A stretch of 64,000 nucleotides of DNA from Streptomyces sp. TLI_105 (GTDB lineage Bacteria > Actinomycetota > Actinomycetes > Streptomycetales > Streptomycetaceae). A model generated the notes under the pieces. That model was given only the letters and a program-made list of their open reading frames with translations. It was not told where the DNA came from and ran no database searches. Shown here piece by piece: positions 1 to 64,000 of this stretch. Where the stretch lies: NCBI RefSeq assembly GCF_900105415.1, contig NZ_FNSM01000001.1, forward strand, positions 7,324,001 through 7,388,000, given 5' to 3'. Numbering within the stretch: the first letter of the stretch is position 1; every line of letters starts with the position of its first letter. A program made the translations under genes and the position numbers.

Positions 1-281
1 ACCTCCACTGGGTCGCCGAGGACGCCGTCCGCGACGCCCAGCGCGCCCTCGACACCTGGTTCCTCTTCTGCGCCACCGACGAGGCCTCGCTGCTCGACCT
101 CAACCACCTGGCGCACGCCCTCTTCGGCGCCCTCCGCTTCGCCGACGCGGCCCGGGTCTTCGAGGCCCTCGGCCCGTACTACACGACCCTCCCGTGGGCC
201 TACCGCACCGCTCACCCGGACGACCGGGCCCTCGCCGAGGAGGTCTTCCTGCGCGCCCGCGCCCGCTGTCTCAGCGGCTGA
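1..281 (+). CDS. hypothetical protein, C-terminal part only
   Basis: The frame is open from base 3 and ends at TGA 279-281, giving the last 92 residues of a gene that begins outside the window. The visible part is helix-rich (many Ala, Leu and Arg residues, with segments such as LNHLAHALFGALRF) and ends in RARCLSG. I do not recognise the family. The GC3 pattern is strong, so it is a real gene end. The permease gene starts 59 bases downstream on the same strand, so the two could be co-transcribed. Confidence 0.7.
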   Translation, partial: LHWVAEDAVRDAQRALDTWFLFCATDEASLLDLNHLAHALFGALRFADAARVFEALGPYYTTLPWAYRTAHPDDRALAEEVFLRARARCLSG

Positions 282-340
282 CGCGCCACCGCGCCCCCTG
301 CTTCCCCCACCCCCGCTCCCCCCCGTCCCCCGGAGGTCCC

Positions 341-1870
341 ATGTCCCGCACCGCCCCCACCGACGCGATACGCAAGCCACCGCCGGCCCAGGACGAGGAG
401 GCGAGACTCAGAGAGCTCGGCTACCAGCCCGTCCTCGCCCGCCGCATGGACGGCTTCGGCAACTTCGCGATCAGCTTCTCCGTCATCTCCGTCCTCTCCG
501 GCTGCATGACCCTCTACGGCTTCGGCCTGGGCACCGGCGGACCCTCCGTCATGCTGTGGGGCTGGGCCGGCGTCGGCCTCTTCGTCCTGTGCGTGGGCCT
601 CGCCCTCGCCGAGGTCACCAGCGCCTACCCCACCTCCGGCGCCCTCTACTACATGGCCGACCGACTCGGCGGGCGCCGCTGGGGCTGGTACACCGGCTGG
701 CTGAACCTGCTCGGTCTGCTCGGCGCCATCGCCGGCATCGACTACGGCGCCGCCCTCTTCACCGGAGCCTTCCTCAACCTCCAGTGGGGCTTCGTGCCCA
801 CGCCGGGCTCCACCTTCCTCGTCTTCCTCGCCATCCTGCTGCTCCACGCCGGACTCAACCTCTTCGGCGTCCGTCTCGTCAGCGTCCTCAACTCGGTCAG
901 CGTCTGGTGGCACCTGATCGGCGTCGCGGTCATCGTCGGCGCGCTGGCCTTCGTCCCCGACCGGCACCAGTCCGTCGAGTTCGTCTTCACCGAGTTCGTC
1001 AACGACACCGGCTGGGCCAACCCGTTCTACGTCGCCGCGATCGGCCTGCTCCTCGCCCAGTACACCTTCTCCGGCTACGACGCCTCGGCCCACCTGTCCG
1101 AGGAGACCTCCAACGCCTCAGTCACCGCCGCCAAGGGCATCGTCCGGTCCATCTGGGTCTCCTGGCTCGCCGGCTTCGCGCTCCTCGCCGGACTCACCTT
1201 CGCGATCCAGGACTACGCGGCCACGCAGAACAGCGCCACCGGCGTCCCGCCCGCCCAGATCTTCCTGGACGCGCTCGGCTCCCGCGGCGCCGCCGCCCTG
1301 CTGCTCGTCGTGATCGTCGCCCAGCTCTTCTGCGGCAACGCCGAGGTGGCCGCCGCCAGCCGCATGGTCTTCGCCTTCAGCCGCGACAACGCCCTTCCCG
1401 GCTCGGCGCTCTGGCGCAAGGTCAGCGGCAGCACCCAGACGCCCGTCCCCGCCGTCTGGCTCGCGGTCGTCGTGGCCGCGCTGCTCGCCGTCCCCTCGCT
1501 GTACTCGGCCACGGCCTACGGTGCCGTCACCGCGATCAACGTCATCGGCATCACCCCCGCGTACGCCATCCCCGTCTACCTGCGGCTGCGCGCCGGAAAC
1601 CGCTTCGTCCCCGGGCCGTGGAGCCTCGGCCGCTGGAGCAGGCCCATCGGCTGGATCGCCGTCGTCTGGGTGGCGTTCGTGACCGTCCTCTTCTGCCTGC
1701 CGCAGAAGTCCCCGGTGAACGTCGACACCATGAACTACGCCGCGATCGCGCTCGTCGTCGTCCTGGTCCTCGCCAGCGTCTGGTGGTACGTCGCCCGTCG
1801 CTCGTACGGCACGCCGACCGCGTACGGAACCGCCCGCGAAGAGGCCGAGATCGCCGAGGGGATCGTCTGA
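341..1870 (+). CDS. APC-superfamily amino acid permease
   Basis: This 509-residue polytopic inner-membrane protein has about 12 hydrophobic segments and matches the amino acid-choline/GABA permease branch of the APC superfamily. The soluble N-terminus is followed by an entry motif (ARRMDGFGNFAISFS), then a first helix with the glycine-rich LGTGGP loop. AEVTSAYPTSGALYY is the conserved APC signature after TM2. Such proteins take up amino acids or amines by ion- or proton-driven symport; the substrate cannot be read from sequence. The frame extends upstream, but ATG 341 is preceded by GGAGG at about 331, which decides the start. A strong hairpin follows the stop. Confidence 0.88.
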   Translation: MSRTAPTDAIRKPPPAQDEEARLRELGYQPVLARRMDGFGNFAISFSVISVLSGCMTLYGFGLGTGGPSVMLWGWAGVGLFVLCVGLALAEVTSAYPTSGALYYMADRLGGRRWGWYTGWLNLLGLLGAIAGIDYGAALFTGAFLNLQWGFVPTPGSTFLVFLAILLLHAGLNLFGVRLVSVLNSVSVWWHLIGVAVIVGALAFVPDRHQSVEFVFTEFVNDTGWANPFYVAAIGLLLAQYTFSGYDASAHLSEETSNASVTAAKGIVRSIWVSWLAGFALLAGLTFAIQDYAATQNSATGVPPAQIFLDALGSRGAAALLLVVIVAQLFCGNAEVAAASRMVFAFSRDNALPGSALWRKVSGSTQTPVPAVWLAVVVAALLAVPSLYSATAYGAVTAINVIGITPAYAIPVYLRLRAGNRFVPGPWSLGRWSRPIGWIAVVWVAFVTVLFCLPQKSPVNVDTMNYAAIALVVVLVLASVWWYVARRSYGTPTAYGTAREEAEIAEGIV

Positions 1871-1887
1871 CGACGGAGCCCGGCCCC

Positions 1888-1920
1888 GGGGGCGTGTCCG
1901 ATCGGATCGGACACGCCCCC
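1888..1920. terminator. bidirectional terminator hairpin
   Basis: GGGGGCGTGTCCGATC is followed after one base by its exact reverse complement, a 16-bp perfect stem. It lies between the converging permease and GntR genes and so can stop transcription from both sides. There is no U-tract, as is usual for Streptomyces terminators. Confidence 0.8.
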
Positions 1921-1951
1921 GTCCGCGTACCGCGGACCGGGCAGGGCGGGG

Positions 1952-2710
1952 TCAGGCGCTGAACTCGTAGGTCCAGGCGGCCGACCGGGCCGAGAAGTCG
2001 ATGTCCGTGATCTCCAGGGCGTGTCCGTGCTGGTCGCTGACGACCCGATGGACGAGCAGCCGGGCCGCGCCGTCGGCCGTCGTCGTGGCCGCGCCGGGCG
2101 GGACGCCGACCGACTCGCGGTGGGTGATCCGCAGTCCCGCCTGGTGCATCCAGTGGTAGAGGAGCCGCAGGTCGGGCTGTCGGCGGCAGTCCCTGCCCCG
2201 GCGGTACCGGGAGAGCTGGGGGATCTCGGCGAGGGCCGGCCGGGAGAACCACGACACCGCCCGCTGGAGCGCCGTCCCGTGCGGTCCGAGGACCGTGTGC
2301 CGGTGGACGAGGGTCGGTTCTCCGGGGGTGAGCAGGAGCCGTGACGCCAGGGGGGTGGGCGGCGGCTCCCAGGTGAGCGAGGCCCGGACGAGCGCCCCGG
2401 CCGCCCGTGGTCCGCCGGGGAACGTCGGCCGGCGGGCCGCGAGGGAGGGGGCGGCCGGCTCGGGTCCGGTCCCGTCGACGGCGGCGAAGGTGCCGCGCCG
2501 GTCGGTGACCACGAGCCTTTCGTCCCTGAGGAGTTGAAGCGCGCTGCGGACGGTCTGCCGGTTGACGTGGTAGCGCTGGGACAGCGTTCGTTCCGACGGG
2601 AGCCGGCTGCCGGGGGAGATGCGCCGCTGGGCGAGGTCCTCGCGCAGGGCGGCGGCGACCCGGAGATAGAGCGGCGTGTCCGCCACCGCCTCGGAATCGG
2701 GCTCGGCCAT
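1952..2710 (-). CDS. GntR-family regulator with UTRA ligand domain (HutC/DasR type)
   Basis: This 252-residue repressor-type protein has an N-terminal winged helix (about residues 14-80, with PLYLRVAAALREDL, PSERTLSQRY and VNRQTVRSALQLL). A UTRA effector-binding domain (about 100-250) follows. ATG 2710 is chosen over a TTG two codons upstream because a GAGAGGG ribosome site sits 6 bases before it. It is divergent from the DUF2252 gene, and a near-perfect HutC/DasR-type operator lies 61 bases upstream of its start, so autoregulation is likely. The small-molecule ligand is unknown; UTRA proteins often bind sugar phosphates, amino acid derivatives or fatty acids. Confidence 0.88.
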   Translation of the reverse strand: MAEPDSEAVADTPLYLRVAAALREDLAQRRISPGSRLPSERTLSQRYHVNRQTVRSALQLLRDERLVVTDRRGTFAAVDGTGPEPAAPSLAARRPTFPGGPRAAGALVRASLTWEPPPTPLASRLLLTPGEPTLVHRHTVLGPHGTALQRAVSWFSRPALAEIPQLSRYRRGRDCRRQPDLRLLYHWMHQAGLRITHRESVGVPPGAATTTADGAARLLVHRVVSDQHGHALEITDIDFSARSAAWTYEFSA

Positions 2711-2770
2711 GATCAACCCTCTCTTTGCTCAGCGTGACGGCATGGGGCGTCTGGGTGATCAATTCCTATC

Positions 2771-2786
2771 ATTGGTCTAAACCATT
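2771..2786. promoter_or_regulatory. dre-like operator for a GntR/HutC regulator
   Basis: ATTGGTCTAAACCATT is an inverted repeat centred in the divergent promoter region between the GntR gene and the DUF2252 gene. It matches the TGGTCTAGACCA core of DasR dre sites and related HutC-family operators, differing at one central base. It could be bound by the neighbouring GntR protein, by the global regulator DasR, or by both. Confidence 0.65.
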
Positions 2787-2893
2787 TAGCCAGACCGGTC
2801 CGGCAGAGTGGCCGAAACGAGCGAGGCGCCTTGTAATGAGATTCCAGGTGACAGGCCGGTCACGTGGCGGCGGAAGAAGGCGGGTGAGGCCGG

Positions 2894-4234
2894 ATGACGA
2901 CACCGTCGGAGCGCGCCGCTCGGGGCAAGGCGGCCCGCAAACGTGTCCCCCGCGCCTCCCACGGACGCTGGATACCCAGCTCACAGCGCCCCGACCCGAT
3001 CGACGTCCTGGAGCGCCAGTCCCTGGACCGGCTCCCCGACCTCGTCCCCCTCCGCTACGGCAGGATGGCGGTCTCCCCCTTCGCCTTCCTGCGCGGCGCC
3101 GCCGCCGTCATGGCCGCCGACCTCGGCGCCGACCGCCACACCGGGCTCACCGTCCAGCTGTGCGGCGACGCCCACCTGCTCAACTTCGGGGTGTACGCCT
3201 CACCCGAACGGACGCTCCTCTTCGACGTGAACGACTTCGACGAGACCCTCCCCGGCCCCTTCGAGTGGGACGTGAAGAGGCTCGCCGCCAGCGTCACCGT
3301 CGCCGCCCTCCAGAACGGCAGCGCCAAGCCCAAGGCCCACCGCGCCGCGCTCGTCGCCGTCGAGTCGTACCGCACGGCCATGCGCCGCCTCGCCGGACTC
3401 GGAGAACTCGCCGTCTGGTACGAGCGGATCACCGCCGACGACCTGCTGCCCCTCGTCCACGGCGGCCAGCGGCCCCGCGTCGTCCGCCGGCTCGAACGGG
3501 CCCGCCGCCGCACCAGCCTCCAGGCCCTCGCCAAGCTCACCGAGACCGACGAGACCGGGAACCGGCACCTCGTGAACGACCCGCCGCTGCTCGAACGCGC
3601 CACGGACATCGACCGGGTCACCCTCGGCAAGATCTTCAGCGACTACCGCAGCTCCCTCGCCGAGGAGCGCCGCGTCCTCCTCGACCGCTACCGCTTCCTC
3701 GACGCGGCCCGCAAGGTCGTCGGAGTCGGCAGCGTCGGCACCCGCTGCTTCGTCCTCCTCCTCGAAGGACGCGACGACACCGACCCGCTCATCCTCCAGG
3801 TCAAGGAGGCCGGCCGCTCCGTCCTGGAGCCGTACCTGGCGCCGACCGCCTACCCCCACCAGGGCCGCCGCGTCGTCTGCGGCCAGCGGCTGACCCAGGC
3901 GGCGAGCGACATCTTCCTCGGCTGGATGACCGGACCCGAGCAACGCCACTTCTACTGGCGGCAGCTGCGCGACATGAAGGGCTCCGCCGAGGTGGAGACC
4001 ATGTCCCCGGCCGCCCTGCGGGACTACGCGCGGCTCTGCGGCCGGGCCCTGGCCCGCGCCCACGCCCGCTCGGGCGACCGCATCGCCATCGCCGCCTACC
4101 TCGGCGGCTCGGACGTCTTCGACCGCGCCGTGGCCGACTTCGCGCTCGCCTACGCCGGACAGAACGCCGACGACTACGCGGCCCTCGGCGCGGCCATCGC
4201 CGCGGGCATGGTGACGGCGTCCCCGGGCGCCTGA
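2894..4234 (+). CDS. DUF2252 family protein
   Basis: This 446-residue cytoplasmic protein has the DUF2252 hallmarks: RYGRMAVSPFAFLRGAA near residue 55, CGDAHLLNFG near 94, FDVNDFDE near 110, and a C-terminal region containing RALARAHARSGD. The family has a kinase-like fold related to aminoglycoside phosphotransferases, with Asp-rich motifs placed like catalytic and metal-binding residues, but its reaction is not established. Start ATG 2894 follows GGGTGAGG. The operator at 2771 lies 108 bases upstream, so the neighbouring GntR regulator may control it. Confidence 0.85.
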   Translation: MTTPSERAARGKAARKRVPRASHGRWIPSSQRPDPIDVLERQSLDRLPDLVPLRYGRMAVSPFAFLRGAAAVMAADLGADRHTGLTVQLCGDAHLLNFGVYASPERTLLFDVNDFDETLPGPFEWDVKRLAASVTVAALQNGSAKPKAHRAALVAVESYRTAMRRLAGLGELAVWYERITADDLLPLVHGGQRPRVVRRLERARRRTSLQALAKLTETDETGNRHLVNDPPLLERATDIDRVTLGKIFSDYRSSLAEERRVLLDRYRFLDAARKVVGVGSVGTRCFVLLLEGRDDTDPLILQVKEAGRSVLEPYLAPTAYPHQGRRVVCGQRLTQAASDIFLGWMTGPEQRHFYWRQLRDMKGSAEVETMSPAALRDYARLCGRALARAHARSGDRIAIAAYLGGSDVFDRAVADFALAYAGQNADDYAALGAAIAAGMVTASPGA

Positions 4235-4386
4235 ACTGCTCCGAGTGGAGTCCACGAGTGGTGGGGCCGCCCACCCCGACCGCAGGCTGACGACCACAGG
4301 GCCCGCCCGGACCACGCCGTGGCGGGCCGAGCCACGCGGTGTCGTCCCGGCCGGGACGACCGTGGTCCACGGAGAGACCCGATCAC

Positions 4387-6009
4387 ATGACGGAACAAGG
4401 CACCGTACGAGCGCGCGCCCGGCGCCCGTACGGTCGACGACGCTCCCGGGGCGCGCACACCGGACTCGCGCTCCTCGCGGCCGGACTCACCCTTCTGGGC
4501 GCGGCCGGTCCGACCGCCGCGAGTACTCCGGCGGCGGGGACCGCCTCGACACCGGGCGACGCGGTGCCACCGCCCGCCCGCGGGCCCCACCCGGGAGGCC
4601 CGGCGCGGTTCGTGCCCGGCCCCTGCCCGCAGACGCCCGAGCCCGTCCCCGGACGGTGCGGATTCCTGGAGGTGCCCGAGAACCGCTCCCACCGCGGCGG
4701 CCGGACCATCCGGCTGGCCGTCGCGATCATCCCGGCCGCCTCGGCCCACCCGGCCGACGAACCGGTGGTGTTCATGGAAGGGGGACCCGGCGGCGACGCC
4801 TTCGACAGCATCCCCTTCCTCATCGGCTCCGGGGTGAACCGGAACAACGACCTGATCGTCATGGCCCAGCGCGGCGGGCTCCACTCGCAGCCGAACCTCG
4901 CCTGCCCGGAGATCGACCGCTTCAACGTGAAGGCCGTGGGACTGCGTTACGGCGCCCCCTCGACCGGGCGGCTCCTGGTGCGCGCGGCCAAGGAGTGCCG
5001 GCAGCGGCTGACGGCCGCCGGGGCCGACCTGAGCGCCTACAACACCACCGAGAACGCCGCGGACTTCGCCGACCTGCGCAGGGCGCTGCGCATCGACCGG
5101 TGGAACGTCTACGGGTATTCGTACGGCACCGATCTCGCCCTCACCTACCTGCGTCTGCACCCCCAGGGGATCCGCTCGGTGGCGATCGACTCCATCGCAC
5201 CCCCCAAGGTCGTGAACCTGCCGTGGACCTGGGACAGCGCCGCCGAGGGGATCGACGAGATCTTCGCGGCGTGCGAGGCCCAGCCCCGGTGCAAGAGCCG
5301 CTACCCGCACCTGCGGCGGACGCTGGACGAGCAGGTCCGGCGACTGGAGGCGCACCCCCTCACGCTGCTGGCACAGCCCCCGGGGGGCGGGAACCCCGTG
5401 AAGGTCGACCTCGACGGGGGCGCGCTGGTCAACATCCTGGTCGCCAACACCGTCAAGGCCGTCGACGTCCCCGCCGCACTCGACGAACTCGCCCACGGAA
5501 ACCCGGAGCGCTTCGCGCGGGCCCGGGCCTTCGACGTGGCGACCGTCGTCGGCGCCTTCGCCCACGGCCTGACGCAGTCGGTGGCCTGCGCCGAATGGGT
5601 GCCCGGCTACGGGAAGCGCGACCTGCTGAAGGCGGGGCGCCGGAACTTCCCCGGCTGGCCGGACACGGTCCTGGCCCAGGCCCCGCAGCTGCCCTTCGAG
5701 CACGACGTGTGCCGGGCCTGGGACGTCCCGGACCGCACCGCGATCCAGCGGGTGGCCACCTTCAGCAAGGTGCCGACGCTCCTCCTCTCCGGCACCTTCG
5801 ACGCGAAGACCGGCGCGAGCCGGGCCCGGGTCGCGGCCCGCACCCTGCCCCGCTCGACCTCCGTATGGATCCCCGGCATCGGCCACTGGGTGGTTCCCCA
5901 GTCGCCCTGCGCGGCGAGCGTCCTCGCCTCCTTCCTCGCCCGTCCGACCGCGCCCGACACCGGCTGCGTGGCAGGACTCCGGCCCCCACCGTTCACCCTC
6001 ACCCCCTGA
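4387..6009 (+). CDS. secreted alpha/beta hydrolase, S33 (tripeptidyl aminopeptidase-like)
   Basis: This 540-residue exported serine peptidase has a basic N-terminus and a hydrophobic stretch GLALLAAGLTLLGAAG, forming a signal peptide. The S33 landmarks are all present: oxyanion/HGGPG-like EGGPGG, nucleophile elbow GYSYG, acid in SGTFDAKT and histidine in GIGHWV near the C-terminus (TAP-like domain). Relatives release N-terminal di- or tripeptides outside the cell. ATG 4387 has GGAGAG about 10 bases upstream. The next gene starts 15 bases after the stop and encodes a paralogue, so the pair is an operon from tandem duplication. Confidence 0.87.
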   Translation: MTEQGTVRARARRPYGRRRSRGAHTGLALLAAGLTLLGAAGPTAASTPAAGTASTPGDAVPPPARGPHPGGPARFVPGPCPQTPEPVPGRCGFLEVPENRSHRGGRTIRLAVAIIPAASAHPADEPVVFMEGGPGGDAFDSIPFLIGSGVNRNNDLIVMAQRGGLHSQPNLACPEIDRFNVKAVGLRYGAPSTGRLLVRAAKECRQRLTAAGADLSAYNTTENAADFADLRRALRIDRWNVYGYSYGTDLALTYLRLHPQGIRSVAIDSIAPPKVVNLPWTWDSAAEGIDEIFAACEAQPRCKSRYPHLRRTLDEQVRRLEAHPLTLLAQPPGGGNPVKVDLDGGALVNILVANTVKAVDVPAALDELAHGNPERFARARAFDVATVVGAFAHGLTQSVACAEWVPGYGKRDLLKAGRRNFPGWPDTVLAQAPQLPFEHDVCRAWDVPDRTAIQRVATFSKVPTLLLSGTFDAKTGASRARVAARTLPRSTSVWIPGIGHWVVPQSPCAASVLASFLARPTAPDTGCVAGLRPPPFTLTP

Positions 6010-6024
6010 CACGGAGACCGAACG

Positions 6025-7623
6025 ATGTCCCTTCCACCACCCCACCACCGGCGCACCGCGCGACGCCTCCCGGCCGCGCTGGCCGGGGCCACCGCCGGTG
6101 TCCTCGCCGCCGGCCTCGTCGCGGCACCCGCCCACGCCGAGTCCGGCCCGGCCGCGCCGCTCGGCACGCTCGCCCGGACCGCGGGTCACGCCCGCTTCGA
6201 GCCGGGGCCCTGCCCGAGGACCGCCGACCCGATTCCCGCCCTGAAGGACGCCCACTGCGGAACGCTCACCGTCCCCGAGCGGCGTGACCGGCACGGCAAG
6301 GGCCGGGGGCGCAGGATCACCCTCTCCGTGGCGATCATCCCGGCGGCCGCGAAGAAGCATGCGGGTGACCCGATCGTGTGGCTCGCCGGCGGACCCGGCG
6401 ACGACGCGGTCTCGGAGATCCCGATGGCGCTCGCCGGCGGCCTCGACCGCGACCGGGACCTGATCTTCATGTCCCAGCGGGGCACCTACTCGGCCGATCC
6501 GGAGCTCACCTGCCTGAACATCGACCAGTTCAACGCACGCGCCCTCGGCCTCGTCTCCGACGCCCCCTCGACCGGCCGCCTCCACGTCCGGGCGACACGG
6601 GAATGCCACGACCGGCTGGTGCGTCGAGGGGCCGACCTCAGCGCCTACGACGACACGGAGAGCGCCGCCGACTACGCGGACCTGCGCAAGGCGCTCGGCA
6701 TCCGGCAGTGGAACGTGTTCGGCATCTCCTACGGCACCGAGCTGGCGCTGCAGTACATGCGCCTGCACCCGGAAGGCATCCGGTCGGTCGGCATCGACGG
6801 CGTCCTGCCGCCGTCCCTGGCCGGCGGGGCCGTGACCTGGAAGGCCGCACGAGAGGGCTTCGACGGCATCTTCAAGGCCTGCGCGGAACAGCCCGCCTGC
6901 AACTCCCGCCATCCGCACCTGAAGGCCACCTTCGAGCGCCTCGTCGTCGACCTCGAAGCCCGACCCGCCTCCACCACCGTCACGGTGCCCGGTCAGGCGG
7001 CGCCGGTGAAGGTCGTGATCGACGGCGGGACCCTGGTGACCTGGCTGACCTTCGCCTCCCACCTGGCGGAGGGAGTGCCCCGCTCCATCGACGAACTCGC
7101 CCACGGCAACCCGCGGCGGATCGCCGAGCAGCTTGCCGGGGGCAAGTACAGCCCGGCGGCCATGGGCCGGGTGTCCCACGGCCTCGCCTTCGGCATCTTC
7201 TGCAGCCAGTGGACCCCGTACGAGAGCGAGGCCGACGTGATCCGGGGAGGCCGGCGCGCCTTCCCGTCGTTCCCCCGCTCGATCCTCGCCAACGCCCCGC
7301 AGCTCGCCTGGCTCCACCAGGACTGCCGAGCCTGGGACGTCCCCCCGGCGGACCCCTCGATCAGGGACCGGACGTACAGCGACATCCCGACCCTCGTCCT
7401 GTCCGGCGGCTTCGACTCCCAGACCGCGCCGAGCAACGGCGCGTACGTCGGACGCACGCTGAGCCGGTCCACCGTCGTCACGGTGCCCTACGTCGCCCAC
7501 GTGGTCTTCGCCGACTCGAAGTGCGCGCAGACGATGACCGTCTCCTTCTTCGACCGCCCGACCGCACCGGACACCGGCTGTCTCGCGGGCCTCAAGCCGC
7601 CCACGTTCGAGATCGGCACGTGA
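6025..7623 (+). CDS. secreted alpha/beta hydrolase, S33 peptidase paralogue
   Basis: This 532-residue protein is colinear with the preceding one: signal peptide ending near APAHA-ES, glycine-rich AGGPGDD (in place of GGPGG), nucleophile GISYG, acid in SGGFDSQT and histidine in VPYVAHVV. Both share the RPTAPDTGC sequence near the C-terminus. The last G of the oxyanion motif is replaced by D, so specificity or activity may differ from the first copy. ATG 6025 follows GGAGACCGAACG. A strong hairpin follows the stop. Confidence 0.87.
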   Translation: MSLPPPHHRRTARRLPAALAGATAGVLAAGLVAAPAHAESGPAAPLGTLARTAGHARFEPGPCPRTADPIPALKDAHCGTLTVPERRDRHGKGRGRRITLSVAIIPAAAKKHAGDPIVWLAGGPGDDAVSEIPMALAGGLDRDRDLIFMSQRGTYSADPELTCLNIDQFNARALGLVSDAPSTGRLHVRATRECHDRLVRRGADLSAYDDTESAADYADLRKALGIRQWNVFGISYGTELALQYMRLHPEGIRSVGIDGVLPPSLAGGAVTWKAAREGFDGIFKACAEQPACNSRHPHLKATFERLVVDLEARPASTTVTVPGQAAPVKVVIDGGTLVTWLTFASHLAEGVPRSIDELAHGNPRRIAEQLAGGKYSPAAMGRVSHGLAFGIFCSQWTPYESEADVIRGGRRAFPSFPRSILANAPQLAWLHQDCRAWDVPPADPSIRDRTYSDIPTLVLSGGFDSQTAPSNGAYVGRTLSRSTVVTVPYVAHVVFADSKCAQTMTVSFFDRPTAPDTGCLAGLKPPTFEIGT

Positions 7624-7630
7624 GCTGAGG

Positions 7631-7667
7631 CGAGGGGCGGCGGTGGCAGGTCCACCGCCGCCCCTCG
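7631..7667. terminator. terminator hairpin
   Basis: CGAGGGGCGGCGGTGG and its exact reverse complement enclose a 5-base loop just after the second S33 peptidase gene. It ends the peptidase operon. Confidence 0.75.
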
Positions 7668-7688
7668 CCCTCCAGGGGGTGTCTGACG

Positions 7689-7712
7689 ATCCCCCGCGGC
7701 GTCGCGGGGGAT
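7689..7712. terminator. second hairpin, for the minus-strand gene
   Basis: ATCCCCCGCG and its reverse complement form a 10-bp stem with a 4-base loop, 14 bases beyond the stop of the flavoprotein gene on the minus strand. It is the likely terminator for that gene and a back-up for the opposing operon. Confidence 0.6.
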
Positions 7713-7725
7713 TGCCGGCCGCCCC

Positions 7726-9120
7726 CTAGCCGTCCGTACGGCGCAGCGGCGGTTCGGCCGGGGTCGCGTGGACCGGGCCGAAGAGCACCGCCCGTGCCAC
7801 GGCGGGGGCGAACAGGACCGTCATCGGGGCGGTGAGGGTGATCGCCCTGCGGAAGGCCGCACCGACGACCGGGTCGCCCGCCGCCCGCTCCTGCAGCCGG
7901 CTCATGTACCAGCCGACCGCCTTGTCCAGCGCGCCGGGGGCGTCCGCGCCGCCGACAGCGCCGGGCATCTTCTTGTCGGCGCCCGTCGAGATGTCCCACG
8001 CCTGCCGGGAGGCGTCGAGGAGGGCGCGCTGCACCTGCCGGGTGGTCGGGGTGCGCTTCGGGTCGGCGAGCGCCCGGCGCAGGGCGACGGCGGAGATCGC
8101 CGCCACCGCCATGCCCTGTCCGTAGACCGGGTTGAAGGCGCAGAGCGCGTCGCCGGTGGCGAGGAAACCGGCCGGACGGCGGCCCGGACGGTCGTACCGG
8201 CGCCGGATGTTGGCGGTCTTGCGGAAGCCGTACACCGGGGACACCGGCTCCGCCCGGGCCAGCCAGTCGCTGATCAGCGGGTGCGGCATCCGCTTCGCGA
8301 ACTCCTCGAACGCGCCCTCCTCCGTGGGCGGTTCATTGCCCCGGAGCCCCGAGAGGGTCACGAGGTGCGTCCCGTCGCCGACGGGCAGTACGACGGCCCC
8401 GTACTCCTGCTCGGGGTTGGGCACGATGAAGTAGCCCATGGCGTCGCTGTCCAGCACCCCGTCCGGAGCGCGGTAGACCCGGGTGCCGTAGGCGAGACCG
8501 GTGTCGATGGTCTCCTCGTGCGGCGCCTCGGCGCCGATCGCCGCCAGCCAGTCCGCCGCCTTCGTCGACCTGCCGGAGGCGTCGACGACCAGATCGGCCT
8601 CCAGGACACGGGTCTCCTTCTCGGCCCCCGCGCCGCGCTCGCGCAGCCGGACGCCCCGGACGCGCGAGGAGTCGCCGGTCAGGCCCACCGTCTCGTGGCC
8701 CTCGACCAGTTCGATCCGAGGATCGGCGAACACCCGCTGTCGCACCAGCCATTCGAGCTGCGGGCGCGGGCCCGAGTAGAAGTGGGCGGTGGCGGGCAGC
8801 CGGTGCATCCATCTGCCGTTCTGCCACTGCACCATGTCCTCGGGCACGCCCACCCTGGGCGCGCCGAGCTCGCGCAGCTCCTCCATGAACCCCGGGAGCA
8901 GTTCGTCGTACGCCTCCTGTCCGCCCGCGATGAGCACGTGCAGGTGCCGGCCCTGCGGGACGCCCGGCCGGGCGTCGGGCCCCTCCGGGTAGCGGTCGCG
9001 CTCGACGACCGTCACCTTCTCGGCGTGCTCGGCGAGTACCCGAGCGGCAAGCAGTCCAGCGAGACTTCCCCCGATGACCACCGCGTGACGTGTCGCGCGG
9101 CGCTCCAAGTCGTCGGCCAT
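7726..9120 (-). CDS. FAD-dependent oxidoreductase / monooxygenase-like
   Basis: This 464-residue flavoprotein begins with a Rossmann dinucleotide motif (VVIGGSLAGLLAARVLAEH) and ERDRYP, the acid at the end of strand 2 that binds the FAD ribose. A second FAD segment, ATGDALCAFNPVYGQGM, lies near residue 300. This matches the 2-polyprenyl-6-methoxyphenol/aromatic hydroxylase-like group often seen in Streptomyces tailoring steps. ATG 9120 has a weak AGGGCGG upstream; the frame is open further upstream but without a site. The substrate is unknown. A PadR regulator lies upstream on the same strand, separated by 303 non-coding bases. Confidence 0.82.
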   Translation of the reverse strand: MADDLERRATRHAVVIGGSLAGLLAARVLAEHAEKVTVVERDRYPEGPDARPGVPQGRHLHVLIAGGQEAYDELLPGFMEELRELGAPRVGVPEDMVQWQNGRWMHRLPATAHFYSGPRPQLEWLVRQRVFADPRIELVEGHETVGLTGDSSRVRGVRLRERGAGAEKETRVLEADLVVDASGRSTKAADWLAAIGAEAPHEETIDTGLAYGTRVYRAPDGVLDSDAMGYFIVPNPEQEYGAVVLPVGDGTHLVTLSGLRGNEPPTEEGAFEEFAKRMPHPLISDWLARAEPVSPVYGFRKTANIRRRYDRPGRRPAGFLATGDALCAFNPVYGQGMAVAAISAVALRRALADPKRTPTTRQVQRALLDASRQAWDISTGADKKMPGAVGGADAPGALDKAVGWYMSRLQERAAGDPVVGAAFRRAITLTAPMTVLFAPAVARAVLFGPVHATPAEPPLRRTDG

Positions 9121-9423
9121 ACCCGCCCTTTCGTGTCGTGGAACTACAACTGACCAGTATCCACGTCGGTACGGGCGCCGTCGCGTGCCCCGAGCCTCGG
9201 GTGCTCTATGTGGTAGCGGAGGCGCCACTGAGGGGGCCGTCCCGTGTGTCCACCCTCCCCCAAGCTCTCGGCTTCGCTCGAGCAGGGGGGACCCCCTCGC
9301 CCCAGCGGGACGATTGCCCACACGGCGGGGCGGGAGGGGCGCCGCCCCGGCGGGCACAGCCCATACGGGGGGTGGCGGCGGGGGCGCCGCCCGCCCGGAG
9401 GGCGCCGCCCCGTGCGGCGCGGG
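9121..9423. other. intergenic region with hairpins
   Basis: No gene is visible here. It holds the promoter side of the flavoprotein gene, a Streptomyces-type palindromic repeat (9251-9296), and at about 9340-9420 very GC-rich imperfect inverted repeats (GGGGGCGCC and GGCGCCGCCCC) that probably terminate the padR transcript. Confidence 0.6.
9251..9296. repeat. intergenic palindromic repeat (CTCCCCC...GGGGGG type)
   Basis: CTCCCCCAAGCTC and GAGCAGGGGGGA form an imperfect hairpin around TCGGCTTCGCTC. From memory, this sequence type recurs in intergenic regions of many Streptomyces chromosomes; only one copy is seen in this window. Confidence 0.55.
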
Positions 9424-9963
9424 CTACTCCTCCCGCCCCAGCTCCGCCAGCGCGCTCGTCAGCCACTCCACCCAGAACCGCTCCAGGTCGACCCCGCCCC
9501 GCAGGACGAGATGCCGCAGCCGGTCCGGTTCGGTGCGGCGGCGCTCCGCCGGGAAGTCCCGCGCCTCGATCGCGAGGTACTCGTCCAACTGCTCCTGGTG
9601 CAGCGCCAGATGGCGCGACAACTCGGCCTGCAGCCCCGCCGTCCCCACCATCGCCGCGGCCCGCATCCGCAGCAGCAGGGCGGACCGGAGCGGCTTCGGG
9701 TCCTCGGACCTCGCGACCCAGTCGCTCAGCTCCGCCCGGCCGGCGGGCAGCACCTCGTACTCCTTCTTCTGTCCCCGCGCGGGCACCGGAGCGGGCAGGG
9801 CACGGATGTGCCCCGCCTGCTCCAGCTTCCCGAGCTCGCGGTAGATCTGCTGGTGCGTGGCCGACCAGAAGTAGCCGATCGACTTGTCGAAGCGGCGCGT
9901 CAGTTCGAGGCCGGAGGACGGCTTTTCGAGCAGCGCGGTCAGGATCGCGTGCGGGAGGGACAT
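9424..9963 (-). CDS. PadR-family transcriptional regulator
   Basis: The 179 residues begin with the PadR winged-helix signature (MSLPHAILTALLEKPSSG, FWSATHQQIYRELGKLE, and a wing with KEYEVLPAGRAEL). A C-terminal helical dimerisation domain (about 95-179) follows, of the Vir/PadR_4 type. PadR proteins usually repress a nearby gene and respond to phenolics or drugs; the flavoprotein gene downstream on the same strand is the obvious candidate. The start is ATG 9963 with only a weak ribosome site. Confidence 0.88.
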   Translation of the reverse strand: MSLPHAILTALLEKPSSGLELTRRFDKSIGYFWSATHQQIYRELGKLEQAGHIRALPAPVPARGQKKEYEVLPAGRAELSDWVARSEDPKPLRSALLLRMRAAAMVGTAGLQAELSRHLALHQEQLDEYLAIEARDFPAERRRTEPDRLRHLVLRGGVDLERFWVEWLTSALAELGREE

Positions 9964-10009
9964 GCTCGCATCCTAGGTTCGGACGGCCACGGTGATCACG
10001 GTGCGGCCG

Positions 10010-12154
<2,145 letters not shown>

Positions 12155-13024
12155 TCAGGAGCGACGGGGCCCGGCCACCTCGGCCGCGATCCACGCGTCC
12201 AGGTCCTCCGGCGTCCGGGGCTCCACCCCCTCCGCGCCCAGCAGACCGCGGGCCCGCAGGAGACGGGCCACCGACGTGCCCCAGGGCCGGCGCAGCCGGG
12301 CCGCGGCCAGCAGGTCGTTGTCCGCGAGGAGCTCGGCGACCGGGCCGGTGCGCAGACCGGCGGGGGAGAGCACCGCGGCCTCGTCGGCCCAGCGCAGCGC
12401 CAGATCCACGTCGTGCGTCGCCATCAGCACCGTCGTCCCCGCCTCCCGCAGCCGCGCGAGGGCGTCGAGCAGCCGCTCCTGCCCGTGCGGGTCGAGCCCG
12501 GCCGTCGGCTCGTCCATGATCAGCACCCGGGGCCGCATCGCCACGGCGCCCGCGATCGCGGCCCGCTTCCGCTGCCCGTACGACAGCAGATGCGTCGGCC
12601 GGTCCTCCAGGGCCACGATGTCCAGCGCCTCCAGGGCCTCCCGCACCCGGAGCCGCACCTCCTCCTCCGGCAGCCCCAGGTTCGTCGGACCGAACGACAC
12701 GTCCTGACCGACCGAGGCCGCGAACAGCTGGTCGTCCGGATCCTGCACGACCAGCTGCACGGTGGTCCGCAGCCGGGTCAGCCCCTTCCGGTCGTACGCC
12801 ACCTCGGCCCCGTCCAGGAGCAGCGACCCGCTCCCGCACCGCAGCCCCCCGCTGAGGAGCCGCAGCAGCGTCGTCTTGCCGCTGCCGTTGCGGCCGAGGA
12901 GCGCGATCGAGCGCCCCTCCGCCACCGAGAAGTCCACGCCCGACAGGACCGCGGGCCCGTCCTCGTAGGCGAAACCCGCCTTCACCAGCTCCACGACGGG
13001 ATTCGTCGGCGTCGGAGACGTCAC
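12155..13024 (-). CDS. cbiO: ECF cobalt transporter ATPase CbiO
   Basis: The 289 residues form an ABC ATPase: Walker A GRNGSGKTT near residue 43, Q-loop VQDPDDQLF, signature LSYGQRKR, Walker B VLIMDEPTAGLD and switch His in MATHDVD. The DPDDQLFA Q-loop is typical of energy-coupling-factor ATPases. With CbiM, CbiN and CbiQ it powers cobalt import for cobalamin synthesis. The GTG 13024 start overlaps the cbiQ stop by 4 bases (GTGA). It is the last gene of the operon. Confidence 0.93.
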   Translation of the reverse strand: MTSPTPTNPVVELVKAGFAYEDGPAVLSGVDFSVAEGRSIALLGRNGSGKTTLLRLLSGGLRCGSGSLLLDGAEVAYDRKGLTRLRTTVQLVVQDPDDQLFAASVGQDVSFGPTNLGLPEEEVRLRVREALEALDIVALEDRPTHLLSYGQRKRAAIAGAVAMRPRVLIMDEPTAGLDPHGQERLLDALARLREAGTTVLMATHDVDLALRWADEAAVLSPAGLRTGPVAELLADNDLLAAARLRRPWGTSVARLLRARGLLGAEGVEPRTPEDLDAWIAAEVAGPRRS

Positions 13025-13770
13025 GGAAGGAACCTTTCCAGTACGAGGGTGAGGGCGACGAGCCCCGCGAGGAGCACGCCCGTCGCCGCGAGGAACCGCC
13101 GGGAGACCGCGCAGGCCGGCACCAGGACCCGCAGCGTCCCGTCGTAACCGCGCCCGGCGAGCCCCGACTGCAGGCGCTGCGCCCGGTCGAAGGCCCGGAC
13201 GAACGTCGTCGCGCCGAGCCCCGCGAGCGACCGCCAGGTCGCGGCCCGGGTGGTGTGCCCGAGCCGGGCCGCCTGGGCCTGCCGGATCTTCGCCAGCGAG
13301 TCGAGCAGCAGGAAGATGATCCGGTACATCACGAGTGCCACGTCCACCACGGGCGCCGGGACGCCCGCCCGGACGAGCCGGGGCAGCACGTCGGACACCG
13401 GCGTCGTGAAGGCGAAGAGCAGCACCCCCAGCGAAGCCGAGGCGGTCCGCAGCAGCAGCTCGCCCGCGTGCGCGGGACCGCCGGGCGCGAGGGCCACGAG
13501 CCCGCGCGCACCGCCCACCTCGAAGAGCAGCGGAACGGCCCCCGTGACACAGAAACCGAGCGGGATGCGGAACGCCCGCCACAGCTGACGGCCCGGCACG
13601 CCGGCCGGACCGAGCAGCATCGCGAGCGTGGCCGCCGCCACGAGCACGGCGCCCGGCCACGGCGGCAGGGAGACGGCGCACAGCGTCAGGCCGAAGCCGA
13701 GGGCGGCCTTCTCCACGGGATGGCGGCGGCGCCAGCGACTGCTGTGCGCCGCCGCGTCGATCGGCAGCAT
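13021..13770 (-). CDS. cbiQ: ECF cobalt transporter transmembrane protein CbiQ
   Basis: This 249-residue membrane protein has about five to six hydrophobic segments. It carries the CbiQ/EcfT coupling motifs in the cytoplasmic loop, with Ala-Arg-Gly type signatures visible as QAQAARLG and LAGRGYDG. It transmits ATP hydrolysis by CbiO to the CbiMN substrate unit. The start ATG 13770 lies 5 bases after the cbiN stop. Confidence 0.92.
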   Translation of the reverse strand: MLPIDAAAHSSRWRRRHPVEKAALGFGLTLCAVSLPPWPGAVLVAAATLAMLLGPAGVPGRQLWRAFRIPLGFCVTGAVPLLFEVGGARGLVALAPGGPAHAGELLLRTASASLGVLLFAFTTPVSDVLPRLVRAGVPAPVVDVALVMYRIIFLLLDSLAKIRQAQAARLGHTTRAATWRSLAGLGATTFVRAFDRAQRLQSGLAGRGYDGTLRVLVPACAVSRRFLAATGVLLAGLVALTLVLERFLP

Positions 13771-13775
13771 CGGCG

Positions 13776-14369
13776 CTACGCGCCCGTACCGTCGGACGGC
13801 ACGGAACCGTCACCGGCCCCGGGGGCCTCCACCCCACCGGGGTCGGACCCGGACCCGCGGCTCGGGGCACTGAGGTCAGCGGGACGGGCGCCGGCGGCGC
13901 GGGGTCCCGAGTGGCCGCTCGCGGCACCGGAGCTCGGGACGCCGGAGGCCGCCCCGCCGCTCGCGGCACCGGAGCCGGGCCCACCCCGCGCCGTGTCGGA
14001 ATCACCGCCCCCGACGGGCTCGCCCCCCTCCGCCGCACCCTTCGTCCCCGCCGCCTCGGCGGCCTCGGCGCGGGCCGCGCCCTGGCGGCGGCCGCGCCGC
14101 AGGCCGAAGTAGTACGCCAGGACACCGGCGCCGATCGCCGCCTGGAGGGCGAAGAGCGCCGACTCGATCTCGCCGGACGGCGGCTCGTACAGCGGGCTGA
14201 ACCACGGCTTGTAGTCCGGCTGGAGCTCCGTGATCGCGGTCTCCGCCTCGCCGTCGGACCCGCTGAACGGCTGCTCCTTGTGGTCGCCGAGGCCCAGCGC
14301 GAGCGGCAGGACCGCGAGCGCGGCGACGAGGAGCAGCAGCAGCGTGTTGACCTTCGCGTTCCGGCTCAT
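13776..14369 (-). CDS. cbiN: cobalt transport protein CbiN with long C-terminal tail
   Basis: Residues 1-100 are normal CbiN: a first TM helix ([19 protein letters not shown]), an extracytoplasmic loop with FSGSDGEAE and [18 protein letters not shown], and a second TM helix ([17 protein letters not shown]). CbiN is usually about 100 residues. Here about 95 extra cytoplasmic residues follow, rich in Ala, Gly, Ser and Pro (low complexity). CbiN activates CbiM for metal loading. ATG 14369 overlaps the cbiM stop by 4 bases. Confidence 0.88.
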
Positions 14370-15064
14370 CGCGCGGCCACCTCCTCGGGCCGCTCCGCCC
14401 GCGGCCGGTCGAGGACGCCGAGGCGCGTCAGCTCCCCCTTGCTGGACTGGGTGAGCAGCCGCATCACGAGCACCGTGAGCAGACCCTCGCTCACCGCCAG
14501 CGGAATCTGGGTCACGGCGAAGATCCCGCCGAACTTGGCCAGCGCGCCGGGCACACCGCTGCCGGGGTCGGGGAACGCCAGGGCCAGCTGCACGCTGGTG
14601 ACGCAGTACGTGGACAGGTCGGCGACGAACGCGCCGAAGAAGACGGCCACCATCAGGGGCGCGCCGAACCGCCGAAGCAGCCGGTACGTCCCGTACCCCG
14701 CCCAGGGACCGGCGATCGCCATGGAGAAGGCGTTCGCGCCGAGCGTGGTCAGCCCGCCGTGCGCGAGCAGCAGGGCCTGGAAGAGCAGGGTGATCGTCCC
14801 GAGGACCGCCATGATCGGCGGCCGGAACAGGATCGCGCCGAGCCCCGTACCGGTCGGGTGCGAACAACTACCGGTGACCGAAGGCAACTTGAGCGCCGAC
14901 AGGACGAAGGTGAAGGCACCGGAGGCGCCGAGCAGCAGGGTGGATTCGGGGTTCGACCGCACCTCGCGGGTCAGCGCGCGCACCCCGTGGACGACGAACG
15001 GAGCGGCCGCGACGCCCCAGGCGGCGGCGTGCGCAGGGGGCAGATACCCCTCGGCTATATGCAT
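14366..15064 (-). CDS. cbiM: ECF cobalt transporter substrate-specific protein CbiM
   Basis: This 232-residue membrane protein begins [10 protein letters not shown], the diagnostic CbiM start in which the N-terminal Met-His amine and side chain help bind Co2+. The second metal-site segment includes [16 protein letters not shown] near residue 65. About six TM helices follow. It is the first gene of cbiMNQO and is preceded by a cobalamin riboswitch, so the metal is cobalt rather than nickel. Confidence 0.94.
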
Positions 15065-15102
15065 GATCGGGAGACCCTCTCCAGCACCTCGTGGATGGAC
15101 AA

Positions 15103-15292
15103 CGCACCCTGGCCGGTCTCCTGGCTGACGGTCATACGGCCCGACTCCGCCTTCCCACACCGTCACGGTCTCCCGCGACGGTCCAGTGGCTTCCCCGAGG
15201 TGTTCCCCCCGGGGGTGGAGCCGGACCTCCCGATCACAGTGGCGAGGGCCGCACCGGTACCGCACCGGTTTCCCGTACACCAAGGCCCTGCG
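15103..15292 (-). promoter_or_regulatory. cobalamin (AdoCbl) riboswitch
   Basis: The minus-strand leader of cbiM contains the class landmarks in order: GGGAAACCGGTGCGG, then CGCCACTGTGATCGGGAG, then GAAGCCACTGG, GGGAAGGCGGAGTCGGG and the B12-box-like GTCAGCCAGGAGACCGGCC. The leader pairs at its ends (GCCTTGG with CCAGGG). It lies 38 bases before the cbiM start, so it can hide the ribosome site when cobalamin is plentiful and shut off cobalt uptake. Confidence 0.9.
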
Positions 15293-15377
15293 ACATTAGT
15301 GGGTTGACCTGCTGGATCACAACACGGCCACCACGTGGCGCGTCCCTCCGGTCACTGCACGCACTCGGTCCCCGTGG

Positions 15378-15809
15378 TCACTCCTTGCGGTAGGCGTACG
15401 CCTCCGAGGCCGCCGCCGCCACCGCGTCGAGATCCCCGCCGGCGCTCGCCGTCACCAGCGCGGCCACCGCGCCCTCGACGAACGGCGCGTCCACCAGGCG
15501 GGAGCCCTCGGGCAGTTCGTCGCCCTCGGCGAGCAGCGCCTTCACGGTGAGGACCGCGCTGCCCAGGTCGACGAGGAGCGCGACCCCGGCCCCTCGGTCG
15601 ACGGCCTTCGCGGCCTCGCAGATCAGCTCGGAACTCGTCCCGAGACCACCGTCCGGCGTCCCGCCCGCGGGCAGGACCGGCGCCAGGTCGCCACCACCGG
15701 CGAGGCCCCGGGCCAGCTCGGCCACCGCCGTCGCGACCGCCGCGCTGTGCGAGACGAGCACGATGCCGACGGCCGCCGGGCCCTCCGGGGTCGCACCCGC
15801 CGGGCTCAT
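15378..15809 (-). CDS. dhaM: PTS-dependent dihydroxyacetone kinase phosphotransferase subunit
   Basis: This 143-residue EIIA(Man)-like domain carries the phosphoacceptor histidine in VLVSHSAAVA near residue 21. It passes phosphate from HPr to DhaL-ADP. It ends in ASEAYAYRKE without the extra HPr or EI domains found in some DhaM proteins. It overlaps dhaL by 4 bases (ATGA). Confidence 0.9.
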   Translation of the reverse strand: MSPAGATPEGPAAVGIVLVSHSAAVATAVAELARGLAGGGDLAPVLPAGGTPDGGLGTSSELICEAAKAVDRGAGVALLVDLGSAVLTVKALLAEGDELPEGSRLVDAPFVEGAVAALVTASAGGDLDAVAAAASEAYAYRKE

Positions 15810-16426
15810 CGCGCGCCCTCCGCGCGCGCGGTGTCGGCGAGGGCCGCGAAGAGGAGCGCCGACGACGTCGCCCCCGGGTCCTGGTGCCCGACCGACCGCT
15901 CGCCGAGATAACTGGCCCTGCCCTTGCGCGCCTGGAGGGGCACGGTCGCGAGGGCACCCTCCTCGGCGGCGGCGCGGGCCGCCTCGTACGAGCTCCGCAG
16001 TCCTTCCACACCCGGCACGAGCGCGTCCAGCATCGTCTTGTCGCCCACCTGGGCGCCGCCCAGCTGCGACACGGCTGCCACACCGGCGCCGAGAGCCTCC
16101 GCCAGCCGCTCCCGGCTGACCTCCCCGTCCTCGCCCAGGGCCTTCCCGGCGCGCCGCAGCAGCGTCCCGTACAGCGGTCCCGAAGCACCGCCGACGGTGG
16201 AGATGAGCTGCCGTCCGGCGGCGGTGAGCACAGCGCCGGGACTCGCCGGCGGCTCCTTCGCGAGCATGTCCGTCACGGCGGCGAAGCCCCGCTTGAGATT
16301 GGCTCCGTGATCGGCGTCGCCGATGGCCGAATCCAGCTCGGTGAGCCGGTCCGCCTCCCGGTCCACGTCCTCGGCCACCTCGGCCAGCCAGCGCACCAGG
16401 AAACCGGCGCCGAAGCTCTCCGTCAC
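15806..16426 (-). CDS. dhaL: dihydroxyacetone kinase ADP-binding subunit
   Basis: The 206 residues match DhaL. The metal/ADP site is in LDSAIGDADHGANLKRGF near residue 35 (three conserved Asp), followed by GGASGPLYGT and GAQVGDKTMLDAL. DhaL holds ADP permanently and phosphorylates dihydroxyacetone bound to DhaK. A longer frame starts at ATG 16447, but GTG 16426 has GAGGGAG seven bases upstream and fits the family start. Confidence 0.92.
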   Translation of the reverse strand: MTESFGAGFLVRWLAEVAEDVDREADRLTELDSAIGDADHGANLKRGFAAVTDMLAKEPPASPGAVLTAAGRQLISTVGGASGPLYGTLLRRAGKALGEDGEVSRERLAEALGAGVAAVSQLGGAQVGDKTMLDALVPGVEGLRSSYEAARAAAEEGALATVPLQARKGRASYLGERSVGHQDPGATSSALLFAALADTARAEGAR

Positions 16427-16454
16427 GTCTTCGCTCCCTCGTCCCATCCCCGGC

Positions 16455-17447
16455 TCACCGGCCCCAGCGCAGCGCGGGCGTCTGCACCGGAGCGTCCCAC
16501 AGGCGCAGCAGCTCCTCGTCGACCTCGCACAGGGTCACCGAGCAGCCCGCCATGTCGAGCGAGGTCACGTAGTTCCCGACCAGTGTCCGGGCCACCGGCA
16601 CCTTCCGCTCGGCGAGCACCCGCTGCACCTCGGCATTGAAGCCGTACAGCTCCAGGAGCGGCGTCGCGCCCATCCCGTTCACCAGGGCGACGACCGGCCC
16701 GGACGGGCTCAGGTCCTCCACGACGGCGTCGACGGCGAAGTCCGCGATCTCCCGCGAGGTCATCATGGCCCGCCGCTCCCGGCCGGGCTCGCCGTGGATG
16801 CCGATCCCCAACTCCAGCTCCCCCTCCGGGAGGTCGAAGGTCGGGCTGCCCTTGGCGGGGGTCGTACAGGCGCTCAGGGCCACCCCGAAGGACCGGCACC
16901 GCTCGTTCACCCGGCGGGCGATCGACTCCACCCGCTCCAGCGGGGCGCCCTCCTCGGCGGCCGCGCCCGCGATCTTCTCCACGAACAGCGTGCCGCCGGT
17001 GCCGCGCCGCCCCGCCGTGTAGAGGCTGTCCGTCACCGCCACGTCGTCGTCGACGAGGACCTTGGCGACCTGGATGCCCTCGTCCTCGGCGAGCTCCGCG
17101 GCCATCTCGAAGTTCAGCACGTCACCGGTGTAGTTCTTGACGACGAACAGCACCCCGGCGCCGCTGTCGACCGCGGCGGCGGCCCGCACCATCTGGTCGG
17201 GCACGGGCGAGGTGAACACCTCGCCCGGACACGCGGCCGCCAGCATGCCGGGGCCCACGAACCCTCCGTGCAGCGGCTCGTGCCCGGACCCGCCGCCGGA
17301 CACCAGCGCCACCTGCCCCGCCACGGGCGCGTCCCGCCGCACCACCACGCGCCGCTCCACGTCCACGGTCAGCTCGGGATGCGCGGCGGCCATCCCCCGC
17401 AGCGCGTCGGCGACGACGGTCTCCGGAACGTTGATCAGCATCCTCAT
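16455..17447 (-). CDS. dhaK: dihydroxyacetone kinase substrate-binding subunit
   Basis: This 330-residue DhaK protein has the SGGGSGHEPLHGGFVG loop, FVVKNYTGDVLNF, and the histidine that binds dihydroxyacetone covalently in GIGIHGEPG. Together with DhaL and DhaM it makes DHA phosphate from DHA at the expense of phosphoenolpyruvate, linking glycerol/DHA use to glycolysis. The start ATG 17447 follows AGGAGG at ideal spacing. It is the first gene of the operon. Confidence 0.94.
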   Translation of the reverse strand: MRMLINVPETVVADALRGMAAAHPELTVDVERRVVVRRDAPVAGQVALVSGGGSGHEPLHGGFVGPGMLAAACPGEVFTSPVPDQMVRAAAAVDSGAGVLFVVKNYTGDVLNFEMAAELAEDEGIQVAKVLVDDDVAVTDSLYTAGRRGTGGTLFVEKIAGAAAEEGAPLERVESIARRVNERCRSFGVALSACTTPAKGSPTFDLPEGELELGIGIHGEPGRERRAMMTSREIADFAVDAVVEDLSPSGPVVALVNGMGATPLLELYGFNAEVQRVLAERKVPVARTLVGNYVTSLDMAGCSVTLCEVDEELLRLWDAPVQTPALRWGR

Positions 17448-17769
17448 GGATACCTCCTGGTGAGGCTGGCAGGCGTGTGGCTGAGCAGGCTTTTCGCAGG
17501 TCAGAACGGGTGAGAGGTGTTATTGATCTCGGCGGTTCACGGCGTCCGGGAGCGGTTCCGTGCGGTAGTGATGCCGGCCTGTTGCCGACTTTCCTGACCG
17601 GTCATCAGGAAGGGCTTGTGGTGGGTGCTCTTTGCATCTGTGCATGATGACGCAATTATCGGTGCAGGGGTGCGGCCGCGCACCGGTGCGTCGGCGGTCG
17701 GAAGCGGCCGATTCCGCGCCGGTCGGCTTTGTGCGGTGCTCGGGGGCGACCGACTGGATGGCGGGCGAT
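17448..17769. other. region upstream of dhaK
   Basis: No convincing gene is present. The first part must hold the minus-strand dhaKLM promoter. The rest is open in several frames but has poor coding character, and leads into the degraded NTPase on the plus strand. Confidence 0.4.
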
Positions 17770-18568
17770 CGTGCGAGGGCGCTGCCACCCTCGCCGAGCT
17801 CGAAGGGATTCTCCCCGAACCCCAAGGGAGCGCCTTCACGGCCCTCCTCGGCATCTGGACTGACGACGGCAGACCCGTAGGCCGGGAGACCGCCTGGCGA
17901 TACCTCCAGTCGGTGTACGTGGAGCACTACCCGCCGGAGAACCTGCGGCGTCTGGTCCACCTCATTTACGAGCACCTGTTCGTAGGGGGTCCTGAGGTGA
18001 TCGTCAGGCAGCTGAGCGGATACCTGGATGACCACCTCCATCAGTGGCTCGCCGGGCCGGAGATCCGCAACCACTTGCTCTCTCTTGACGGGGTCCAGTC
18101 CCAAGTGCTGGCCGGAGACGGCAATACGCTCAGTGCTCTGGCGGGCACCAAGGACAGGTTCCTGCGGCGTGTGCGCGGTAGGGCGCCCGCTCTCGGGCTG
18201 GTCACGCGCCCCCACCTTGATCAGCTGCACGGCCGGCTGGTGGCGGAGGACGGTCCGCAGATCGTGCTGTGCGAGGGGCGGGCGGGCTCGGGCAAGTCGA
18301 CGGTTGCCGCGGATGTGCTGGAGTGGCTCGCAGGCCAGGGCGCCCGATTGCTGCCGTTCGTGTGTCGATCATGCCGAACATCGAGGTGCTCTTGGTGGTC
18401 CGTACGGTCGACATCGGAACAGGACAGCAGGCTCGGCAGGCTGATTGCTGTGGATGCGCGAGCGGCGAGATTCCCAGTGGGGGACTGGCCGGAGGATCGG
18501 TGCGAGCCGTACTCGCCACTGGTGGAAACGACCGGTGTCTGCGGGCGATCCCGCAAGCCGACGACTGA
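17770..18568 (+). pseudogene. broken P-loop NTPase (STAND/NACHT-like) remnant
   Basis: The frame to about 18360 encodes a helical stretch followed by a clear Walker A, CEGRAGSGKSTVAADVLEWL. The expected ~60 residues up to Walker B are missing. Coding resumes in another frame with MPNIEVLLVVRTVDI, shifts by one base to EQDSRLGRLIAVDARAARF, then shifts back to VRAVLATGG before a stop at 18568. The order matches the core of STAND-type ATPases, so I read it as a decayed defence or signalling ATPase with an internal deletion and two compensating single-base indels. The start is uncertain. Confidence 0.55.
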
Positions 18569-18714
18569 CGCCGGGGCTGCCAGGGCTGCCGGCTGCCGGG
18601 GAGTGTTCTCCGGGGCAGGGTCACCGGCAGCGCGGGCCGCAGCGCCTTCAGACCGCCGGGCGACCGCGCGGCGGTCGCCGCATGTCCCCATCGGCTTTCC
18701 GCGGTCACCGGCTC

Positions 18715-19190
18715 CAAGGCCATGTCAGGCAGCGCCGGCGGGAAGGTGACAGCCAGTTGTTCGGGGGCCAGGTGGTCGGGTTCGACGAGGCTCTGGGCCA
18801 GGGAGCCTAAGGGGACGGCCGCGGTGAGGCGGGCCAGGGGGTCCGGGTCGACCACGGGTCTGCGGCCGAGGCGGTCGAGGAGGCGGGCGATCTCCTTGCG
18901 CAGGCGGCGGTCGTGGTCGGCCGGGGCGCGGGCCGTGTCGGGGTGCCGGATGGCGTGCAGGGTGAACTCGGTGGACAGCAGGTACCAGCGTCGCTCGGTC
19001 TCGTCGAGGGCGCCATGCGTGCGAGGACCGCCTGTAAGGAGTCGTCGATCGTGTCGAGCTCGTCGACCGCCCGCGTCAGACGGTCGATCACGCCTTGTGC
19101 GTGCAGGTCGAACAGGGCGAAGAACAGGTCTTCCATGGTGCGGAAGTTGGAGTAGAAAGCCCCGCGGATCAGGCCCGACCGCTCGCGGAT
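18715..19190 (-). pseudogene. TetR-family regulator fragment, frameshifted
   Basis: The minus strand encodes the end of a TetR HTH (LIRGAFYSNFRTMEDLFFALFD) and the start of its ligand domain. Near 19012 the reading frame changes, and the protein continues as ALDETERRWYLLSTEFTLHAIRHPD and then VDPDPLARLTAAVPLG. The first half of the HTH is missing: upstream of about 19190 the homology stops abruptly where a class II aldolase fragment begins on the other strand. Not functional. Confidence 0.6.
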
Positions 19191-19196
19191 CAGCAG

Positions 19197-19420
19197 GAAC
19201 TGGACGTGGTGTTCCGGCTGTTCGGGCAGCTCGGCTTCTCCGAGGGGGGCGTCGGCCACATCACGGCGCGGGACCCCGGCAATCCGGATTGGTCCTGGGG
19301 CAACCCCTTCGGAAGGAGCTTCAGTCGGATCCGGGTCTCCGGCCTCGTCCTCGTCGACCACGCCGGCAACGTCGTCGAAGGCCGCCACGCCGTCGACCGC
19401 GCCGCGTTCTGCATTCACTC
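19197..19420 (+). pseudogene. class II aldolase/adducin fragment
   Basis: About 75 residues match the centre of class II aldolase/adducin-type proteins: QLGFSEGGVGHITARDP, WGNPFGRSFSRIRVSGL and VDHAGNVVEGRHAVDRAAF. Both the start and the C-terminal metal-binding histidine region (normally reached after AAFVIHAAVH) are missing. It abuts the TetR fragment on the opposite strand, showing a deletion or recombination junction near 19195. Confidence 0.6.
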
Positions 19421-19781
19421 GCGCCGAGCTTGCCCGCGGGTACCGCGGTCCCGAAGTGGCGGCTGCTGCCGGGCGCTCCCGCGCCGAGCGCGCTTGCCCC
19501 GGCGGCGTGAGCCGCGGGGCTTGTGGTGGCGACTGCGACTGCGACTGCGCCGACGGCCGTGCATGCGGCCGTTGTCCGGGCCTTGCGGAGGCGGAGTTTC
19601 CCGTTGAGTCATGGCATGACGGATCGCTCTCCTTGGGTGGGGGACGCCTGCACGCCGGTCGGAGGGCGGTGCCTCGTCCTGGCGGTCGTGTGAGCGCATA
19701 CGCCGCCGGGCCGTTCCTGCCGGGCGGAGCATGCGGGGCGGGAGAGAGCCGAGGGGAATGGGTGGGCGCCGGGCCCCTCGT
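19421..19781. other. non-coding or doubtful region
   Basis: No recognisable gene. A minus-strand frame from ATG 19612 to 19415 would give a 65-residue, very basic peptide (HGRRRSRSRSRHHKPRGSRR) but lacks a well-placed ribosome site. The basic tract comes from a short tandem repeat of GCGACT units near 19530. Confidence 0.3.
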
Positions 19782-19805
19782 ATGAGTGTTAGCGCTAACA
19801 CTCAT
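19782..19805. promoter_or_regulatory. perfect 24-bp palindrome, LacI/GalR-type operator
   Basis: ATGAGTGTTAGC followed by its exact reverse complement. The core TGTTAGCGCTAACA with central CG is the classic shape of LacI-family operators, which in Streptomyces control polysaccharide use. It lies 336 bases upstream of the secreted esterase gene on the plus strand, the nearest intact candidate target. No LacI gene is in the window. Confidence 0.6.
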
Positions 19806-20140
19806 TGTGGAACAAGCTTCTCCAAGATTGCCCCGGTGAAATCTGTATCAGGCGCTGCGTGTTGTCAATACTCCGTGCACGAGCCGCCCCGAGGCGGCGG
19901 CCCGGGGCGTGTCCTCCGTTCTCGGCGGCCGACCCGTGTGCGGCTTTCACCGCGTACGGCGGGACTTCCTGGTCCGGCCGTACGCGAACCCACAGGTGGG
20001 CGGAGTGGGCCCGACCGGCCAACGTCAGCTCGCGACGCGGTTGTTGACGGAAGCGGTGGGCCGGCACGAGGATCGGTGGCGTTACTTCCGTGGTGGCGCC
20101 GGAACCTCCTCACGCTCTGCAATCCCGACGGAGAGGTCCC

Positions 20141-21487
20141 ATGTCCCCATCCCGCTCGCTCGCGTTCCGGCTGCTCGGCATCATCACCGTGCTCGGCCTC
20201 GCGTTCGGCCTGAGCCTGCAGACGGCCCCACGGGCCGCTGCCGCCTCGCTGGTCCAGATCGCGAACTTCGGCACCAACCCGACCGGTCTGCTGATGCACC
20301 TGTACGTGCCGAACAACGTCAAGTCCAACCCGCCGATCCTGCTCGCCCTGCACGGCTGCCAGGGGTCGGGCCCCTACATGTACTCGAGCACCGACTTCGC
20401 CTCCCAGGCCGACAAGTACGGGTTCCTCGTCATCTACCCCTCGACGAACCCGAGCGGAAGCTGCTGGGACGTCTCCTCGGACCAGGCGCTGACCCGCAAC
20501 GGCGGCAGCGACCCGGTCGGGCTCATGTCGATGATCACCTACGCGGAGCAGCACTACGGCGGCAATCCCAACGCCGTGTACGTGACCGGGCAGTCCTCGG
20601 GCGGCATGATGACGAACGTGATGCTCGCCGACTACCCCGACGTCTTCAAGGCGGGCGCGGCGTTCATGGGAGTGCCCTACCACTGCTTCGCCACCGGCTC
20701 GGTCCGGGGCTGGAACTCGGCCTGCGCCCAGGGCCAGGTGTCCATGACCCCGCAGCAGTGGGGCGGCCTGGTGCGGAACACCGGATACCCCGGCTACACC
20801 GGCCCGCGGCCGCGTGTGCAGCTGTGGCACGGGACCGCCGACCCCATCCTGAACCACAACAACCTCGGCGAAGAGATCAAGCAGTGGACCAACGTCCTCG
20901 GCGTGAGCCAGACGCCGTCGGCCACCGACACCCCCGCGACCAACTGGACCCGGACCCGGTACGACAACAGCGCCGGCGCCACCCAGGTCGAGGCGTACAG
21001 CCTCGCTGGGACCGGACACCAACTTCCGGTCCAGGGCACGAGGATGGCCGCCGATGCCATCCACTTCATGGGACTGGACACCGCCTCCTCCGGCGGCACG
21101 ACAGGCGCGCTGCGTGCGGTGGCCGCAGGCAAATGCCTGACCGACGCGAACACGACGCCGGGCACACAGCAGCAGATCTACGCCTGCGGCGGCGGTGCGA
21201 ACCAGACCTGGACACGTACGGCGTCGAACCAGCTGACCGTGACCGTCGGTGGCGCCACGCTATGCCTGGACGCCAGCGCCAAGGGGACCACCAACGGCAC
21301 CAAGGTGATCGTCTGGTCCTGCAACGGCCAGCCCAACCAGCAGTGGCAGGTCAACCCCAACGGAACCGTCACCGGGGTGCAGTCGGGGCTCTGCCTGGAC
21401 GTGGCCGGCCTGGGAACCACCGACGGCACGCCTGTCCAGCTGTGGTCCTGCAGCGGCGGCACCAACCAGCAGTGGACGATGGGGTGA
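20141..21487 (+). CDS. secreted PHB-depolymerase-family (CE1-type) esterase with ricin-type lectin domain
   Basis: This 448-residue exported enzyme has a signal peptide (residues 1-36, ending APRAAAA). The catalytic domain (about 38-325) has LLALHGCQGSG, nucleophile GQSSGG near residue 165, and an acid/histidine region with HGTADPIL and GTGHQLP. A Ser/Gly linker leads to a C-terminal beta-trefoil (about 335-448) with the QxW repeats NQTW, NQQW and NQQW. This build is typical of acetylxylan and feruloyl esterases that act on plant cell wall. ATG 20141 follows GGAGAGG. The LacI-type palindrome upstream fits a polysaccharide role. Confidence 0.88.
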   Translation: MSPSRSLAFRLLGIITVLGLAFGLSLQTAPRAAAASLVQIANFGTNPTGLLMHLYVPNNVKSNPPILLALHGCQGSGPYMYSSTDFASQADKYGFLVIYPSTNPSGSCWDVSSDQALTRNGGSDPVGLMSMITYAEQHYGGNPNAVYVTGQSSGGMMTNVMLADYPDVFKAGAAFMGVPYHCFATGSVRGWNSACAQGQVSMTPQQWGGLVRNTGYPGYTGPRPRVQLWHGTADPILNHNNLGEEIKQWTNVLGVSQTPSATDTPATNWTRTRYDNSAGATQVEAYSLAGTGHQLPVQGTRMAADAIHFMGLDTASSGGTTGALRAVAAGKCLTDANTTPGTQQQIYACGGGANQTWTRTASNQLTVTVGGATLCLDASAKGTTNGTKVIVWSCNGQPNQQWQVNPNGTVTGVQSGLCLDVAGLGTTDGTPVQLWSCSGGTNQQWTMG

Positions 21488-22002
21488 CACGGCGGCCGGC
21501 CTGCAGGGGCACCCCGGCTCAGGCGCTCCTGCGGGCCGGCCGCACGTGGTTTGCCTCCATCGGGTTGGTCAAGGAAATCGGGCTGCACTCAGCGAGGTGG
21601 GCAGGCAGCATGGCGAGACGCCAGAGCGTCTACGCCTGCTTCGTGAGCAGGGTGTGGACGGGGCCCGGCGACGTGGTGGTCGACGTGTTCCTGCCCGACG
21701 ACGACGCGCCGGTTGACGGCATCGCCAAAAAGACCGGCTGACGGAGAGCGGCGGCGAAACCTGGATCAAGGCAGCGCCGCCGCGCCCCGGGAGCGCCCGC
21801 CCACCCTCCACATGCCCGACAACTACGAAGGGCTGGACATCCCCGGCGGCCTTCCGGCGACCTCGGAGGGTGATTCGATCCGGATCGAAGAGGCCGTCGA
21901 GCCGGCCGACGCCTGGGCGGACGCAGCGATGACCCGGCTGGTCGAGCGCGGTCCCGCCGCTGTGGGCACCGTCGCAGGAGTCCCCGTCGGAGTCCCGTGG
22001 AC
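21488..22002. other. region between esterase and IS element
   Basis: Two short plus-strand frames are open: 21610-21741 (43 codons, contains VDVFLPDDDAPVDG) and 21713-22042 (109 codons, contains PDNYEGLDIPGGLPATSEG). The second runs into the end of the IS256-like element and has decent third-position bias before it, so it may be the front of a gene cut by that insertion. I do not recognise either. Confidence 0.3.
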
Positions 22003-22010
22003 CCAAGGCG
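22003..22010. repeat. target-site duplication, left copy
   Basis: CCAAGGCG lies directly outside the left end of the IS256-like element and is repeated exactly at 23829-23836 outside the right end. Eight bases is a normal duplication size for IS256-family insertion. Confidence 0.65.
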
Positions 22011-22011
22011 A

Positions 22012-22041
22012 GAGCTATCGTCAAGACCTGTGGATGGGGTG
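22012..22041. repeat. left terminal inverted repeat of the IS256-like element
   Basis: GAGCTATCGTCAAG followed by ACCTGTGGATGGGGTG. It aligns inverted to 23800-23829, with identity over ACCTGTGGAT and scattered matches outside it. It lies 8 bases from the VOC gene stop. Confidence 0.6.
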
Positions 22042-22048
22042 ATCGTCG

Positions 22049-22468
22049 TCAGTCTGGCTCGGATGGGTTGATGGCGACGAGTTCGACCTCGAAGCCGTCG
22101 ACGTTCTCCAGGTAGGCGGCATAGGTCTGTTCGCCGCCGGCGTGCGGGTGGCGGTCAGGGAACATCAAGCTCCAGCCGTGTCGCGGTGCCTCGGCGACCA
22201 GCACATCCACGGTGCCGGGATCCTCGACGTGGAACGCCAGATGGTTCAGCCCGGGCCGACACCTGTCGTGCTCGCCGGCGGTGAGGGCGGAGGACTGCTC
22301 GACGACCAGGTAGGTCGCTCCGAGCCGCCAGCTGCGGCCGTTGCCCCAGCTCTGGAACAGGGTGTAGCCCAGGGCCTCCAGCAGCCAGCCGAACGAGGCG
22401 GCGGCCCGCTCCAGGTCGGGCACCCAGATCTCGACGTGGTGCAGCATCCCGTTGTTCGGCCGGGTCAT
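22049..22468 (-). CDS. VOC-superfamily protein (glyoxalase/bleomycin-resistance fold)
   Basis: The 139 residues form one to two beta-alpha-beta-beta-beta modules: MLHHVEIWVPDLERAAASFG at the start, GLNHLAFHVEDPGTVD in the middle and LENVDGFEVELVAI at the end. Metal ligands of the fold (His in LHHVEIW, His in NHLAF, Glu in FEVELV) are present. Members include glyoxalases, extradiol dioxygenases and drug-binding resistance proteins; the substrate is not readable. Its ATG overlaps the transposase TGA (ATGA), so it is translationally coupled to the transposase and lies inside the mobile element. Confidence 0.82.
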   Translation of the reverse strand: MTRPNNGMLHHVEIWVPDLERAAASFGWLLEALGYTLFQSWGNGRSWRLGATYLVVEQSSALTAGEHDRCRPGLNHLAFHVEDPGTVDVLVAEAPRHGWSLMFPDRHPHAGGEQTYAAYLENVDGFEVELVAINPSEPD

Positions 22469-23717
22469 GCTGCCGCCGGGGCGGGTTCGGCCAGGTGGCC
22501 GCGTTCGAAGCGGGCGCCGGCCCGGACCTGGGCGACCAGGTGGGGCGCGTTCACCGCCCGCCAGCGGTTCTGGGCGGACTCGACCAGCTTGAACACCATG
22601 GCCAGACCGGCGGACCTGCTGCCCGCTCCTTTGGTGACCTTGGTCCGCAGCCGGACGGTGGCGAACGTCGACTCGATCGGGTTGGTCGTGCGCAGATGGA
22701 TCCAGTGCCCGGCCGGGAAGTCGTAGAACGCCAGCAACTCGTCCTCATCATTGGTGATCTTCTTGACGGCCCTGGGGAACTTCGCGCCGTACTGCCTGGC
22801 GAACACCTCAACCGCCCGGGCCGCGTGCTCCCGGTCCTCGGCATTGTAGATCTCCTGCAGCGCCTTCTTCGCCGCCGACTGCGCGGACTTGGGCAGGGCG
22901 TCGAGGACATTGGCCGTTTTGTGAACCCAGCACCTCTGCTCGCGAGTGGCGGGGAAGACCTCGCGCAGCGCCTTCCAGAAACCGAGCGCGCCGTCCCGAC
23001 GGCCAGGACCGGAGCGCGCATTCCACGGCGGGCGCAGTCGCGCAGCAGCCCGGCCCAGGCCTCGGACGATTCGCGGTAGCCCTCGGTCATGGCGACCAGT
23101 TCCTTGGTGCCGTCCGCGCGCACCCCGATCACGACCAGGACCGCGACCTTCGCCTCCTCCAGACGGATCCGCAGGTGGATGCCGTCCACCCACACGTACA
23201 CGTAGTCGGTGCCGGACAGGTCGCGTTCCTGGAACGCGGCATGGTCGTTCCGCCACTGCGCGGTCAGCCGGGTCACCGCGGCCGGCGAGAGGCCGGCCGT
23301 CGAGCCGAGGAACTGCTCCAGCGCGGGCACGAAGTCACCGGAGGACAGGCCGTGCAGGTAGAGCAGCGGCAGCACCTCCGCGATCTTCGGTGACCTGCGG
23401 CACCACGGCGGCAGGATCGCCGAGGAGAACCGCTTACGTTCCCCAGTCGCCTCGTCGACCCGCTTGTCGTTGACCCGCGGAACCTTGACCTCGACCGCCC
23501 CCGCGGCGGTGGTGACCTTCCTCGGCTGGTGGTAACCGTTGCGCACCACCAGACGGCGGCCGTCCTGGGCCCGCTGGTCGGATAACTCGGCTATGTAGGC
23601 GTTGACCTCGGCCTCCAAGGCGGCAGCCAGCATCCTGCGCGCGCCCTCCAGGACAATCTCATCCAGCAGCGATGCCCCGCCAGTGGTGGAGCCGTCGGCG
23701 TTGACTACGGTGAGCAC
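22465..23717 (-). pseudogene. IS256-family (mutator) transposase, frameshifted
   Basis: The first part (from GTG 23717) carries the IS256 signatures VRNGYHQPRKVTTAAGAVEVKVPR, DGIHLRIRLEEAK with the first catalytic Asp, and VIGVRADGTKELVAM. It reads to APVLAVG near 22995, where one base is missing. The protein then continues in another frame with DGALGFWKALREVFP (second Asp), RCWVHKTANVLDALP, and NPIESTFATVRLRTKVTKGAGS with the Glu of the DDE triad. Restoring one base gives a full-length protein, so the copy is recent or the base is a sequencing error. Confidence 0.85.
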
Positions 23718-23799
23718 GGACGTGCCTTCCCGGCCGACGCGCCCACGTCGGCCTTGCTCAGTGACCTATCGATCAATCACAGGGAAGGTACGTCCTCCC

Positions 23800-23836
23800 C
23801 AGCCGATCCACAGGTTCCGAGCATTGCTCCAAGGCG
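23800..23836. repeat. right terminal inverted repeat and right target-site duplication
   Basis: Read on the minus strand, GAGCAATGCTCGGA followed by ACCTGTGGATCGGCTG at 23829-23800 is the partner of the left repeat. CCAAGGCG at 23829-23836 is the second copy of the direct repeat. Confidence 0.6.
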
Positions 23837-23975
23837 CGACCGCACCGGCCCTGCTACCCACGAGGTCGCCGCTGCCTCGGTCCACGACTCAGCCGGCGGC
23901 AAGCAGGCCCTGACTGAGTTATAAAACTGCCGGACGTTGGTTACACATGGGTCTCCGAACAGACGGAGATCTGCC

Positions 23976-24809
23976 ATGCCCCCTTCGCTGGAACAGCAGC
24001 GGGACCGTCAGGCCCAGCATCGCCTGGCGGTCCTGCGCCACGCCGAGGAAGTCACCGGAAACGTCGCGCTGACCTGCCGCTACTACGGCATCAGCCGCAC
24101 GTGCTTCTACAAATGGCTGCGCCGGTATCAGGACGAGGGCCTCGAGGGCCTGCGGGACCGCTCCAGCAAGCCTCACCACTGCCCGCACGCCACCGAGGCC
24201 GACGTCATCAACAAGATCGTCTACCTGCGGCAGCACTACCACTTCGGCCCGATGAAGATCAAGATGTACCTGAAGCGGTACCACGACATCGACATCGCCT
24301 GCTCAGCCGTCTACCGCATCCTCAAGAAGCTCGGCATGAACCGCCTGCCGGCCTCCCAACGCTACCAACGGCACGACAAGCGCTATACCCGCTACGAGAA
24401 GCAGCTGCCCGGCAACCGCGTCCAGATCGACGTGAAGTTCATCGAACCGATCGGCCTGCCGGAGCAGACCGCGGCCGCGGCGCCGGTCACCGGCACCCTG
24501 CCCAAGCGGCGCCGCCGGGCGAAGTACTACCAGTTCACCGCCATCGACGACTGCACCCGGCTGCGCGTGCTGCGGATCTACCCGCGATGCGACCAGAAGA
24601 CCGCAGTCCAGTTCGTCGAACGCTCCCACCGCATCGACGCGGAGGAGTTCTACCGCATGCTCGACGGCATCCTCATCGACGACACCGGCGTCTTCAACGA
24701 CAAGCTGAGAAAGTGGGAGGACTACTACAACTACCACCGCCCCCACGGCGCCCTCGGCGGCCAGACACCCTACGAACGCCTCAAGCAGAAGACCCAGACC
24801 CCGCTGTAA
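23976..24809 (+). pseudogene. IS481-family transposase with in-frame internal deletion
   Basis: The frame is open over 277 codons. An N-terminal HTH (VALTCRYYGISRTCFYKWLRRYQDEG) is followed by the core with first catalytic Asp (NRVQIDVKFIEP, YYQFTAIDDCTR). The sequence then jumps from KTAVQFV straight to ERSHRIDAEEFYRMLDG. Family members have about 45-50 residues there, including the second catalytic Asp (QTDNGAEF). The deletion keeps frame but removes an active-site residue, so the protein cannot transpose. ATG 23976 has GGAG upstream. A terminal-repeat-like sequence near 23919-23955 precedes it. Confidence 0.8.
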
Positions 24810-25196
24810 TCAAGCTGCGGCAGTCGCACAGGGACAACAGGTCCAGCACAGTGGTGACGGTTCTTGTATCCCCGGAGGTCTCGGTCGCGGGTCGCGCGTA
24901 CGGACGTGTCCGTCAGTTGGCCGTCGGCATAGCCCGAACCTGCCCTCCCGCCGGAGCCGTCCTGCCCGCAGGCACATGCTCGGCCCGCTCGACCTCCGGA
25001 GGAACGGTGACCGTCGAGTCGGCCGTTGTTCCCCGTCCCCGCACCTCGCGGGACCAGCCCCTCCGCGGGGAGGTGAGGAAGATCTGCGCGGCCGGCATGA
25101 CGTGCCGGCGGCGTCTTGCCCCGCTCCGCCTTCCTCGCCGGGTGACCCTTTGGTTCCGCTGACGAAGTCCGAACCGTCACACGGCATCATGCGGGC
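24810..25196. other. intergenic region after IS481 remnant
   Basis: Nothing firmly recognised. A minus-strand frame reading through 25098-24913 (61 codons, MPAAQIFLTSPRRGWSREV) lacks a ribosome site. The first part should hold the right end of the IS481 element, but I cannot see a clear partner of the left repeat. Confidence 0.35.
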
Positions 25197-25508
25197 ATGG
25201 TCACCATTCATCTGAAGTACGAGATCGACGCCGACAAGCTCGAGGACTTCGAGGAGTACGGCCGGCGCTGGGTCCGGCTCGTCAACCGTTTCGGCGGGAC
25301 GCACCACGGCTACTTCCTGCCGAGCGAGGGCGACAGCGACATCGCCTACGCCCTCTTCTCGTTTCCCAGCCTGGCCGCGTACGAGCGGTACCGCACGGAC
25401 AGCATGTCCGACCCCGAGTGCCAGGAGGCGTTCCAACTGGCGCGTGAGACCCGCTGCATCAAGCGGTACGAGCGCCGCTTCCTCCGGCCGCTCGACGGCC
25501 TCTCCTGA
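25197..25508 (+). CDS. NIPSNAP-family protein
   Basis: The 103 residues form a dimeric alpha/beta-barrel (ferredoxin-like) domain: MVTIHLKYEIDADKLEDFEEYGRRW, GGTHHGYFLPSEGDSDIAYALFSFP and AYERYRTDSMSDPE. This is the NIPSNAP pattern. Small actinobacterial members are cytoplasmic and of unknown function. The last 163 bases overlap the C-terminal end of the LysR frame on the other strand. Confidence 0.85.
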   Translation: MVTIHLKYEIDADKLEDFEEYGRRWVRLVNRFGGTHHGYFLPSEGDSDIAYALFSFPSLAAYERYRTDSMSDPECQEAFQLARETRCIKRYERRFLRPLDGLS

Positions 25509-26410
25509 ACCTCCGGGGACCCCTGGCGCGCCGCCGTGCGCAGTGCCGCGATGACGGCCGTGGTCGTCGGGTTCGCGGTCTCGGTGTGCCGCGTCGCGGC
25601 GAACAGCAGGCGCAGGATCGGATGGTCCTCGATGGGGGCCGTGCGGATTCCGGGCGTGGCCGGGTCGATGGCCGTCCGGGGGACGAGGGCGGTGGCGAGA
25701 CCGGCCCGTGCGAGGGCGAGCTGGGCGGCGATGTCGGCGGTGACGTAGCGGGTCGTGGGGGTGAACCCGGCCTGCCGGCAGGCGTGCAGGATGGCCTGTC
25801 CGCAGTCCGTGGTCGGCGGCGGCGCGGCGAGGCTGTGCGTGGCCAGTTCCCGCAATGCGACGGGTCGTTCGTCGGCCCGGTCGGCCGCGGTGACGACGAG
25901 CAGCGGATCGTCGAGCAGCGGAGAGACCGCGATGCCTCGGGGTGTCGCATCGGGCAGGTGGTGGTACCGCTGTCCCAGCACGATGTCGACGGTGCCGAGG
26001 GTGAGTTCCCGCAGTTGTGCCTGGTCGGTGAGGAGACAGGTCACGGTGAGCTGCGGGTGGCGTGAACGCAGCGCGGTCAGTGCGGGGGTCACGATCGGGG
26101 CGACGGTCGAGGGCAGCGCGGCGAGCGTGGCGGTGGCGCCGACCGTGCCCTTGACCGCCGCGACGGCGCTCTCGGCCTCCTGCACGGCGGCGAGGATCCG
26201 GTCGGCGTGTTCGAGGAGGACGTGTCCCGCCTCCGTCAGTGCCACGGTGCGCCCGTCGGGGCGCAGCAGATCGACTCCCATGTCGCGTCGCAGTGCGGAC
26301 AGCTGCTGGGACACGGCGCCCGCGGACAGCGCCAGTGACTGGGCGGCCGCGGCGATGGAGCCGCGGGCGGCGACGGTCCTGAGCATGTGCAGACGGCGGA
26401 TGTCCAACAT
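25346..26410 (-). CDS. LysR-family transcriptional regulator
   Basis: The protein has 354 residues. The N-terminal winged helix (MLDIRRLHMLRTVAARGSIAAAAQSL, SAGAVSQQLSALRRDMGVDLL) and the periplasmic-binding-like effector domain (about 90-295) are complete. Normal members end near residue 300; here the frame continues about 50 residues (GRRKRRSYRLMQ...) antisense to the NIPSNAP gene, so this tail is probably a lost-stop extension. The SCO6745-like gene is divergent and is a possible target. Confidence 0.85.
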   Translation of the reverse strand: MLDIRRLHMLRTVAARGSIAAAAQSLALSAGAVSQQLSALRRDMGVDLLRPDGRTVALTEAGHVLLEHADRILAAVQEAESAVAAVKGTVGATATLAALPSTVAPIVTPALTALRSRHPQLTVTCLLTDQAQLRELTLGTVDIVLGQRYHHLPDATPRGIAVSPLLDDPLLVVTAADRADERPVALRELATHSLAAPPPTTDCGQAILHACRQAGFTPTTRYVTADIAAQLALARAGLATALVPRTAIDPATPGIRTAPIEDHPILRLLFAATRHTETANPTTTAVIAALRTAARQGSPEVQERPSSGRRKRRSYRLMQRVSRASWNASWHSGSDMLSVRYRSYAARLGNEKRA

Positions 26411-26488
26411 GAATCGATAGATTACCTAAAGGGTTGCATCGGGAATCATCGCTTGACCTATCGAATCATGGTGGGCGACCTTCGGGGC

Positions 26489-27227
26489 ATGGAGATCTTC
26501 CACTGCATCGCCGCGGTTGCGCGGCCCATCCACGACTTCGGCGACGAGTTCATGTCCGACCAGGCGACCGCCGCCATCGGCCTGCGGGCCGGGTTCCCCC
26601 CCGGGGCGCGGCTTCTACTGCCGCGGTCGGTTCGGGGTGCTCGGTGAGGCACCGGCCCCGGTGGTCCAAGCGGTCCAGGGCTTCCTCGGCCCCGGTCTGG
26701 TCACCGCCGGCTGGCAGGCCGGCCGGTCCGTGATGCCGCCGGAGGAAGCCGCCGCCTGCTACGCACAGGCCGTCCGGGCGTGGGGGCGCGCCCACATCCC
26801 CGCGGACGCCGACGTGGAGCACTTCAACCGTCTGGCACAGCGGCTGATCGACGCCGCCGACGCCGACGCGCTGCCGCTGTTCGCCGGCTGGCGCGCGCAG
26901 CCCGCACCCGGTGACGACCCGGTCGGCGCGGCGATGCAGCGCATCCACGTGCTGCGGGAACACCGTGGCGCCTGCCACCTGGCGGCGGTGCGCCTGAGTG
27001 GGCTGAGCGCCCGAGAGGCGATGGTCGTCAACCTCGGCGTCGAGCAGGCGACCCACTACGGCTGGCAGGAGCCCCACCCCGTCGCCACGGCCCTGATCCC
27101 CCGATGGCAGCGTGCCGAACAACTCACCGATGAACTGCAGGCGCCGCTCTACGCCGCACTGACCGATCGGCAACGTGCCGAATTCGCCCAGCACGTCGCC
27201 GTGTTGACCGGGTCCCCGACCTCATGA
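26489..27227 (+). pseudogene. SCO6745-like protein, frameshifted in a C tract
   Basis: The frame from ATG 26489 (MEIFHCIAAVARPIHDFGDEF, then AIGLRAGFPPG) is out of register with the main part (RGFYCRGRFGVLGEAPAPVV onward to the stop at 27227). The break is at a run of seven C at 26596-26602; six C would give one continuous 246-residue protein. The restored protein resembles the SCO6745 family, helical proteins of unknown function with a DinB-like/HTH character. Either a pseudogene or a homopolymer sequencing error. Confidence 0.65.
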
Positions 27228-27267
27228 CCGGACGTCGGGAACATCAACAGGTACACGGAAGGACGGC

Positions 27268-27882
27268 ATGATCGTGGCCATGCTTATGACTCATGAGGGC
27301 CGTTCGCCCTCCGTCCACCCCACCGCCTATGTCGCTCCGACCGCCACGCTGTGCGGGGACGTGCGCGTGGGGGCCGGGTGCCGGGTGCTGTTCGGTGCGG
27401 TGCTCACCGCCGAGGGCGGACCGGTGGAGCTGGGCGAGGGCGGCATCGTGATGGAGAACGCGGTCCTGCGCGGCACCCGACGGGACCCGCTGGTCCTGGG
27501 ACGGCAGGTCCTGGTGGGCCCCACCTCCTACCTGACCGGCTGCCGGGTCGAGGACGAGGTCTTCCTGGCCACCGGCAGCCGCGTCTTCAACGGGGCACGG
27601 ATCGGGACCCGCTCCGAGGTGCGGATCAACGGCGTCGTGCACCTGCGCACCGTGCTGCCCGCCGGCTCGACGGTGCCGATCGGCTGGGTCGCCGTCGGCG
27701 ACCCGGTGCGCATCCTTCCGCCGGAGGACCACGACGGGATCTGGGCGGTGCAGAAGGACCTGGACTTTCCCGGATACGTCTTCGGCCTGGACCGCCCCGC
27801 CGGTGGCGAGAGCCTGATGCCGGCCGTCTCCGAACGCTTCGGCCGCGCCCTCGGCCGCCACAGCGACGACCGACAGATCTGA
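27268..27882 (+). CDS. gamma-carbonic-anhydrase-like hexapeptide-repeat protein
   Basis: The 204 residues begin with left-handed beta-helix repeats (VHPTAYVAPTATLCGDVRVGAGC, VLFGAVLTAEGG, MENAVLRGT) and end in a helical tail. The metal histidines of true gamma carbonic anhydrases are mostly not in place: only single His residues are seen, and the usual HTAVLHG segment is replaced by VGPTSYLTG. So enzyme activity is doubtful and it may be an acyltransferase-like relative. ATG 27268 follows GGAAGGACGG. A broken, more typical copy lies at 48.0 kb. Confidence 0.75.
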   Translation: MIVAMLMTHEGRSPSVHPTAYVAPTATLCGDVRVGAGCRVLFGAVLTAEGGPVELGEGGIVMENAVLRGTRRDPLVLGRQVLVGPTSYLTGCRVEDEVFLATGSRVFNGARIGTRSEVRINGVVHLRTVLPAGSTVPIGWVAVGDPVRILPPEDHDGIWAVQKDLDFPGYVFGLDRPAGGESLMPAVSERFGRALGRHSDDRQI

Positions 27883-28303
27883 GCCCCGCCGGCAGGGATC
27901 GGCTCCACCGGCCACCGCTCGGCGGCACCAAGCACACCGCGATGAGTGCCCATGGAGCCGGTGGCCCTGCCCCAGCAGCCCCGCAGAGCTCCTTACGCCG
28001 ATCGCACACGAGCACACCGTGGAAGCGCACCCTCTCGGCCGTGACACCGGGCGGACCGTTCACCGGCGTGATGCGTCGGTGGCGTGGTGGCGGGTGCGGG
28101 GGATGTCTGCCGCCTCTGCGGTGCCCGGCGATGCGGGAGTCGGCGTCACCTCGATCACGTCGACGAGCCTGCGCAGCTTGTGCTGGGCGCGCAGGGCGTA
28201 CGACCAGCGCCTCTGCGCAGCTGAAGGTCGGATGAGTGTTCTTGCGGTATGGGGCCGGCAGACCGGGTGCGCCCTGCGGAAGAGCAGCAAGCGTGACGGG
28301 CGC
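27883..28303. other. intergenic region
   Basis: No gene recognised. Frames are open on both strands but with mixed codon use and no ribosome sites; it may contain old gene debris. The terminator of the hexapeptide gene and of the convergent DHFR-family gene must lie here, but I see no strong stem. Confidence 0.35.
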
Positions 28304-28867
28304 TCAGCGCCTCGTCTCGTACCTGGTCAGGACCACGCCGCAGGGAAGCGTCCGCGTCTCCACCAGCTTGAGGTTCACCCAGTTGTCCAGCGCGGTGAAG
28401 AACGGCGTGCCGCCGCCCACCAGGACCGGCGCGGTGGCCAGCACGTACTCGTCGATCAGCCCGGCCCGCATGGCCGCCCCGGCGAGCGTCGCGCCGCCGA
28501 TGTCCATCGGGCCGCCGTCCTCGGCCTTGAGCCGTCTGATCTCGGCGACCGCGTCGCCGGTGACCAGGAGGGTGTTCCAGTCGACCTCGTCGATCGTCGA
28601 GGAGAACACCACCTTCGACATGTCCCGCCAGCGGCGCGCGAACTCGATCTCCGCAGGGGTGGCGCCCGGCTGCTGGTCACCGGTCGGCCAGTAGGAGCTC
28701 ATCGTCTGCCACAGCTTGCGCCCGTACAGCGTCAGGTCGGTCGCCTGCAACCGGTCGGACCAGAACTGGAACAGCTCGTCGCTCGGCACGCTCCAGCCGA
28801 TGTCGTCGCCGGGCGCGGCGATGTAGCCGTCCAGGGACAGGTTCATGCCGTAGATCAGTTTCCGCAT
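28304..28867 (-). CDS. dihydrofolate-reductase-family protein (RibD C-terminal domain)
   Basis: This 187-residue single-domain protein starts MRKLIYGMNLSLDGYIA, has DLTLYGRKLWQTMSSYWP (NADPH-binding helix region), VVFSSTIDEVDWNT and the glycine turn GGPMDIGGATLAGAAM. This is the stand-alone RibD_C/DHFR-like family common in actinobacteria. These are NADPH-binding reductases of undefined substrate, not the housekeeping DHFR. ATG 28867 has GGAAGG seven bases upstream. Confidence 0.87.
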   Translation of the reverse strand: MRKLIYGMNLSLDGYIAAPGDDIGWSVPSDELFQFWSDRLQATDLTLYGRKLWQTMSSYWPTGDQQPGATPAEIEFARRWRDMSKVVFSSTIDEVDWNTLLVTGDAVAEIRRLKAEDGGPMDIGGATLAGAAMRAGLIDEYVLATAPVLVGGGTPFFTALDNWVNLKLVETRTLPCGVVLTRYETRR

Positions 28868-29011
28868 GGCGCAGCCTTCCGTCCGTGGGTGTCCGGTGTA
28901 TGGACCGACGCGGCGCGGGAAACTCATCGGTGCGCGATCTGGGCTCGCCGGGAGGCCTCGCCGGCCCGGGGGACGAGAACCGGACGCACGGCTTGGGGTG
29001 CAGGTGCACGC

Positions 29012-29044
29012 ATGAGGCCCGGATCCACCGGATCCGGGCCTCAT
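29012..29044. terminator. terminator downstream of initiator tRNA
   Basis: ATGAGGCCCGGATCC and its exact reverse complement enclose a 3-base loop, a 15-bp stem. It lies 10 bases after the mature 3' end of the minus-strand tRNA and ends its transcript. Confidence 0.75.
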
Positions 29045-29054
29045 GTCACTTCAG

Positions 29055-29128
29055 TAGCGGGGACAGGATTTGAACCTGCGACCTCTGGGTTATGAGCCCA
29101 GCGAGCTACCGAGCTGCTCCACCCCGCG
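29055..29128 (-). tRNA. initiator tRNA-fMet (CAT anticodon)
   Basis: The minus strand folds into a full cloverleaf of 74 bases without encoded CCA. The acceptor is CGCGGGG/CCCCGC with C1 unpaired against T72. The D arm contains GAGCAGCTCGGTAGCTC, the anticodon stem CTGGG/CCCAG surrounds loop CTCATAA, and the T arm contains GGTTCAAATCC. The unpaired first base and three G:C pairs in the anticodon stem are the initiator hallmarks, so this is fMet rather than elongator Met. Confidence 0.95.
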
Positions 29129-29325
29129 TCGGAAGGCCCCACTGTACGCCACCCACGGCACCGCCCAAGAGCAGGCCGAAGAGGCCGCCTGCGGCGTCGC
29201 TTCCTGTGGTCACGGAGGGTGTAGGCATGTAGCGTTCCTGTTAGCTGTCGTGGTTCGGACGTTCCTCTCTGCCCACGCTCCAGGCGTGGGCTTGAGGCAC
29301 GGCGAGGAATCGAGTACTGCCCGGT
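29129..29325. other. promoter region of tRNA and hairpin
   Basis: Holds the tRNA promoter (minus strand) and a small hairpin, CCCACGC/GCGTGGG at 29272-29290. No gene seen. Confidence 0.4.
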
Positions 29326-29679
29326 GACGGGTGGCTGCTGTGGCGCCTGCGGCAGTATGTCCGGCCCGAGGCGCTGCCGGCGCGGCGCGTGGTCGTCGAG
29401 TTCGCGTTCCGGCTTCCGGAAGAGCCGGACGAACGGGCCTGGCTGGTCCTGTCGGGCCGGGGCTCCGGGGACGACGTCAGCGCGTGCCGGGTGCACCCCG
29501 GCTACGAGGTCGACGTCTGGGTCGGCGCCGACCTCGCCGAGACCCACCGCCTCGTCGCCGGCACCACCACCCTCGCCGCCGCCCGCCGCGCCGGCCACCT
29601 CCACCTGCACGGCGACCCCGACCTGGTGGCCGCCTTCCCCACCTGGTTCGCCTGGCGCACCCCGCACGACACCCGCTAG
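29326..29679 (+). pseudogene. C-terminal domain of an HxlR-type regulator with SCP2-like fold
   Basis: About 117 codons read DGWLLWRLRQYVRPEALPARRVVVEFAFRLPEE..., then CRVHPGYEVDVWVGADLAETHRL and DPDLVAAFPTWFAW. This is the C-terminal SCP2-like ligand domain seen after the winged helix in some HxlR-family regulators. The DNA-binding part is absent upstream and there is no ribosome site, so it is a truncated remnant. The longest methionine/valine start (29389) would give 96 residues. Confidence 0.5.
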
Positions 29680-30169
29680 TACTGCAACGGCGCTTGCCCC
29701 GAGGGCCGCCGCGGGGACACTACCCACGACGCCGCCCCCTCGGCCCGAAGGCAGAAGGGGCGGCTTCGTCATGTCCGAGGTCAGGCCACGTCGTGTCCGT
29801 GCTTGGCGAGGACGAGACCCCGCCAGTGCCGCCACTGCGCGTCCCACCGCGCGTGCTGCTCGACCGTCCAGCCGTCTCGCCCTCCACGCTCATCTCAGCC
29901 GCAGGCCGGATCGTATGCGTCGGCGTTGACCCCGACGCATACGCCCCTCAGGGCCGAACGTTCTTCTGCACCGGAGACGTCCGGCGTCGACCTCGCCCGT
30001 CAGGCCCTCTTCACCGCCCGAGAGGCGGCGAAATCGGGGGACAGAATTCGCATAGCGATCTCATTGTGGCCTGACCGGGCCCCCGAGACGAAGGAAATCG
30101 ATCAGCCGGAGGGGCTTCGCCTGAAAGGATGGGTGGAAGTCAGGGAGTGTCGCTGCCGGAAGGGGAGGC
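29680..30169. other. intergenic region with an 11-bp-stem hairpin
   Basis: No intact gene. GTATGCGTCGG/CCGACGCATAC forms a hairpin with an 8-base loop at 29913-29942. On the minus strand about 35 codons ending near 29780 (WTVEQHARWDAQWRHWRG) look like a protein tail without a start. The promoter of the two-TM gene must lie in the last 100 bases. Confidence 0.4.
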
Positions 30170-30613
30170 GTGTCGGAGAACGGGACGGACGATGTGATCG
30201 ACGGCGTGGTGCAGGAAGAGCAGCCGGTGACACGGTTGCCCGAGGCCCTCGTCAGGGAGATGAACCGTGAGATCCGGCGCTGGCGCGTCGCCACCTTCAA
30301 CTACGGTCTCGCGTACTACCTGAGCCGGATCCTGTTGATCCTGGCCAGCGCCGTCGTGGCCGCCGACCAGAACCTGAGCGGTGGCCACGGGAACTGGCTG
30401 ATCACCTGGGTCCCGGCGCTGGCTCTGATCGTCGCCGTGATGACCGCGGTGGACACCTGGCTGAAGCCCCAGCAGAAGTGGCGCGGGTTCATGGAGTCCC
30501 GCGACGCCCTGGTCGATCTGATGATCCAGGCCGACGGGGGACTGCCGGCCGACCAAGTGCGGGCCAAGCTCCTGAAGCTGCGTCAGCAGCACCGGGAACG
30601 GAACGTCTTCTGA
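30170..30613 (+). CDS. two-TM protein, SLATT/DUF4231-like
   Basis: The 147 residues have a soluble acidic N-terminus (1-40), two hydrophobic helices (about 46-65, LAYYLSRILLILASAVVAA; about 77-97, LITWVPALALIVAVMTAVDTWL) and a charged C-terminal helix (KPQQKWRGFMESRDALVDL). Two close TM helices followed by a W/R-rich helix is the layout of SLATT and DUF4231 proteins, which are proposed pore-forming effectors in nucleotide- or protease-controlled conflict systems. GTG 30170 has GGAAGG upstream. It converges on the Nudix-like gene with a 34-base gap and lies close to the caspase-NTPase operon. The family call is tentative. Confidence 0.6.
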   Translation: MSENGTDDVIDGVVQEEQPVTRLPEALVREMNREIRRWRVATFNYGLAYYLSRILLILASAVVAADQNLSGGHGNWLITWVPALALIVAVMTAVDTWLKPQQKWRGFMESRDALVDLMIQADGGLPADQVRAKLLKLRQQHRERNVF

Positions 30614-30647
30614 CCGTACCCGGTGCCGCCGACGCGGCGGGCCGGGG

Positions 30648-31667
30648 TCAGCCGGCCTCCTTGAGCCGCCGCAGCGCACGGCGTTCGGCGGCCTCGACGT
30701 CCAGCCGGCCCGACGGGGAGCCCCCGCGGGCGATGACGGAGGCCCGGACCAGGGAGAGGTAGAAGAGCGCGGGGGCGCACGGTGTCCAGGTCTTCTCGGG
30801 ATCCTCGTCCAGGAGGAAATCGAGCACACTGTCGGGATCGGCCGGGACGAAGCTGAACCGGTCGTGCTCCCACTTGTCTTCGATGCCCCGGCTGCGGCGG
30901 GCGACGAGGTCCGCGGAGCTGAGGTCGGTGAGCACCGCGCGGTAGAAAGCCGCCCACTGGTGGTTACGCAGGTCGAGGGCGAAGGCGAGCAGTTCCAGCT
31001 CGACGGCGTCCTCGTCCTGGACGGCCAGTTCCTCGCGGAGCGCGCGCCGCGCCACGGCCTTGAGACTGATGGGCCTGCCATCCGCCGGGACGTCGTGGAT
31101 GGCGGCGAGCCCTTCGTTGACCGACGAGTTCCAGCGCTGCTTGTTCTGGCCCTCGACCTGGATGCTCCTTCGGGCGAAGACCATCTTCCCGTCGAGGCCG
31201 GTCTCGACGGCGACGTTGACGCCGAAGCTGCAGGAGAGGAAGGAGGGGGCCTCCACCGGGTCGGAGTTCGTCAGGTACTGCGAACGCAGCGTGGCGGAGG
31301 AGTCCCCCTCGTCCAGGGGCCTGTCCAGGTTGATGGAGGTGGCAAGGAAGTCGTAGTAGTCCGCGTCGCACAGGCTGATCCGCACCTGGGGCTCTTCGGT
31401 CTCGTCGGTACGGGAGGAGACGACGCTCTCCACGGCGAAGCGGGGGTTGTTCCACGCGAAGCGCTCTCCGACCGCCTGCTTGCGCTTCTGTTCCGCCTCG
31501 ATCTCATGGCGCCACTGCTGGACCTTCACCGGTAGGTCCACCCGGCGGAGGCCGGGCTCGTAAATGATGGTGACGTTCTCCTCCCGGATCGGACGCGTGC
31601 CGTCCCCCTCGAAGATGTGGCAGTCCGTCTCCGTCTCCCCGATGATGAACGCGTCGCGCTGATTCAT
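30648..31667 (-). CDS. Nudix-like protein divergent from the caspase-NTPase operon
   Basis: The 339 residues start [19 protein letters not shown] with GAGGGG before the ATG. The first 90 residues are charged and partly helical ([24 protein letters not shown]). The second half has [21 protein letters not shown] followed by [14 protein letters not shown], which resembles a Nudix helix. The canonical RE before the variable residue is changed (RRALREEL), so catalysis is doubtful and a nucleotide-binding sensor role is possible. Its 5' end faces the caspase-NTPase start with only 58 bases between them, so the two are probably co-regulated. I am not sure of the family. Confidence 0.5.
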
Positions 31668-31725
31668 GAGGTCCCCTCACCTGACGTCCAGTAGTGTGAC
31701 CCGGCACACTCGATCCTCGGATGCG
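31668..31725. promoter_or_regulatory. shared divergent promoter region
   Basis: Fifty-eight bases separate the Nudix-like ATG (minus) from the chosen caspase-NTPase ATG (plus). Both promoters must lie here or inside the genes. GTGTGACCCGGCACAC (31694-31709) contains the inverted repeat GTGTG/CACAC and could be an operator. No standard -35/-10 pair is clear. Confidence 0.4.
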
Positions 31726-34700
31726 ATGTCAGGTTGCCACAAACCGAGCCGCCTTCGGGCAGGGGGCGTGGATCAACTCTGGGGGGAATTCCTGTTGGAG
31801 CACTTACAGGGGCGCGACGGACTGGTCGCCACGGTGGTCGTCGACCGGTATCGCGGAGACGAGCGGGGAGTCAGGGACCGCCCTCTTCTGAGGGGAACGG
31901 CCGCACGCTTCGTCGAACAGATGCGGCGCCTCGGATTCAACCTGCCCGCGCAGGTCCTGACGAGTACGGACGGAGCGCCGCCCCCCTCTGCGGGGCGCGA
32001 ACGGATCCACGCGTTCGTGGCGCGGCTCCGCCAGCAGGCGGCAAGACGGAAGGTCCTCTACTGGACGGGTCACGGCGAGGTCGTGGGGGACACCTTCTAC
32101 CTGGCCTGCGAGGACAGTTACGAGGAGGGACGGTTCGACCCCCGCCGGGCCGTGACCGCTGAGGAACTGGTCGCCTGGCTCGCCGAGGACGCCACGGACA
32201 CCTTGCTCGTCCTGGACGCGTGCTTCGCGGGGGAAGCGATACGGGCGGTGCGGGACAGGGTGGAGGACGTCCGGGGGCGGGCCCCGGGCCCCCGCACCGG
32301 GTTCGCCGTCGTCGCCACCGCCGAGTCCCGGCAGAAGGCCGTGGAAGGCCACTTCGTGGACTGTCTGGAGCAGGTGCTCTCGAACCCCGCCTTCCTCGTC
32401 CGCGAGAGCGAGCGGATCTTCTCCCGGGAGCGGCCCGCGGTCTTCTTCCAGCACCTCATGCTGGGCGTGGCGGACCGGATGGAGGAGCAGGCCCTTGACT
32501 GGCGCGAAGTGCACACCCTGGACCCCGCGTTCCTGGCCAACCCCTACTGTTCCCGACCCGGCGCCGCCCTGCGGTCGGAGGACGACGAGTCCTGGATCGG
32601 ACGGGAGTTCCCGCACGACGAACTGCCGGTGTTCTCCGACTCGGGCGACAGGTGGCACCTGCGGGACTTCGCGGAACGGCAGCACGCCGTCACCGAGGTG
32701 GTCGACTGGCTGCGCACCCGGGAGACCGGGATGTACACGATCACGGGGGCGTCGGGAGCGGGCAAGTCCACCCTGCTGTCCTACGTGGCGCACCTGACGG
32801 ACGAGAACTTCGTGGCCACCCTGGCCGAGGACCGCCGGCCGCGGAACCTGCCCGAACTGCGCTCGGTGAACGCGGCGGTCCACTGCCGGGGAAAGACCCT
32901 CTCCGCCCTCTGCCACGAACTGACGGAGCGCCTGCGCTCGCTGGGGCTCGGGAACACCGGAGCCGAACGGCCGTCACCATCCGCGTGTGTGGAGGAGATC
33001 GAGCGGCTCGCCGCACGCAAGGGCATCCTCACCCTGCTGTTCGACGGACTGGACGAGGCGGCGGCCGGTCACTCCTTCGACATCGCGAGAAGCCTGCTCA
33101 ATCCGCTCGCGGCCCGGCCGCGCGTGCGGGTCGTGGTCGCTACCCGCCCGAACTCCCGCCGCAACCTCCCAGGCGATCCGTCTGCCGAGTCTCTGCTGGA
33201 TGTCCTCCACTGCGTACAGCCGCTGGAGCTGGACCGGTCAGCCGGGGTCGAGCAGGACATCACCCGCCACGTCGAACGCCTCCTGGGGGAGGCGAACTCC
33301 CCCTATAACCTGCTGCCGGACGCGGTGCAGACCCGTGGTGCTGTTGCCCGGTACATCGCGGCCCGCAGCAACGGCCTCTTCCTCGTGGCCACCCTGTGGG
33401 CGCGCCGCCTCGTCCTCCTGCCCGAAGCAGTCGCGGAGCACCGGCTCGACCGGGAACTCCGCCCCGGCACGGCCGTCCTCGATCTCCTGCTCGCGGAGGA
33501 GCTCGACCGGATCGATCCGCAGGACCCCGGACGGGTCAGGGACTTCATGCGGGGCCTCGCGCTCGCGCAGGGCGTCGGGCTCCCCCAACCGGAAGTGTGG
33601 CTCGCCGTGACCAACGCGGTGCGGACCCCGGGCGGCAGGGAGTACGACCACGGGGATCTGCTGGACGTGGTCCGCAGGACCACCGGCGTGACGATCGCGG
33701 AGGACGACGAGTTCGGCACGCCGGTCTACCGCCTCCACCACCCCAGCTTCGGCGCGCACCTGCTGCACGGGGAGGCGGAGGTGAGACGTCGACACAGGGC
33801 CGTGGTCCGCGCCCTGACCCCCGGGTCACCCACGGACTGGCAGGGGGCGGAGCCCTACGTCATCCACTACCTGGCGGCGCACGCGGCCCTGGCCGGTGAC
33901 GACGTCCTCGACGAACTGGTGGCCGACCACCACTTCCTGGTGGCCACCGCGCCCGACGTCCTGGAACCGCTGGTCGCCGCCCGGTCGGCGACGACCCCCC
34001 AGAGCACGCTGTATCTGCGCGTGGCCGACGACTTCCGCGGGAACCCGTCTCCGGCAGGACGGTGGGCGGTGCTGCGAGCCACCGCCCTGGCGATGTTCTC
34101 CGCCGAATTCCTGCAGGACGTACCGCGACCGCCGTCCGTGTTCTGGGAAGACGTGTGGAGCAGCGCCGAACGGCTCCCGCTGCGGCGGAGCCGGCCGGCC
34201 CCCTCGGGCGGTGCGTTGGCGGTGCACTGGGAGGAGGGCGACGGGACCGTCCACGTGGCTGGCGCCGGCGAGATCGTCTCGTGGACCGCGGACGGGCACC
34301 GGACGCTGACCAGGAACACGGGCCCGGCCACCTGGTCATCACCTCCCCAACAGCGGGGCCTCACGGTGTCGGGACAGGGCGAGAGCCGGGTGATCGCGAC
34401 CCACGACAGCCAGTGCGTGCGGATCTGGCAGGGCGGTGGCAAGCACCCGGTCGAGGAGCTGCACTGGGGAGGGAAGACCAACGCCGTCGACTCGGTGTGC
34501 AACGGCCGGGACGTCTTCCTCGCCGTGGCTGACGGCATCGGCCTGTGGGTATGGCGGTGGGACAGCTCCTCGGCCTACGTCCGGGGCCGGATCAGACAGC
34601 CGCTCCACGCCCCCGGGCAGGTGAACTGCGTGGCGGCGGTCGTCCGCGACGGGCGCGTCGGCGTGCTCACGGGCGGGCCCGGGGGAGTGACCGTGCGGGA

Positions 34701-36210
34701 GGTGCGGGGACTCAGGCTGGGAAGGCCCGGACTCGAACACATGCGTTCCCTGACCGACGGCGCCGAAGTGATCGGCTCGCTGGCGGTGATGGCCACCGGG
34801 GAGGGTGCCGGGGCCGTGGTCGCGGCCCTTGACGGCCACACCCTCCGTGTCTGGCACATGGAGGACCTCTTCCATGGTGAGGCGGAACTGCGGTTCCGCG
34901 CCCGTACCGCGGGCCAGGTCGTGGCCCTCGGGCACGGCCCGTACGGCGTGCTGACCGCCGTACAGGAGAACACCCAGGCGCAGGTGTGGGACGAGTCGGG
35001 CAGGGAGCACGTGCCCCTGCCGTGCGACCACGGGCACAAGTCCCTGGCCTTCGACCCCTCGGGGAGCGGACGCCTCGCGGTCGCGGACGACACCCGGCTC
35101 CAGATCTGGGAGCCGCACACCCCCTTCGGAGCCGGGGGGACCGCCCGGGAACCCGTCAGGGGCCGCCTGGCCGAAAAGCCGCAGTTGCGGATGGCGCAGA
35201 GCTCCGACGGCACCATGCTCCTCGCCCGCTCGCAGGGCTCCGACGTACTGACGAGCCTGCACACTGCGGCCGGCCGGATCGTCGGCGGGCCGCGGCTCCC
35301 GCACCCGCACCAGGTGAGCGCGCTCGCCGTCACGAAGGCCGGTGACGGCTGGAAGGTCGTAGCGGCCGGGTACCGGCACGTGCTGCTGTGGAGCCTCGGG
35401 CCCGGTCTCGAACTCCTGGACACGGAGGAGTTCGACCTGCCGGGCGCGTACGACGTGGCGGCGTCCTCCCTCGACGTCTCCGTCACGGAGGAGGGCCGGA
35501 CGCGCCTGATGTGGCCGTCCGGGCAGGAGGTCATCACGTGGGAGCGCGAGGGCCTCAGACGCGGCCCGTGGCGGGAAGGCCACACCTTCGTCCTGAGGGC
35601 CTCGGGCACCGTGCAGAAGCTGGAGCGAGTGGGAGTGCCCGGCGGGCCGTCCTGGCTCTCCCTATGGGGTGGCGACGCGGCCCGGGTGTGGAACCTCGAC
35701 CGGCCGGACGCGCTGCCGGAACCGGTGCACTGCGCCGGGGCGAGGGCCGTCGCGACGGGAGTGCTCAGACGGGTCGTCCGGCCGGTTCCCCTGGTGGCCT
35801 ACGCGACGAAGTACACAGTGGAGATCGTCCGGTGCGACAGCGGCGATGGGGTGTCGACCTCGCTGCCCGAGCAGCCCGGCGAACCGCTCGACGGGCTCAC
35901 CTTCGCCGGACCGCCGGAGCTTCCCCTGCTCATCGGCTGGAGCCGGGGCTCCGGCCGCCTCCTGCTCTGGGACGTACGGCGGGAGCAGGCGCTGGAACCG
36001 ATGGAGTCCCGCGGTTACCCAGTGGCGAACGTCGACTCCGTCTACGACGGCCACCACATCACGCTGATGATCCAGGGCATCGCGCAGAAGAGCATCCGCT
36101 GCGACCAGGTGGCCCTGCCCTGGCGCGTCGAGGAAGACGCGCCAGCGCCCCGGGTCGGCAGACAGCGCGGGCCGGCTTCCGCCCCGAGAAGAGAGGAGAG
36201 CGTCTCGTGA
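31726..36210 (+). CDS. caspase-like protease / STAND (NACHT-type) ATPase / beta-propeller protein
   Basis: The protein has 1494 residues. Residues 30-260 form a caspase (C14) domain with catalytic His116 in YWTGHGE and Cys166 in LVLDACFAG. Residues 320-560 form a P-loop ATPase with Walker A GASGAGKST (341-349), Walker B LTLLFDGLDEA (Asp440) and VVVATRPNSRR. A helical region (about 560-800) and a long repetitive beta-rich part (about 830-1470) with WD40-like repeats follow (CVRIWQ, LRVWHMED, LQIWEP, VLLWSL, ARVWNLD, LLLWDV). This is the layout of NLR-like switches with a protease effector. The start is uncertain: ATG 31726 has no ribosome site and GTG 31768 is an alternative. The stop overlaps the hydrolase start. 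Confidence 0.85.
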   Translation: MSGCHKPSRLRAGGVDQLWGEFLLEHLQGRDGLVATVVVDRYRGDERGVRDRPLLRGTAARFVEQMRRLGFNLPAQVLTSTDGAPPPSAGRERIHAFVARLRQQAARRKVLYWTGHGEVVGDTFYLACEDSYEEGRFDPRRAVTAEELVAWLAEDATDTLLVLDACFAGEAIRAVRDRVEDVRGRAPGPRTGFAVVATAESRQKAVEGHFVDCLEQVLSNPAFLVRESERIFSRERPAVFFQHLMLGVADRMEEQALDWREVHTLDPAFLANPYCSRPGAALRSEDDESWIGREFPHDELPVFSDSGDRWHLRDFAERQHAVTEVVDWLRTRETGMYTITGASGAGKSTLLSYVAHLTDENFVATLAEDRRPRNLPELRSVNAAVHCRGKTLSALCHELTERLRSLGLGNTGAERPSPSACVEEIERLAARKGILTLLFDGLDEAAAGHSFDIARSLLNPLAARPRVRVVVATRPNSRRNLPGDPSAESLLDVLHCVQPLELDRSAGVEQDITRHVERLLGEANSPYNLLPDAVQTRGAVARYIAARSNGLFLVATLWARRLVLLPEAVAEHRLDRELRPGTAVLDLLLAEELDRIDPQDPGRVRDFMRGLALAQGVGLPQPEVWLAVTNAVRTPGGREYDHGDLLDVVRRTTGVTIAEDDEFGTPVYRLHHPSFGAHLLHGEAEVRRRHRAVVRALTPGSPTDWQGAEPYVIHYLAAHAALAGDDVLDELVADHHFLVATAPDVLEPLVAARSATTPQSTLYLRVADDFRGNPSPAGRWAVLRATALAMFSAEFLQDVPRPPSVFWEDVWSSAERLPLRRSRPAPSGGALAVHWEEGDGTVHVAGAGEIVSWTADGHRTLTRNTGPATWSSPPQQRGLTVSGQGESRVIATHDSQCVRIWQGGGKHPVEELHWGGKTNAVDSVCNGRDVFLAVADGIGLWVWRWDSSSAYVRGRIRQPLHAPGQVNCVAAVVRDGRVGVLTGGPGGVTVREVRGLRLGRPGLEHMRSLTDGAEVIGSLAVMATGEGAGAVVAALDGHTLRVWHMEDLFHGEAELRFRARTAGQVVALGHGPYGVLTAVQENTQAQVWDESGREHVPLPCDHGHKSLAFDPSGSGRLAVADDTRLQIWEPHTPFGAGGTAREPVRGRLAEKPQLRMAQSSDGTMLLARSQGSDVLTSLHTAAGRIVGGPRLPHPHQVSALAVTKAGDGWKVVAAGYRHVLLWSLGPGLELLDTEEFDLPGAYDVAASSLDVSVTEEGRTRLMWPSGQEVITWEREGLRRGPWREGHTFVLRASGTVQKLERVGVPGGPSWLSLWGGDAARVWNLDRPDALPEPVHCAGARAVATGVLRRVVRPVPLVAYATKYTVEIVRCDSGDGVSTSLPEQPGEPLDGLTFAGPPELPLLIGWSRGSGRLLLWDVRREQALEPMESRGYPVANVDSVYDGHHITLMIQGIAQKSIRCDQVALPWRVEEDAPAPRVGRQRGPASAPRREESVS

Positions 36211-37589
36211 GGGACGACTTCGTCATCCTGGTCCCCGGCATCATGGGCACGGCCCTGACCCGGGACGGACTCGACGTCTGGGACCTGTCCCTCCAGACAC
36301 TCGGCGGCTTCCTCGGGCCGAGGAGGACGAAGGAGGTGCTCAGGCTCCAGGAGGGCATCGGGAACGCCGACCCGGAACCGCCCCACGCCCTGGACGTGGG
36401 GCGCGTGATCCCCAGCGCCCGCCTGCTGCCCGGCCTGGTCTCTGACACCGGCTTTGCCGGGCTCCGGCAGAGCCTCGGGCTCACGGAGGAGCAGTTCGCC
36501 GTCTTCCCGTACGACTGGCGCCTCAGCAACCGCAACACGGCCGCGAAGCTGGAGCGGTTCGTCGACGAGCGGCTGGAGCGCTGGCGGACGACGGCCGACC
36601 CGGGACTCCATCCGGGCGCGTGCGACGCGAAGGTGGTCTTCGTGTGCCGCTCGATGGGCGGCCTTGTCGTGCGGTACTACACCGAGGTTCTCGGCGGATG
36701 GAGGAACACCCGGTCGGTCACGACGCTGGGCACGCCCTACTCGGGGAGCGTGAAGGCGCTGCGGTTCCTGACCGGCCGGGCGCGTTGGGTACCCGGACCG
36801 CTCAACGAGTGGGTCCGCGAGGTCTGTTCGACGTACCCCTCGCTGGGGCAGCTGATCCCGACGTACCGGATGGTGCTCGACCCCAAGGAGGGCAGGACCG
36901 AACTCACCCATCGAGCGTCGGTCGAGGGCATCGACCTCCGGACGATCGAGGATTCGTTCGCCTTCTTCAAAGAGATCAAGACGGCTGTCCGAGTCAACGA
37001 CGAACAGTACGGACGGGACCGCTACGCCCTGCACGCCTTCGGCGGCGACAAGCACCGCACCGATCAGGCGGTGTCCTTCTCCGCGACGGGCAGGTTGACG
37101 TTCCACTCCGACTTCTCGGGATCCGCCGACCCCGACGACCGGTCCATCACGCCCCGTGGGGACGGCACGGTGGCGGCCTTCGCACAGATCCCGCCCGAGT
37201 GGGGCTCCCTGGGCCGTGCGCTGTGGCTGGACAGCAGGCACGCAGACCTCGTCAACGCCGAGGGGGCCGTCGAGCAACTCAGGCGCATCTGCCACGACAT
37301 GCCGCTCGCCCGGCTGCTCAGCTCCGACCACCCCGTCGGCGTGGAACTGCCCGACGTCGCCGTGGCAGGCGAGCCGTTCGAGGTGTGGGCGACGGACGCC
37401 GACGCGGCCATGCAGCTGCGGGTGCGCCGCGTGGCCGAGGACGGCACGCACGGGGAGGACGTGGAGATGGCACCGTGCGGTGACGGCGCCTTCCGTGCCG
37501 AGCTGCAGTCCGAGCCCGGGCGGTGGACGGTGGAGGTCTACTCGCCGACGACCACGTACGTGTGCCGGGACGTGGTCCTGGTCCTGTGA
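36207..37589 (+). CDS. LCAT/phospholipase-like alpha/beta hydrolase
   Basis: The 460 residues start FVILVPGIMGTAL (oxyanion loop), then FPYDWRLSNR and the nucleophile CRSMGG (Ser149, usual form GHSMGG). RGDGTVAA (Asp319) and DSRHADLV (His345) complete the triad, the same order as in lecithin:cholesterol acyltransferases and related bacterial lipases. A C-terminal beta-sandwich (about 360-460) is added. There is no signal peptide, so it acts inside the cell. GTG 36207 overlaps the caspase-NTPase stop by 4 bases, so the two are made together. The best reading is a membrane-lipid-attacking effector held inactive until released by the upstream protease/ATPase. Confidence 0.85.
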   Translation: MRDDFVILVPGIMGTALTRDGLDVWDLSLQTLGGFLGPRRTKEVLRLQEGIGNADPEPPHALDVGRVIPSARLLPGLVSDTGFAGLRQSLGLTEEQFAVFPYDWRLSNRNTAAKLERFVDERLERWRTTADPGLHPGACDAKVVFVCRSMGGLVVRYYTEVLGGWRNTRSVTTLGTPYSGSVKALRFLTGRARWVPGPLNEWVREVCSTYPSLGQLIPTYRMVLDPKEGRTELTHRASVEGIDLRTIEDSFAFFKEIKTAVRVNDEQYGRDRYALHAFGGDKHRTDQAVSFSATGRLTFHSDFSGSADPDDRSITPRGDGTVAAFAQIPPEWGSLGRALWLDSRHADLVNAEGAVEQLRRICHDMPLARLLSSDHPVGVELPDVAVAGEPFEVWATDADAAMQLRVRRVAEDGTHGEDVEMAPCGDGAFRAELQSEPGRWTVEVYSPTTTYVCRDVVLVL

Positions 37590-37883
37590 CCGCCCGCCGT
37601 CACGAGAGCATCGCCCCCTCAAGGCATACGAAGTCCCGTGCCGCTTCCCTGCTCCGGCCTGATCGGCGAGACACGGCGAGCCAGGCCCGGATGCTCCAGG
37701 CCATCGAGACCGCCGCCGCGCACGTCGCCTCCTACGGCCTGCCGCTCGCCTACGGCCTGCCGCTCAGGAGCCACGGCGGCATCCGGCTGGGCGGGATTCC
37801 GCCCACAGGACACAGAGCCGGACCGGCTCTGGTGGGAGCTGCGTGATGCGCACAGCCACGCCGCCGAGCAGCCGGCCACCCTC

Positions 37884-38036
37884 TGCTCCGCCTGGATCGA
37901 ACGGACCATCTCCTGGTTCACCGGATACCGACGCCTGAGCCACCGCTACGAACGCAACCCCGCCAACTACCTGGCCTTTCTCGGCCTTGCCGCAGCCATC
38001 TGCTGCTACAAACGACGCGCCCGCCCCACCACATAG
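37884..38036 (+). pseudogene. IS5-family transposase, C-terminal fragment
   Basis: About 50 codons encode WIERTISWFTGYRRLSHRYE and NYLAFLGLAAAICCYKR, the diagnostic end of IS5-type DDE transposases, with the last catalytic Glu in ERT. Everything upstream is missing. Confidence 0.75.
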
Positions 38037-38039
38037 GAC

Positions 38040-38127
38040 ACGGTCCAAGACCGCGGCCTCCCGGGGCCACAAGAAGCTCAAGGCGTTCCTCGCCGAGCTG
38101 CTGGAAACCGAGAAAGGGGACAGCTGA
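38040..38127 (+). pseudogene. gene tail cut by transposase debris
   Basis: The frame encodes RSKTAASRGHKKLKAFLAEL and ends EKGDS-stop, overlapping the next start by one base (TGATG). It looks like the last 28 residues of a gene whose front was replaced by the IS5 fragment. The family is unknown. Confidence 0.4.
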
Positions 38128-38372
38128 TGCTGGAAGACCTCCTCACCAAGCAGGTGCACTACCTGCGAGAACAGGCGGACCGGCATGACACCGACGACTT
38201 CATGGACCGGCTCGCCACCCGCATCGCAGAGGAGTCCCGCCGCCCCGCCCGCGTCTCCTACGCCGTCACCGACACACCGGCCCGTCCGGCGCCCCAGCTC
38301 CCGTCGCCGGCACCAGGCCCCAGCACCAGCACCACGCACCCGGGCGGCCCGACCCGGCCCGTCCACCGCTGA
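38127..38372 (+). CDS. small hypothetical protein
   Basis: The 81 residues have a helical first half (MLEDLLTKQVHYLREQADRHDTDDFMDRLATRIAEES) and a Pro/Ser/Thr-rich tail. The start overlaps the preceding truncated gene (TGATG) and the next frame follows directly (TGA GTG), so this was a tightly coupled three-gene set. The family is unknown to me. Confidence 0.55.
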   Translation: MLEDLLTKQVHYLREQADRHDTDDFMDRLATRIAEESRRPARVSYAVTDTPARPAPQLPSPAPGPSTSTTHPGGPTRPVHR

Positions 38373-38785
38373 GTGCGCCGCCGCCCCACCCCTATCGTCA
38401 CCTCCGACCCTGCCGCCTCCCAATTCGCCGTCCTCGCCTACATCCAGGTCCTGTGCGAGAACGTGCTGCGCTCCGACGACATCGACACCCTCGCCGACTT
38501 CGCCGCCGACTACGACGAAGCCGGCGCCCGCACCTTCGCCTGCCTCCTCTACAGCCTCGACCGCAGGGAGAGCGCTCTGTACTGGTGGAGGTTCGCCGCC
38601 GGCGCCGGAGACCCCCGGCCGCACACCTGCTCGCCGCGCACCACGCTGCCGTCGGGCAGAGCCCGGACGCACGGGTCTGGCGAGCGAGCGCGCAGGTGCT
38701 CGGCTTCACCGACCAGCACCGACGAAGAAGGCCCGGCGCCGACACCGTCGGCATCGGCTTCTACCTGCTCCAGCAGCAGATCTGA
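38373..38785 (+). pseudogene. helical-repeat hypothetical protein, frameshifted
   Basis: The first frame reads AVLAYIQVLCENVLRSDDID, FACLLYSLDRRESALYWWRFAAGAGDP. Near 38622 one G appears to be missing, and the protein continues in the next frame with AAHLLAAHHAAVGQSPDARVWRASAQVLGFT and ends YLLQQQI at 38785. The restored protein looks like TPR/Sel1-type helical repeats. Confidence 0.5.
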
Positions 38786-38870
38786 CTGACCGAAGCCCGG
38801 GTCGGACGCAGGACGTGGGAAGGGCCCGCACCCCCAGGGCGGCGTCATTCTCGCGGAGTGCCCGGTTTGA

Positions 38871-38955
38871 TCACGTGATGCCCAGGGCGGTGGCGTCGCG
38901 GGCGCGGTGGCGGAGGCCAGGGGCTATGTTGGTGCGGCCGGTGGGCCGGAGTGGC
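38871..38955 (-). pseudogene. transposase C-terminal fragment
   Basis: About 27 codons read RPTGRTNIAPGLRHRARDATALGIT-stop, the usual end of ISAs1-like transposases. It abuts the truncated HAD gene. Confidence 0.45.
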
Positions 38956-38969
38956 GGCGGGTCGGCCGG

Positions 38970-39185
38970 TCACGCCAGCAGTGGTGTGAGGGTGCTGCGC
39001 AGCTGGTCGTCGCTGATCTGTCCGGTGACAGCCTCATTCAGAAGGCCTGGACGGAACGCCGCGGACGCCAGTGTCCCCCCGGGCACCCCCAGCTCACGAT
39101 CGAGCGCGGTCATCCCGTCCGGATCCCACAGACGCAGGACGCCGTCGAAGTCGCACAGGACAGCGTCGAAAGGTGGGTCGCTCAT
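38970..39185 (-). pseudogene. HAD-family hydrolase, N-terminal fragment
   Basis: The 71 residues start MSDPPFDAVLCDFDGVLRLWD, with the HAD motif I DFDGV (nucleophile and acid/base Asp). The protein stops after QISDDQLRSTLTPLLA, before motifs II-IV. HAD enzymes need more than 180 residues, so the gene is cut, probably by the transposase fragment next to it. Confidence 0.7.
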
Positions 39186-39279
39186 GGCCCCGATCCTGCC
39201 AGTTCGCCTCTGAGTAAAGGCAGGCAGGGCCGCGGGTGATCATGAAGTGTCGAATCCCTGATCCCCACGATGGAAGACC

Positions 39280-40113
39280 GTGCCTGCCGGCTCTTCCTCG
39301 CTCATCTCCGTCGGCTTGGGCCAACTCGCCTGTGTCGCCCCGGCGTCGCCCGCCGACCACCCAGGGCTCCTGGTCCGTCTGGCGACCGTTCCCGATCCAC
39401 GCCGTGCCCGGGGTCGGCGCCACCCGCTGGTCTTCGTCCTGGCCCTGGCTGCCTGCGCGGTCCTGGCCGGGGCCACGTCCCTGGTGGCCATCGCGGAGTG
39501 GGCCGCCGACGCCCCGCCCGAACTGCTGACCCGCCTCGGCGGCACCTGCCGGGAACCGGACACCGGACCCGCCGCCCCGGCCGAGGCCACCGTGCGGCGC
39601 ATCCTGCAGCGCATCGACGGCGACGCACTGGACACGGCGATCGGCGCCTGGCTCGCGGACCGCGCCCGCCGTGCCGAGCACGGCCAGGCGGAGGCGGCCG
39701 CTCCCGCGCTTGCCGTGGACGGCAAGACCGTGCGGGGCGCCTGGCGCGCCGACGGCACCCAGGTCCACCTGCTGGCCGCGATGAGCGGCCGCGGCCTGGT
39801 CCCTGCCCAGCGTGAAGTCGACGCGAAGACCAACGAAATCACCGTCTTTCGGCCCCTGCTCCAACCGCTGGACCTGGCCGGCTGGGTGGTCACCTTCGAC
39901 GCGCTGCACAGCCAGGTCGAGCACGCCCGCTTCCTGGTGGAGGACGAGCAGGCGCACTACATCGCGGTGATCAAGGGCAACCAGCCAACCCTGCACCGGA
40001 TGCTGAAGAACCTGCCCTGGCGGGACATGCCGCTGTTGGACAAGACCCGCGCCACCGCCCACGGCCGCGACGAGACCCGGCGCATGAAGACCGCCACCAC
40101 AGCCAAGATCCCT
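39280..40113 (+). pseudogene. ISAs1-family transposase, C-terminally truncated
   Basis: Residues 1-278 match ISAs1: VRLATVPDPRRARGRRHPL, AEATVRRILQRIDGDALD, LAVDGKTVRGA (first Asp), NEITVFRPLLQPLDLAGWVVTFDALHSQ (second Asp) and YIAVIKGNQPTL. After TATTAKIP the frame stays open but the sequence is no longer transposase, and the last catalytic Glu region is missing. The element was cut at its 3' end. Confidence 0.8.
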
Positions 40114-40420
40114 TGCGGGCGGGCACTGGTGCGTCGTCGGAGCAGGTGGATCGCGACCTCTCGTACCGCTCAAGATGAGTGGCGTCAGCGCCGATCCTGC
40201 GCGAACAGGGAGCCGGGCAGCCGTTTGACCTGGTGCTTGTCCATTCACCTTGGCTCTGTGGCCCCTGCTGCACTCGAGCGTGCGGGACGGTCGGGCCCGA
40301 CCGTCAGGACATTCCCGATGAGTCGGAGGAGCATCTAATGCTGTGAGGCCGGTACGGCGCGCGACGCCGCCGGTGGGCGAGAGGCGGCGCACGTCGGTCG
40401 GCCGTGAGGAGGAGGCGGCC
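40114..40420. other. region between ISAs1 remnant and corA
   Basis: No gene recognised; the ISAs1 frame continues as unrelated sequence. The corA promoter should lie in the last 100 bases, and GAGGAGGAGG before ATG 40421 is a strong ribosome site. Confidence 0.4.
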
Positions 40421-41479
40421 ATGATCGTCGACTGTGCGCACTACCGGGACGGGCGCCGGCAGCACGAGGGCGCGATGCCACTGGAGCAGGCGGCCGCGCA
40501 CTGCAGGCAGGGCGGGTTCGTCTGGCTGGGCGTCTTCGAACCCGGTCCTGAGGAATTGACCCGGGTCCGTGAGGTCTTCGGACTGCACGAGCTCGCCGTC
40601 GAGGACGCCCGGAACTTCCACCTGCGGCCGAAGGCCGAGCAGTACGAGGACGGCACGGAACTGATCATCCTGCGCACGGCACGCTATGACGACGAGCGTG
40701 AGGAGATCGACACCGGCGAGATCAGCGTCTTCCTCGCCGAACACTTCGTGATCACCGTGCGCCAGGGCATCGCGAGCGAGCTGCACGAAGCCCGGAGCCG
40801 ACTCGAGAGCCGGCCCGAACTGCTGAAGGCCGGCAGCGCCTCCACGCTGTGGGCGATCTTCGACCAGGTGGTCGACAGCTACGCGCCGGTCGTCGAGGAG
40901 CTGGAACGGGACATCGAGCAGATCGAGGCCACCGTGTTCTCCGGGGCGGTCGCCCCGACCGAGAGGATCTACTTCCTGCGCCGCGAGGCGACCGACTTCT
41001 ACCGCGCCGTGCACCCGCTGCTCGCCGTGCTCGGTCGGCGCCTGCAGCCCGGCAAGTCGCCGCCCGCGCTCCATCCGTACATCCGCGACGTGCACGACCA
41101 CCTTCTGCTGGTCAACGAGGAAGTCGCGGCCCAACGCGACCTCCTGACCACCGTCCTGGAAGCGAACATCGCGGTGATCTCCGTCGAACAGAACAAGATC
41201 AATCTGCGGCAGAGCGCCACGATGGAGCGCCTCACCATCCTCGCGAGCGTGTTTCTCCCGCTGTCCTTCGTGGTCGGCTTCTTCGGGCAGAACTTCGGCT
41301 GGCTCGTCGGCCACATCAGCGGCTTCACGACGTTCCTCGCCCTCACCGTCGCCGGACTGCTGTTGCCGTGTCTGATGCTCTACGTATGGCTGCGGCGACG
41401 GCGCCGCGCCCATCCGCCACCGTCGACGGCGGAGGTGACCAACACCGTCCAGCATGGAGCCGCATCCCCCACGGAGTGA
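40421..41479 (+). CDS. corA: CorA-family divalent metal channel
   Basis: The 352 residues comprise a cytoplasmic alpha/beta funnel (1-240), a long stalk helix (NKINLRQSATMERLTILASVFLP), and two TM helices (about 285-305 and 318-338). The pore signature between them reads GFFGQNFG where classical CorA has GMN; the GQN form is common in actinobacterial paralogues. The metal is Mg2+, possibly Co2+ or Zn2+. ATG 40421 is fixed by GAGGAGG. Confidence 0.9.
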   Translation: MIVDCAHYRDGRRQHEGAMPLEQAAAHCRQGGFVWLGVFEPGPEELTRVREVFGLHELAVEDARNFHLRPKAEQYEDGTELIILRTARYDDEREEIDTGEISVFLAEHFVITVRQGIASELHEARSRLESRPELLKAGSASTLWAIFDQVVDSYAPVVEELERDIEQIEATVFSGAVAPTERIYFLRREATDFYRAVHPLLAVLGRRLQPGKSPPALHPYIRDVHDHLLLVNEEVAAQRDLLTTVLEANIAVISVEQNKINLRQSATMERLTILASVFLPLSFVVGFFGQNFGWLVGHISGFTTFLALTVAGLLLPCLMLYVWLRRRRRAHPPPSTAEVTNTVQHGAASPTE

Positions 41480-41992
41480 GCACGCCACGGGCGGGGACCG
41501 GTCCGTCGACCGGCAGGGAAGCGCCATGGTGGTCCAGGGGCGGGCGAGGTCGCCGGCATCGATGTGCCCGACCGCTCGGGCGCGGCGGCCGTCGGTTCGG
41601 ACGGCCCGCCTCGCCGGCGAGCATGCCGGTCGCGGCTTGCGTCGACCTCCCGGATCATCGCCGCCGCCGCGCCCGGACCCGGCACGACCGTCCTGGACAT
41701 CGGTACGGGGACGGGCAACGGCGGCTACACCACCCGCCGACCTGTCCCCTGGGCGGAGAAGGAGATCTTCTCGTCCCACGGGCGGACGGACGTCGAGTCG
41801 GTCGCGGCCGACGGCCGCAGGCGGCGGCCTTCGAGCACGAGGTCGCCGCAGCGCGCATCCGGCACGGCGTGCTCGCATACGCGCTGGGGGCTACGACTTC
41901 ACCGTCATCACCTGGCGCCATGCGGTCGCGCGGCCGGCCGTGACAGGCCGGTGGCCGCGCTTCGCGGAACCGAGGAACAGCATGGGGGACGG
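41480..41992. other. gene debris with a methyltransferase motif
   Basis: Near 41655-41720 the plus strand encodes APGPGTTVLDIGTGTGNGG, the SAM-binding motif I of class I methyltransferases, but the frame cannot be followed on either side. Later, GYDFTVITWRHAVARPA ends near 41940. I see no intact gene in this stretch. Confidence 0.4.
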
Positions 41993-42040
41993 CGGTCCCG
42001 CGGCCGCCCGGTGCCGAGCCACCGGGCGGCCGCGGGACCG
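41993..42040. terminator. strong terminator hairpin
   Basis: CGGTCCCGCGGCCGCCCGGT(G) and its exact reverse complement surround the 6-base loop CCGAGC, a 21-bp perfect stem. It starts 5 bases after the permease stop on the minus strand and ends the four-gene ABC operon. Confidence 0.85.
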
Positions 42041-42044
42041 TCCG

Positions 42045-43286
42045 CTACGCCGTCGCGAGCGCCGAAGTCGGTGGCTGGCGGGCGGCGCGGACCGCCGGGT
42101 AGAGGCCCGCCACCGTGCCGATCGCGAGGGTGGCGACGAAGCCGGCACCGGCCGCCCAGGGCGGCACCACCCAGGGCAGTCCGGCCGTGGACGCGTACAC
42201 GGCGGTGGCCGCCGCGCCCAGGGCGACGCCGGCGATGCCGCCGAGGCCCGACAGCATCAGGGATTCCGTGACGAACTGGATCCGGATCTGGCCCCGCGTC
42301 GCGCCGAGCGAGCGGCGCAGTCCGATCTCACGACGTCGTTCCAGGACGGAGATGATCATGGTGTTGGCGACGCCGACGCCGCCCACGAGCAGGGCGATCC
42401 CGCCGAGCCCGAGGAGCAGGGTGGAGAACGCCCCTTCCGTTGCCGCCTTCGCCTTGAGTGCCTCGGAAGGGTCGCTCACCGACACGTTCTGAGGGTTCTG
42501 CGGGTCGATCGTCGGCGCGAGGAGCTGCTGGACCTGGCGGACGGACGCGTCCGTGGACCGTTCGTACACCGTCGTGGGATGTCCGTCGAAGCCGAGCAGT
42601 CGTTGGGCGGCGTCCCAGCCGACCAGTGCCGAACGCTCGATCTCGGGGGCGAGCGGCAGGGGGGCGAGGATGCCGACGACGGTGAAGTACCGGTTGTGGA
42701 TCCAGATCTGCCGGCCCGGCCGGTCGACGCCGAGCCGTTCGGCCGCGACGTTCCCGAGCACCACGGAGGGGTAGCGGCCGTTGGCGGCGTTCAGCCAGAT
42801 GCCGGATGCCGTCGTGCCGCGCAGCACGTCGAGCAGTCCCTCCGTCGCCGCCTTCACCGCGAGGCCGCCGGTCTCTTCCTCCGGGATCATCTGCGATCGA
42901 CGCACCGTGTGCTGCAGGTCCCCGGTCGCGCCGGCCTCCTCCACCCCCTCGATGCGGCCGACCATGCCGACGGCGTCCTCGGGCAGCTTCACCTCCTGTC
43001 CGCTGAACATCCCCTGGCCGGGTTTCGCGACCAGCATGTTCGTGCCCAGCGCGTCGAGCCGCTGGAGCAGTTGCGCCTGGCTGGAGGCCGAGACGCCCAC
43101 CACCGCGATCATCGTCGCGATGCCGATGGCGATCCCGAGCGCCGACAGCACCACCCGCACGGGCCGGGTGCGCAGCCCGGCCGAGCCGACGTGCAGGACG
43201 TCGCGCGGGCCGAGCCGACGGGCTTTGAGCGCGACGGCTTCCCGGTCGGCAGCCCGGGGGGTCGTCCGCTTCCGCGTGCCGGGCAT
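42045..43286 (-). CDS. MacB-like ABC transporter permease
   Basis: The 413 residues include TM1 (VVLSALGIAIGIATMIAVVG), a large extracytoplasmic MacB_PCD domain (about 70-290), and three C-terminal TM helices with the FtsX-type segment GGVGVANTMIISVLERRREIGLRRSLGATR. Type VII (MacB/FtsX) permeases do not carry substrate through the membrane but move extracytoplasmic material or signals. It overlaps the ATPase stop by one base (TGATG). Confidence 0.9.
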   Translation of the reverse strand: MPGTRKRTTPRAADREAVALKARRLGPRDVLHVGSAGLRTRPVRVVLSALGIAIGIATMIAVVGVSASSQAQLLQRLDALGTNMLVAKPGQGMFSGQEVKLPEDAVGMVGRIEGVEEAGATGDLQHTVRRSQMIPEEETGGLAVKAATEGLLDVLRGTTASGIWLNAANGRYPSVVLGNVAAERLGVDRPGRQIWIHNRYFTVVGILAPLPLAPEIERSALVGWDAAQRLLGFDGHPTTVYERSTDASVRQVQQLLAPTIDPQNPQNVSVSDPSEALKAKAATEGAFSTLLLGLGGIALLVGGVGVANTMIISVLERRREIGLRRSLGATRGQIRIQFVTESLMLSGLGGIAGVALGAAATAVYASTAGLPWVVPPWAAGAGFVATLAIGTVAGLYPAVRAARQPPTSALATA

Positions 43287-44047
43287 CAGACCACGACCTT
43301 TCCCCGGACCGAGTCCGCGACGACCTTGCCGTCGCGGATCCGGACCTGTCGCGGCAGGCGCCGGGCGATCTCGGTGTCGTGGGTGATGACCGCGATGGTC
43401 GCCCCCTCTTGGTGGAGGGCGTGCAGCAGTTCCATGACCGTCTCGCCGGACGCCGTGTCCAAAGCGCCGGTCGGCTCGTCGGCGAGCAGCAGGTCGGGCC
43501 GGCCGACGACCGCGCGGGCGATGGCGACGCGCTGCTTCTGACCACCGGACAACTCGTGCGGCCGGTGTCCGGTCCGGTCGGCGAGACCGACCCTGGCCAG
43601 TGCCTCGAGGGCCAGCTTGCGACGACGGGCCCGGGGCAGACCGGAGTAGAGCAGTCCCTCGGCGACGTTGTCCACGGCGGTGACGCCCGGCGACAGGTGG
43701 AAGGCCTGGAAGACGAAGCCGATGTGCCGGGCGCGCAGCGCGGAGAGCCGTCGGTCGGTGAGGGCGGCGACGTCGTGACCGGCGATCGCGACCGTACCGG
43801 CGGTCGGCCGGTCGAGGGTGCCGACGATGTGGAGCAGGGTCGACTTGCCGGAGCCCGAGGGGCCGACGATGCCGACGAGTTCGCCCTCGCCGATGGTGAG
43901 GTCGACGCCGTCGAGCGCGCGGACGCCCCCCGCGTACTCCTTGACGACGCCGCTGAGCTCCACGACCGGCACCCGGGCGGGGACGGGACCGTGGACCGGG
44001 CCCGGGGGCAGGCCGGGTCCCTCGACGGGTTCCAGGGTGCTGGTCAT
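43286..44047 (-). CDS. MacB-like ABC transporter ATP-binding protein
   Basis: This 253-residue ATPase has Walker A GPSGSGKST, Q-loop FVFQAFHLSPG, signature LSGGQKQRVAIARA, Walker B LLLADEPTGALD and switch His in ITHDTE. The LolD/MacB class is clear from IGFVFQ and GALDTASGE. The start overlaps the adaptor stop by 4 bases (ATGA). Confidence 0.93.
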   Translation of the reverse strand: MTSTLEPVEGPGLPPGPVHGPVPARVPVVELSGVVKEYAGGVRALDGVDLTIGEGELVGIVGPSGSGKSTLLHIVGTLDRPTAGTVAIAGHDVAALTDRRLSALRARHIGFVFQAFHLSPGVTAVDNVAEGLLYSGLPRARRRKLALEALARVGLADRTGHRPHELSGGQKQRVAIARAVVGRPDLLLADEPTGALDTASGETVMELLHALHQEGATIAVITHDTEIARRLPRQVRIRDGKVVADSVRGKVVV

Positions 44048-45192
44048 CGGGACGGCACCCCGACCTTCATGCCTTCGCGCAGCCCGGCGCCGCTGATCTC
44101 GACCCTGCCCTGTGCGAACATGCCGAGTTCCACCCTGATGTCCCGGGCCGCGCCGTTCTCGACGACCTGGACGCCGAATCCGCCGTCGGGGAGGGCGAGC
44201 AGGGCGTTGACGGGTACGGAGAGGACGTCCTGGCGGGTCTCGCCGGCGAGTTCGACGGTGACCGGCGACTGGTCGATGCCCTTGACCTCGTCGGGCCGGT
44301 CGAAGGAGACCGTGATGTCGATCTTCGGGGTCCTGTCCTGCGGGTCGTCCCCCGGCGTCGCGGTCCTGCCGACCGCCCTCACCTTCCCCGGCAGCCGCGT
44401 GCCGTCCGGGAGCGTGACCCGCACACGCGTCCCGGTCTTCGCCGATCCGGCCTCCGAGGCCGGCACCTGGAAGGTCACGACCCGTTCGGATCCGGTCACC
44501 GTGAGGACCGGGGAGCCCGGCGTGACCCGGTCGCCGGCGGCGATCCGGTCCCCGCCGCTCGATCCCGTACCCGAGCCGGAGCCTGCCTCCTTGACCCGTA
44601 CCGCGCTGCCCGCGAAGGCGATCCGGTCCGGTCCGACGGTGCCGGTCTGCTTCAGGTCATGGGACTTCTGCCAGCGCTTGACCGCCGCGGCGGTCTTCGC
44701 CGTGTACTCCTCGTCGACGGCGAAGCCGGTGTACCCGAGTGCGGCGAGGTTCTCCTCCAGCTGCCGTACATCCGTGCCCTTGTCACCGGTCTTGAGGGTC
44801 CGGTACATGGGCTCGCCCCCGTACATCAGCCGGACGGCCTCGCCGTCGACCTCGTAGAGCCGCTCGTCCCGTTCGATGACGGAACCGGACGGAGCGAGCC
44901 AGGTGAGGGTGCCACCGGTCCCGCCCGCGTTGATCTTCCGTTCCCCCAGGTGACCGAGCGTGCCGTCCTGCTGGGAACTGTCCGTGAGATCGCCCCGGGT
45001 GACGGGGGTCGTGGCGGGCGGCAGCCCCTTGGCGCCGGGGTGACCGACGGGGGTCTTCTCCGGGGTCGCCAGGGCGGTGAAGGCGACGCCCCCGCCCGCG
45101 ACGGCGACGACCGCGAGGAGGGCGAGCCCGAGCCGGCGCCGCCCCAGCGGCCGCCGCTGGTCCGTGTGCGGGTCCGACGGGCCGCCACTCAT
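44044..45192 (-). CDS. HlyD-like adaptor with peptidoglycan-binding domain
   Basis: The 382 residues have an N-terminal TM anchor (LGLALLAVVAVAGGGVAFTALA), beta-barrel/lipoyl-type halves (about 60-110 and 210-370), and between them a PG_binding_1 domain (DVRQLEENLAALGYTGFAVD, KTAAAVKRWQKSHDL). This arrangement is typical of Gram-positive MacA-like partners of MacB-type ABC systems. It is translationally coupled to the lipoprotein gene and the ATPase by 4-base overlaps. Confidence 0.87.
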   Translation of the reverse strand: MSGGPSDPHTDQRRPLGRRRLGLALLAVVAVAGGGVAFTALATPEKTPVGHPGAKGLPPATTPVTRGDLTDSSQQDGTLGHLGERKINAGGTGGTLTWLAPSGSVIERDERLYEVDGEAVRLMYGGEPMYRTLKTGDKGTDVRQLEENLAALGYTGFAVDEEYTAKTAAAVKRWQKSHDLKQTGTVGPDRIAFAGSAVRVKEAGSGSGTGSSGGDRIAAGDRVTPGSPVLTVTGSERVVTFQVPASEAGSAKTGTRVRVTLPDGTRLPGKVRAVGRTATPGDDPQDRTPKIDITVSFDRPDEVKGIDQSPVTVELAGETRQDVLSVPVNALLALPDGGFGVQVVENGAARDIRVELGMFAQGRVEISGAGLREGMKVGVPSR

Positions 45193-45686
45193 CGGGCCAC
45201 GCCTTCGCACGCCTCGGCAGCCTTCTCGAACTTCTGCTTCTGCGCGCCCTGCGGTATCGGCAGAGCCTGCTGCGCTCCGCCGTCGAACTTCGGATCGGGC
45301 ATGTCGAAGCCGTTCTCGCGCATGCACTTCGCGTACGCGAGCGCCTTGTCCTTGTCGGCCTGTGTCGGTTCCTTGCCGAATCCGGCGCCGCCGGCCTTGC
45401 TCGCACAGGCCTTGAACGCCTTCTCCATCTTCTCCTTCGACATGCTGTCGCCGCCGATGGTGAGCCCGGTGCCCTTCTCGCCCGGCTTGGGCTCGGGCAC
45501 GTCGAGACCGTGTTCGCGCAGGCACTTGCGGTGCTCGAAGGCCTGGTCGGCCTTCTTGCCGTCCTCGCTCACGCTCCCGTCGGCCTTCCCGTCCGAGGCG
45601 GAGCCCGAGCAGGCAGTGGTGAAGAGGGCGAGGGCCGCGGCCAGGGAAGGGGCGGCGGCCGCCCGGATGATCCGTCGAATCGTCAT
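45189..45686 (-). CDS. secreted lipoprotein with two repeated Cys-containing motifs
   Basis: The 165 residues have a signal sequence (RIIRAAAAPSLAAALALFTTAC) with a lipobox-like TTAC. Two copies of a short module follow: AFEHRKCLREHGLDVPEPKPG and ALAYAKCMRENGFDMPDPKFD. Each is followed by a downstream Cys (KACASK, EACEG), suggesting paired Cys. It is the first gene of the ABC operon and divergent from the response regulator. It may be the sensor or substrate for the transporter. Confidence 0.75.
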   Translation of the reverse strand: MTIRRIIRAAAAPSLAAALALFTTACSGSASDGKADGSVSEDGKKADQAFEHRKCLREHGLDVPEPKPGEKGTGLTIGGDSMSKEKMEKAFKACASKAGGAGFGKEPTQADKDKALAYAKCMRENGFDMPDPKFDGGAQQALPIPQGAQKQKFEKAAEACEGVAR

Positions 45687-45711
45687 GGCGGCGAGGGTGC
45701 CGCGAAGGGAT

Positions 45712-45738
45712 GTTTCGTTTCTCTCAGCAGTTTCGTTT
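45712..45738. promoter_or_regulatory. direct repeats in the divergent promoter
   Basis: GTTTCGTTT occurs at 45712-45720 and again at 45730-45738, 18 bases start to start, between the lipoprotein gene and the response regulator. Tandem half-sites like these suit an OmpR-type regulator. Confidence 0.5.
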
Positions 45739-45775
45739 ACACCGGCGAAAGGTCCCCTTCGGATACACAAGGGGT

Positions 45776-46435
45776 ATGCGCGTACTGGTGGTGGAGGACG
45801 AGGCGTTCCTCGCGGAGATGATCGCGGAAGGGCTGCGCCGGGACGCGCTGGCCGTGGACGTGGCGGCCGACGGCCTCGAAGCGCTGCGGAAACTGCAGTT
45901 CGGGGAGTACGACGTCCTCGTCCTGGACCGGGATCTGCCCAGGATGCACGGCGACGACGTCTGCCGCCGGGTGGTCGAGCAGCGGCTGATGACCAGGGTC
46001 CTGATGCTGACGGCGGCCGGGACGGTACGGGACCGGGTCGAGGGCCTGGGGCTCGGCGCCGACGACTATCTGACCAAACCCTTCGCCTACGACGAGCTCC
46101 TCGCCCGGGTCCTGGCCCTCGGCCGGCGTGCCAGACCCGCACTGCCGCCCGTCCTCGAACGGGGCGGGATCGTCCTGGACACCGCTCGCCGCCAGGCCAG
46201 TCGCGACGGCCGGCACCTGCACCTGTCACCCAAGGAGTTCGGCGTCCTGGAGGCGCTGCTGCGGGCCGAGGGGGCGGTGGTCAGCGGCGAGGACCTGATC
46301 GAGCAGGTCTGGGAGGAGCACACCAGCTACCGCACGAACGCCGTACGCGTGACCCTCAGCAAACTGCGGGCCAAGCTCGGCGAACCGCCGGCGGTGGAGA
46401 CGCTCCCCGGCGCCGGCTACCGGATCGCGCCGTGA
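45776..46435 (+). CDS. OmpR-family response regulator
   Basis: The 219 residues comprise a receiver (1-115, acidic VVEDEAF, phospho-Asp in VLVLDRDLPRMHG, switch Thr in MLTAAG, Lys in LTKPF) and a winged helix (130-219, LSPKEFGVLEALL, YRTNAVRVTLSKLRAKLG). ATG 45776 directly follows AAGGGGT. The kinase start overlaps the stop by 4 bases (GTGA). It probably controls the divergent ABC operon. Confidence 0.93.
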   Translation: MRVLVVEDEAFLAEMIAEGLRRDALAVDVAADGLEALRKLQFGEYDVLVLDRDLPRMHGDDVCRRVVEQRLMTRVLMLTAAGTVRDRVEGLGLGADDYLTKPFAYDELLARVLALGRRARPALPPVLERGGIVLDTARRQASRDGRHLHLSPKEFGVLEALLRAEGAVVSGEDLIEQVWEEHTSYRTNAVRVTLSKLRAKLGEPPAVETLPGAGYRIAP

Positions 46436-47742
46436 AGGGCCGACGCAGGCTCCTCGCGCCGCCGCGTCCGAACACAGGGGCGTCCCGGACCTCCGCCCTC
46501 GCCGCCCGCTCCGGCCACGTCCTGCCGGTCCGCAGCGAGCGGGCTCGGCTGACGGCCCTCTACACCGGGCTGCTCGTGCTCGCCGGAGCCCTGCTCACGG
46601 GTGTGGTGTACGTGCTCGTGCAGGAAGGCATGTACGCGTCGATCACTACGGCCGTCACCACCGCGGTGCCGGCGCAGCGGCTGGAACGACTGCCCTCATC
46701 CTGGCCGACCGTCTTCCCCACCGGGATGCCGAGCGCCGCGCCCGCGAGCCCCGCACCGAGCGCGGGCACCGGCGTCGTCCCGCGCGAGGCCCTGGCGATC
46801 ACGCGGACACTGAGCGACGCGGCGGGATCCGCCGCCCTGAACCGACTCCTCACCATCTCGGTGGTCGTCTTCGTCTGTTACGCGGTCCTGTCGGTCGCGC
46901 TTGCCTGGTGGACAGCCGGCCGGGTTCTCCGGCCGATCGCCGTGATCACCGACACCGCCCGCCGTCTGTCCGGCGAGAACCTGCACGAGAGGATCGCGCT
47001 CGAAGGGCCGCCGGGCGAGCTCAAGCGGCTCGCGGACACCTTCGACGGCATGCTCGACCGGATGGAGCGGCTCGTCTCCGCCCAGCAGCGGTTCGCGGCG
47101 AACGCGGCGCACGAGCTGCGTACCCCACTGGCCGTGCAGCGGGCGGCCGCGGAGATCGGGCTCGCGGGGGATCCGTCCCCGGAGCGGGTGACACGGATGC
47201 GGTCGAAGCTGATCGAGGTGGCCGACAGCAGCGAGCGGATCATCGAGGGCCTGCTGCTCCTCGCCGCCTCCGAACAGGGTCTCAAGGAACGTCGTCGGGT
47301 CGCGGTGGACGAGCTCGCTCAGCGGGCGGCGGCCGCGCTGGCCGACGAGGCGGCGGAGCGGGGCGTGCGCGTCACCGTTCGAGCCCTGCCGCTGGCCGTC
47401 GAAGGAGATCCTGTGCTCCTGGAGCGGCTTCTGCACAATCTGATCGCGAACGCGGTGCGGCACAACGTCCCGCAGGGGCGGGTCGACGTGCGCACCGGCC
47501 CCGACGTCGGGATCCAGGTGTCCAACACCGGGCCGGTCGTGTCCCCTGACACGGTACCTCTGCTCTTCGAGCCCTTCCGCCGCCTGAACGAACGCACCCA
47601 CGCACCCGGGGAGGGGGCGGGCCTCGGCCTGTCGATCGTCGACGCCATCGCCAGGGCGCACGGGGCCGAGGCGACGGTGTCAGCCAACCGGAAGGGAGGC
47701 GGCCTTACGGTTCGGGTGGTGTTTCAGTGCGCCCGCCAGTAG
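46432..47742 (+). CDS. sensor histidine kinase
   Basis: The 436 residues include TM1 (about 43-65), an extracytoplasmic loop of about 80 residues rich in Pro/Ala/Ser, TM2 (about 142-165), a HAMP domain, H-box with His in AANAAHELRTPLAV, N-box LLHNLIANAVRHN, and G-box GEGAGLGLSIVDAIARAHGG-like. Together with the regulator it forms an envelope-sensing two-component system. The start is GTG 46432, which overlaps the regulator stop; an upstream extension in the same frame is not coding. Confidence 0.93.
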   Translation: MKGRRRLLAPPRPNTGASRTSALAARSGHVLPVRSERARLTALYTGLLVLAGALLTGVVYVLVQEGMYASITTAVTTAVPAQRLERLPSSWPTVFPTGMPSAAPASPAPSAGTGVVPREALAITRTLSDAAGSAALNRLLTISVVVFVCYAVLSVALAWWTAGRVLRPIAVITDTARRLSGENLHERIALEGPPGELKRLADTFDGMLDRMERLVSAQQRFAANAAHELRTPLAVQRAAAEIGLAGDPSPERVTRMRSKLIEVADSSERIIEGLLLLAASEQGLKERRRVAVDELAQRAAAALADEAAERGVRVTVRALPLAVEGDPVLLERLLHNLIANAVRHNVPQGRVDVRTGPDVGIQVSNTGPVVSPDTVPLLFEPFRRLNERTHAPGEGAGLGLSIVDAIARAHGAEATVSANRKGGGLTVRVVFQCARQ

Positions 47743-48019
47743 GTGAGACAGCTGGGCAGGCAGCATGCGCGGGAGTGCGGTCGGCCGCCGTCGGCGGCGG
47801 GTCCTACCGTGTGTGCACATCGTTGGTGACCTGGATCTGCCGCCAGGATCGCGGCTCCGTCAGGCGGAGGCCGGCGGACCGGAGAGCCGGGGCGTCGGGC
47901 TCTGGCTTGGCGGCGGTGAACAGCCAGGTGTGCAGCAGCGCGCCGAGCGGCCTGCCCGGGATCCGCAGAGGTCGAACCGGCCGATCGTGAGAGTGGCAAG
48001 GTAGCCGGCCCGGGGCGGC

Positions 48020-48300
48020 GGTGCTGCACGGCTGCACGATCGAGGACGCCGTACTGGTCGGGATGGGCGCCCTGGGCTCAACGGCGCGCGGGTGGGCGCC
48101 GGTTCGCCGAAAGTGGCCGGCGCGGTGGTGCCGCAGGGCATGCAGATCCCGCCCGGTTCGCTGGTGGCGGGCGTCCCGCCGAGGTCAGGCGCGAGCCGGC
48201 GGAGGCGGGAGCGCCTGGGCATCAAGGCCAACGGCGAGGGCCGTCTGCTGCTCGCCCAGGCGCACTCGGAGCTGTTCGCGGAGGGCGGCGAAGCGGATCT
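48020..48300 (+). pseudogene. gamma-carbonic-anhydrase-family gene, degraded
   Basis: Pieces of the C-terminal half are found in shifting frames: AVLHGCTIEDAVLVGMGAL, then AGAVVPQGMQIPPGSLVAGVP, then GIKANGEGRLLLAQAHSELF. In order they match the last 80 residues of gamma carbonic anhydrase/YrdA-type proteins (HTAVLHGC...). At least two frameshifts and a lost front make it non-functional. The ~270 bases before it (47743-48019) show no gene. Confidence 0.6.
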
Positions 48301-48323
48301 CGACCGAGCGGGCTCTTTGCGGG

Positions 48324-48734
48324 TCAGTGCCAGTAGGAGGGCGAAGACCCTCCGGAGTCGTTCCAGGAGATGACCAGGAGAACGACGATGATCGCCAACG
48401 GGACGGCGACGAGCAGGGCGCACCCGATGGCACCGGGCAAATTCTTCCTGCGGAGGCGCTGATCGAGCAGCTTGGCCTCGGGGGTGTCGTTCCGCCAGTG
48501 CGGCTGGAGCTCCGCGGTGCCGTCGGCGATCGCCCCGGCCACCCGGGCGACGTCCGCGGGGTGGTACGTGCGCCACGTCCTCTCGCCCCAAGTGGTGTGC
48601 GATACATGGAGGTTGTTGCGGACTCCGTTGGCCTTCGCGGTGGCGTTCAGGCAGGTCGCCCGGATGGTCGGCCAGGCTCGGGCCAGCTGCCTCTCGGTCA
48701 ACCAGGCGACGTGCTCCGGTTCGGCTGCTGTCAC
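48324..48734 (-). CDS. hypothetical protein with one C-terminal TM helix
   Basis: From GTG 48734 there are 136 residues: VTAAEPEHVAWLTERQLARA, WRTYHPADVARVAGAIADGTAEL, then a TM helix at about 104-127 (IGCALLVAVPLAIIVVLLVI) and a short polar tail. A longer frame begins at ATG 48794 but adds non-coding-looking sequence. I do not recognise the family. Confidence 0.55.
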   Translation of the reverse strand: MTAAEPEHVAWLTERQLARAWPTIRATCLNATAKANGVRNNLHVSHTTWGERTWRTYHPADVARVAGAIADGTAELQPHWRNDTPEAKLLDQRLRRKNLPGAIGCALLVAVPLAIIVVLLVISWNDSGGSSPSYWH

Positions 48735-48857
48735 GGACGCACCTGCTCTCGGCTCGCAAGCAGTCTCTCCCCGCTCCGGCCGGACAGGCAACACCCTCTT
48801 CTCGTAACCGACTTGTCTTCTCGCGCTGTCACTGTTGACTGGACGTCCAAGAGTGGC

Positions 48858-49035
48858 CGCCAGTGGGGCATCGGATGCGGGGGCTTCGTGGGCGGGTGTC
48901 CCAGCGACAGCGGGGCCAGGCGCGTCGGATCAGGCACCGGACGGTGATGATCGTGCCGGCCAGGGCGATGAAGAACTCGGCGGGCGTTCTTCGTCGCTCG
49001 GTGCAGCGGCGGAGCTTGTCGAAGCTGTTCATCCA
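48858..49035 (-). pseudogene. IS5-family transposase, C-terminal fragment
   Basis: NSFDKLRRCTERRRTPAEFF, then ALAGTIITVRCLIRRAW and RWDTRPRSPRIR, is the familiar end of one IS5 subgroup in Streptomyces. No other part of the element remains. Confidence 0.65.
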
Positions 49036-49118
49036 GTAGTGGTTCTTCGTCTGGTTCTGGTGCGGGGTGGTGGATGCGGGCGGCCGCTCGGAACGTCCTG
49101 GCCTGGATCCGCCGCCCC

Positions 49119-50294
49119 TCAGATTGCCCTCTTCCCCGCCTTCACCCACGCGGCGAACTCTTCGATGCCGTCGATGAGCGCCTCGAACCGGAAGGAGTGG
49201 AAGAGGTCGAAGGCGTGGTGCGCGCCCGGGAGTTCGACGTACACGACCGGCGAGGTGGAAACGGAGCGCAGGGCGGTGAGGAGGGCCTTGGGGTTTTCGG
49301 TCTTCACCAGCTCGTCCATGTCGCCGTGCGCGATGAGGAACGGTGGCGCGTCTGCCCGCACCAGGTTCACCGGCGAAGTGGTCGGATCTCCGTCGAAGTA
49401 CGTCCCGAGATAGCCGTTGAGCGTGATGGCGGCGGTCACCGAGGTGTCCGCCTCCTCGAAGCCGGGCTGATAGGACGGTTCGTTCGGGGTGAGGGCGGCG
49501 AGCGCTGCCATGTGCCCGCCCGCGGAGCTTCCTGAGACGAACACGGCCGCTGCGGGGTCCGCGCCGTACTCCTTGGCGTGTTCACGGGCCCAGGCGATGA
49601 CCTTCTTCGCGTCGATCAGGTGGTCGGGATGCGAGAAGGCGGGCCGTAGACGGTAGTTGGCGCTGATGCAGACCCAGCCCCGGCTCGCGAGCCGGTAGAG
49701 CAGCGGCAGCGACTGGGTGTTCTTCCGTCCCTGGTGGTAGTGGCCGCCGTGGAAGTGGATCAGTACGGGGCCGCCCTGAGGGCGCGAGCGGTGATGGTAG
49801 ACGTCGAGGAGGTTGCGGCGGCCCGCGTCCCCGTAGCCGAGGTCGCCCACCCTCCTGACGTCACCGCGGCGACGGAAGAACGGCCTGAGCAGAATGCGCG
49901 CCAGTGGCGGTCGGCGGCGCGTACCCGTACCGGCGCCGAGCGCCTCGTCCAGCGCGCCCCTGATCACGGACGCCGTCCGCATCCCGCGCCGGGCGACCAC
50001 CGCGAGGCCGGCGGCCGAGGCGACCGCCAGACCGACGGCCGCCCAGTCGGCGCCCGTGGCGATGTCACCCTCCGCGAAGGCCAGCACCGTCGAGGCCGCC
50101 AGCGCGTAGACGACGAGGAACGGCATCTCGTTGAAGACCAGGGCGAGGCGGTGACCGAGGGAGAAGAGCGGCTTCGGTCCGCGGAGGGGAACCAGGCAGA
50201 ACACCGCGATCAGCGCGGCCGGCACCACGGTCGCCAGATAGCCCACAGCCACCAGAACCACTCCCCGTTCGCCCCTCGACCAAAAGTACCTCAT
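49119..50294 (-). CDS. membrane-anchored alpha/beta hydrolase (HSL/carboxylesterase type)
   Basis: The 391 residues have three to four N-terminal TM helices (about 10-115) followed by an esterase domain with IHFHGGHYHQG (HGG oxyanion motif), nucleophile VSGSSAGGHMAAL, acid in IAHGDMDELV and histidine in GAHHAFDLF. The HGG and GxSAG pattern is the hormone-sensitive-lipase family. ATG 50294 lies inside a 25-bp inverted repeat shared with the TetR gene, so that regulator probably represses it. Confidence 0.87.
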   Translation of the reverse strand: MRYFWSRGERGVVLVAVGYLATVVPAALIAVFCLVPLRGPKPLFSLGHRLALVFNEMPFLVVYALAASTVLAFAEGDIATGADWAAVGLAVASAAGLAVVARRGMRTASVIRGALDEALGAGTGTRRRPPLARILLRPFFRRRGDVRRVGDLGYGDAGRRNLLDVYHHRSRPQGGPVLIHFHGGHYHQGRKNTQSLPLLYRLASRGWVCISANYRLRPAFSHPDHLIDAKKVIAWAREHAKEYGADPAAAVFVSGSSAGGHMAALAALTPNEPSYQPGFEEADTSVTAAITLNGYLGTYFDGDPTTSPVNLVRADAPPFLIAHGDMDELVKTENPKALLTALRSVSTSPVVYVELPGAHHAFDLFHSFRFEALIDGIEEFAAWVKAGKRAI

Positions 50295-50337
50295 CCGTGG
50301 TACCCCATCTGTGGTACCACGGATGAGGTACTTTTGG
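50280..50337. promoter_or_regulatory. 25-bp inverted repeat spanning the hydrolase start
   Basis: Arms 50280-50304 and 50313-50337 are exact reverse complements (CCAAAAGTACCTCATCCGTG plus GTACC) around an 8-base loop. The left arm contains the hydrolase start codon on the minus strand; the right arm ends 4 bases before the TetR GTG. The inner GTGGTACCAC is itself palindromic. It is probably the TetR operator; as RNA it would also form a hairpin. Confidence 0.7.
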
Positions 50338-50341
50338 ATAC

Positions 50342-50908
50342 GTGAATCAGGAAAGACGGGATCGCCTGGGCGATGCGGCCATCGAGGTACTGGCGGAATC
50401 CGGCTGTCGGGGTCTGACGCACCGGGCCGTCGACGCCGCAGCGGACGTGCCGCTGGGCACCACCAAGAACTACTTCCCCACCAGGGACGCGCTGCTTCGG
50501 GCGAGCACGGAGCGCATCATCGAGCTGTACGCGGCGATCCCCAGACCCGCACCCGTCGACCGGGCGGGCCTGGCCGCCCTGATGCGCACGCTCCTGGAGC
50601 ACGTCGAAGGGCCCGGTCGCATGCGGGTGCTCGCCCTCCTGGAGCTGCAGCGCGAGGCGACGCGGACTGCGTGGCTGGCGGCGTCACTCGACGCCTTCAC
50701 GGCTGCCGACTTCGCGTACTTCGAGCAGGCCCAGCGCAGCGCGGGCCTGCCCGTGACCCCGCAGCGCGCCGCCATCGTCACGCTGGCACTGCATGCGGCG
50801 CTTCCCCACCTGGTGACCGAGGGGCCCGCAACGCAGGCGGCAGCCGGACTCGACGACCTCGACGGATTCGTCAACGGCCTCCTGGACACGGTCTACGGGG
50901 CAGCCTGA
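50342..50908 (+). CDS. TetR-family regulator
   Basis: The 188 residues have an HTH (RLGDAAIEVLAESGCRGLTHRAVDAAADVPLGTTKNYFPTRDAL) and a ligand domain (about 80-188). GTG 50342 lies directly after the inverted repeat, with at best GAGG 12 bases upstream, so translation may be leaderless or weak. It is divergent from the esterase gene and likely represses it and itself. Confidence 0.88.
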   Translation: MNQERRDRLGDAAIEVLAESGCRGLTHRAVDAAADVPLGTTKNYFPTRDALLRASTERIIELYAAIPRPAPVDRAGLAALMRTLLEHVEGPGRMRVLALLELQREATRTAWLAASLDAFTAADFAYFEQAQRSAGLPVTPQRAAIVTLALHAALPHLVTEGPATQAAAGLDDLDGFVNGLLDTVYGAA

Positions 50909-50929
50909 AAGCGCCCGCCCCTTGCACCG

Positions 50930-51150
50930 TGAAGGAAGCAGTAGGCGGGCTTCGCCTTCACCTCGATGAACTGCTCGAAGCCGGTACGCGTGGCCTCGAC
51001 GACGACATCCGCGCCCGGTACCGCGTCCTGATAGGTGGCGCGGGTGCCGTCGGGCTCGGGCGTGGGCAGATCGCCGCGCCACTGCGAGGTGATCGCGTCG
51101 TCACCGCTGCCCAGGGTCACCGGATCCGTGGCGGGAGCGGACCGGGCAGC
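50930..51150 (-). pseudogene. RHS/wall-associated-type protein fragment
   Basis: The minus strand reads VTLGSGDDAITSQWRGDLP, then DGTRATYQDAVPGADVVVEA and TRTGFEQFIEVKAKP, a stretch I know from the N-terminal region of large Streptomyces RHS-repeat/polymorphic-toxin-like secreted proteins. Nothing of the rest is found, so it is a relic. The bases up to 51499 hold no clear gene. Confidence 0.5.
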
Positions 51151-51499
51151 GTGCAGGGAAGAGGCTTTCGGGCCGGACCTGCCGGCGGGTCTCGGCCCCC
51201 GCGGGCGGGCCTTCGACACGACGGAGCCGTCCGCGGCAGCGACGACGTCTGCCGGACAGCCACACCCTGCTCGCGCAGCGGGCAACCCCCACGGGTACGG
51301 GGACGACCGCGCCGCCGGGCGACCGGCCGCCGAGCGGAGATGACCCAGGCGGGGACGGCTTCGGCAGCGTGCTCGGCGGCAGCGTCCGATACCGGTCGCT
51401 GTCCGCTGTTTCGGCGTCACTCGTGTCGGACGACGACCGCGGCCGGTCGGCTTTCCCCGGGGAGGTCGGAGTGTGATCGGTCCGTCCCCCCCGTACATC

Positions 51500-52693
51500 T
51501 CACTGGCCGTGCGGACGCTGCTGGACCTCCGTATCCGGCGCTGGGGAGTTCGGGCCCCGGAAGCGGGCCAGTGTCTTCGCGAGGGTCTTCCACGGCGAGG
51601 GGTCCTCCTTGGCCGTCGCCTGCGAGGCCGTCCGGGGTGCGCCGTCGCCGCTGGTCGCCTCGGCGAGGGCGTCGAGCGCCGACTCGGCGGCCTCCCGGTA
51701 CAGGTCACAGGATGCTGTCATGGCTTCGAGTGCCTGGGCGTACCTGGTGACCATGGCCCGTGCGTGGGCCAGTTCCTCGGCGGGGGTGAGCAGGTGCCAG
51801 CCTTGGCGCAGCCGTGTCAGGACCTGTTCGGCGTCGGCCGGCAGTGGCTGGGGCAGCGAGGCGAACTCCTCGATCTTGTCGAGGAGTTCGGTGGGCTCCG
51901 TGCCGTCCAGGAAGACGTTGCGCACCGTGAAGTGCTCCGCGTCGTAACCGAGGGCCTGCGGGGTCGGGGGCAGGATGACGGCGCCGCCGCGCGGTACCCC
52001 CACACCCAGCTCACGCTTCATCACGAAGTCGGCGATCAGCGCCTGCTCCGGCGTGGCCCGGTGCTCGACCACCCGGTGCCGCAGGCTCGGCGGCAGGAAC
52101 GCGGTGATCGGCCGGCGTCCCAGGGCGTCCGGCGTCATCGCCTCGTGCACCACGACATGGATGAACCAGCTCTGTCGGGTGCAGGCCCGCAGCAGGCGGC
52201 GCAACTCGTCGTCGTCCTTCGGCAGGTGGTTCGTCGTCCGCAGGCGCACGCCCGGCACCGTCTCGTGGTCCCATGCGACCTGGTCGCTGTCGGGCCAGAA
52301 CACGGTGGCCGGTGAGGGCCAGCTCGCTTCCCACGCCCGCTCGGCCTCGGCGGCGAGGACCCAGGTGACGCCCTCGCTCTTCATGCGGCGGGACTCGGGC
52401 TCGTACGTGGTCAGTTGCGCGCGCACCGTGACGTCGTCGGCCACGCGCCAGCGGGCCTCGAAGAGGCGGCGGGCGGACGGGCCGGGGTCGGCGGACTCGT
52501 CGCGGGGATACAGGTCGGTGGAACGCGCCGCCTCGACGGGGTCGAGGTCCAGGAAGTCGTCGATCACCCGGGCCGCCTTGAGGGCCAGCAGGTTGCGCCG
52601 GACGTCCCGCTCGGGCTCGGGCCCGAGGTGACGCCCGCGCCCGAGCCAGGCGGTGTCGGGGACGGTGGTCGATGAAGTGCTGTTCTTGGCCAT
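51500..52693 (-). CDS. hypothetical protein
   Basis: The 397 residues begin MAKNSTSSTTVPDTAWLGRG. The centre reads ARVIDDFLDLDPVEAARSTDLYP, WFIHVVVHEAMTPDALGRRP and GVPRGGAVILPPTPQALGYDAEHF, and the C-terminus is a helical, coiled-coil-like segment (ARAMVTRYAQALEAMTASC). Codon bias is strong and the start is fixed by ATG 52693. There is no TM segment. I do not recognise the family. It lies alone between a toxin relic and a repeat region. Confidence 0.65.
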   Translation of the reverse strand: MAKNSTSSTTVPDTAWLGRGRHLGPEPERDVRRNLLALKAARVIDDFLDLDPVEAARSTDLYPRDESADPGPSARRLFEARWRVADDVTVRAQLTTYEPESRRMKSEGVTWVLAAEAERAWEASWPSPATVFWPDSDQVAWDHETVPGVRLRTTNHLPKDDDELRRLLRACTRQSWFIHVVVHEAMTPDALGRRPITAFLPPSLRHRVVEHRATPEQALIADFVMKRELGVGVPRGGAVILPPTPQALGYDAEHFTVRNVFLDGTEPTELLDKIEEFASLPQPLPADAEQVLTRLRQGWHLLTPAEELAHARAMVTRYAQALEAMTASCDLYREAAESALDALAEATSGDGAPRTASQATAKEDPSPWKTLAKTLARFRGPNSPAPDTEVQQRPHGQ

Positions 52694-53443
52694 GGAACCG
52701 TTCCGTGGGCGATCGGGGCCCGACCAGTATGGTCCGCGGCCCGCGCGGGGGAAGCGGTACCCCGTCCGCGCCGTCGTGGATCGAACGCCGGGTCGACGGG
52801 TCAGCCGATCGATCCACAGGCAGTGCGGGACACGGTCGTGTCGGTGGTGACGCTCCGGCGCCTCCCGGAAGGCGACCGGACAGGCGATGAGCCCGCCGTC
52901 GGCGTGTCGCCTCGTACTCCGGCCAACGCCTCGGTCGCGGCCGCCGCAGCAGGTGGCCGTCGGGCAGGGCGAACCAGCCCTGACGAAGCGCAGCACCGAA
53001 GGCTGTGCGCGCCCCTGCGAGGCGGGCGGCTCGTAGGGGAGGGCCGCGTTCTGGGCCTGGCGGTCGTCCTGGTCCGCCGGCGTTCTGGTCTTTGGGGACC
53101 GACGGTTCCGTGGTCGTGCTGTGGGTGAGCGGGTGCTTCGCCGTCCTCGTGCACATCGGTCATCCGCGGGTGCTTCGCCGTCCTCGTGGCACCGGTCATC
53201 CGCGGGTACTTCCCCTGTGCGGTGTACGTGCCGTCCTCGGGGACGTTCGGACCACGGCGACAAGGCCGACGGCACCGGGCCTCACCCGAGGGGAGCACCG
53301 AGTGTCCGGCTTCCGCCGGTCCCGTCGGCACCGACGTCACCCACGGGCGGCGTCACCCCGAAGAGGGGCGAGCGAAATCCCCGGCGCGTGGGTACGGATG
53401 GGGAGTCGTTCCGCTTCCGACGAGCTGAGCAGAGGAAGATCTC
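52694..53443. other. 750-bp region without a clear gene
   Basis: The minus strand keeps a long open frame, including ALRQGWFALPDGHLLRRPRPRRWPEYEAT near 52930-53020 that could be a lost protein end, but no start, ribosome site or known family is evident. It also contains the tandem repeats at 53128-53215. The promoter of the flavoprotein gene lies at its right end. Confidence 0.35.
53128..53215. repeat. tandem direct repeats, about 36-37 bp
   Basis: GCGGGTGCTTCGCCGTCCTC followed by GTG, a 2-base variable site and a CGGTCATCC end occurs twice in a row (53129 and 53166), with a third, diverged partial copy starting at about 53202 (GCGGGTACTTCCCC). Copies touch without spacers. Confidence 0.6.
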
Positions 53444-54721
53444 ATGGACCCGTCCCCCCACCGCGACGAACCGGCGGACGTCATCGTCATCGGCGCGGGC
53501 CCCGCCGGCTGCAGCGCCGCCTACCACCTGGCACGGGCGGGGCACGACGTCCTGCTGCTCGAGAAGGCCGTCTTTCCCCGCGACAAGGTCTGCGGGGACG
53601 GCCTCACACCACGTGCCGTCAGGGAACTCCTCGGCATGGGCGTCGACGTGGAAGGGGAGGGCTGGGTGAGAACGCGCGGTCTGCGGGTCCACGGCTCCGG
53701 CACGACGGTGGAGATGCCGTGGCCCGTCGTCGCCTCCTGCCCCGACTACGGTCTCGTACGGACCCGGCAGGACCTCGACCAGCTGCTCGCCCGGCAGGCC
53801 GTGGCCGCCGGGGCGCGTCTCCTGGAGGGGACCAAGGTCACCGCGCCGGTCTTCGACCCGGCCACCGGCCGGGTCGGGGGCGTCGTCGCGGATCGGGACG
53901 GCGTCCGCCGCACCTTCCGCGCGCCGGTGCTGGTCGCCGCCGATGGCGCGTCGAGCCGATTCGCCGTCGCTCTCGGTATCCACCAGCGAGCCGACCGGCC
54001 CATGGGCGTGGCCGTACGCCGCTACTACACCTCACCGCACCGGAACCGGGATCACCTGGAGGCCTGGATCGACCTCGAGACCCGGGACGGTCGCGGGCGG
54101 GCCTCCATGCCGTTCGGCTACGGATGGATCTTCCCCGTCGGCGACGGCGCCTTCAACGTCGGTCTTGGCACCTTCCACGTCGGGCGCCGGCCCGACGTCG
54201 ACCACCGGCGGCTCTTCCGGCAGTGGACCGCCCGCCTCCCCGCCGCCTGGCACTTCGACGAGGAGCATGCCACCGGCCCGCTGCGCGGCGCCCCGCTTCC
54301 CGCCGGGCTCAACCGGCGTCCGCAGTACACCCGCGGTCTGCTCCTGACCGGCGACGCCGGCGGAATGATCAATCCCCTCAGTGGTGAGGGGATCGACTAC
54401 GCGATGGAATCCGGCCGTCTGGCCGCGGAGACCGTGGCCCGTGCGCTCGCCCGTCCCACCGCCCACACCCGCGAAGAAGCCCTGCTGCGTTACCCCGAGG
54501 CCATCCGCGAGGCCTACGGACGCTATTTCACGGTGGGACGGCTCGTCGTGCGTGCCCTGAACCACCCCCAGGTCATGCGGTTCGTCGCCACCCACAGCTT
54601 GAGGCGGCCCGTCACGCAGCGCTTCATGTTCAAGCTCTGGGCCAACCTCACGGACCCGTACAGCCCCGACGCCCTCGACCGCGTCATCGCCGCCCTGCAA
54701 CGCGCGGTCCCCGCCGCCTGA
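53444..54721 (+). CDS. geranylgeranyl-reductase-family FAD oxidoreductase
   Basis: The 425 residues carry the FAD motif VIVIGAGPAGCSAAYHLARAG, LLLEKAVFPRDKVCGDGLTPRAV (the family-typical KxCGDGLTPRA segment) and LLTGDAGGMINPLSGEGIDYAMESG. Relatives saturate isoprenoid chains such as menaquinone side chains or archaeal-type lipids. ATG 53444 follows GAGGAAG. There is no TM. It converges on the GST-like gene with a 32-base gap. Confidence 0.88.
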   Translation: MDPSPHRDEPADVIVIGAGPAGCSAAYHLARAGHDVLLLEKAVFPRDKVCGDGLTPRAVRELLGMGVDVEGEGWVRTRGLRVHGSGTTVEMPWPVVASCPDYGLVRTRQDLDQLLARQAVAAGARLLEGTKVTAPVFDPATGRVGGVVADRDGVRRTFRAPVLVAADGASSRFAVALGIHQRADRPMGVAVRRYYTSPHRNRDHLEAWIDLETRDGRGRASMPFGYGWIFPVGDGAFNVGLGTFHVGRRPDVDHRRLFRQWTARLPAAWHFDEEHATGPLRGAPLPAGLNRRPQYTRGLLLTGDAGGMINPLSGEGIDYAMESGRLAAETVARALARPTAHTREEALLRYPEAIREAYGRYFTVGRLVVRALNHPQVMRFVATHSLRRPVTQRFMFKLWANLTDPYSPDALDRVIAALQRAVPAA

Positions 54722-54753
54722 CCCGGCTTCGCGGTCACGCGCCCCCGTCTCGG

Positions 54754-55773
54754 TCAGGGGCTGTCCGAACGATGGGGCGTGGGCGGCGCGGGGAGCGGCG
54801 GCACGCGCTCGGGCGGGGGCGGTGGCGCGGGTGGGGTGCCGTCGCCGAACGGCCGGCCGCCGAGCTCTTCCCGTCCGTGCGGCGAGAGCCAGTCGCGCGT
54901 GTCCGGGCCCTGGGGGATGATCCCGGTCGGATTGATGTCGTGATGGACGACGTAGTAGTGCGCCTTGATCTGTGCGAAGTCGATCGTGTCACCGAAGCCG
55001 GGCGTCTGGAACAAGTCCCGCGCGTAGGCCCACAGGGCCGGGAGTTCGGTCAGTTTCTGCCGGTTGCACTTGAAGTGGCCGTGGTAGACGGCGTCGAAGC
55101 GCGCGAGGGTCGGGAAGAGGCGGACGTCGGCCTCGGTGACGGTGTCGCCGACCAGATAGCGCCGGCCGCCGAGCCGCTGCTCCAGCCAGTCCAGCCGATC
55201 CCACAGGCGTCGGTACGCCTTGTCGTACGCCTCCTGGCTGCCGGCGAAACCGCACTGGTAGACGCCGTCGTTGACGTCCCGGTACACCTTGTCGGCCACG
55301 TCGTCGATCTCGTCGCGCCACCTCTCCGGGTAGAGGTCCGGCGCGCCCTCCCGCTGATGGGCCGCCCACTGGCTGCCCAGGTCGAGCGTGATCCGCTCGA
55401 AGTCGTTGGTGACCACTTCGCCGGTGGGGATGTCGACGATCGCGGGCACGGTGATGCCGCTCGGATAGCCCGGTTCGCGCCGGAAGAACGCCTCCTGCAG
55501 CCTTTCGATGCCGAGGACGGGATCCCGGCCGCCCGGGTCCAGGTGGAAGGACCAACTGCGCTCGTCGTGCAGGGGCCCGGCGATCCCCATCGAGAGCACG
55601 TCCTCCAGGCCCATCAGCCGCCGGACGATCGCGCTGCGGTTCGCCCAGGGGCAGGCCCGGGCGATGATCAGCCGGTAGCGTCCGGGTTCCACGGGATAGC
55701 CGTCGCGCCCGTCGGCCGTGATCCGGGTCGTGAGGTACGTGCGGTCGCGCTCGTAGGCGCCGTCACCGGTCAT
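54754..55773 (-). CDS. Xi-class GST-like glutathionyl/mycothiol-hydroquinone reductase
   Basis: The 339 residues match the ECM4/YqjG (Xi-class GST) family: thioredoxin-like half with IIARACPWANRSAIVRRLMGL (catalytic Cys in CPWA), substrate region FERITLDLGSQW, and helical half with DGVYQCGFAGSQEAYDKAY, LEQRLGGRRYLVGDTVTEADVRLFPTLARFD. Actinobacteria lack glutathione, so mycothiol is the likely thiol. A Pro-rich tail of about 35 residues is unusual. ATG 55773 has AAGG upstream. Confidence 0.9.
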   Translation of the reverse strand: MTGDGAYERDRTYLTTRITADGRDGYPVEPGRYRLIIARACPWANRSAIVRRLMGLEDVLSMGIAGPLHDERSWSFHLDPGGRDPVLGIERLQEAFFRREPGYPSGITVPAIVDIPTGEVVTNDFERITLDLGSQWAAHQREGAPDLYPERWRDEIDDVADKVYRDVNDGVYQCGFAGSQEAYDKAYRRLWDRLDWLEQRLGGRRYLVGDTVTEADVRLFPTLARFDAVYHGHFKCNRQKLTELPALWAYARDLFQTPGFGDTIDFAQIKAHYYVVHHDINPTGIIPQGPDTRDWLSPHGREELGGRPFGDGTPPAPPPPPERVPPLPAPPTPHRSDSP

Positions 55774-56405
55774 CGTTCCGAACCTTCCCCGTGTGCCTCG
55801 GGTGGGGAACCGTCGCCAGGGGCCGCGGCTCCGTCGCATGCGGGCGCGTCGCGTACCGCCCGCACCTCCTCTCGGGCTGCGGCCCGGTCCTCCGGCCCGT
55901 CGGCCACGAACTCCCACGAGGACCGCCGGAGTGCCGCGAGCCAGGAGCGTCGGGGCAGCTCGGTCGGCGAGTCGGGGGCGTGCTTCTCGACCCGGCCCCG
56001 GGGCCGACGTCCTCCGGCCCCGGGGCCGTTCGGGGTGAGCGGACGGCTGCGGCGGCCGCCGTACGGTCTCCATGAGGGGCTTTCCGATCGGCCATGCACG
56101 GGCGAGTACCCGCGCCGGCCCGTGCTACGCCCGCCTCGATGCGCGAGACGACGCGAGACGACCGGTCGCGGACCGAGCGGCCGCCCCGCCACGGCCGCGA
56201 GGGCCTCAGGCCGCTTCGGCCGTGGCGGGGAACCCCGCCCCGGACACCGGGAGAAGTCCGCTCAGGGGGCGCGAGCCGCTCGTCGACCGTTGCTCGACCG
56301 TGCGATGACGAAGACGGCCATCGTCCTCCACGCACGGACCGGCGCCCGCCCCTGTCCTCCCGGCGTCGCCCGACTCCGGCCGCCTCACCGGAGAGATCGT
56401 CGACG
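55774..56405. other. 632-bp region without an intact gene
   Basis: Apart from a YihY-like fragment (55875-55982) nothing is recognised. It lies upstream of the GST-like gene and downstream of the GlxA-type regulator on the same strand. Confidence 0.4.
55875..55982 (-). pseudogene. YihY/BrkB-type membrane protein, N-terminal fragment
   Basis: About 36 codons read HAPDSPTELPRRSWLAALRR then SSWEFVADGPEDRAAA, matching the conserved stretch just before the first TM helix of YihY/BrkB proteins (SPT-LP-RSW ... EF--D---D-AAAL). The membrane part is absent. The match is short. Confidence 0.4.
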
Positions 56406-57476
56406 TCACGGGCGGGAGGCCCCTGCCCCGACAGCGCCGACCTCGTCACCCTCACCGGCGCCGTCGCCGCCGAAGGCACGGCGGTAGGCGGTGGGGGAGA
56501 TGCCGAACGCGGTCCTCATGTGGACGCGCAGGGAGTTCCCGGAACCGAGCCCGGCACGGTGCGCCACCAGGTCGATCGGAAGATCGGTCGTCTCCAGGAG
56601 CTGCTTGGCGAGTTCGAGCCGCTGCGCCGTGAGCCATTGCACGGGCGTCATGCCGACCTCGTCGCGGAACCGGCGGGTGAAGGAGCGCAGACTCATCCGG
56701 GCGTGTTCGGCGAGCCGGGCCAGCGTGAGCGGTTCCGCGAGGTGTTCGAGGGCCCAGGCGCGGGTGGCGGTGGTACTGGCCAGGGTGGGCTCGGGGACCG
56801 GGCGGTCGATGAACTGGGCCTGCCCGCCGTCTCGCCAGGGCGGTACGACGCACATGCGGGCGGCGCGGTTGGCGGCAGCGGCGCCGTGGTCGCGGCGGAT
56901 CATGTGCAGGCACAGGTCGACGCCGGCGGCCACGCCCGCGGAGGTGAGCACGTCGCCGTCGTCGACGAACAGCACCTCCTCGTCGAGCTTGACCTCGGGG
57001 AAGGCCCGGCGGAACTCCGGGGCCAGGTTCCAGTGGGTGGTGGCCGGCCGGCCGTCGAGGAGACCGGCGGCGGCGAGCACGTACGACCCGGAGCAGATCG
57101 ACACCAGTCGGGTGCCCGGCCTGATCCCGGCGATGGCGGCGCCGACCTCGGGCGGCAGCGGGCCTCCGCGGCTCAGCTCGGGCATGGCGTGCGTGGGCGG
57201 GACGATCACGGTGTCGGCTTCGGCGAGCGCCTCCGGGCCGGCCGCGGGCTGCACGGTGAAACCGGCGTCGCTGCGGACGGGGGCGCCGTCGGCCGTACAG
57301 ACGGTGACCTCGTAGAGGGGCCTGCCCTCGGCGTCCTCCACGCTTCCGAAGACCCGGGAGGGGATGCCCAGCTCGAAGGGGGGCACGCCCGGGAGGGCGA
57401 GCACGGCGATGCGGTGCGGCCCCACCCGCTCTTCCGTCCGCTCGTCCCCTCCGGCCGTTTCCGGGATCTCGCTCAT
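56406..57476 (-). CDS. GlxA-type regulator (DJ-1/PfpI plus AraC HTH)
   Basis: The 356 residues comprise a DJ-1/PfpI-like domain (about 20-185, IAVLALPGVPPFELGIPSRVF, nucleophile-elbow-like ICSGSYVLAAAGLLDGRPATTHW) and two AraC helix-turn-helix motifs (about 235-335, RLAEHARMSLRSFTRRFRDEVGMTP, VAHRAGLGSGNSLRVHM). Such regulators often activate a divergent enzyme gene; the quinone oxidoreductase gene starts 129 bases away on the other strand. Confidence 0.92.
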   Translation of the reverse strand: MSEIPETAGGDERTEERVGPHRIAVLALPGVPPFELGIPSRVFGSVEDAEGRPLYEVTVCTADGAPVRSDAGFTVQPAAGPEALAEADTVIVPPTHAMPELSRGGPLPPEVGAAIAGIRPGTRLVSICSGSYVLAAAGLLDGRPATTHWNLAPEFRRAFPEVKLDEEVLFVDDGDVLTSAGVAAGVDLCLHMIRRDHGAAAANRAARMCVVPPWRDGGQAQFIDRPVPEPTLASTTATRAWALEHLAEPLTLARLAEHARMSLRSFTRRFRDEVGMTPVQWLTAQRLELAKQLLETTDLPIDLVAHRAGLGSGNSLRVHMRTAFGISPTAYRRAFGGDGAGEGDEVGAVGAGASRP

Positions 57477-57605
57477 GGCCAGATCCTGTCACATAGTGGC
57501 TAGGAGGCCAATACCTCGCCGGGGCCGCATGACCGATCGTGGAGCGGTCGCCGCCGGAAGGGATCCGGCGGCATCCCGATGAGAGACGGAAGCGAGGCGT
57601 ACGAC

Positions 57606-58529
57606 ATGCGTGCGGTGGTCGTGGAGCAGTGGGGCGGACCCGAGAACCTGGTCGAGCGCGAGGTGGAGCGCCCCGAGCCGGGCCTGAACGAGGTCCTGGT
57701 GCGGGTGCACGCGGCCGGGGTGAATCCGGTGGACTGGAAGACCCGCGCGAGCGGCGCCCTCATCGGATGGGGCGACGTGCCCGTCCTCGGCTGGGACGTG
57801 TCCGGCACGGTCGAGGCCGTCGGCCCCGGCGTGGGGATCTTCCGCCCCGGCGACGAGGTCTTCGGGATGCCGCTGTTCCCGCGCCAGGCGGGCGGGTACG
57901 CCGAGTACGTGGTGGCACCGGCGCGCCATCTCGCGCCGAAGCCGTCCTCCCTGACGCACGTGGAGGCGGCGGCGCTGCCGCTCGCCGCCCTGACCGCCTG
58001 GCAGGCTCTCGTCGACGCGGCGGACGTCCGCCCCGGCGAGCGCGTACTGGTGCATGCCGCGGCCGGAGGGGTCGGGCACCTGGCCGTCCAGATCGCCAAG
58101 GCCCGGGGCGCGTACGTCGTCGGCACCGCGAGCGCGGCCAAGCACGACCTGGTGCGAGAGCTGGGCGCCGACGAGGTGGTCGACTACCGTGCGGCCCGCT
58201 TCGAGGACGTCGTCTCCGACATCGACGTCGTGCTGGACGGTCTCGGAGGAGAGACGGCCGAGCGCTCCCTGAAGGTGCTCCGTGACGGCGGCAGGCTCAT
58301 CACGCTGCCGGGCCCGGACGACGTGCCCGCCGCCCAGGACGGTGTACTGGCGGCGTGGGTCCTGGTCGAACCCGATCACCTCGGCCTGCGCGAGATCGCG
58401 GCCCTGGTGGAGCGCGGCGCGCTGAGGCCGGTGGTCGACACCGTGCTGCCGCTCGCCGAGGCCGCGGAGGCCCACGCGATCGGTGAGCTGGGCCGCACGA
58501 CGGGCAAGATCGTCCTGACGGTCGCCTGA
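57606..58529 (+). CDS. NADP-dependent quinone oxidoreductase-like (MDR family)
   Basis: The 307 residues form a zinc-free medium-chain dehydrogenase: MRAVVVEQWGGPENL, HAAGVNPVDWKTRASG, GWDVSGTVEAVGPGV, Rossmann segment VLVHAAAGGVGHLAVQIAK and C-terminal AHAIGELGRTTGKIVLTV. ATG 57606 is preferred over ATG 57579 because it matches the family start and has GAGG upstream. It is divergent from the GlxA-type regulator, the likely controller. Confidence 0.9.
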   Translation: MRAVVVEQWGGPENLVEREVERPEPGLNEVLVRVHAAGVNPVDWKTRASGALIGWGDVPVLGWDVSGTVEAVGPGVGIFRPGDEVFGMPLFPRQAGGYAEYVVAPARHLAPKPSSLTHVEAAALPLAALTAWQALVDAADVRPGERVLVHAAAGGVGHLAVQIAKARGAYVVGTASAAKHDLVRELGADEVVDYRAARFEDVVSDIDVVLDGLGGETAERSLKVLRDGGRLITLPGPDDVPAAQDGVLAAWVLVEPDHLGLREIAALVERGALRPVVDTVLPLAEAAEAHAIGELGRTTGKIVLTVA

Positions 58530-58976
58530 CTCCGTCCCACCGCCCGCCGCCCGGGCCGGGCGCCCGCCCCGCCCGAGGCGGACGAGGCGCCCGACTCCGG
58601 CCCCCGTGCTCTTGCGCTCGGCCTGCCGCGGCCGATGGTCTCCTTCGGCCAGGAGGGCGCGTTCGCCCCGAAGGGCCGGCACCGGAGACTCTCCTACGGG
58701 CCCGTCGTCGCGGGCCGGGTTCTGGCCGCGACCGTCTTCGCCGGCGTGACCCGGACCGTCAGCCGCGTCGTCGAGTCCCTCGGCGGCTCCAAGCGCTCCG
58801 CGGAGACGCCCTTCGGCGCCCCGCTGTTCCGGCCGGCGACGCTGGGCTTCGCCGCCGGCCGGCCGGCGGAGCGCAGGGCTCCGGCGCGGTAGCCGCGGGA
58901 GTCCGAACCGACCGGGCCCCGTGCGCCGTTTCCGGCGTACGGGGCCCGGGGCGTTCGGGGCACGGGCTTCTGGTGC
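58530..58976. other. region after the oxidoreductase
   Basis: A frame at 58635-58892 (85 codons, GPVVAGRVLAATVFAGVTRT) is open but unrecognised and has no ribosome site. It contains the terminator at 58912-58949. Confidence 0.35.
58912..58949. terminator. terminator hairpin
   Basis: CCGGGCCCCGT...ACGGGGCCCGG with an inner GCCG/CGGC pair forms a long stem. It lies 28 bases past the ferredoxin stop on the minus strand and ends the P450-ferredoxin operon. Confidence 0.65.
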
Positions 58977-59198
58977 CTAGGAGCCGTCGGATTCCGGCTC
59001 GTGGAGGGTGATCGCCCCGGAGGGGCAGACGCCGACGGCCATCCGTGCGGCCGCGCGGTGGGCGGCGGGCGGCTCGGCGTGCAGCAGGAGCACGAGGCCG
59101 TCGTCCGGGTCCTGGTCGAAGACGTCGGGGGCGGTCATGGCGCACATGCCGGCGCCGATGCAGCGCGCACGGTCGGCGGTCAGCCGGGGGGTGCTCAC
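58977..59198 (-). CDS. 3Fe-4S ferredoxin partner of the P450
   Basis: The 73 residues have CIGAGMC near residue 13 and CPSGAI near the C-terminus: three cluster Cys, as in the 3Fe-4S ferredoxins that serve actinobacterial P450s. GTG 59198 overlaps the P450 stop by 4 bases, so the two are made together. No ferredoxin reductase is nearby. Confidence 0.92.
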   Translation of the reverse strand: MSTPRLTADRARCIGAGMCAMTAPDVFDQDPDDGLVLLLHAEPPAAHRAAARMAVGVCPSGAITLHEPESDGS

Positions 59199-60388
59199 TT
59201 CGCGTCCCAGGTGACGGGGAGGCTCTTCACCCCGAAGATGTCGGCGCTCTCCGGGCGCAGGGCGACCTCCTCGGCCGGCACCGCCAGGCGCAGCGTGGGG
59301 AAGCGGTCGATCAGCGCGCGGAACGCGACCCGCATCTCGACGCGGGCCAGTTGCTGGCCCAGGCACTGGTGGATGCCGTGACTGAACGCCAGGTGTCCGG
59401 TGGCCTGCCTGCTCAGGTCGAGCGTGTGGGGGTCGGTGAAGCGGTCGGGGTCGCGGTTGGCGGTGTTGTACGAGAGCAGGACCGTCGTGCCGGCCTTGAT
59501 GGTCCGGCCGCCCAGCTCGACGTCCTCCAGCGCCGTCCTGTGGAACGTCTTCGCGACGCTCAGATACCGCAGGAGTTCCTCCACGGCCCCGTCGGTGAGT
59601 GCGGGGTCGGCGCGCAGCGCCGCGAGTTGCTCCGGGTTCTGCAGCAGCGCGAAGGTGCCGAGGGACAGCATGTTCGCGGTGGTGTCGAATCCGGCTGCCA
59701 GGAGGATGAGGCTGATGCCCTTAAGTTCCTCGTCGGTCAGGTCGCTGTCGGTGAGTTCGCTGAGGACGTCGTCGGTGGGGGCGGCGCGCTTGGCGGCCAC
59801 CAACTGTGCGAGGTACTCCTGGGTCGCGGTGTAGGCCGCGATCAGTTCCTCGTCGCTGACCTCCCCGCCCATGAACGCGTCGATCTGCTCCTGGAAGGAG
59901 GCCCGGTCCTCGTAGGGCACGCCCAGGATCTCGCAGATCACGATGGTGGGGATGGGCTTGGCGAACGCGGTCACCAGATCCGCCGTCGGCCCGGCCTCCT
60001 CCATGGCGTCCAGGCAGTCGGCGGTGATCTGCTCGATCCGCTCGGTGAGCATCCGCATTCGCCGCACGGTGAACTTGCCGACCAGGGGCTTGCGGTAGCG
60101 GCTGTGCTCGGGCTCGTCCATGAGGAGGAACTCGCCGGGCGGCGCCGGAGGGAGCTGGAAGTCGACGACGTTCATGAGGTCCTTGCGCGAGCTGAACCTC
60201 GGGTCGGCCAGGACCGAACGCACCATGTCGTACCCGGTGATCAGCCAGCCGGGCTTCCCGCCGGGGTGGGTGTAGGCGCTGATGGGTCCGTGCCGGCGGG
60301 CGTCGAGCAGCTCGGCCGGGGGGTCGAAGGGGCAGCCGGTCCGACGCTCCGTCGGCAGTGCCGTGACGGTGTGGAGGGAGTCGCTCAT
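59195..60388 (-). CDS. cytochrome P450
   Basis: This 397-residue soluble P450 has I-helix LLAAGFDTTANML, K-helix EELLRYLS (ExxR), and heme loop LAFSHGIHQCLGQQLARVEM with the thiolate Cys. The general look (GCPFDPP near the N-terminus, KPGWLITGYDMVRSVLADPRFSS) fits the CYP105-like group, whose members oxidise xenobiotics or macrolide-type substrates. The substrate is unknown. Confidence 0.94.
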   Translation of the reverse strand: MSDSLHTVTALPTERRTGCPFDPPAELLDARRHGPISAYTHPGGKPGWLITGYDMVRSVLADPRFSSRKDLMNVVDFQLPPAPPGEFLLMDEPEHSRYRKPLVGKFTVRRMRMLTERIEQITADCLDAMEEAGPTADLVTAFAKPIPTIVICEILGVPYEDRASFQEQIDAFMGGEVSDEELIAAYTATQEYLAQLVAAKRAAPTDDVLSELTDSDLTDEELKGISLILLAAGFDTTANMLSLGTFALLQNPEQLAALRADPALTDGAVEELLRYLSVAKTFHRTALEDVELGGRTIKAGTTVLLSYNTANRDPDRFTDPHTLDLSRQATGHLAFSHGIHQCLGQQLARVEMRVAFRALIDRFPTLRLAVPAEEVALRPESADIFGVKSLPVTWDAK

Positions 60389-60563
60389 GGTCCGTCCTCG
60401 TTTCGCGATATGACGTGTTCGAAGCTGACTGAAAGCTACGTTGCATTCACGATGTCGTCAATCAACTGAAGGCGTATTCCCAGGTAGATGACAGCAAATT
60501 GATGCAATGACAGTGAAGCTGAATGCAACGACGCGTTGCAATGAATGATGGCGAAGGCAATGT

Positions 60564-61073
60564 GTGGGGCATGCCGGGAGGACGGACGGCCCGGCCGGGC
60601 GCGAAGAACTCGGCACCGGCGCACGACACGAGCTGACGCCCGTCACCGGACTCGCCGCGCTCGCGGACGCCTCCCGCCTGGAGCGGCTGCACGGCGTCAC
60701 CCGCCTGACCAGCCTCGGTGCGCCCGCCGACGAGGTCGTCCAGCGGGTACGGCAGGAGCTGGTCGACATACTGGACCTCGAGGCGTGCCGCTTCGTGTAC
60801 GGAGGGACCACCGGCGGGTCGGCGCGCCTCGAGCCGGACGGGAGCGTGACGGTGCCGGGCTGGATCCGGGACCTCGAACGGCAGGGATGGCCGTACGAGG
60901 AGATCGAGCTGCCCGCCGTCGTCCGCGGACGTTCCCGGGGCCGTTACGTGATGACCCCCGCGCCCGGGTCCGTACGGCCGCCCTTGGAGGCGAGGCTGGT
61001 CGCCGTCGACCTGGCGGTCCAGGCGGCGGCCGCGCTCGACGACGCCCCGGTCGGCGCGGTCCGGGGACGGTGA
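60564..61073 (+). CDS. GAF-like hypothetical protein
   Basis: The 169 residues from GTG 60564 include DASRLERLHGVTRLTSLGAPADEVVQRVRQELVDIL, DLEACRFVYGG, GSVTVPGWIRDLERQGWP and EARLVAVDLAVQAAAAL. This looks like a GAF-type sensor domain of the kind found in DUF4118/KdpD-like proteins. As it lies just upstream of kdp on the same strand, a regulatory link to potassium uptake is possible. The family call is tentative. Confidence 0.55.
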   Translation: MGHAGRTDGPAGREELGTGARHELTPVTGLAALADASRLERLHGVTRLTSLGAPADEVVQRVRQELVDILDLEACRFVYGGTTGGSARLEPDGSVTVPGWIRDLERQGWPYEEIELPAVVRGRSRGRYVMTPAPGSVRPPLEARLVAVDLAVQAAAALDDAPVGAVRGR

Positions 61074-61430
61074 ACACCGAGCGGGCCGTCTCCTGCTCGA
61101 CGCGCGGCTCGATCCGTACCCGGGCGCCGTCGGACTCCGGAGGCGGGACGAACCGTGGCTGCACGGCAGGGGCGCCAGAGCCCCGGCCGGGCGAATCCCG
61201 GGAGCCTCGGCGTGGTTCCCGGGCGACTTCGCTGGAGGGCCGGCCGGCCCGCGAGGCATTCCGGGGGGAAACGGGGCGAGTCCTCGCCGAGGGGGCGTGA
61301 AGCCGTAGGAGAGGCGTCAAGAGCACGTCAGGGAGCGTAAGAGGGGCGTCAACGAGAGCGGTCTCGTGGCCGAAAGGCTGTTTCCTCGTCTGGTCCGAGT
61401 ATCCGTTCTTCTTCCTTTCGGGAGCTCACG
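61074..61430. promoter_or_regulatory. kdp promoter region with phased repeats
   Basis: No gene. CGTCA-type repeats at 61304, 61315, 61326, 61336 and 61347 (spacing 11, 11, 10, 11) form a regulatory array about 80 bases before the first short coding frame. GGGAG before ATG 61431 is the ribosome site. Confidence 0.55.
61304..61351. repeat. helically phased direct repeats (KdpE-type operator candidate)
   Basis: The five half-sites read CGTAG, CGTCA, CGTCA, CGTAA, CGTCA. The spacing of 10-11 bases puts all on one DNA face, as for OmpR/PhoB-family regulators such as KdpE or PhoP. Confidence 0.5.
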
Positions 61431-61514
61431 ATGGCCGACGTGGCCTTCGTCGTCACCACGATCGCGGTCTTCGCGCTGGTGGCCTTCATCGCCAAGGGGG
61501 TGGCCAAGCTGTGA
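61431..61514 (+). CDS. 27-residue single-TM peptide upstream of kdpF
   Basis: MADVAFVVTTIAVFALVAFI plus AKGVAKL forms one TM helix with a Lys-rich end. The ribosome site GGGAG lies 6-7 bases upstream, and its stop overlaps the kdpF GTG by 4 bases (GTGA), so it is translated and coupled to kdp. It is too short for ordinary gene finders. Confidence 0.65.
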   Translation: MADVAFVVTTIAVFALVAFIAKGVAKL

Positions 61515-61600
61515 GTGCCGAGAACATCGTCGGCCTGCTGGTCGCTGCCGCCCTGCTGGGCTATCTCGTCCTCGCCCTCGTCAAGCCGGAGAGGTTCTGA
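61511..61600 (+). CDS. kdpF: KdpF small subunit
   Basis: The 29 residues, GTG start: SAENIVGLLVAAALLGYLVL then ALVKPERF. One TM helix and the end LVKPERF are the KdpF signature. It stabilises the KdpFABC complex in the membrane. The stop lies 8 bases before kdpA. Confidence 0.9.
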   Translation: MSAENIVGLLVAAALLGYLVLALVKPERF

Positions 61601-61608
61601 GTACGGCC

Positions 61609-63273
61609 ATGAGTCCCGTTTTCGCTGGGGCACTCCAGCTTCTCGCGCTGCTGGTCGCGCTCGGTCTGTCGTACCGGCCGCTGGGTGACCGCATGGCGCG
61701 CGTCTACTCCTCGGAGAAGCACTACAAGCCCGAGAAGTGGATCTACAAGGCGATCGGCGCCAACCCGAGCGTCGAGATGCGCTGGCCGGCGTACCTGCGC
61801 GGGGTGCTGGCCTTCTCCGCGGTGAGTGTGCTGTTCCTGTATCTGCTGCAGCGGGCCCAGGGCTCGCTGCCGGGTTCGCTGGGCTTCGTGTCGATCGACC
61901 CCGATCAGGCGTTCAACACGGCCGCGTCCTTCGTGGCGAACACGAACTGGCAGTCGTACTACGGCGAGCAGGCCATGGGCCATGTCGTGCAGACCGGCGG
62001 CCTGGCCGTGCAGAACTTCGTGTCCGCGGCGGTCGGCATGGCGGTCGCGGTCGCTCTGGTGCGCGGCTTCGCCCGGTCCCGTACCGGTGAGCTGGGGAAC
62101 TTCTGGGCCGATCTGGTGCGCGGAGTCGTACGCGTCCTCCTTCCGATCTCGGTGATCGGCGCTCTCGTCCTGGTGGCGTGCGGCGCGATCCAGAACTTCT
62201 CCGGGATCCACGAGGTCGGGCAGTTCGCGGGCGGTGCGCAGCAGTGGAACGGCGGGGCGGTGGCCTCCCAGGAGGTCATCAAGGAGCTGGGCACGAACGG
62301 CGGCGGGTACTTCAACGCCAACTCGGCCCACCCCTTCGAGAACCCCAACGGCCTGTCCAACCTGTTCGAGGTCTACCTGATCCTCGTCATTCCCCTCGCG
62401 CTGACGCGGACCTTCGGCCGGATGGTCGGATCCCTGAAGCAGGGGTACGCGATCCTCGGCACGATGGCCGCGATCTGGCTCTGCTTCACCGCGCTGATGA
62501 TGGGGACCGAGTTCGCGGGCAGGGGCCCGGCGTTCGAGCTCGCCGGCGGCGCGATGGAGGGCAAGGAGGCCCGCTTCGGCATCGGCGCCTCCGCGATCTT
62601 CTCGGTCGCCACCACGCTGACGTCGACCGGCGCCGTCAACTCCTTCCACTCGTCGAACACCGGGTTCGGAGGCGGCATCGACCTGCTGGGCATGCAGCTC
62701 GGCGAGATCGCGCCCGGCGGTGTGGGATCCGGCCTGTACGGCATGCTGATCATGGCGGTCATCGCGGTGTTCATCGCCGGTCTGATGGTCGGCCGCACAC
62801 CGGAGTACCTGGGCAGGAAGATCGGCATCCGCGAGATCAAGTTCGCGGCCTGCTACCTCCTCGTCACCCCCGCGCTCGTACTGGGCTTCACGGCGGCCTC
62901 GTTCGTCCTGGAGACCCCGTCCCACTCGATGACGAACTCCGGCGCGCACGGCTTCTCCGAGATCCTCTACGCCTACACCTCGGGCGCCAACAACAACGGC
63001 TCCGCGTTCGCGGGCCTGAACGCCGACACCCAGTGGTTCAACTCGACCATCGGCATCGCGATGCTCCTCGGCCGGTTCCTGCCGATGGTGTTCGTCCTCG
63101 CGCTGGCCGGTTCGCTGGCCGAGCAGACGCCCGTACCGGAGACGGCGGGCACCCTGCGGACCGAGAAGCCACTGTTCGCCGGCCTCCTGGTCGGCACGAT
63201 CATGATCATCACCGGTCTCACCTACTTCCCGGCCCTGGCCCTCGGCCCGCTCGCCGAAGGGCTCGCGGCATGA
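61609..63273 (+). CDS. kdpA: potassium-transporting ATPase subunit A
   Basis: The 554 residues (E. coli KdpA 557) form the channel-like subunit with four pore-loop repeats. Selectivity-filter-like segments are visible as [35 protein letters not shown] and [13 protein letters not shown]. It binds K+ and passes it to KdpB. ATG 61609. The stop overlaps the kdpB ATG by 4 bases. Confidence 0.96.
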
Positions 63274-64000
63274 CTCACGACCTGAAGAACCACGAGGACC
63301 GCATGTCCGCTACGACTCCGACCACGGCGCCCCACGGGAACCTGTCCGGGGGGCACCACGCTCCCGGGCGGGTCGGCGGCGGCCTGTTCGACCCCGAGCA
63401 GCTGATCGCCTCCTTCCCGGAGGCGATCCGGAAGCTCGACCCGCGCGTGATGGTCACGTCGCCGGTCATGTTCGTGGTGCTCGTCGGCTCGGTGGTCACC
63501 ACCGTGCTCGCGGTCAAGGACCCGGGGGACTGGTTCGGCTGGGCGATCACCGTCTGGCTGTGGCTGACCACGCTCTTCGCCAACCTGGCGGAGGCGGTCG
63601 CGGAGGGCCGGGGCAAGGCCCAGGCCGACACCCTGCGCAAGGCCAAGACCGACACCGTCGCCCGCCGTCTGACGAAGACGGGCGAGGAGCGGGTGCCCGG
63701 CACCGAGCTGCGCGTCGGCGACCTCGTGGTCTGCGAGGCCGGCGACGTCATCCCGGGCGACGGTGACGTCGTCGAGGGCGTCGCCTCGGTCGACGAGTCC
63801 GCGATCACGGGCGAGTCCGCCCCTGTCATCCGCGAGTCAGGTGGCGACCGGTGCGCGGTCACGGGCGGTACGAAGGTGCTGTCCGACCGGGTCGTCCTCA
63901 AGATCACGACGAAGCCCGGCGAGACGTTCATCGACCGGATGATCAACCTGGTCGAGGGCGCGGCCCGGCAGAAGACCCCCAACGAGATCGCCCTCAACAT
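63270..64000 (+). CDS. kdpB: potassium-transporting P-type ATPase subunit B, partial
   Basis: The first 243 residues: TM region ([40 protein letters not shown]), then the actuator domain with [18 protein letters not shown] and the dephosphorylation motif [11 protein letters not shown] (TGES). The phosphorylated DKTGT site lies beyond the window edge. The N-terminus ([18 protein letters not shown]) is longer than usual; a start at ATG 63303 is an alternative. Confidence 0.95.

Follow-up and report, generated by a model that had tools for sequence, protein, structure and literature searches.

On the evidence of sequence comparison across genomes, a caspase fused to a NACHT-type ATPase and its neighbouring LCAT/LPLA2-like hydrolase are a genuine and widely kept module. 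The example from which this emerged lies in a stretch of 64,000 nucleotides from Streptomyces sp. TLI_105 (the window; genome 8.9 Mb), and named homologues of both its proteins are mostly from Streptomyces. To our knowledge fusions of a caspase to an NLR-like ATPase occur commonly in multicellular bacteria, with targets that are mostly unknown. A neighbour kept through changes of gene order and swaps of the protease is a concrete candidate for such a target, and if it is one, what bacterial caspases cut becomes directly testable. A sequence-only reading of the window had already noticed the pair; that observation is confirmed, and the interpretation then put on it is partly supported.

The two proteins and their gene neighbours

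The two genes, both on the forward strand, have the following features.

31795..36210, + strand: caspase-NACHT(STAND)-propeller gene, probable TTG start at 31795
31819..32565, + strand: caspase-fold domain, residues 52-300 of the longest reading
32071..32073, + strand: codon of the catalytic His136 of the caspase domain, an invariant column
32221..32223, + strand: codon of the catalytic Cys186, with Asp184 before it, an invariant column
32695..33189, + strand: NACHT/STAND ATPase region, residues 344-508 (Walker A 361-368, Walker B 457-465)
34198..36105, + strand: degenerate beta-propeller region, presumed sensor, sub-threshold here and annotated in relatives
36207..37589, + strand: LCAT/LPLA2-like alpha/beta hydrolase gene, GTG start, overlapping the caspase gene by 4 bases
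36651..36653, + strand: codon of the nucleophile Ser149
37161..37163, + strand: codon of the triad Asp319
37239..37241, + strand: codon of the triad His345
37338..37586, + strand: C-terminal Ig/filamin-like beta-sandwich, residues 378-460, its strands seen in the structure model

Other starts for the first gene are the GTG at 31768 in the database record and that of the longest frame, which runs from 31666 to 36210. Both the fold and the His-Cys dyad of a caspase (C14) superfamily peptidase are present. His136 and Cys186 are invariant in alignments of 21 homologues and in 71 of 71 partners, and in the alignment of the 71 STAND partners they are the sole invariant columns. The N-terminus of the window caspase matched no Pfam family, and a PDB profile search with a broad caspase alignment matched caspase-1 and metacaspase-4 weakly (E 0.06-0.07). 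The STAND/NACHT signature is carried by the next region, which scores 29.6 bits for NACHT (cut-off 26.7) and 33.6 for AAA_22 (cut-off 27), with its Walker Lys and Asp invariant. Pfam score, triad and fold alike place the second protein in PF02450 (LCAT/LPLA2-like), and Foldseek matches its C-terminal domain to filamin domains (E 2.6e-4 to 9.6e-4). A single-sequence search of genome contigs with query P0002 found no relatives. The domains proposed in the sequence-only reading are thus upheld, the propeller being clear only in relatives; its caspase dyad is right once the start is shifted, hence the present numbering, and its hydrolase triad and four-base overlap stand as it gave them.

Two further genes lie immediately upstream.

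30648..31667, - strand: divergent gene for a 339-aa protein, facing the caspase gene head-to-head within the close clade
30170..30613, + strand: DUF4231-like 147-aa gene, possibly for a small membrane protein

The divergent gene had been overlooked earlier. Among 160 fetched loci, 17 have a relative of it standing head-to-head with the caspase gene. Within the close clade, which is well supported, the arrangement is found in 18 of 21 members, the window included; contig ends truncate the remaining three, so that it is present in 18 of the 18 that are testable. One stretch half-matches a Nudix box (the second half), and a Nudix identity is unsupported, there being neither a Pfam nor a PDB profile match. 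The DUF4231-like gene also accompanies the module at L062-L066 and L084, six further loci among those fetched. Transposase/integrase-type genes flank the module at window positions 23976-24809 and 39280-40338.

Constancy of the pair and exchange of its parts

How far is the pair kept? A hydrolase profile search of 392 Streptomyces genomes matched at least 107 places in at least 84 genomes, these being lower bounds since scoring was confined to each genome's best 4 first-look candidates, as it was also in the Streptomyces caspase and the phylum scans. With 6 partial matches left out, 100 fetched loci, spanning about 9.5 kb on either side of the hydrolase where the contig permitted, and the window made up the 101 loci examined. 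A caspase-STAND gene adjoins the hydrolase in 72 of them, with the hydrolase first in 31, the protease first in 21, divergent genes in 20 and convergent genes in none. Elsewhere the neighbour is a CHAT protein (5 loci) or a transglutaminase-like STAND protein (5 loci, of which L122 and L119 have Pfam matches, E 1.2e-4 and 0.003, and L109, L123 and L125 were identified by reading the sequence). In four more the hydrolase is fused in frame behind its upstream partner, which has an AAA/STAND region in L149, L154 and L158 and none recognised in L137. Contig ends truncate two loci, at L070 a fragment of a partner lies where the contig ends, and in 12 of the 101 no partner was recognised. Co-occurrence, to which the sequence-only reading had looked as a check, is therefore borne out. 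Its ‘fixed’ 1:1 coupling is not, given the varied order and the replacement of the caspase by CHAT or transglutaminase-like proteins, and with three gene orders among 72 pairs a fixed operon order is rejected. In L154 (3835-10252), the only one of the four fusions so scanned, genes for an EAD1-trypsin, an EAD1-ATPase and the STAND-hydrolase fusion stand in tandem.

For the hydrolase tree, L070 was moved by hand beforehand from ‘none’ to protease-first because of its partner fragment. All the classes together need 17 changes on it, where shuffling gives 60 on average; for the three gene orders the changes number 6, 5 and 4, at least 4 for each being forced by well-supported branches, and the CHAT members form one group, as do the fused members. 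Over 70 pairs, the distances among hydrolases and those among their partners have a correlation of 0.835, a value that includes shared species history and was reached in 0 of 2000 permutations; inside each gene order the correlation, again with shared species history included, is 0.94-0.96.

Beyond Streptomyces, the best 80 loci of a scan of named-species genomes fell into two sets, 38 that score 200 bits or more against the family and 42 that score below 145, none lying between. With the same partner HMMs a cysteine-protease neighbour was found at 30 of the 38 family members (4 of which have long stretches identical to loci already counted) and at 2 of the 42 low-scoring LCAT-like proteins, a control mostly of distant MAGs in which the partner models may be less sensitive. 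Among the 30 are 24 caspases (such partners occur in Nocardia, Lentzea, Actinoplanes and a Blastocatellia MAG), 5 transglutaminase-like proteins (three cyanobacterial records, Lentzea and Actinomadura) and 1 CHAT protein. A Pfam scan confined to the family side adds CHAT partners at L256 (Solirubrobacter) and L259 (Mesorhizobium) and a STAND gene with no recognised protease at L257. In a phylum-wide sample the same strict cut-off gave at least 4 of 396 genomes, of which three belong to the same genus and the fourth is an incomplete MAG.

The pair can also be viewed from the caspase side. Of 79 caspase rows found, one fragment row of G198 was dropped and 78 were compared with the hydrolase rows; 50 of these caspase-STAND places have the LCAT-like hydrolase within 6 kb. 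Twenty of the 28 without it were fetched, and in 14 the caspase gene adjoins a short alpha/beta hydrolase, about 300 residues long, whose motif is of the AHSLGS or GHSLGS type; 6 lack it. The model for it was built from 8 of the 20 neighbours and then matched 6 further (the 14 loci are L233, L234, L236-L240, L242, L243, L246, L247 and L249-L251). As 14 of 20 carry the short hydrolase, the rule of a caspase with an alpha/beta hydrolase spans two hydrolase families. At L232 (11220-12998) is a caspase-NACHT gene of the window's kind, about 39% identical (the 37-40% class), with an amidohydrolase gene following it and no alpha/beta hydrolase recognised beside it.

Nor is the hydrolase itself always intact. 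Ser-Asp-His is kept in 130 of 140 aligned family rows, these being the 101 Streptomyces loci, the 38 named-genome loci and the window hydrolase as reference, so that the window is counted twice. In five paired hydrolases of one clade (L110 and L112-L115) Ala or Gly replaces the catalytic Ser and Asn or Asp the His, and the dyads of the neighbouring caspases are intact. Since both residues are lost there, the pair persists in one lineage or more although no hydrolysis takes place, which argues against a purely catalytic role and a simple ‘lipase is executioner’ reading. Three other Ser-less hydrolases (L105, L107 and L111) are unpaired, and of these L105 and L107 adjoin pyruvate dehydrogenase genes. 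The fused L149 has Tyr for the catalytic His, and L279 has a gap there.

What the pair may do

Our preferred reading, held tentatively at a little under an even chance, is that of an NLR-like protease-hydrolase module in which sensing leads to NACHT assembly, caspase activation and membrane damage by the hydrolase. The resting caspase-NACHT-propeller protein would be an inactive sensor; a trigger recognised by the propeller region would set off ATP-dependent NACHT assembly and so bring the caspase domains together; the active caspase would then target the LPLA2/LCAT-like acyl hydrolase encoded beside it, in the simplest case cutting it or releasing it from inhibition, and this enzyme would deacylate membrane lipids, with the result that the cell, or one hyphal compartment, would die or stop growing. 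The logic would be gasdermin-like, with an enzyme instead of a pore. NACHT-driven activation and phospholipase-type chemistry are what known families would lead one to expect; the cleavage of the hydrolase, its lipid substrate, the trigger and a role in phage defence are purely conjectural. Recurrence in both related and distant bacteria does suggest a suicide module that joins a protease to an attack on membranes. If the protease does switch on a phospholipase, there would be a bacterial NLR-caspase-phospholipase death pathway parallel to pyroptosis.

Several observations weigh against this sensor-caspase-hydrolase sequence. The dead-lipase clade is one, and the caspase-NACHT gene at L232, with its lack of a detectable hydrolase, is another. 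In the linker ahead of the Ig-like domain there is no invariant basic residue and no conserved cleavage site was seen; the low-confidence loop at hydrolase residues 26-48 has a basic residue in 26 of 26 aligned hydrolases, and as its position varies it proves nothing on cleavage. No PADLOC 2023 model matched, four weak hits (E 0.02-0.06) falling in the ATPase region of the caspase protein and none in the hydrolase, and none of the scanned window neighbours was recognised as a known defence gene. Patchiness (84 of 392 Streptomyces and 4 of 396 phylum genomes, both lower bounds) counts in the same direction.

What, then, of other explanations? The hydrolase-fold protein may be mainly a non-catalytic partner (a substrate, an inhibitor, a membrane anchor or a co-sensor), with the protease as the executioner. 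The five paired hydrolases that lack Ser and His, beside intact caspase dyads, favour this, as does the occupation of the same neighbour position by an unrelated-looking short hydrolase in 14 of the 20 fetched loci; however, a triad intact in 130 of 140 rows, the window counted twice, implies that catalysis is selected in most lineages, and we regard the proposal as fairly unlikely. Alternatively the caspase and the hydrolase could be parallel effectors under one sensor, the protease leaving the hydrolase alone. Three of the four in-frame fusions join the hydrolase to an AAA/STAND region, as would befit an effector wired to an NTPase, and the L154 fusion adjoins an EAD1-trypsin gene. Elsewhere, though, the constant neighbour is a protease and not a random effector, and it is the type of protease that changes while the hydrolase family stays, so that this arrangement too is unlikely.

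A module for development, programmed hyphal death or lipid remodelling in multicellular bacteria, and not for defence, would be in keeping with its presence, among the best 80 loci, in filamentous actinobacteria, cyanobacteria and Blastocatellia, and earlier work ties systems of such type to a multicellular habit (PMC7159879). Its patchiness in Streptomyces (the 84 of 392 being a lower bound) is unlike that of a core developmental gene and there are transposase-type genes within the same window, which leave a developmental role improbable. The 12 of 101 hydrolase loci without a recognised partner are what could be said for a chance neighbourhood of unrelated genes; the tree, the distance correlation and the neighbour counts are all contrary, and with 72 of 101 loci paired, and the contrast of 2 of 42 among the best 80 loci, chance is refuted as a general explanation and has a negligible probability.

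A further reading, somewhat less likely than not, makes the LPLA2-like hydrolase the constant element and lets the activating cysteine protease vary between caspase-STAND, CHAT and transglutaminase-like STAND types, with EAD1-trypsin beside fused variants. On this view the pair may be a widespread and so far undescribed immune module of actinobacteria, cyanobacteria and acidobacteria, an enzymatic counterpart of the gasdermins, in which the dead-lipase clade would reveal a second, non-catalytic role.

Comparison with known systems

In the bacterial gasdermin and CARD-NLR systems, the activation of a membrane effector is attributed to a protease controlled by an NLR-like ATPase. The window instead has an LPLA2-like hydrolase as its candidate effector, its protease is a caspase joined to NACHT in one protein, and a general Pfam scan gave no gasdermin or CARD match among the scanned neighbours. 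In some CARD-NLR systems phospholipases are stated to replace gasdermins (PMC13236601). The EACC1-caspase two-gene systems (System 4 of Kaur et al. 2020; NCBIfam NF047832) have a caspase domain to which that of the window is weakly similar (36.1 bits, E 4.6e-9, below the cut-off of 140); the second gene of the window, however, is a hydrolase, and no EACC1-like match was found among the scanned neighbours in the same general Pfam scan. From lysosomal phospholipase A2/LCAT and the T6SS effector Tle4 the window hydrolase differs in having no apparent secretion leader and an extra Ig/filamin-like C-terminal domain.

There is a close likeness to the MoxR-vWA-VMAP ternary systems, in which a caspase-superfamily domain also has a neighbouring alpha/beta hydrolase. 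According to Kaur, Burroughs, Iyer and Aravind (2020, eLife; PMC7159879), VMAP proteins with a caspase always neighbour an alpha/beta-hydrolase gene, the authors inferring that the two probably operate together, and related hydrolases occur in GAP1-N1 systems; alpha/beta hydrolases are among the effectors listed in a 2021 follow-up (PMC8195603). The window caspase differs in being fused to NACHT and a propeller. No VMAP, MoxR or vWA gene was recognised among the scanned window neighbours, the only VMAP-C match in the window genome (C1:2792005) is far from the window, and the LCAT-like hydrolase occurs at 0 of 39 fetched VMAP loci, whereas a short-family-like hydrolase overlaps VMAP genes at 3 of them. 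With no such gene recognised among the scanned neighbours, and given the 0 of 39, membership of the VMAP systems is rejected. That the exact pair is uncharacterised, as the sequence-only reading supposed, holds to the extent that the open literature yielded no paper on a caspase-STAND protein with an LCAT-like hydrolase, most subscription papers being outside its scope and absence thus unproven; the principle of the pairing, on the other hand, is already in print for VMAP systems, and the window locus is a version of it free of MoxR and vWA and with an LPLA2-like enzyme.
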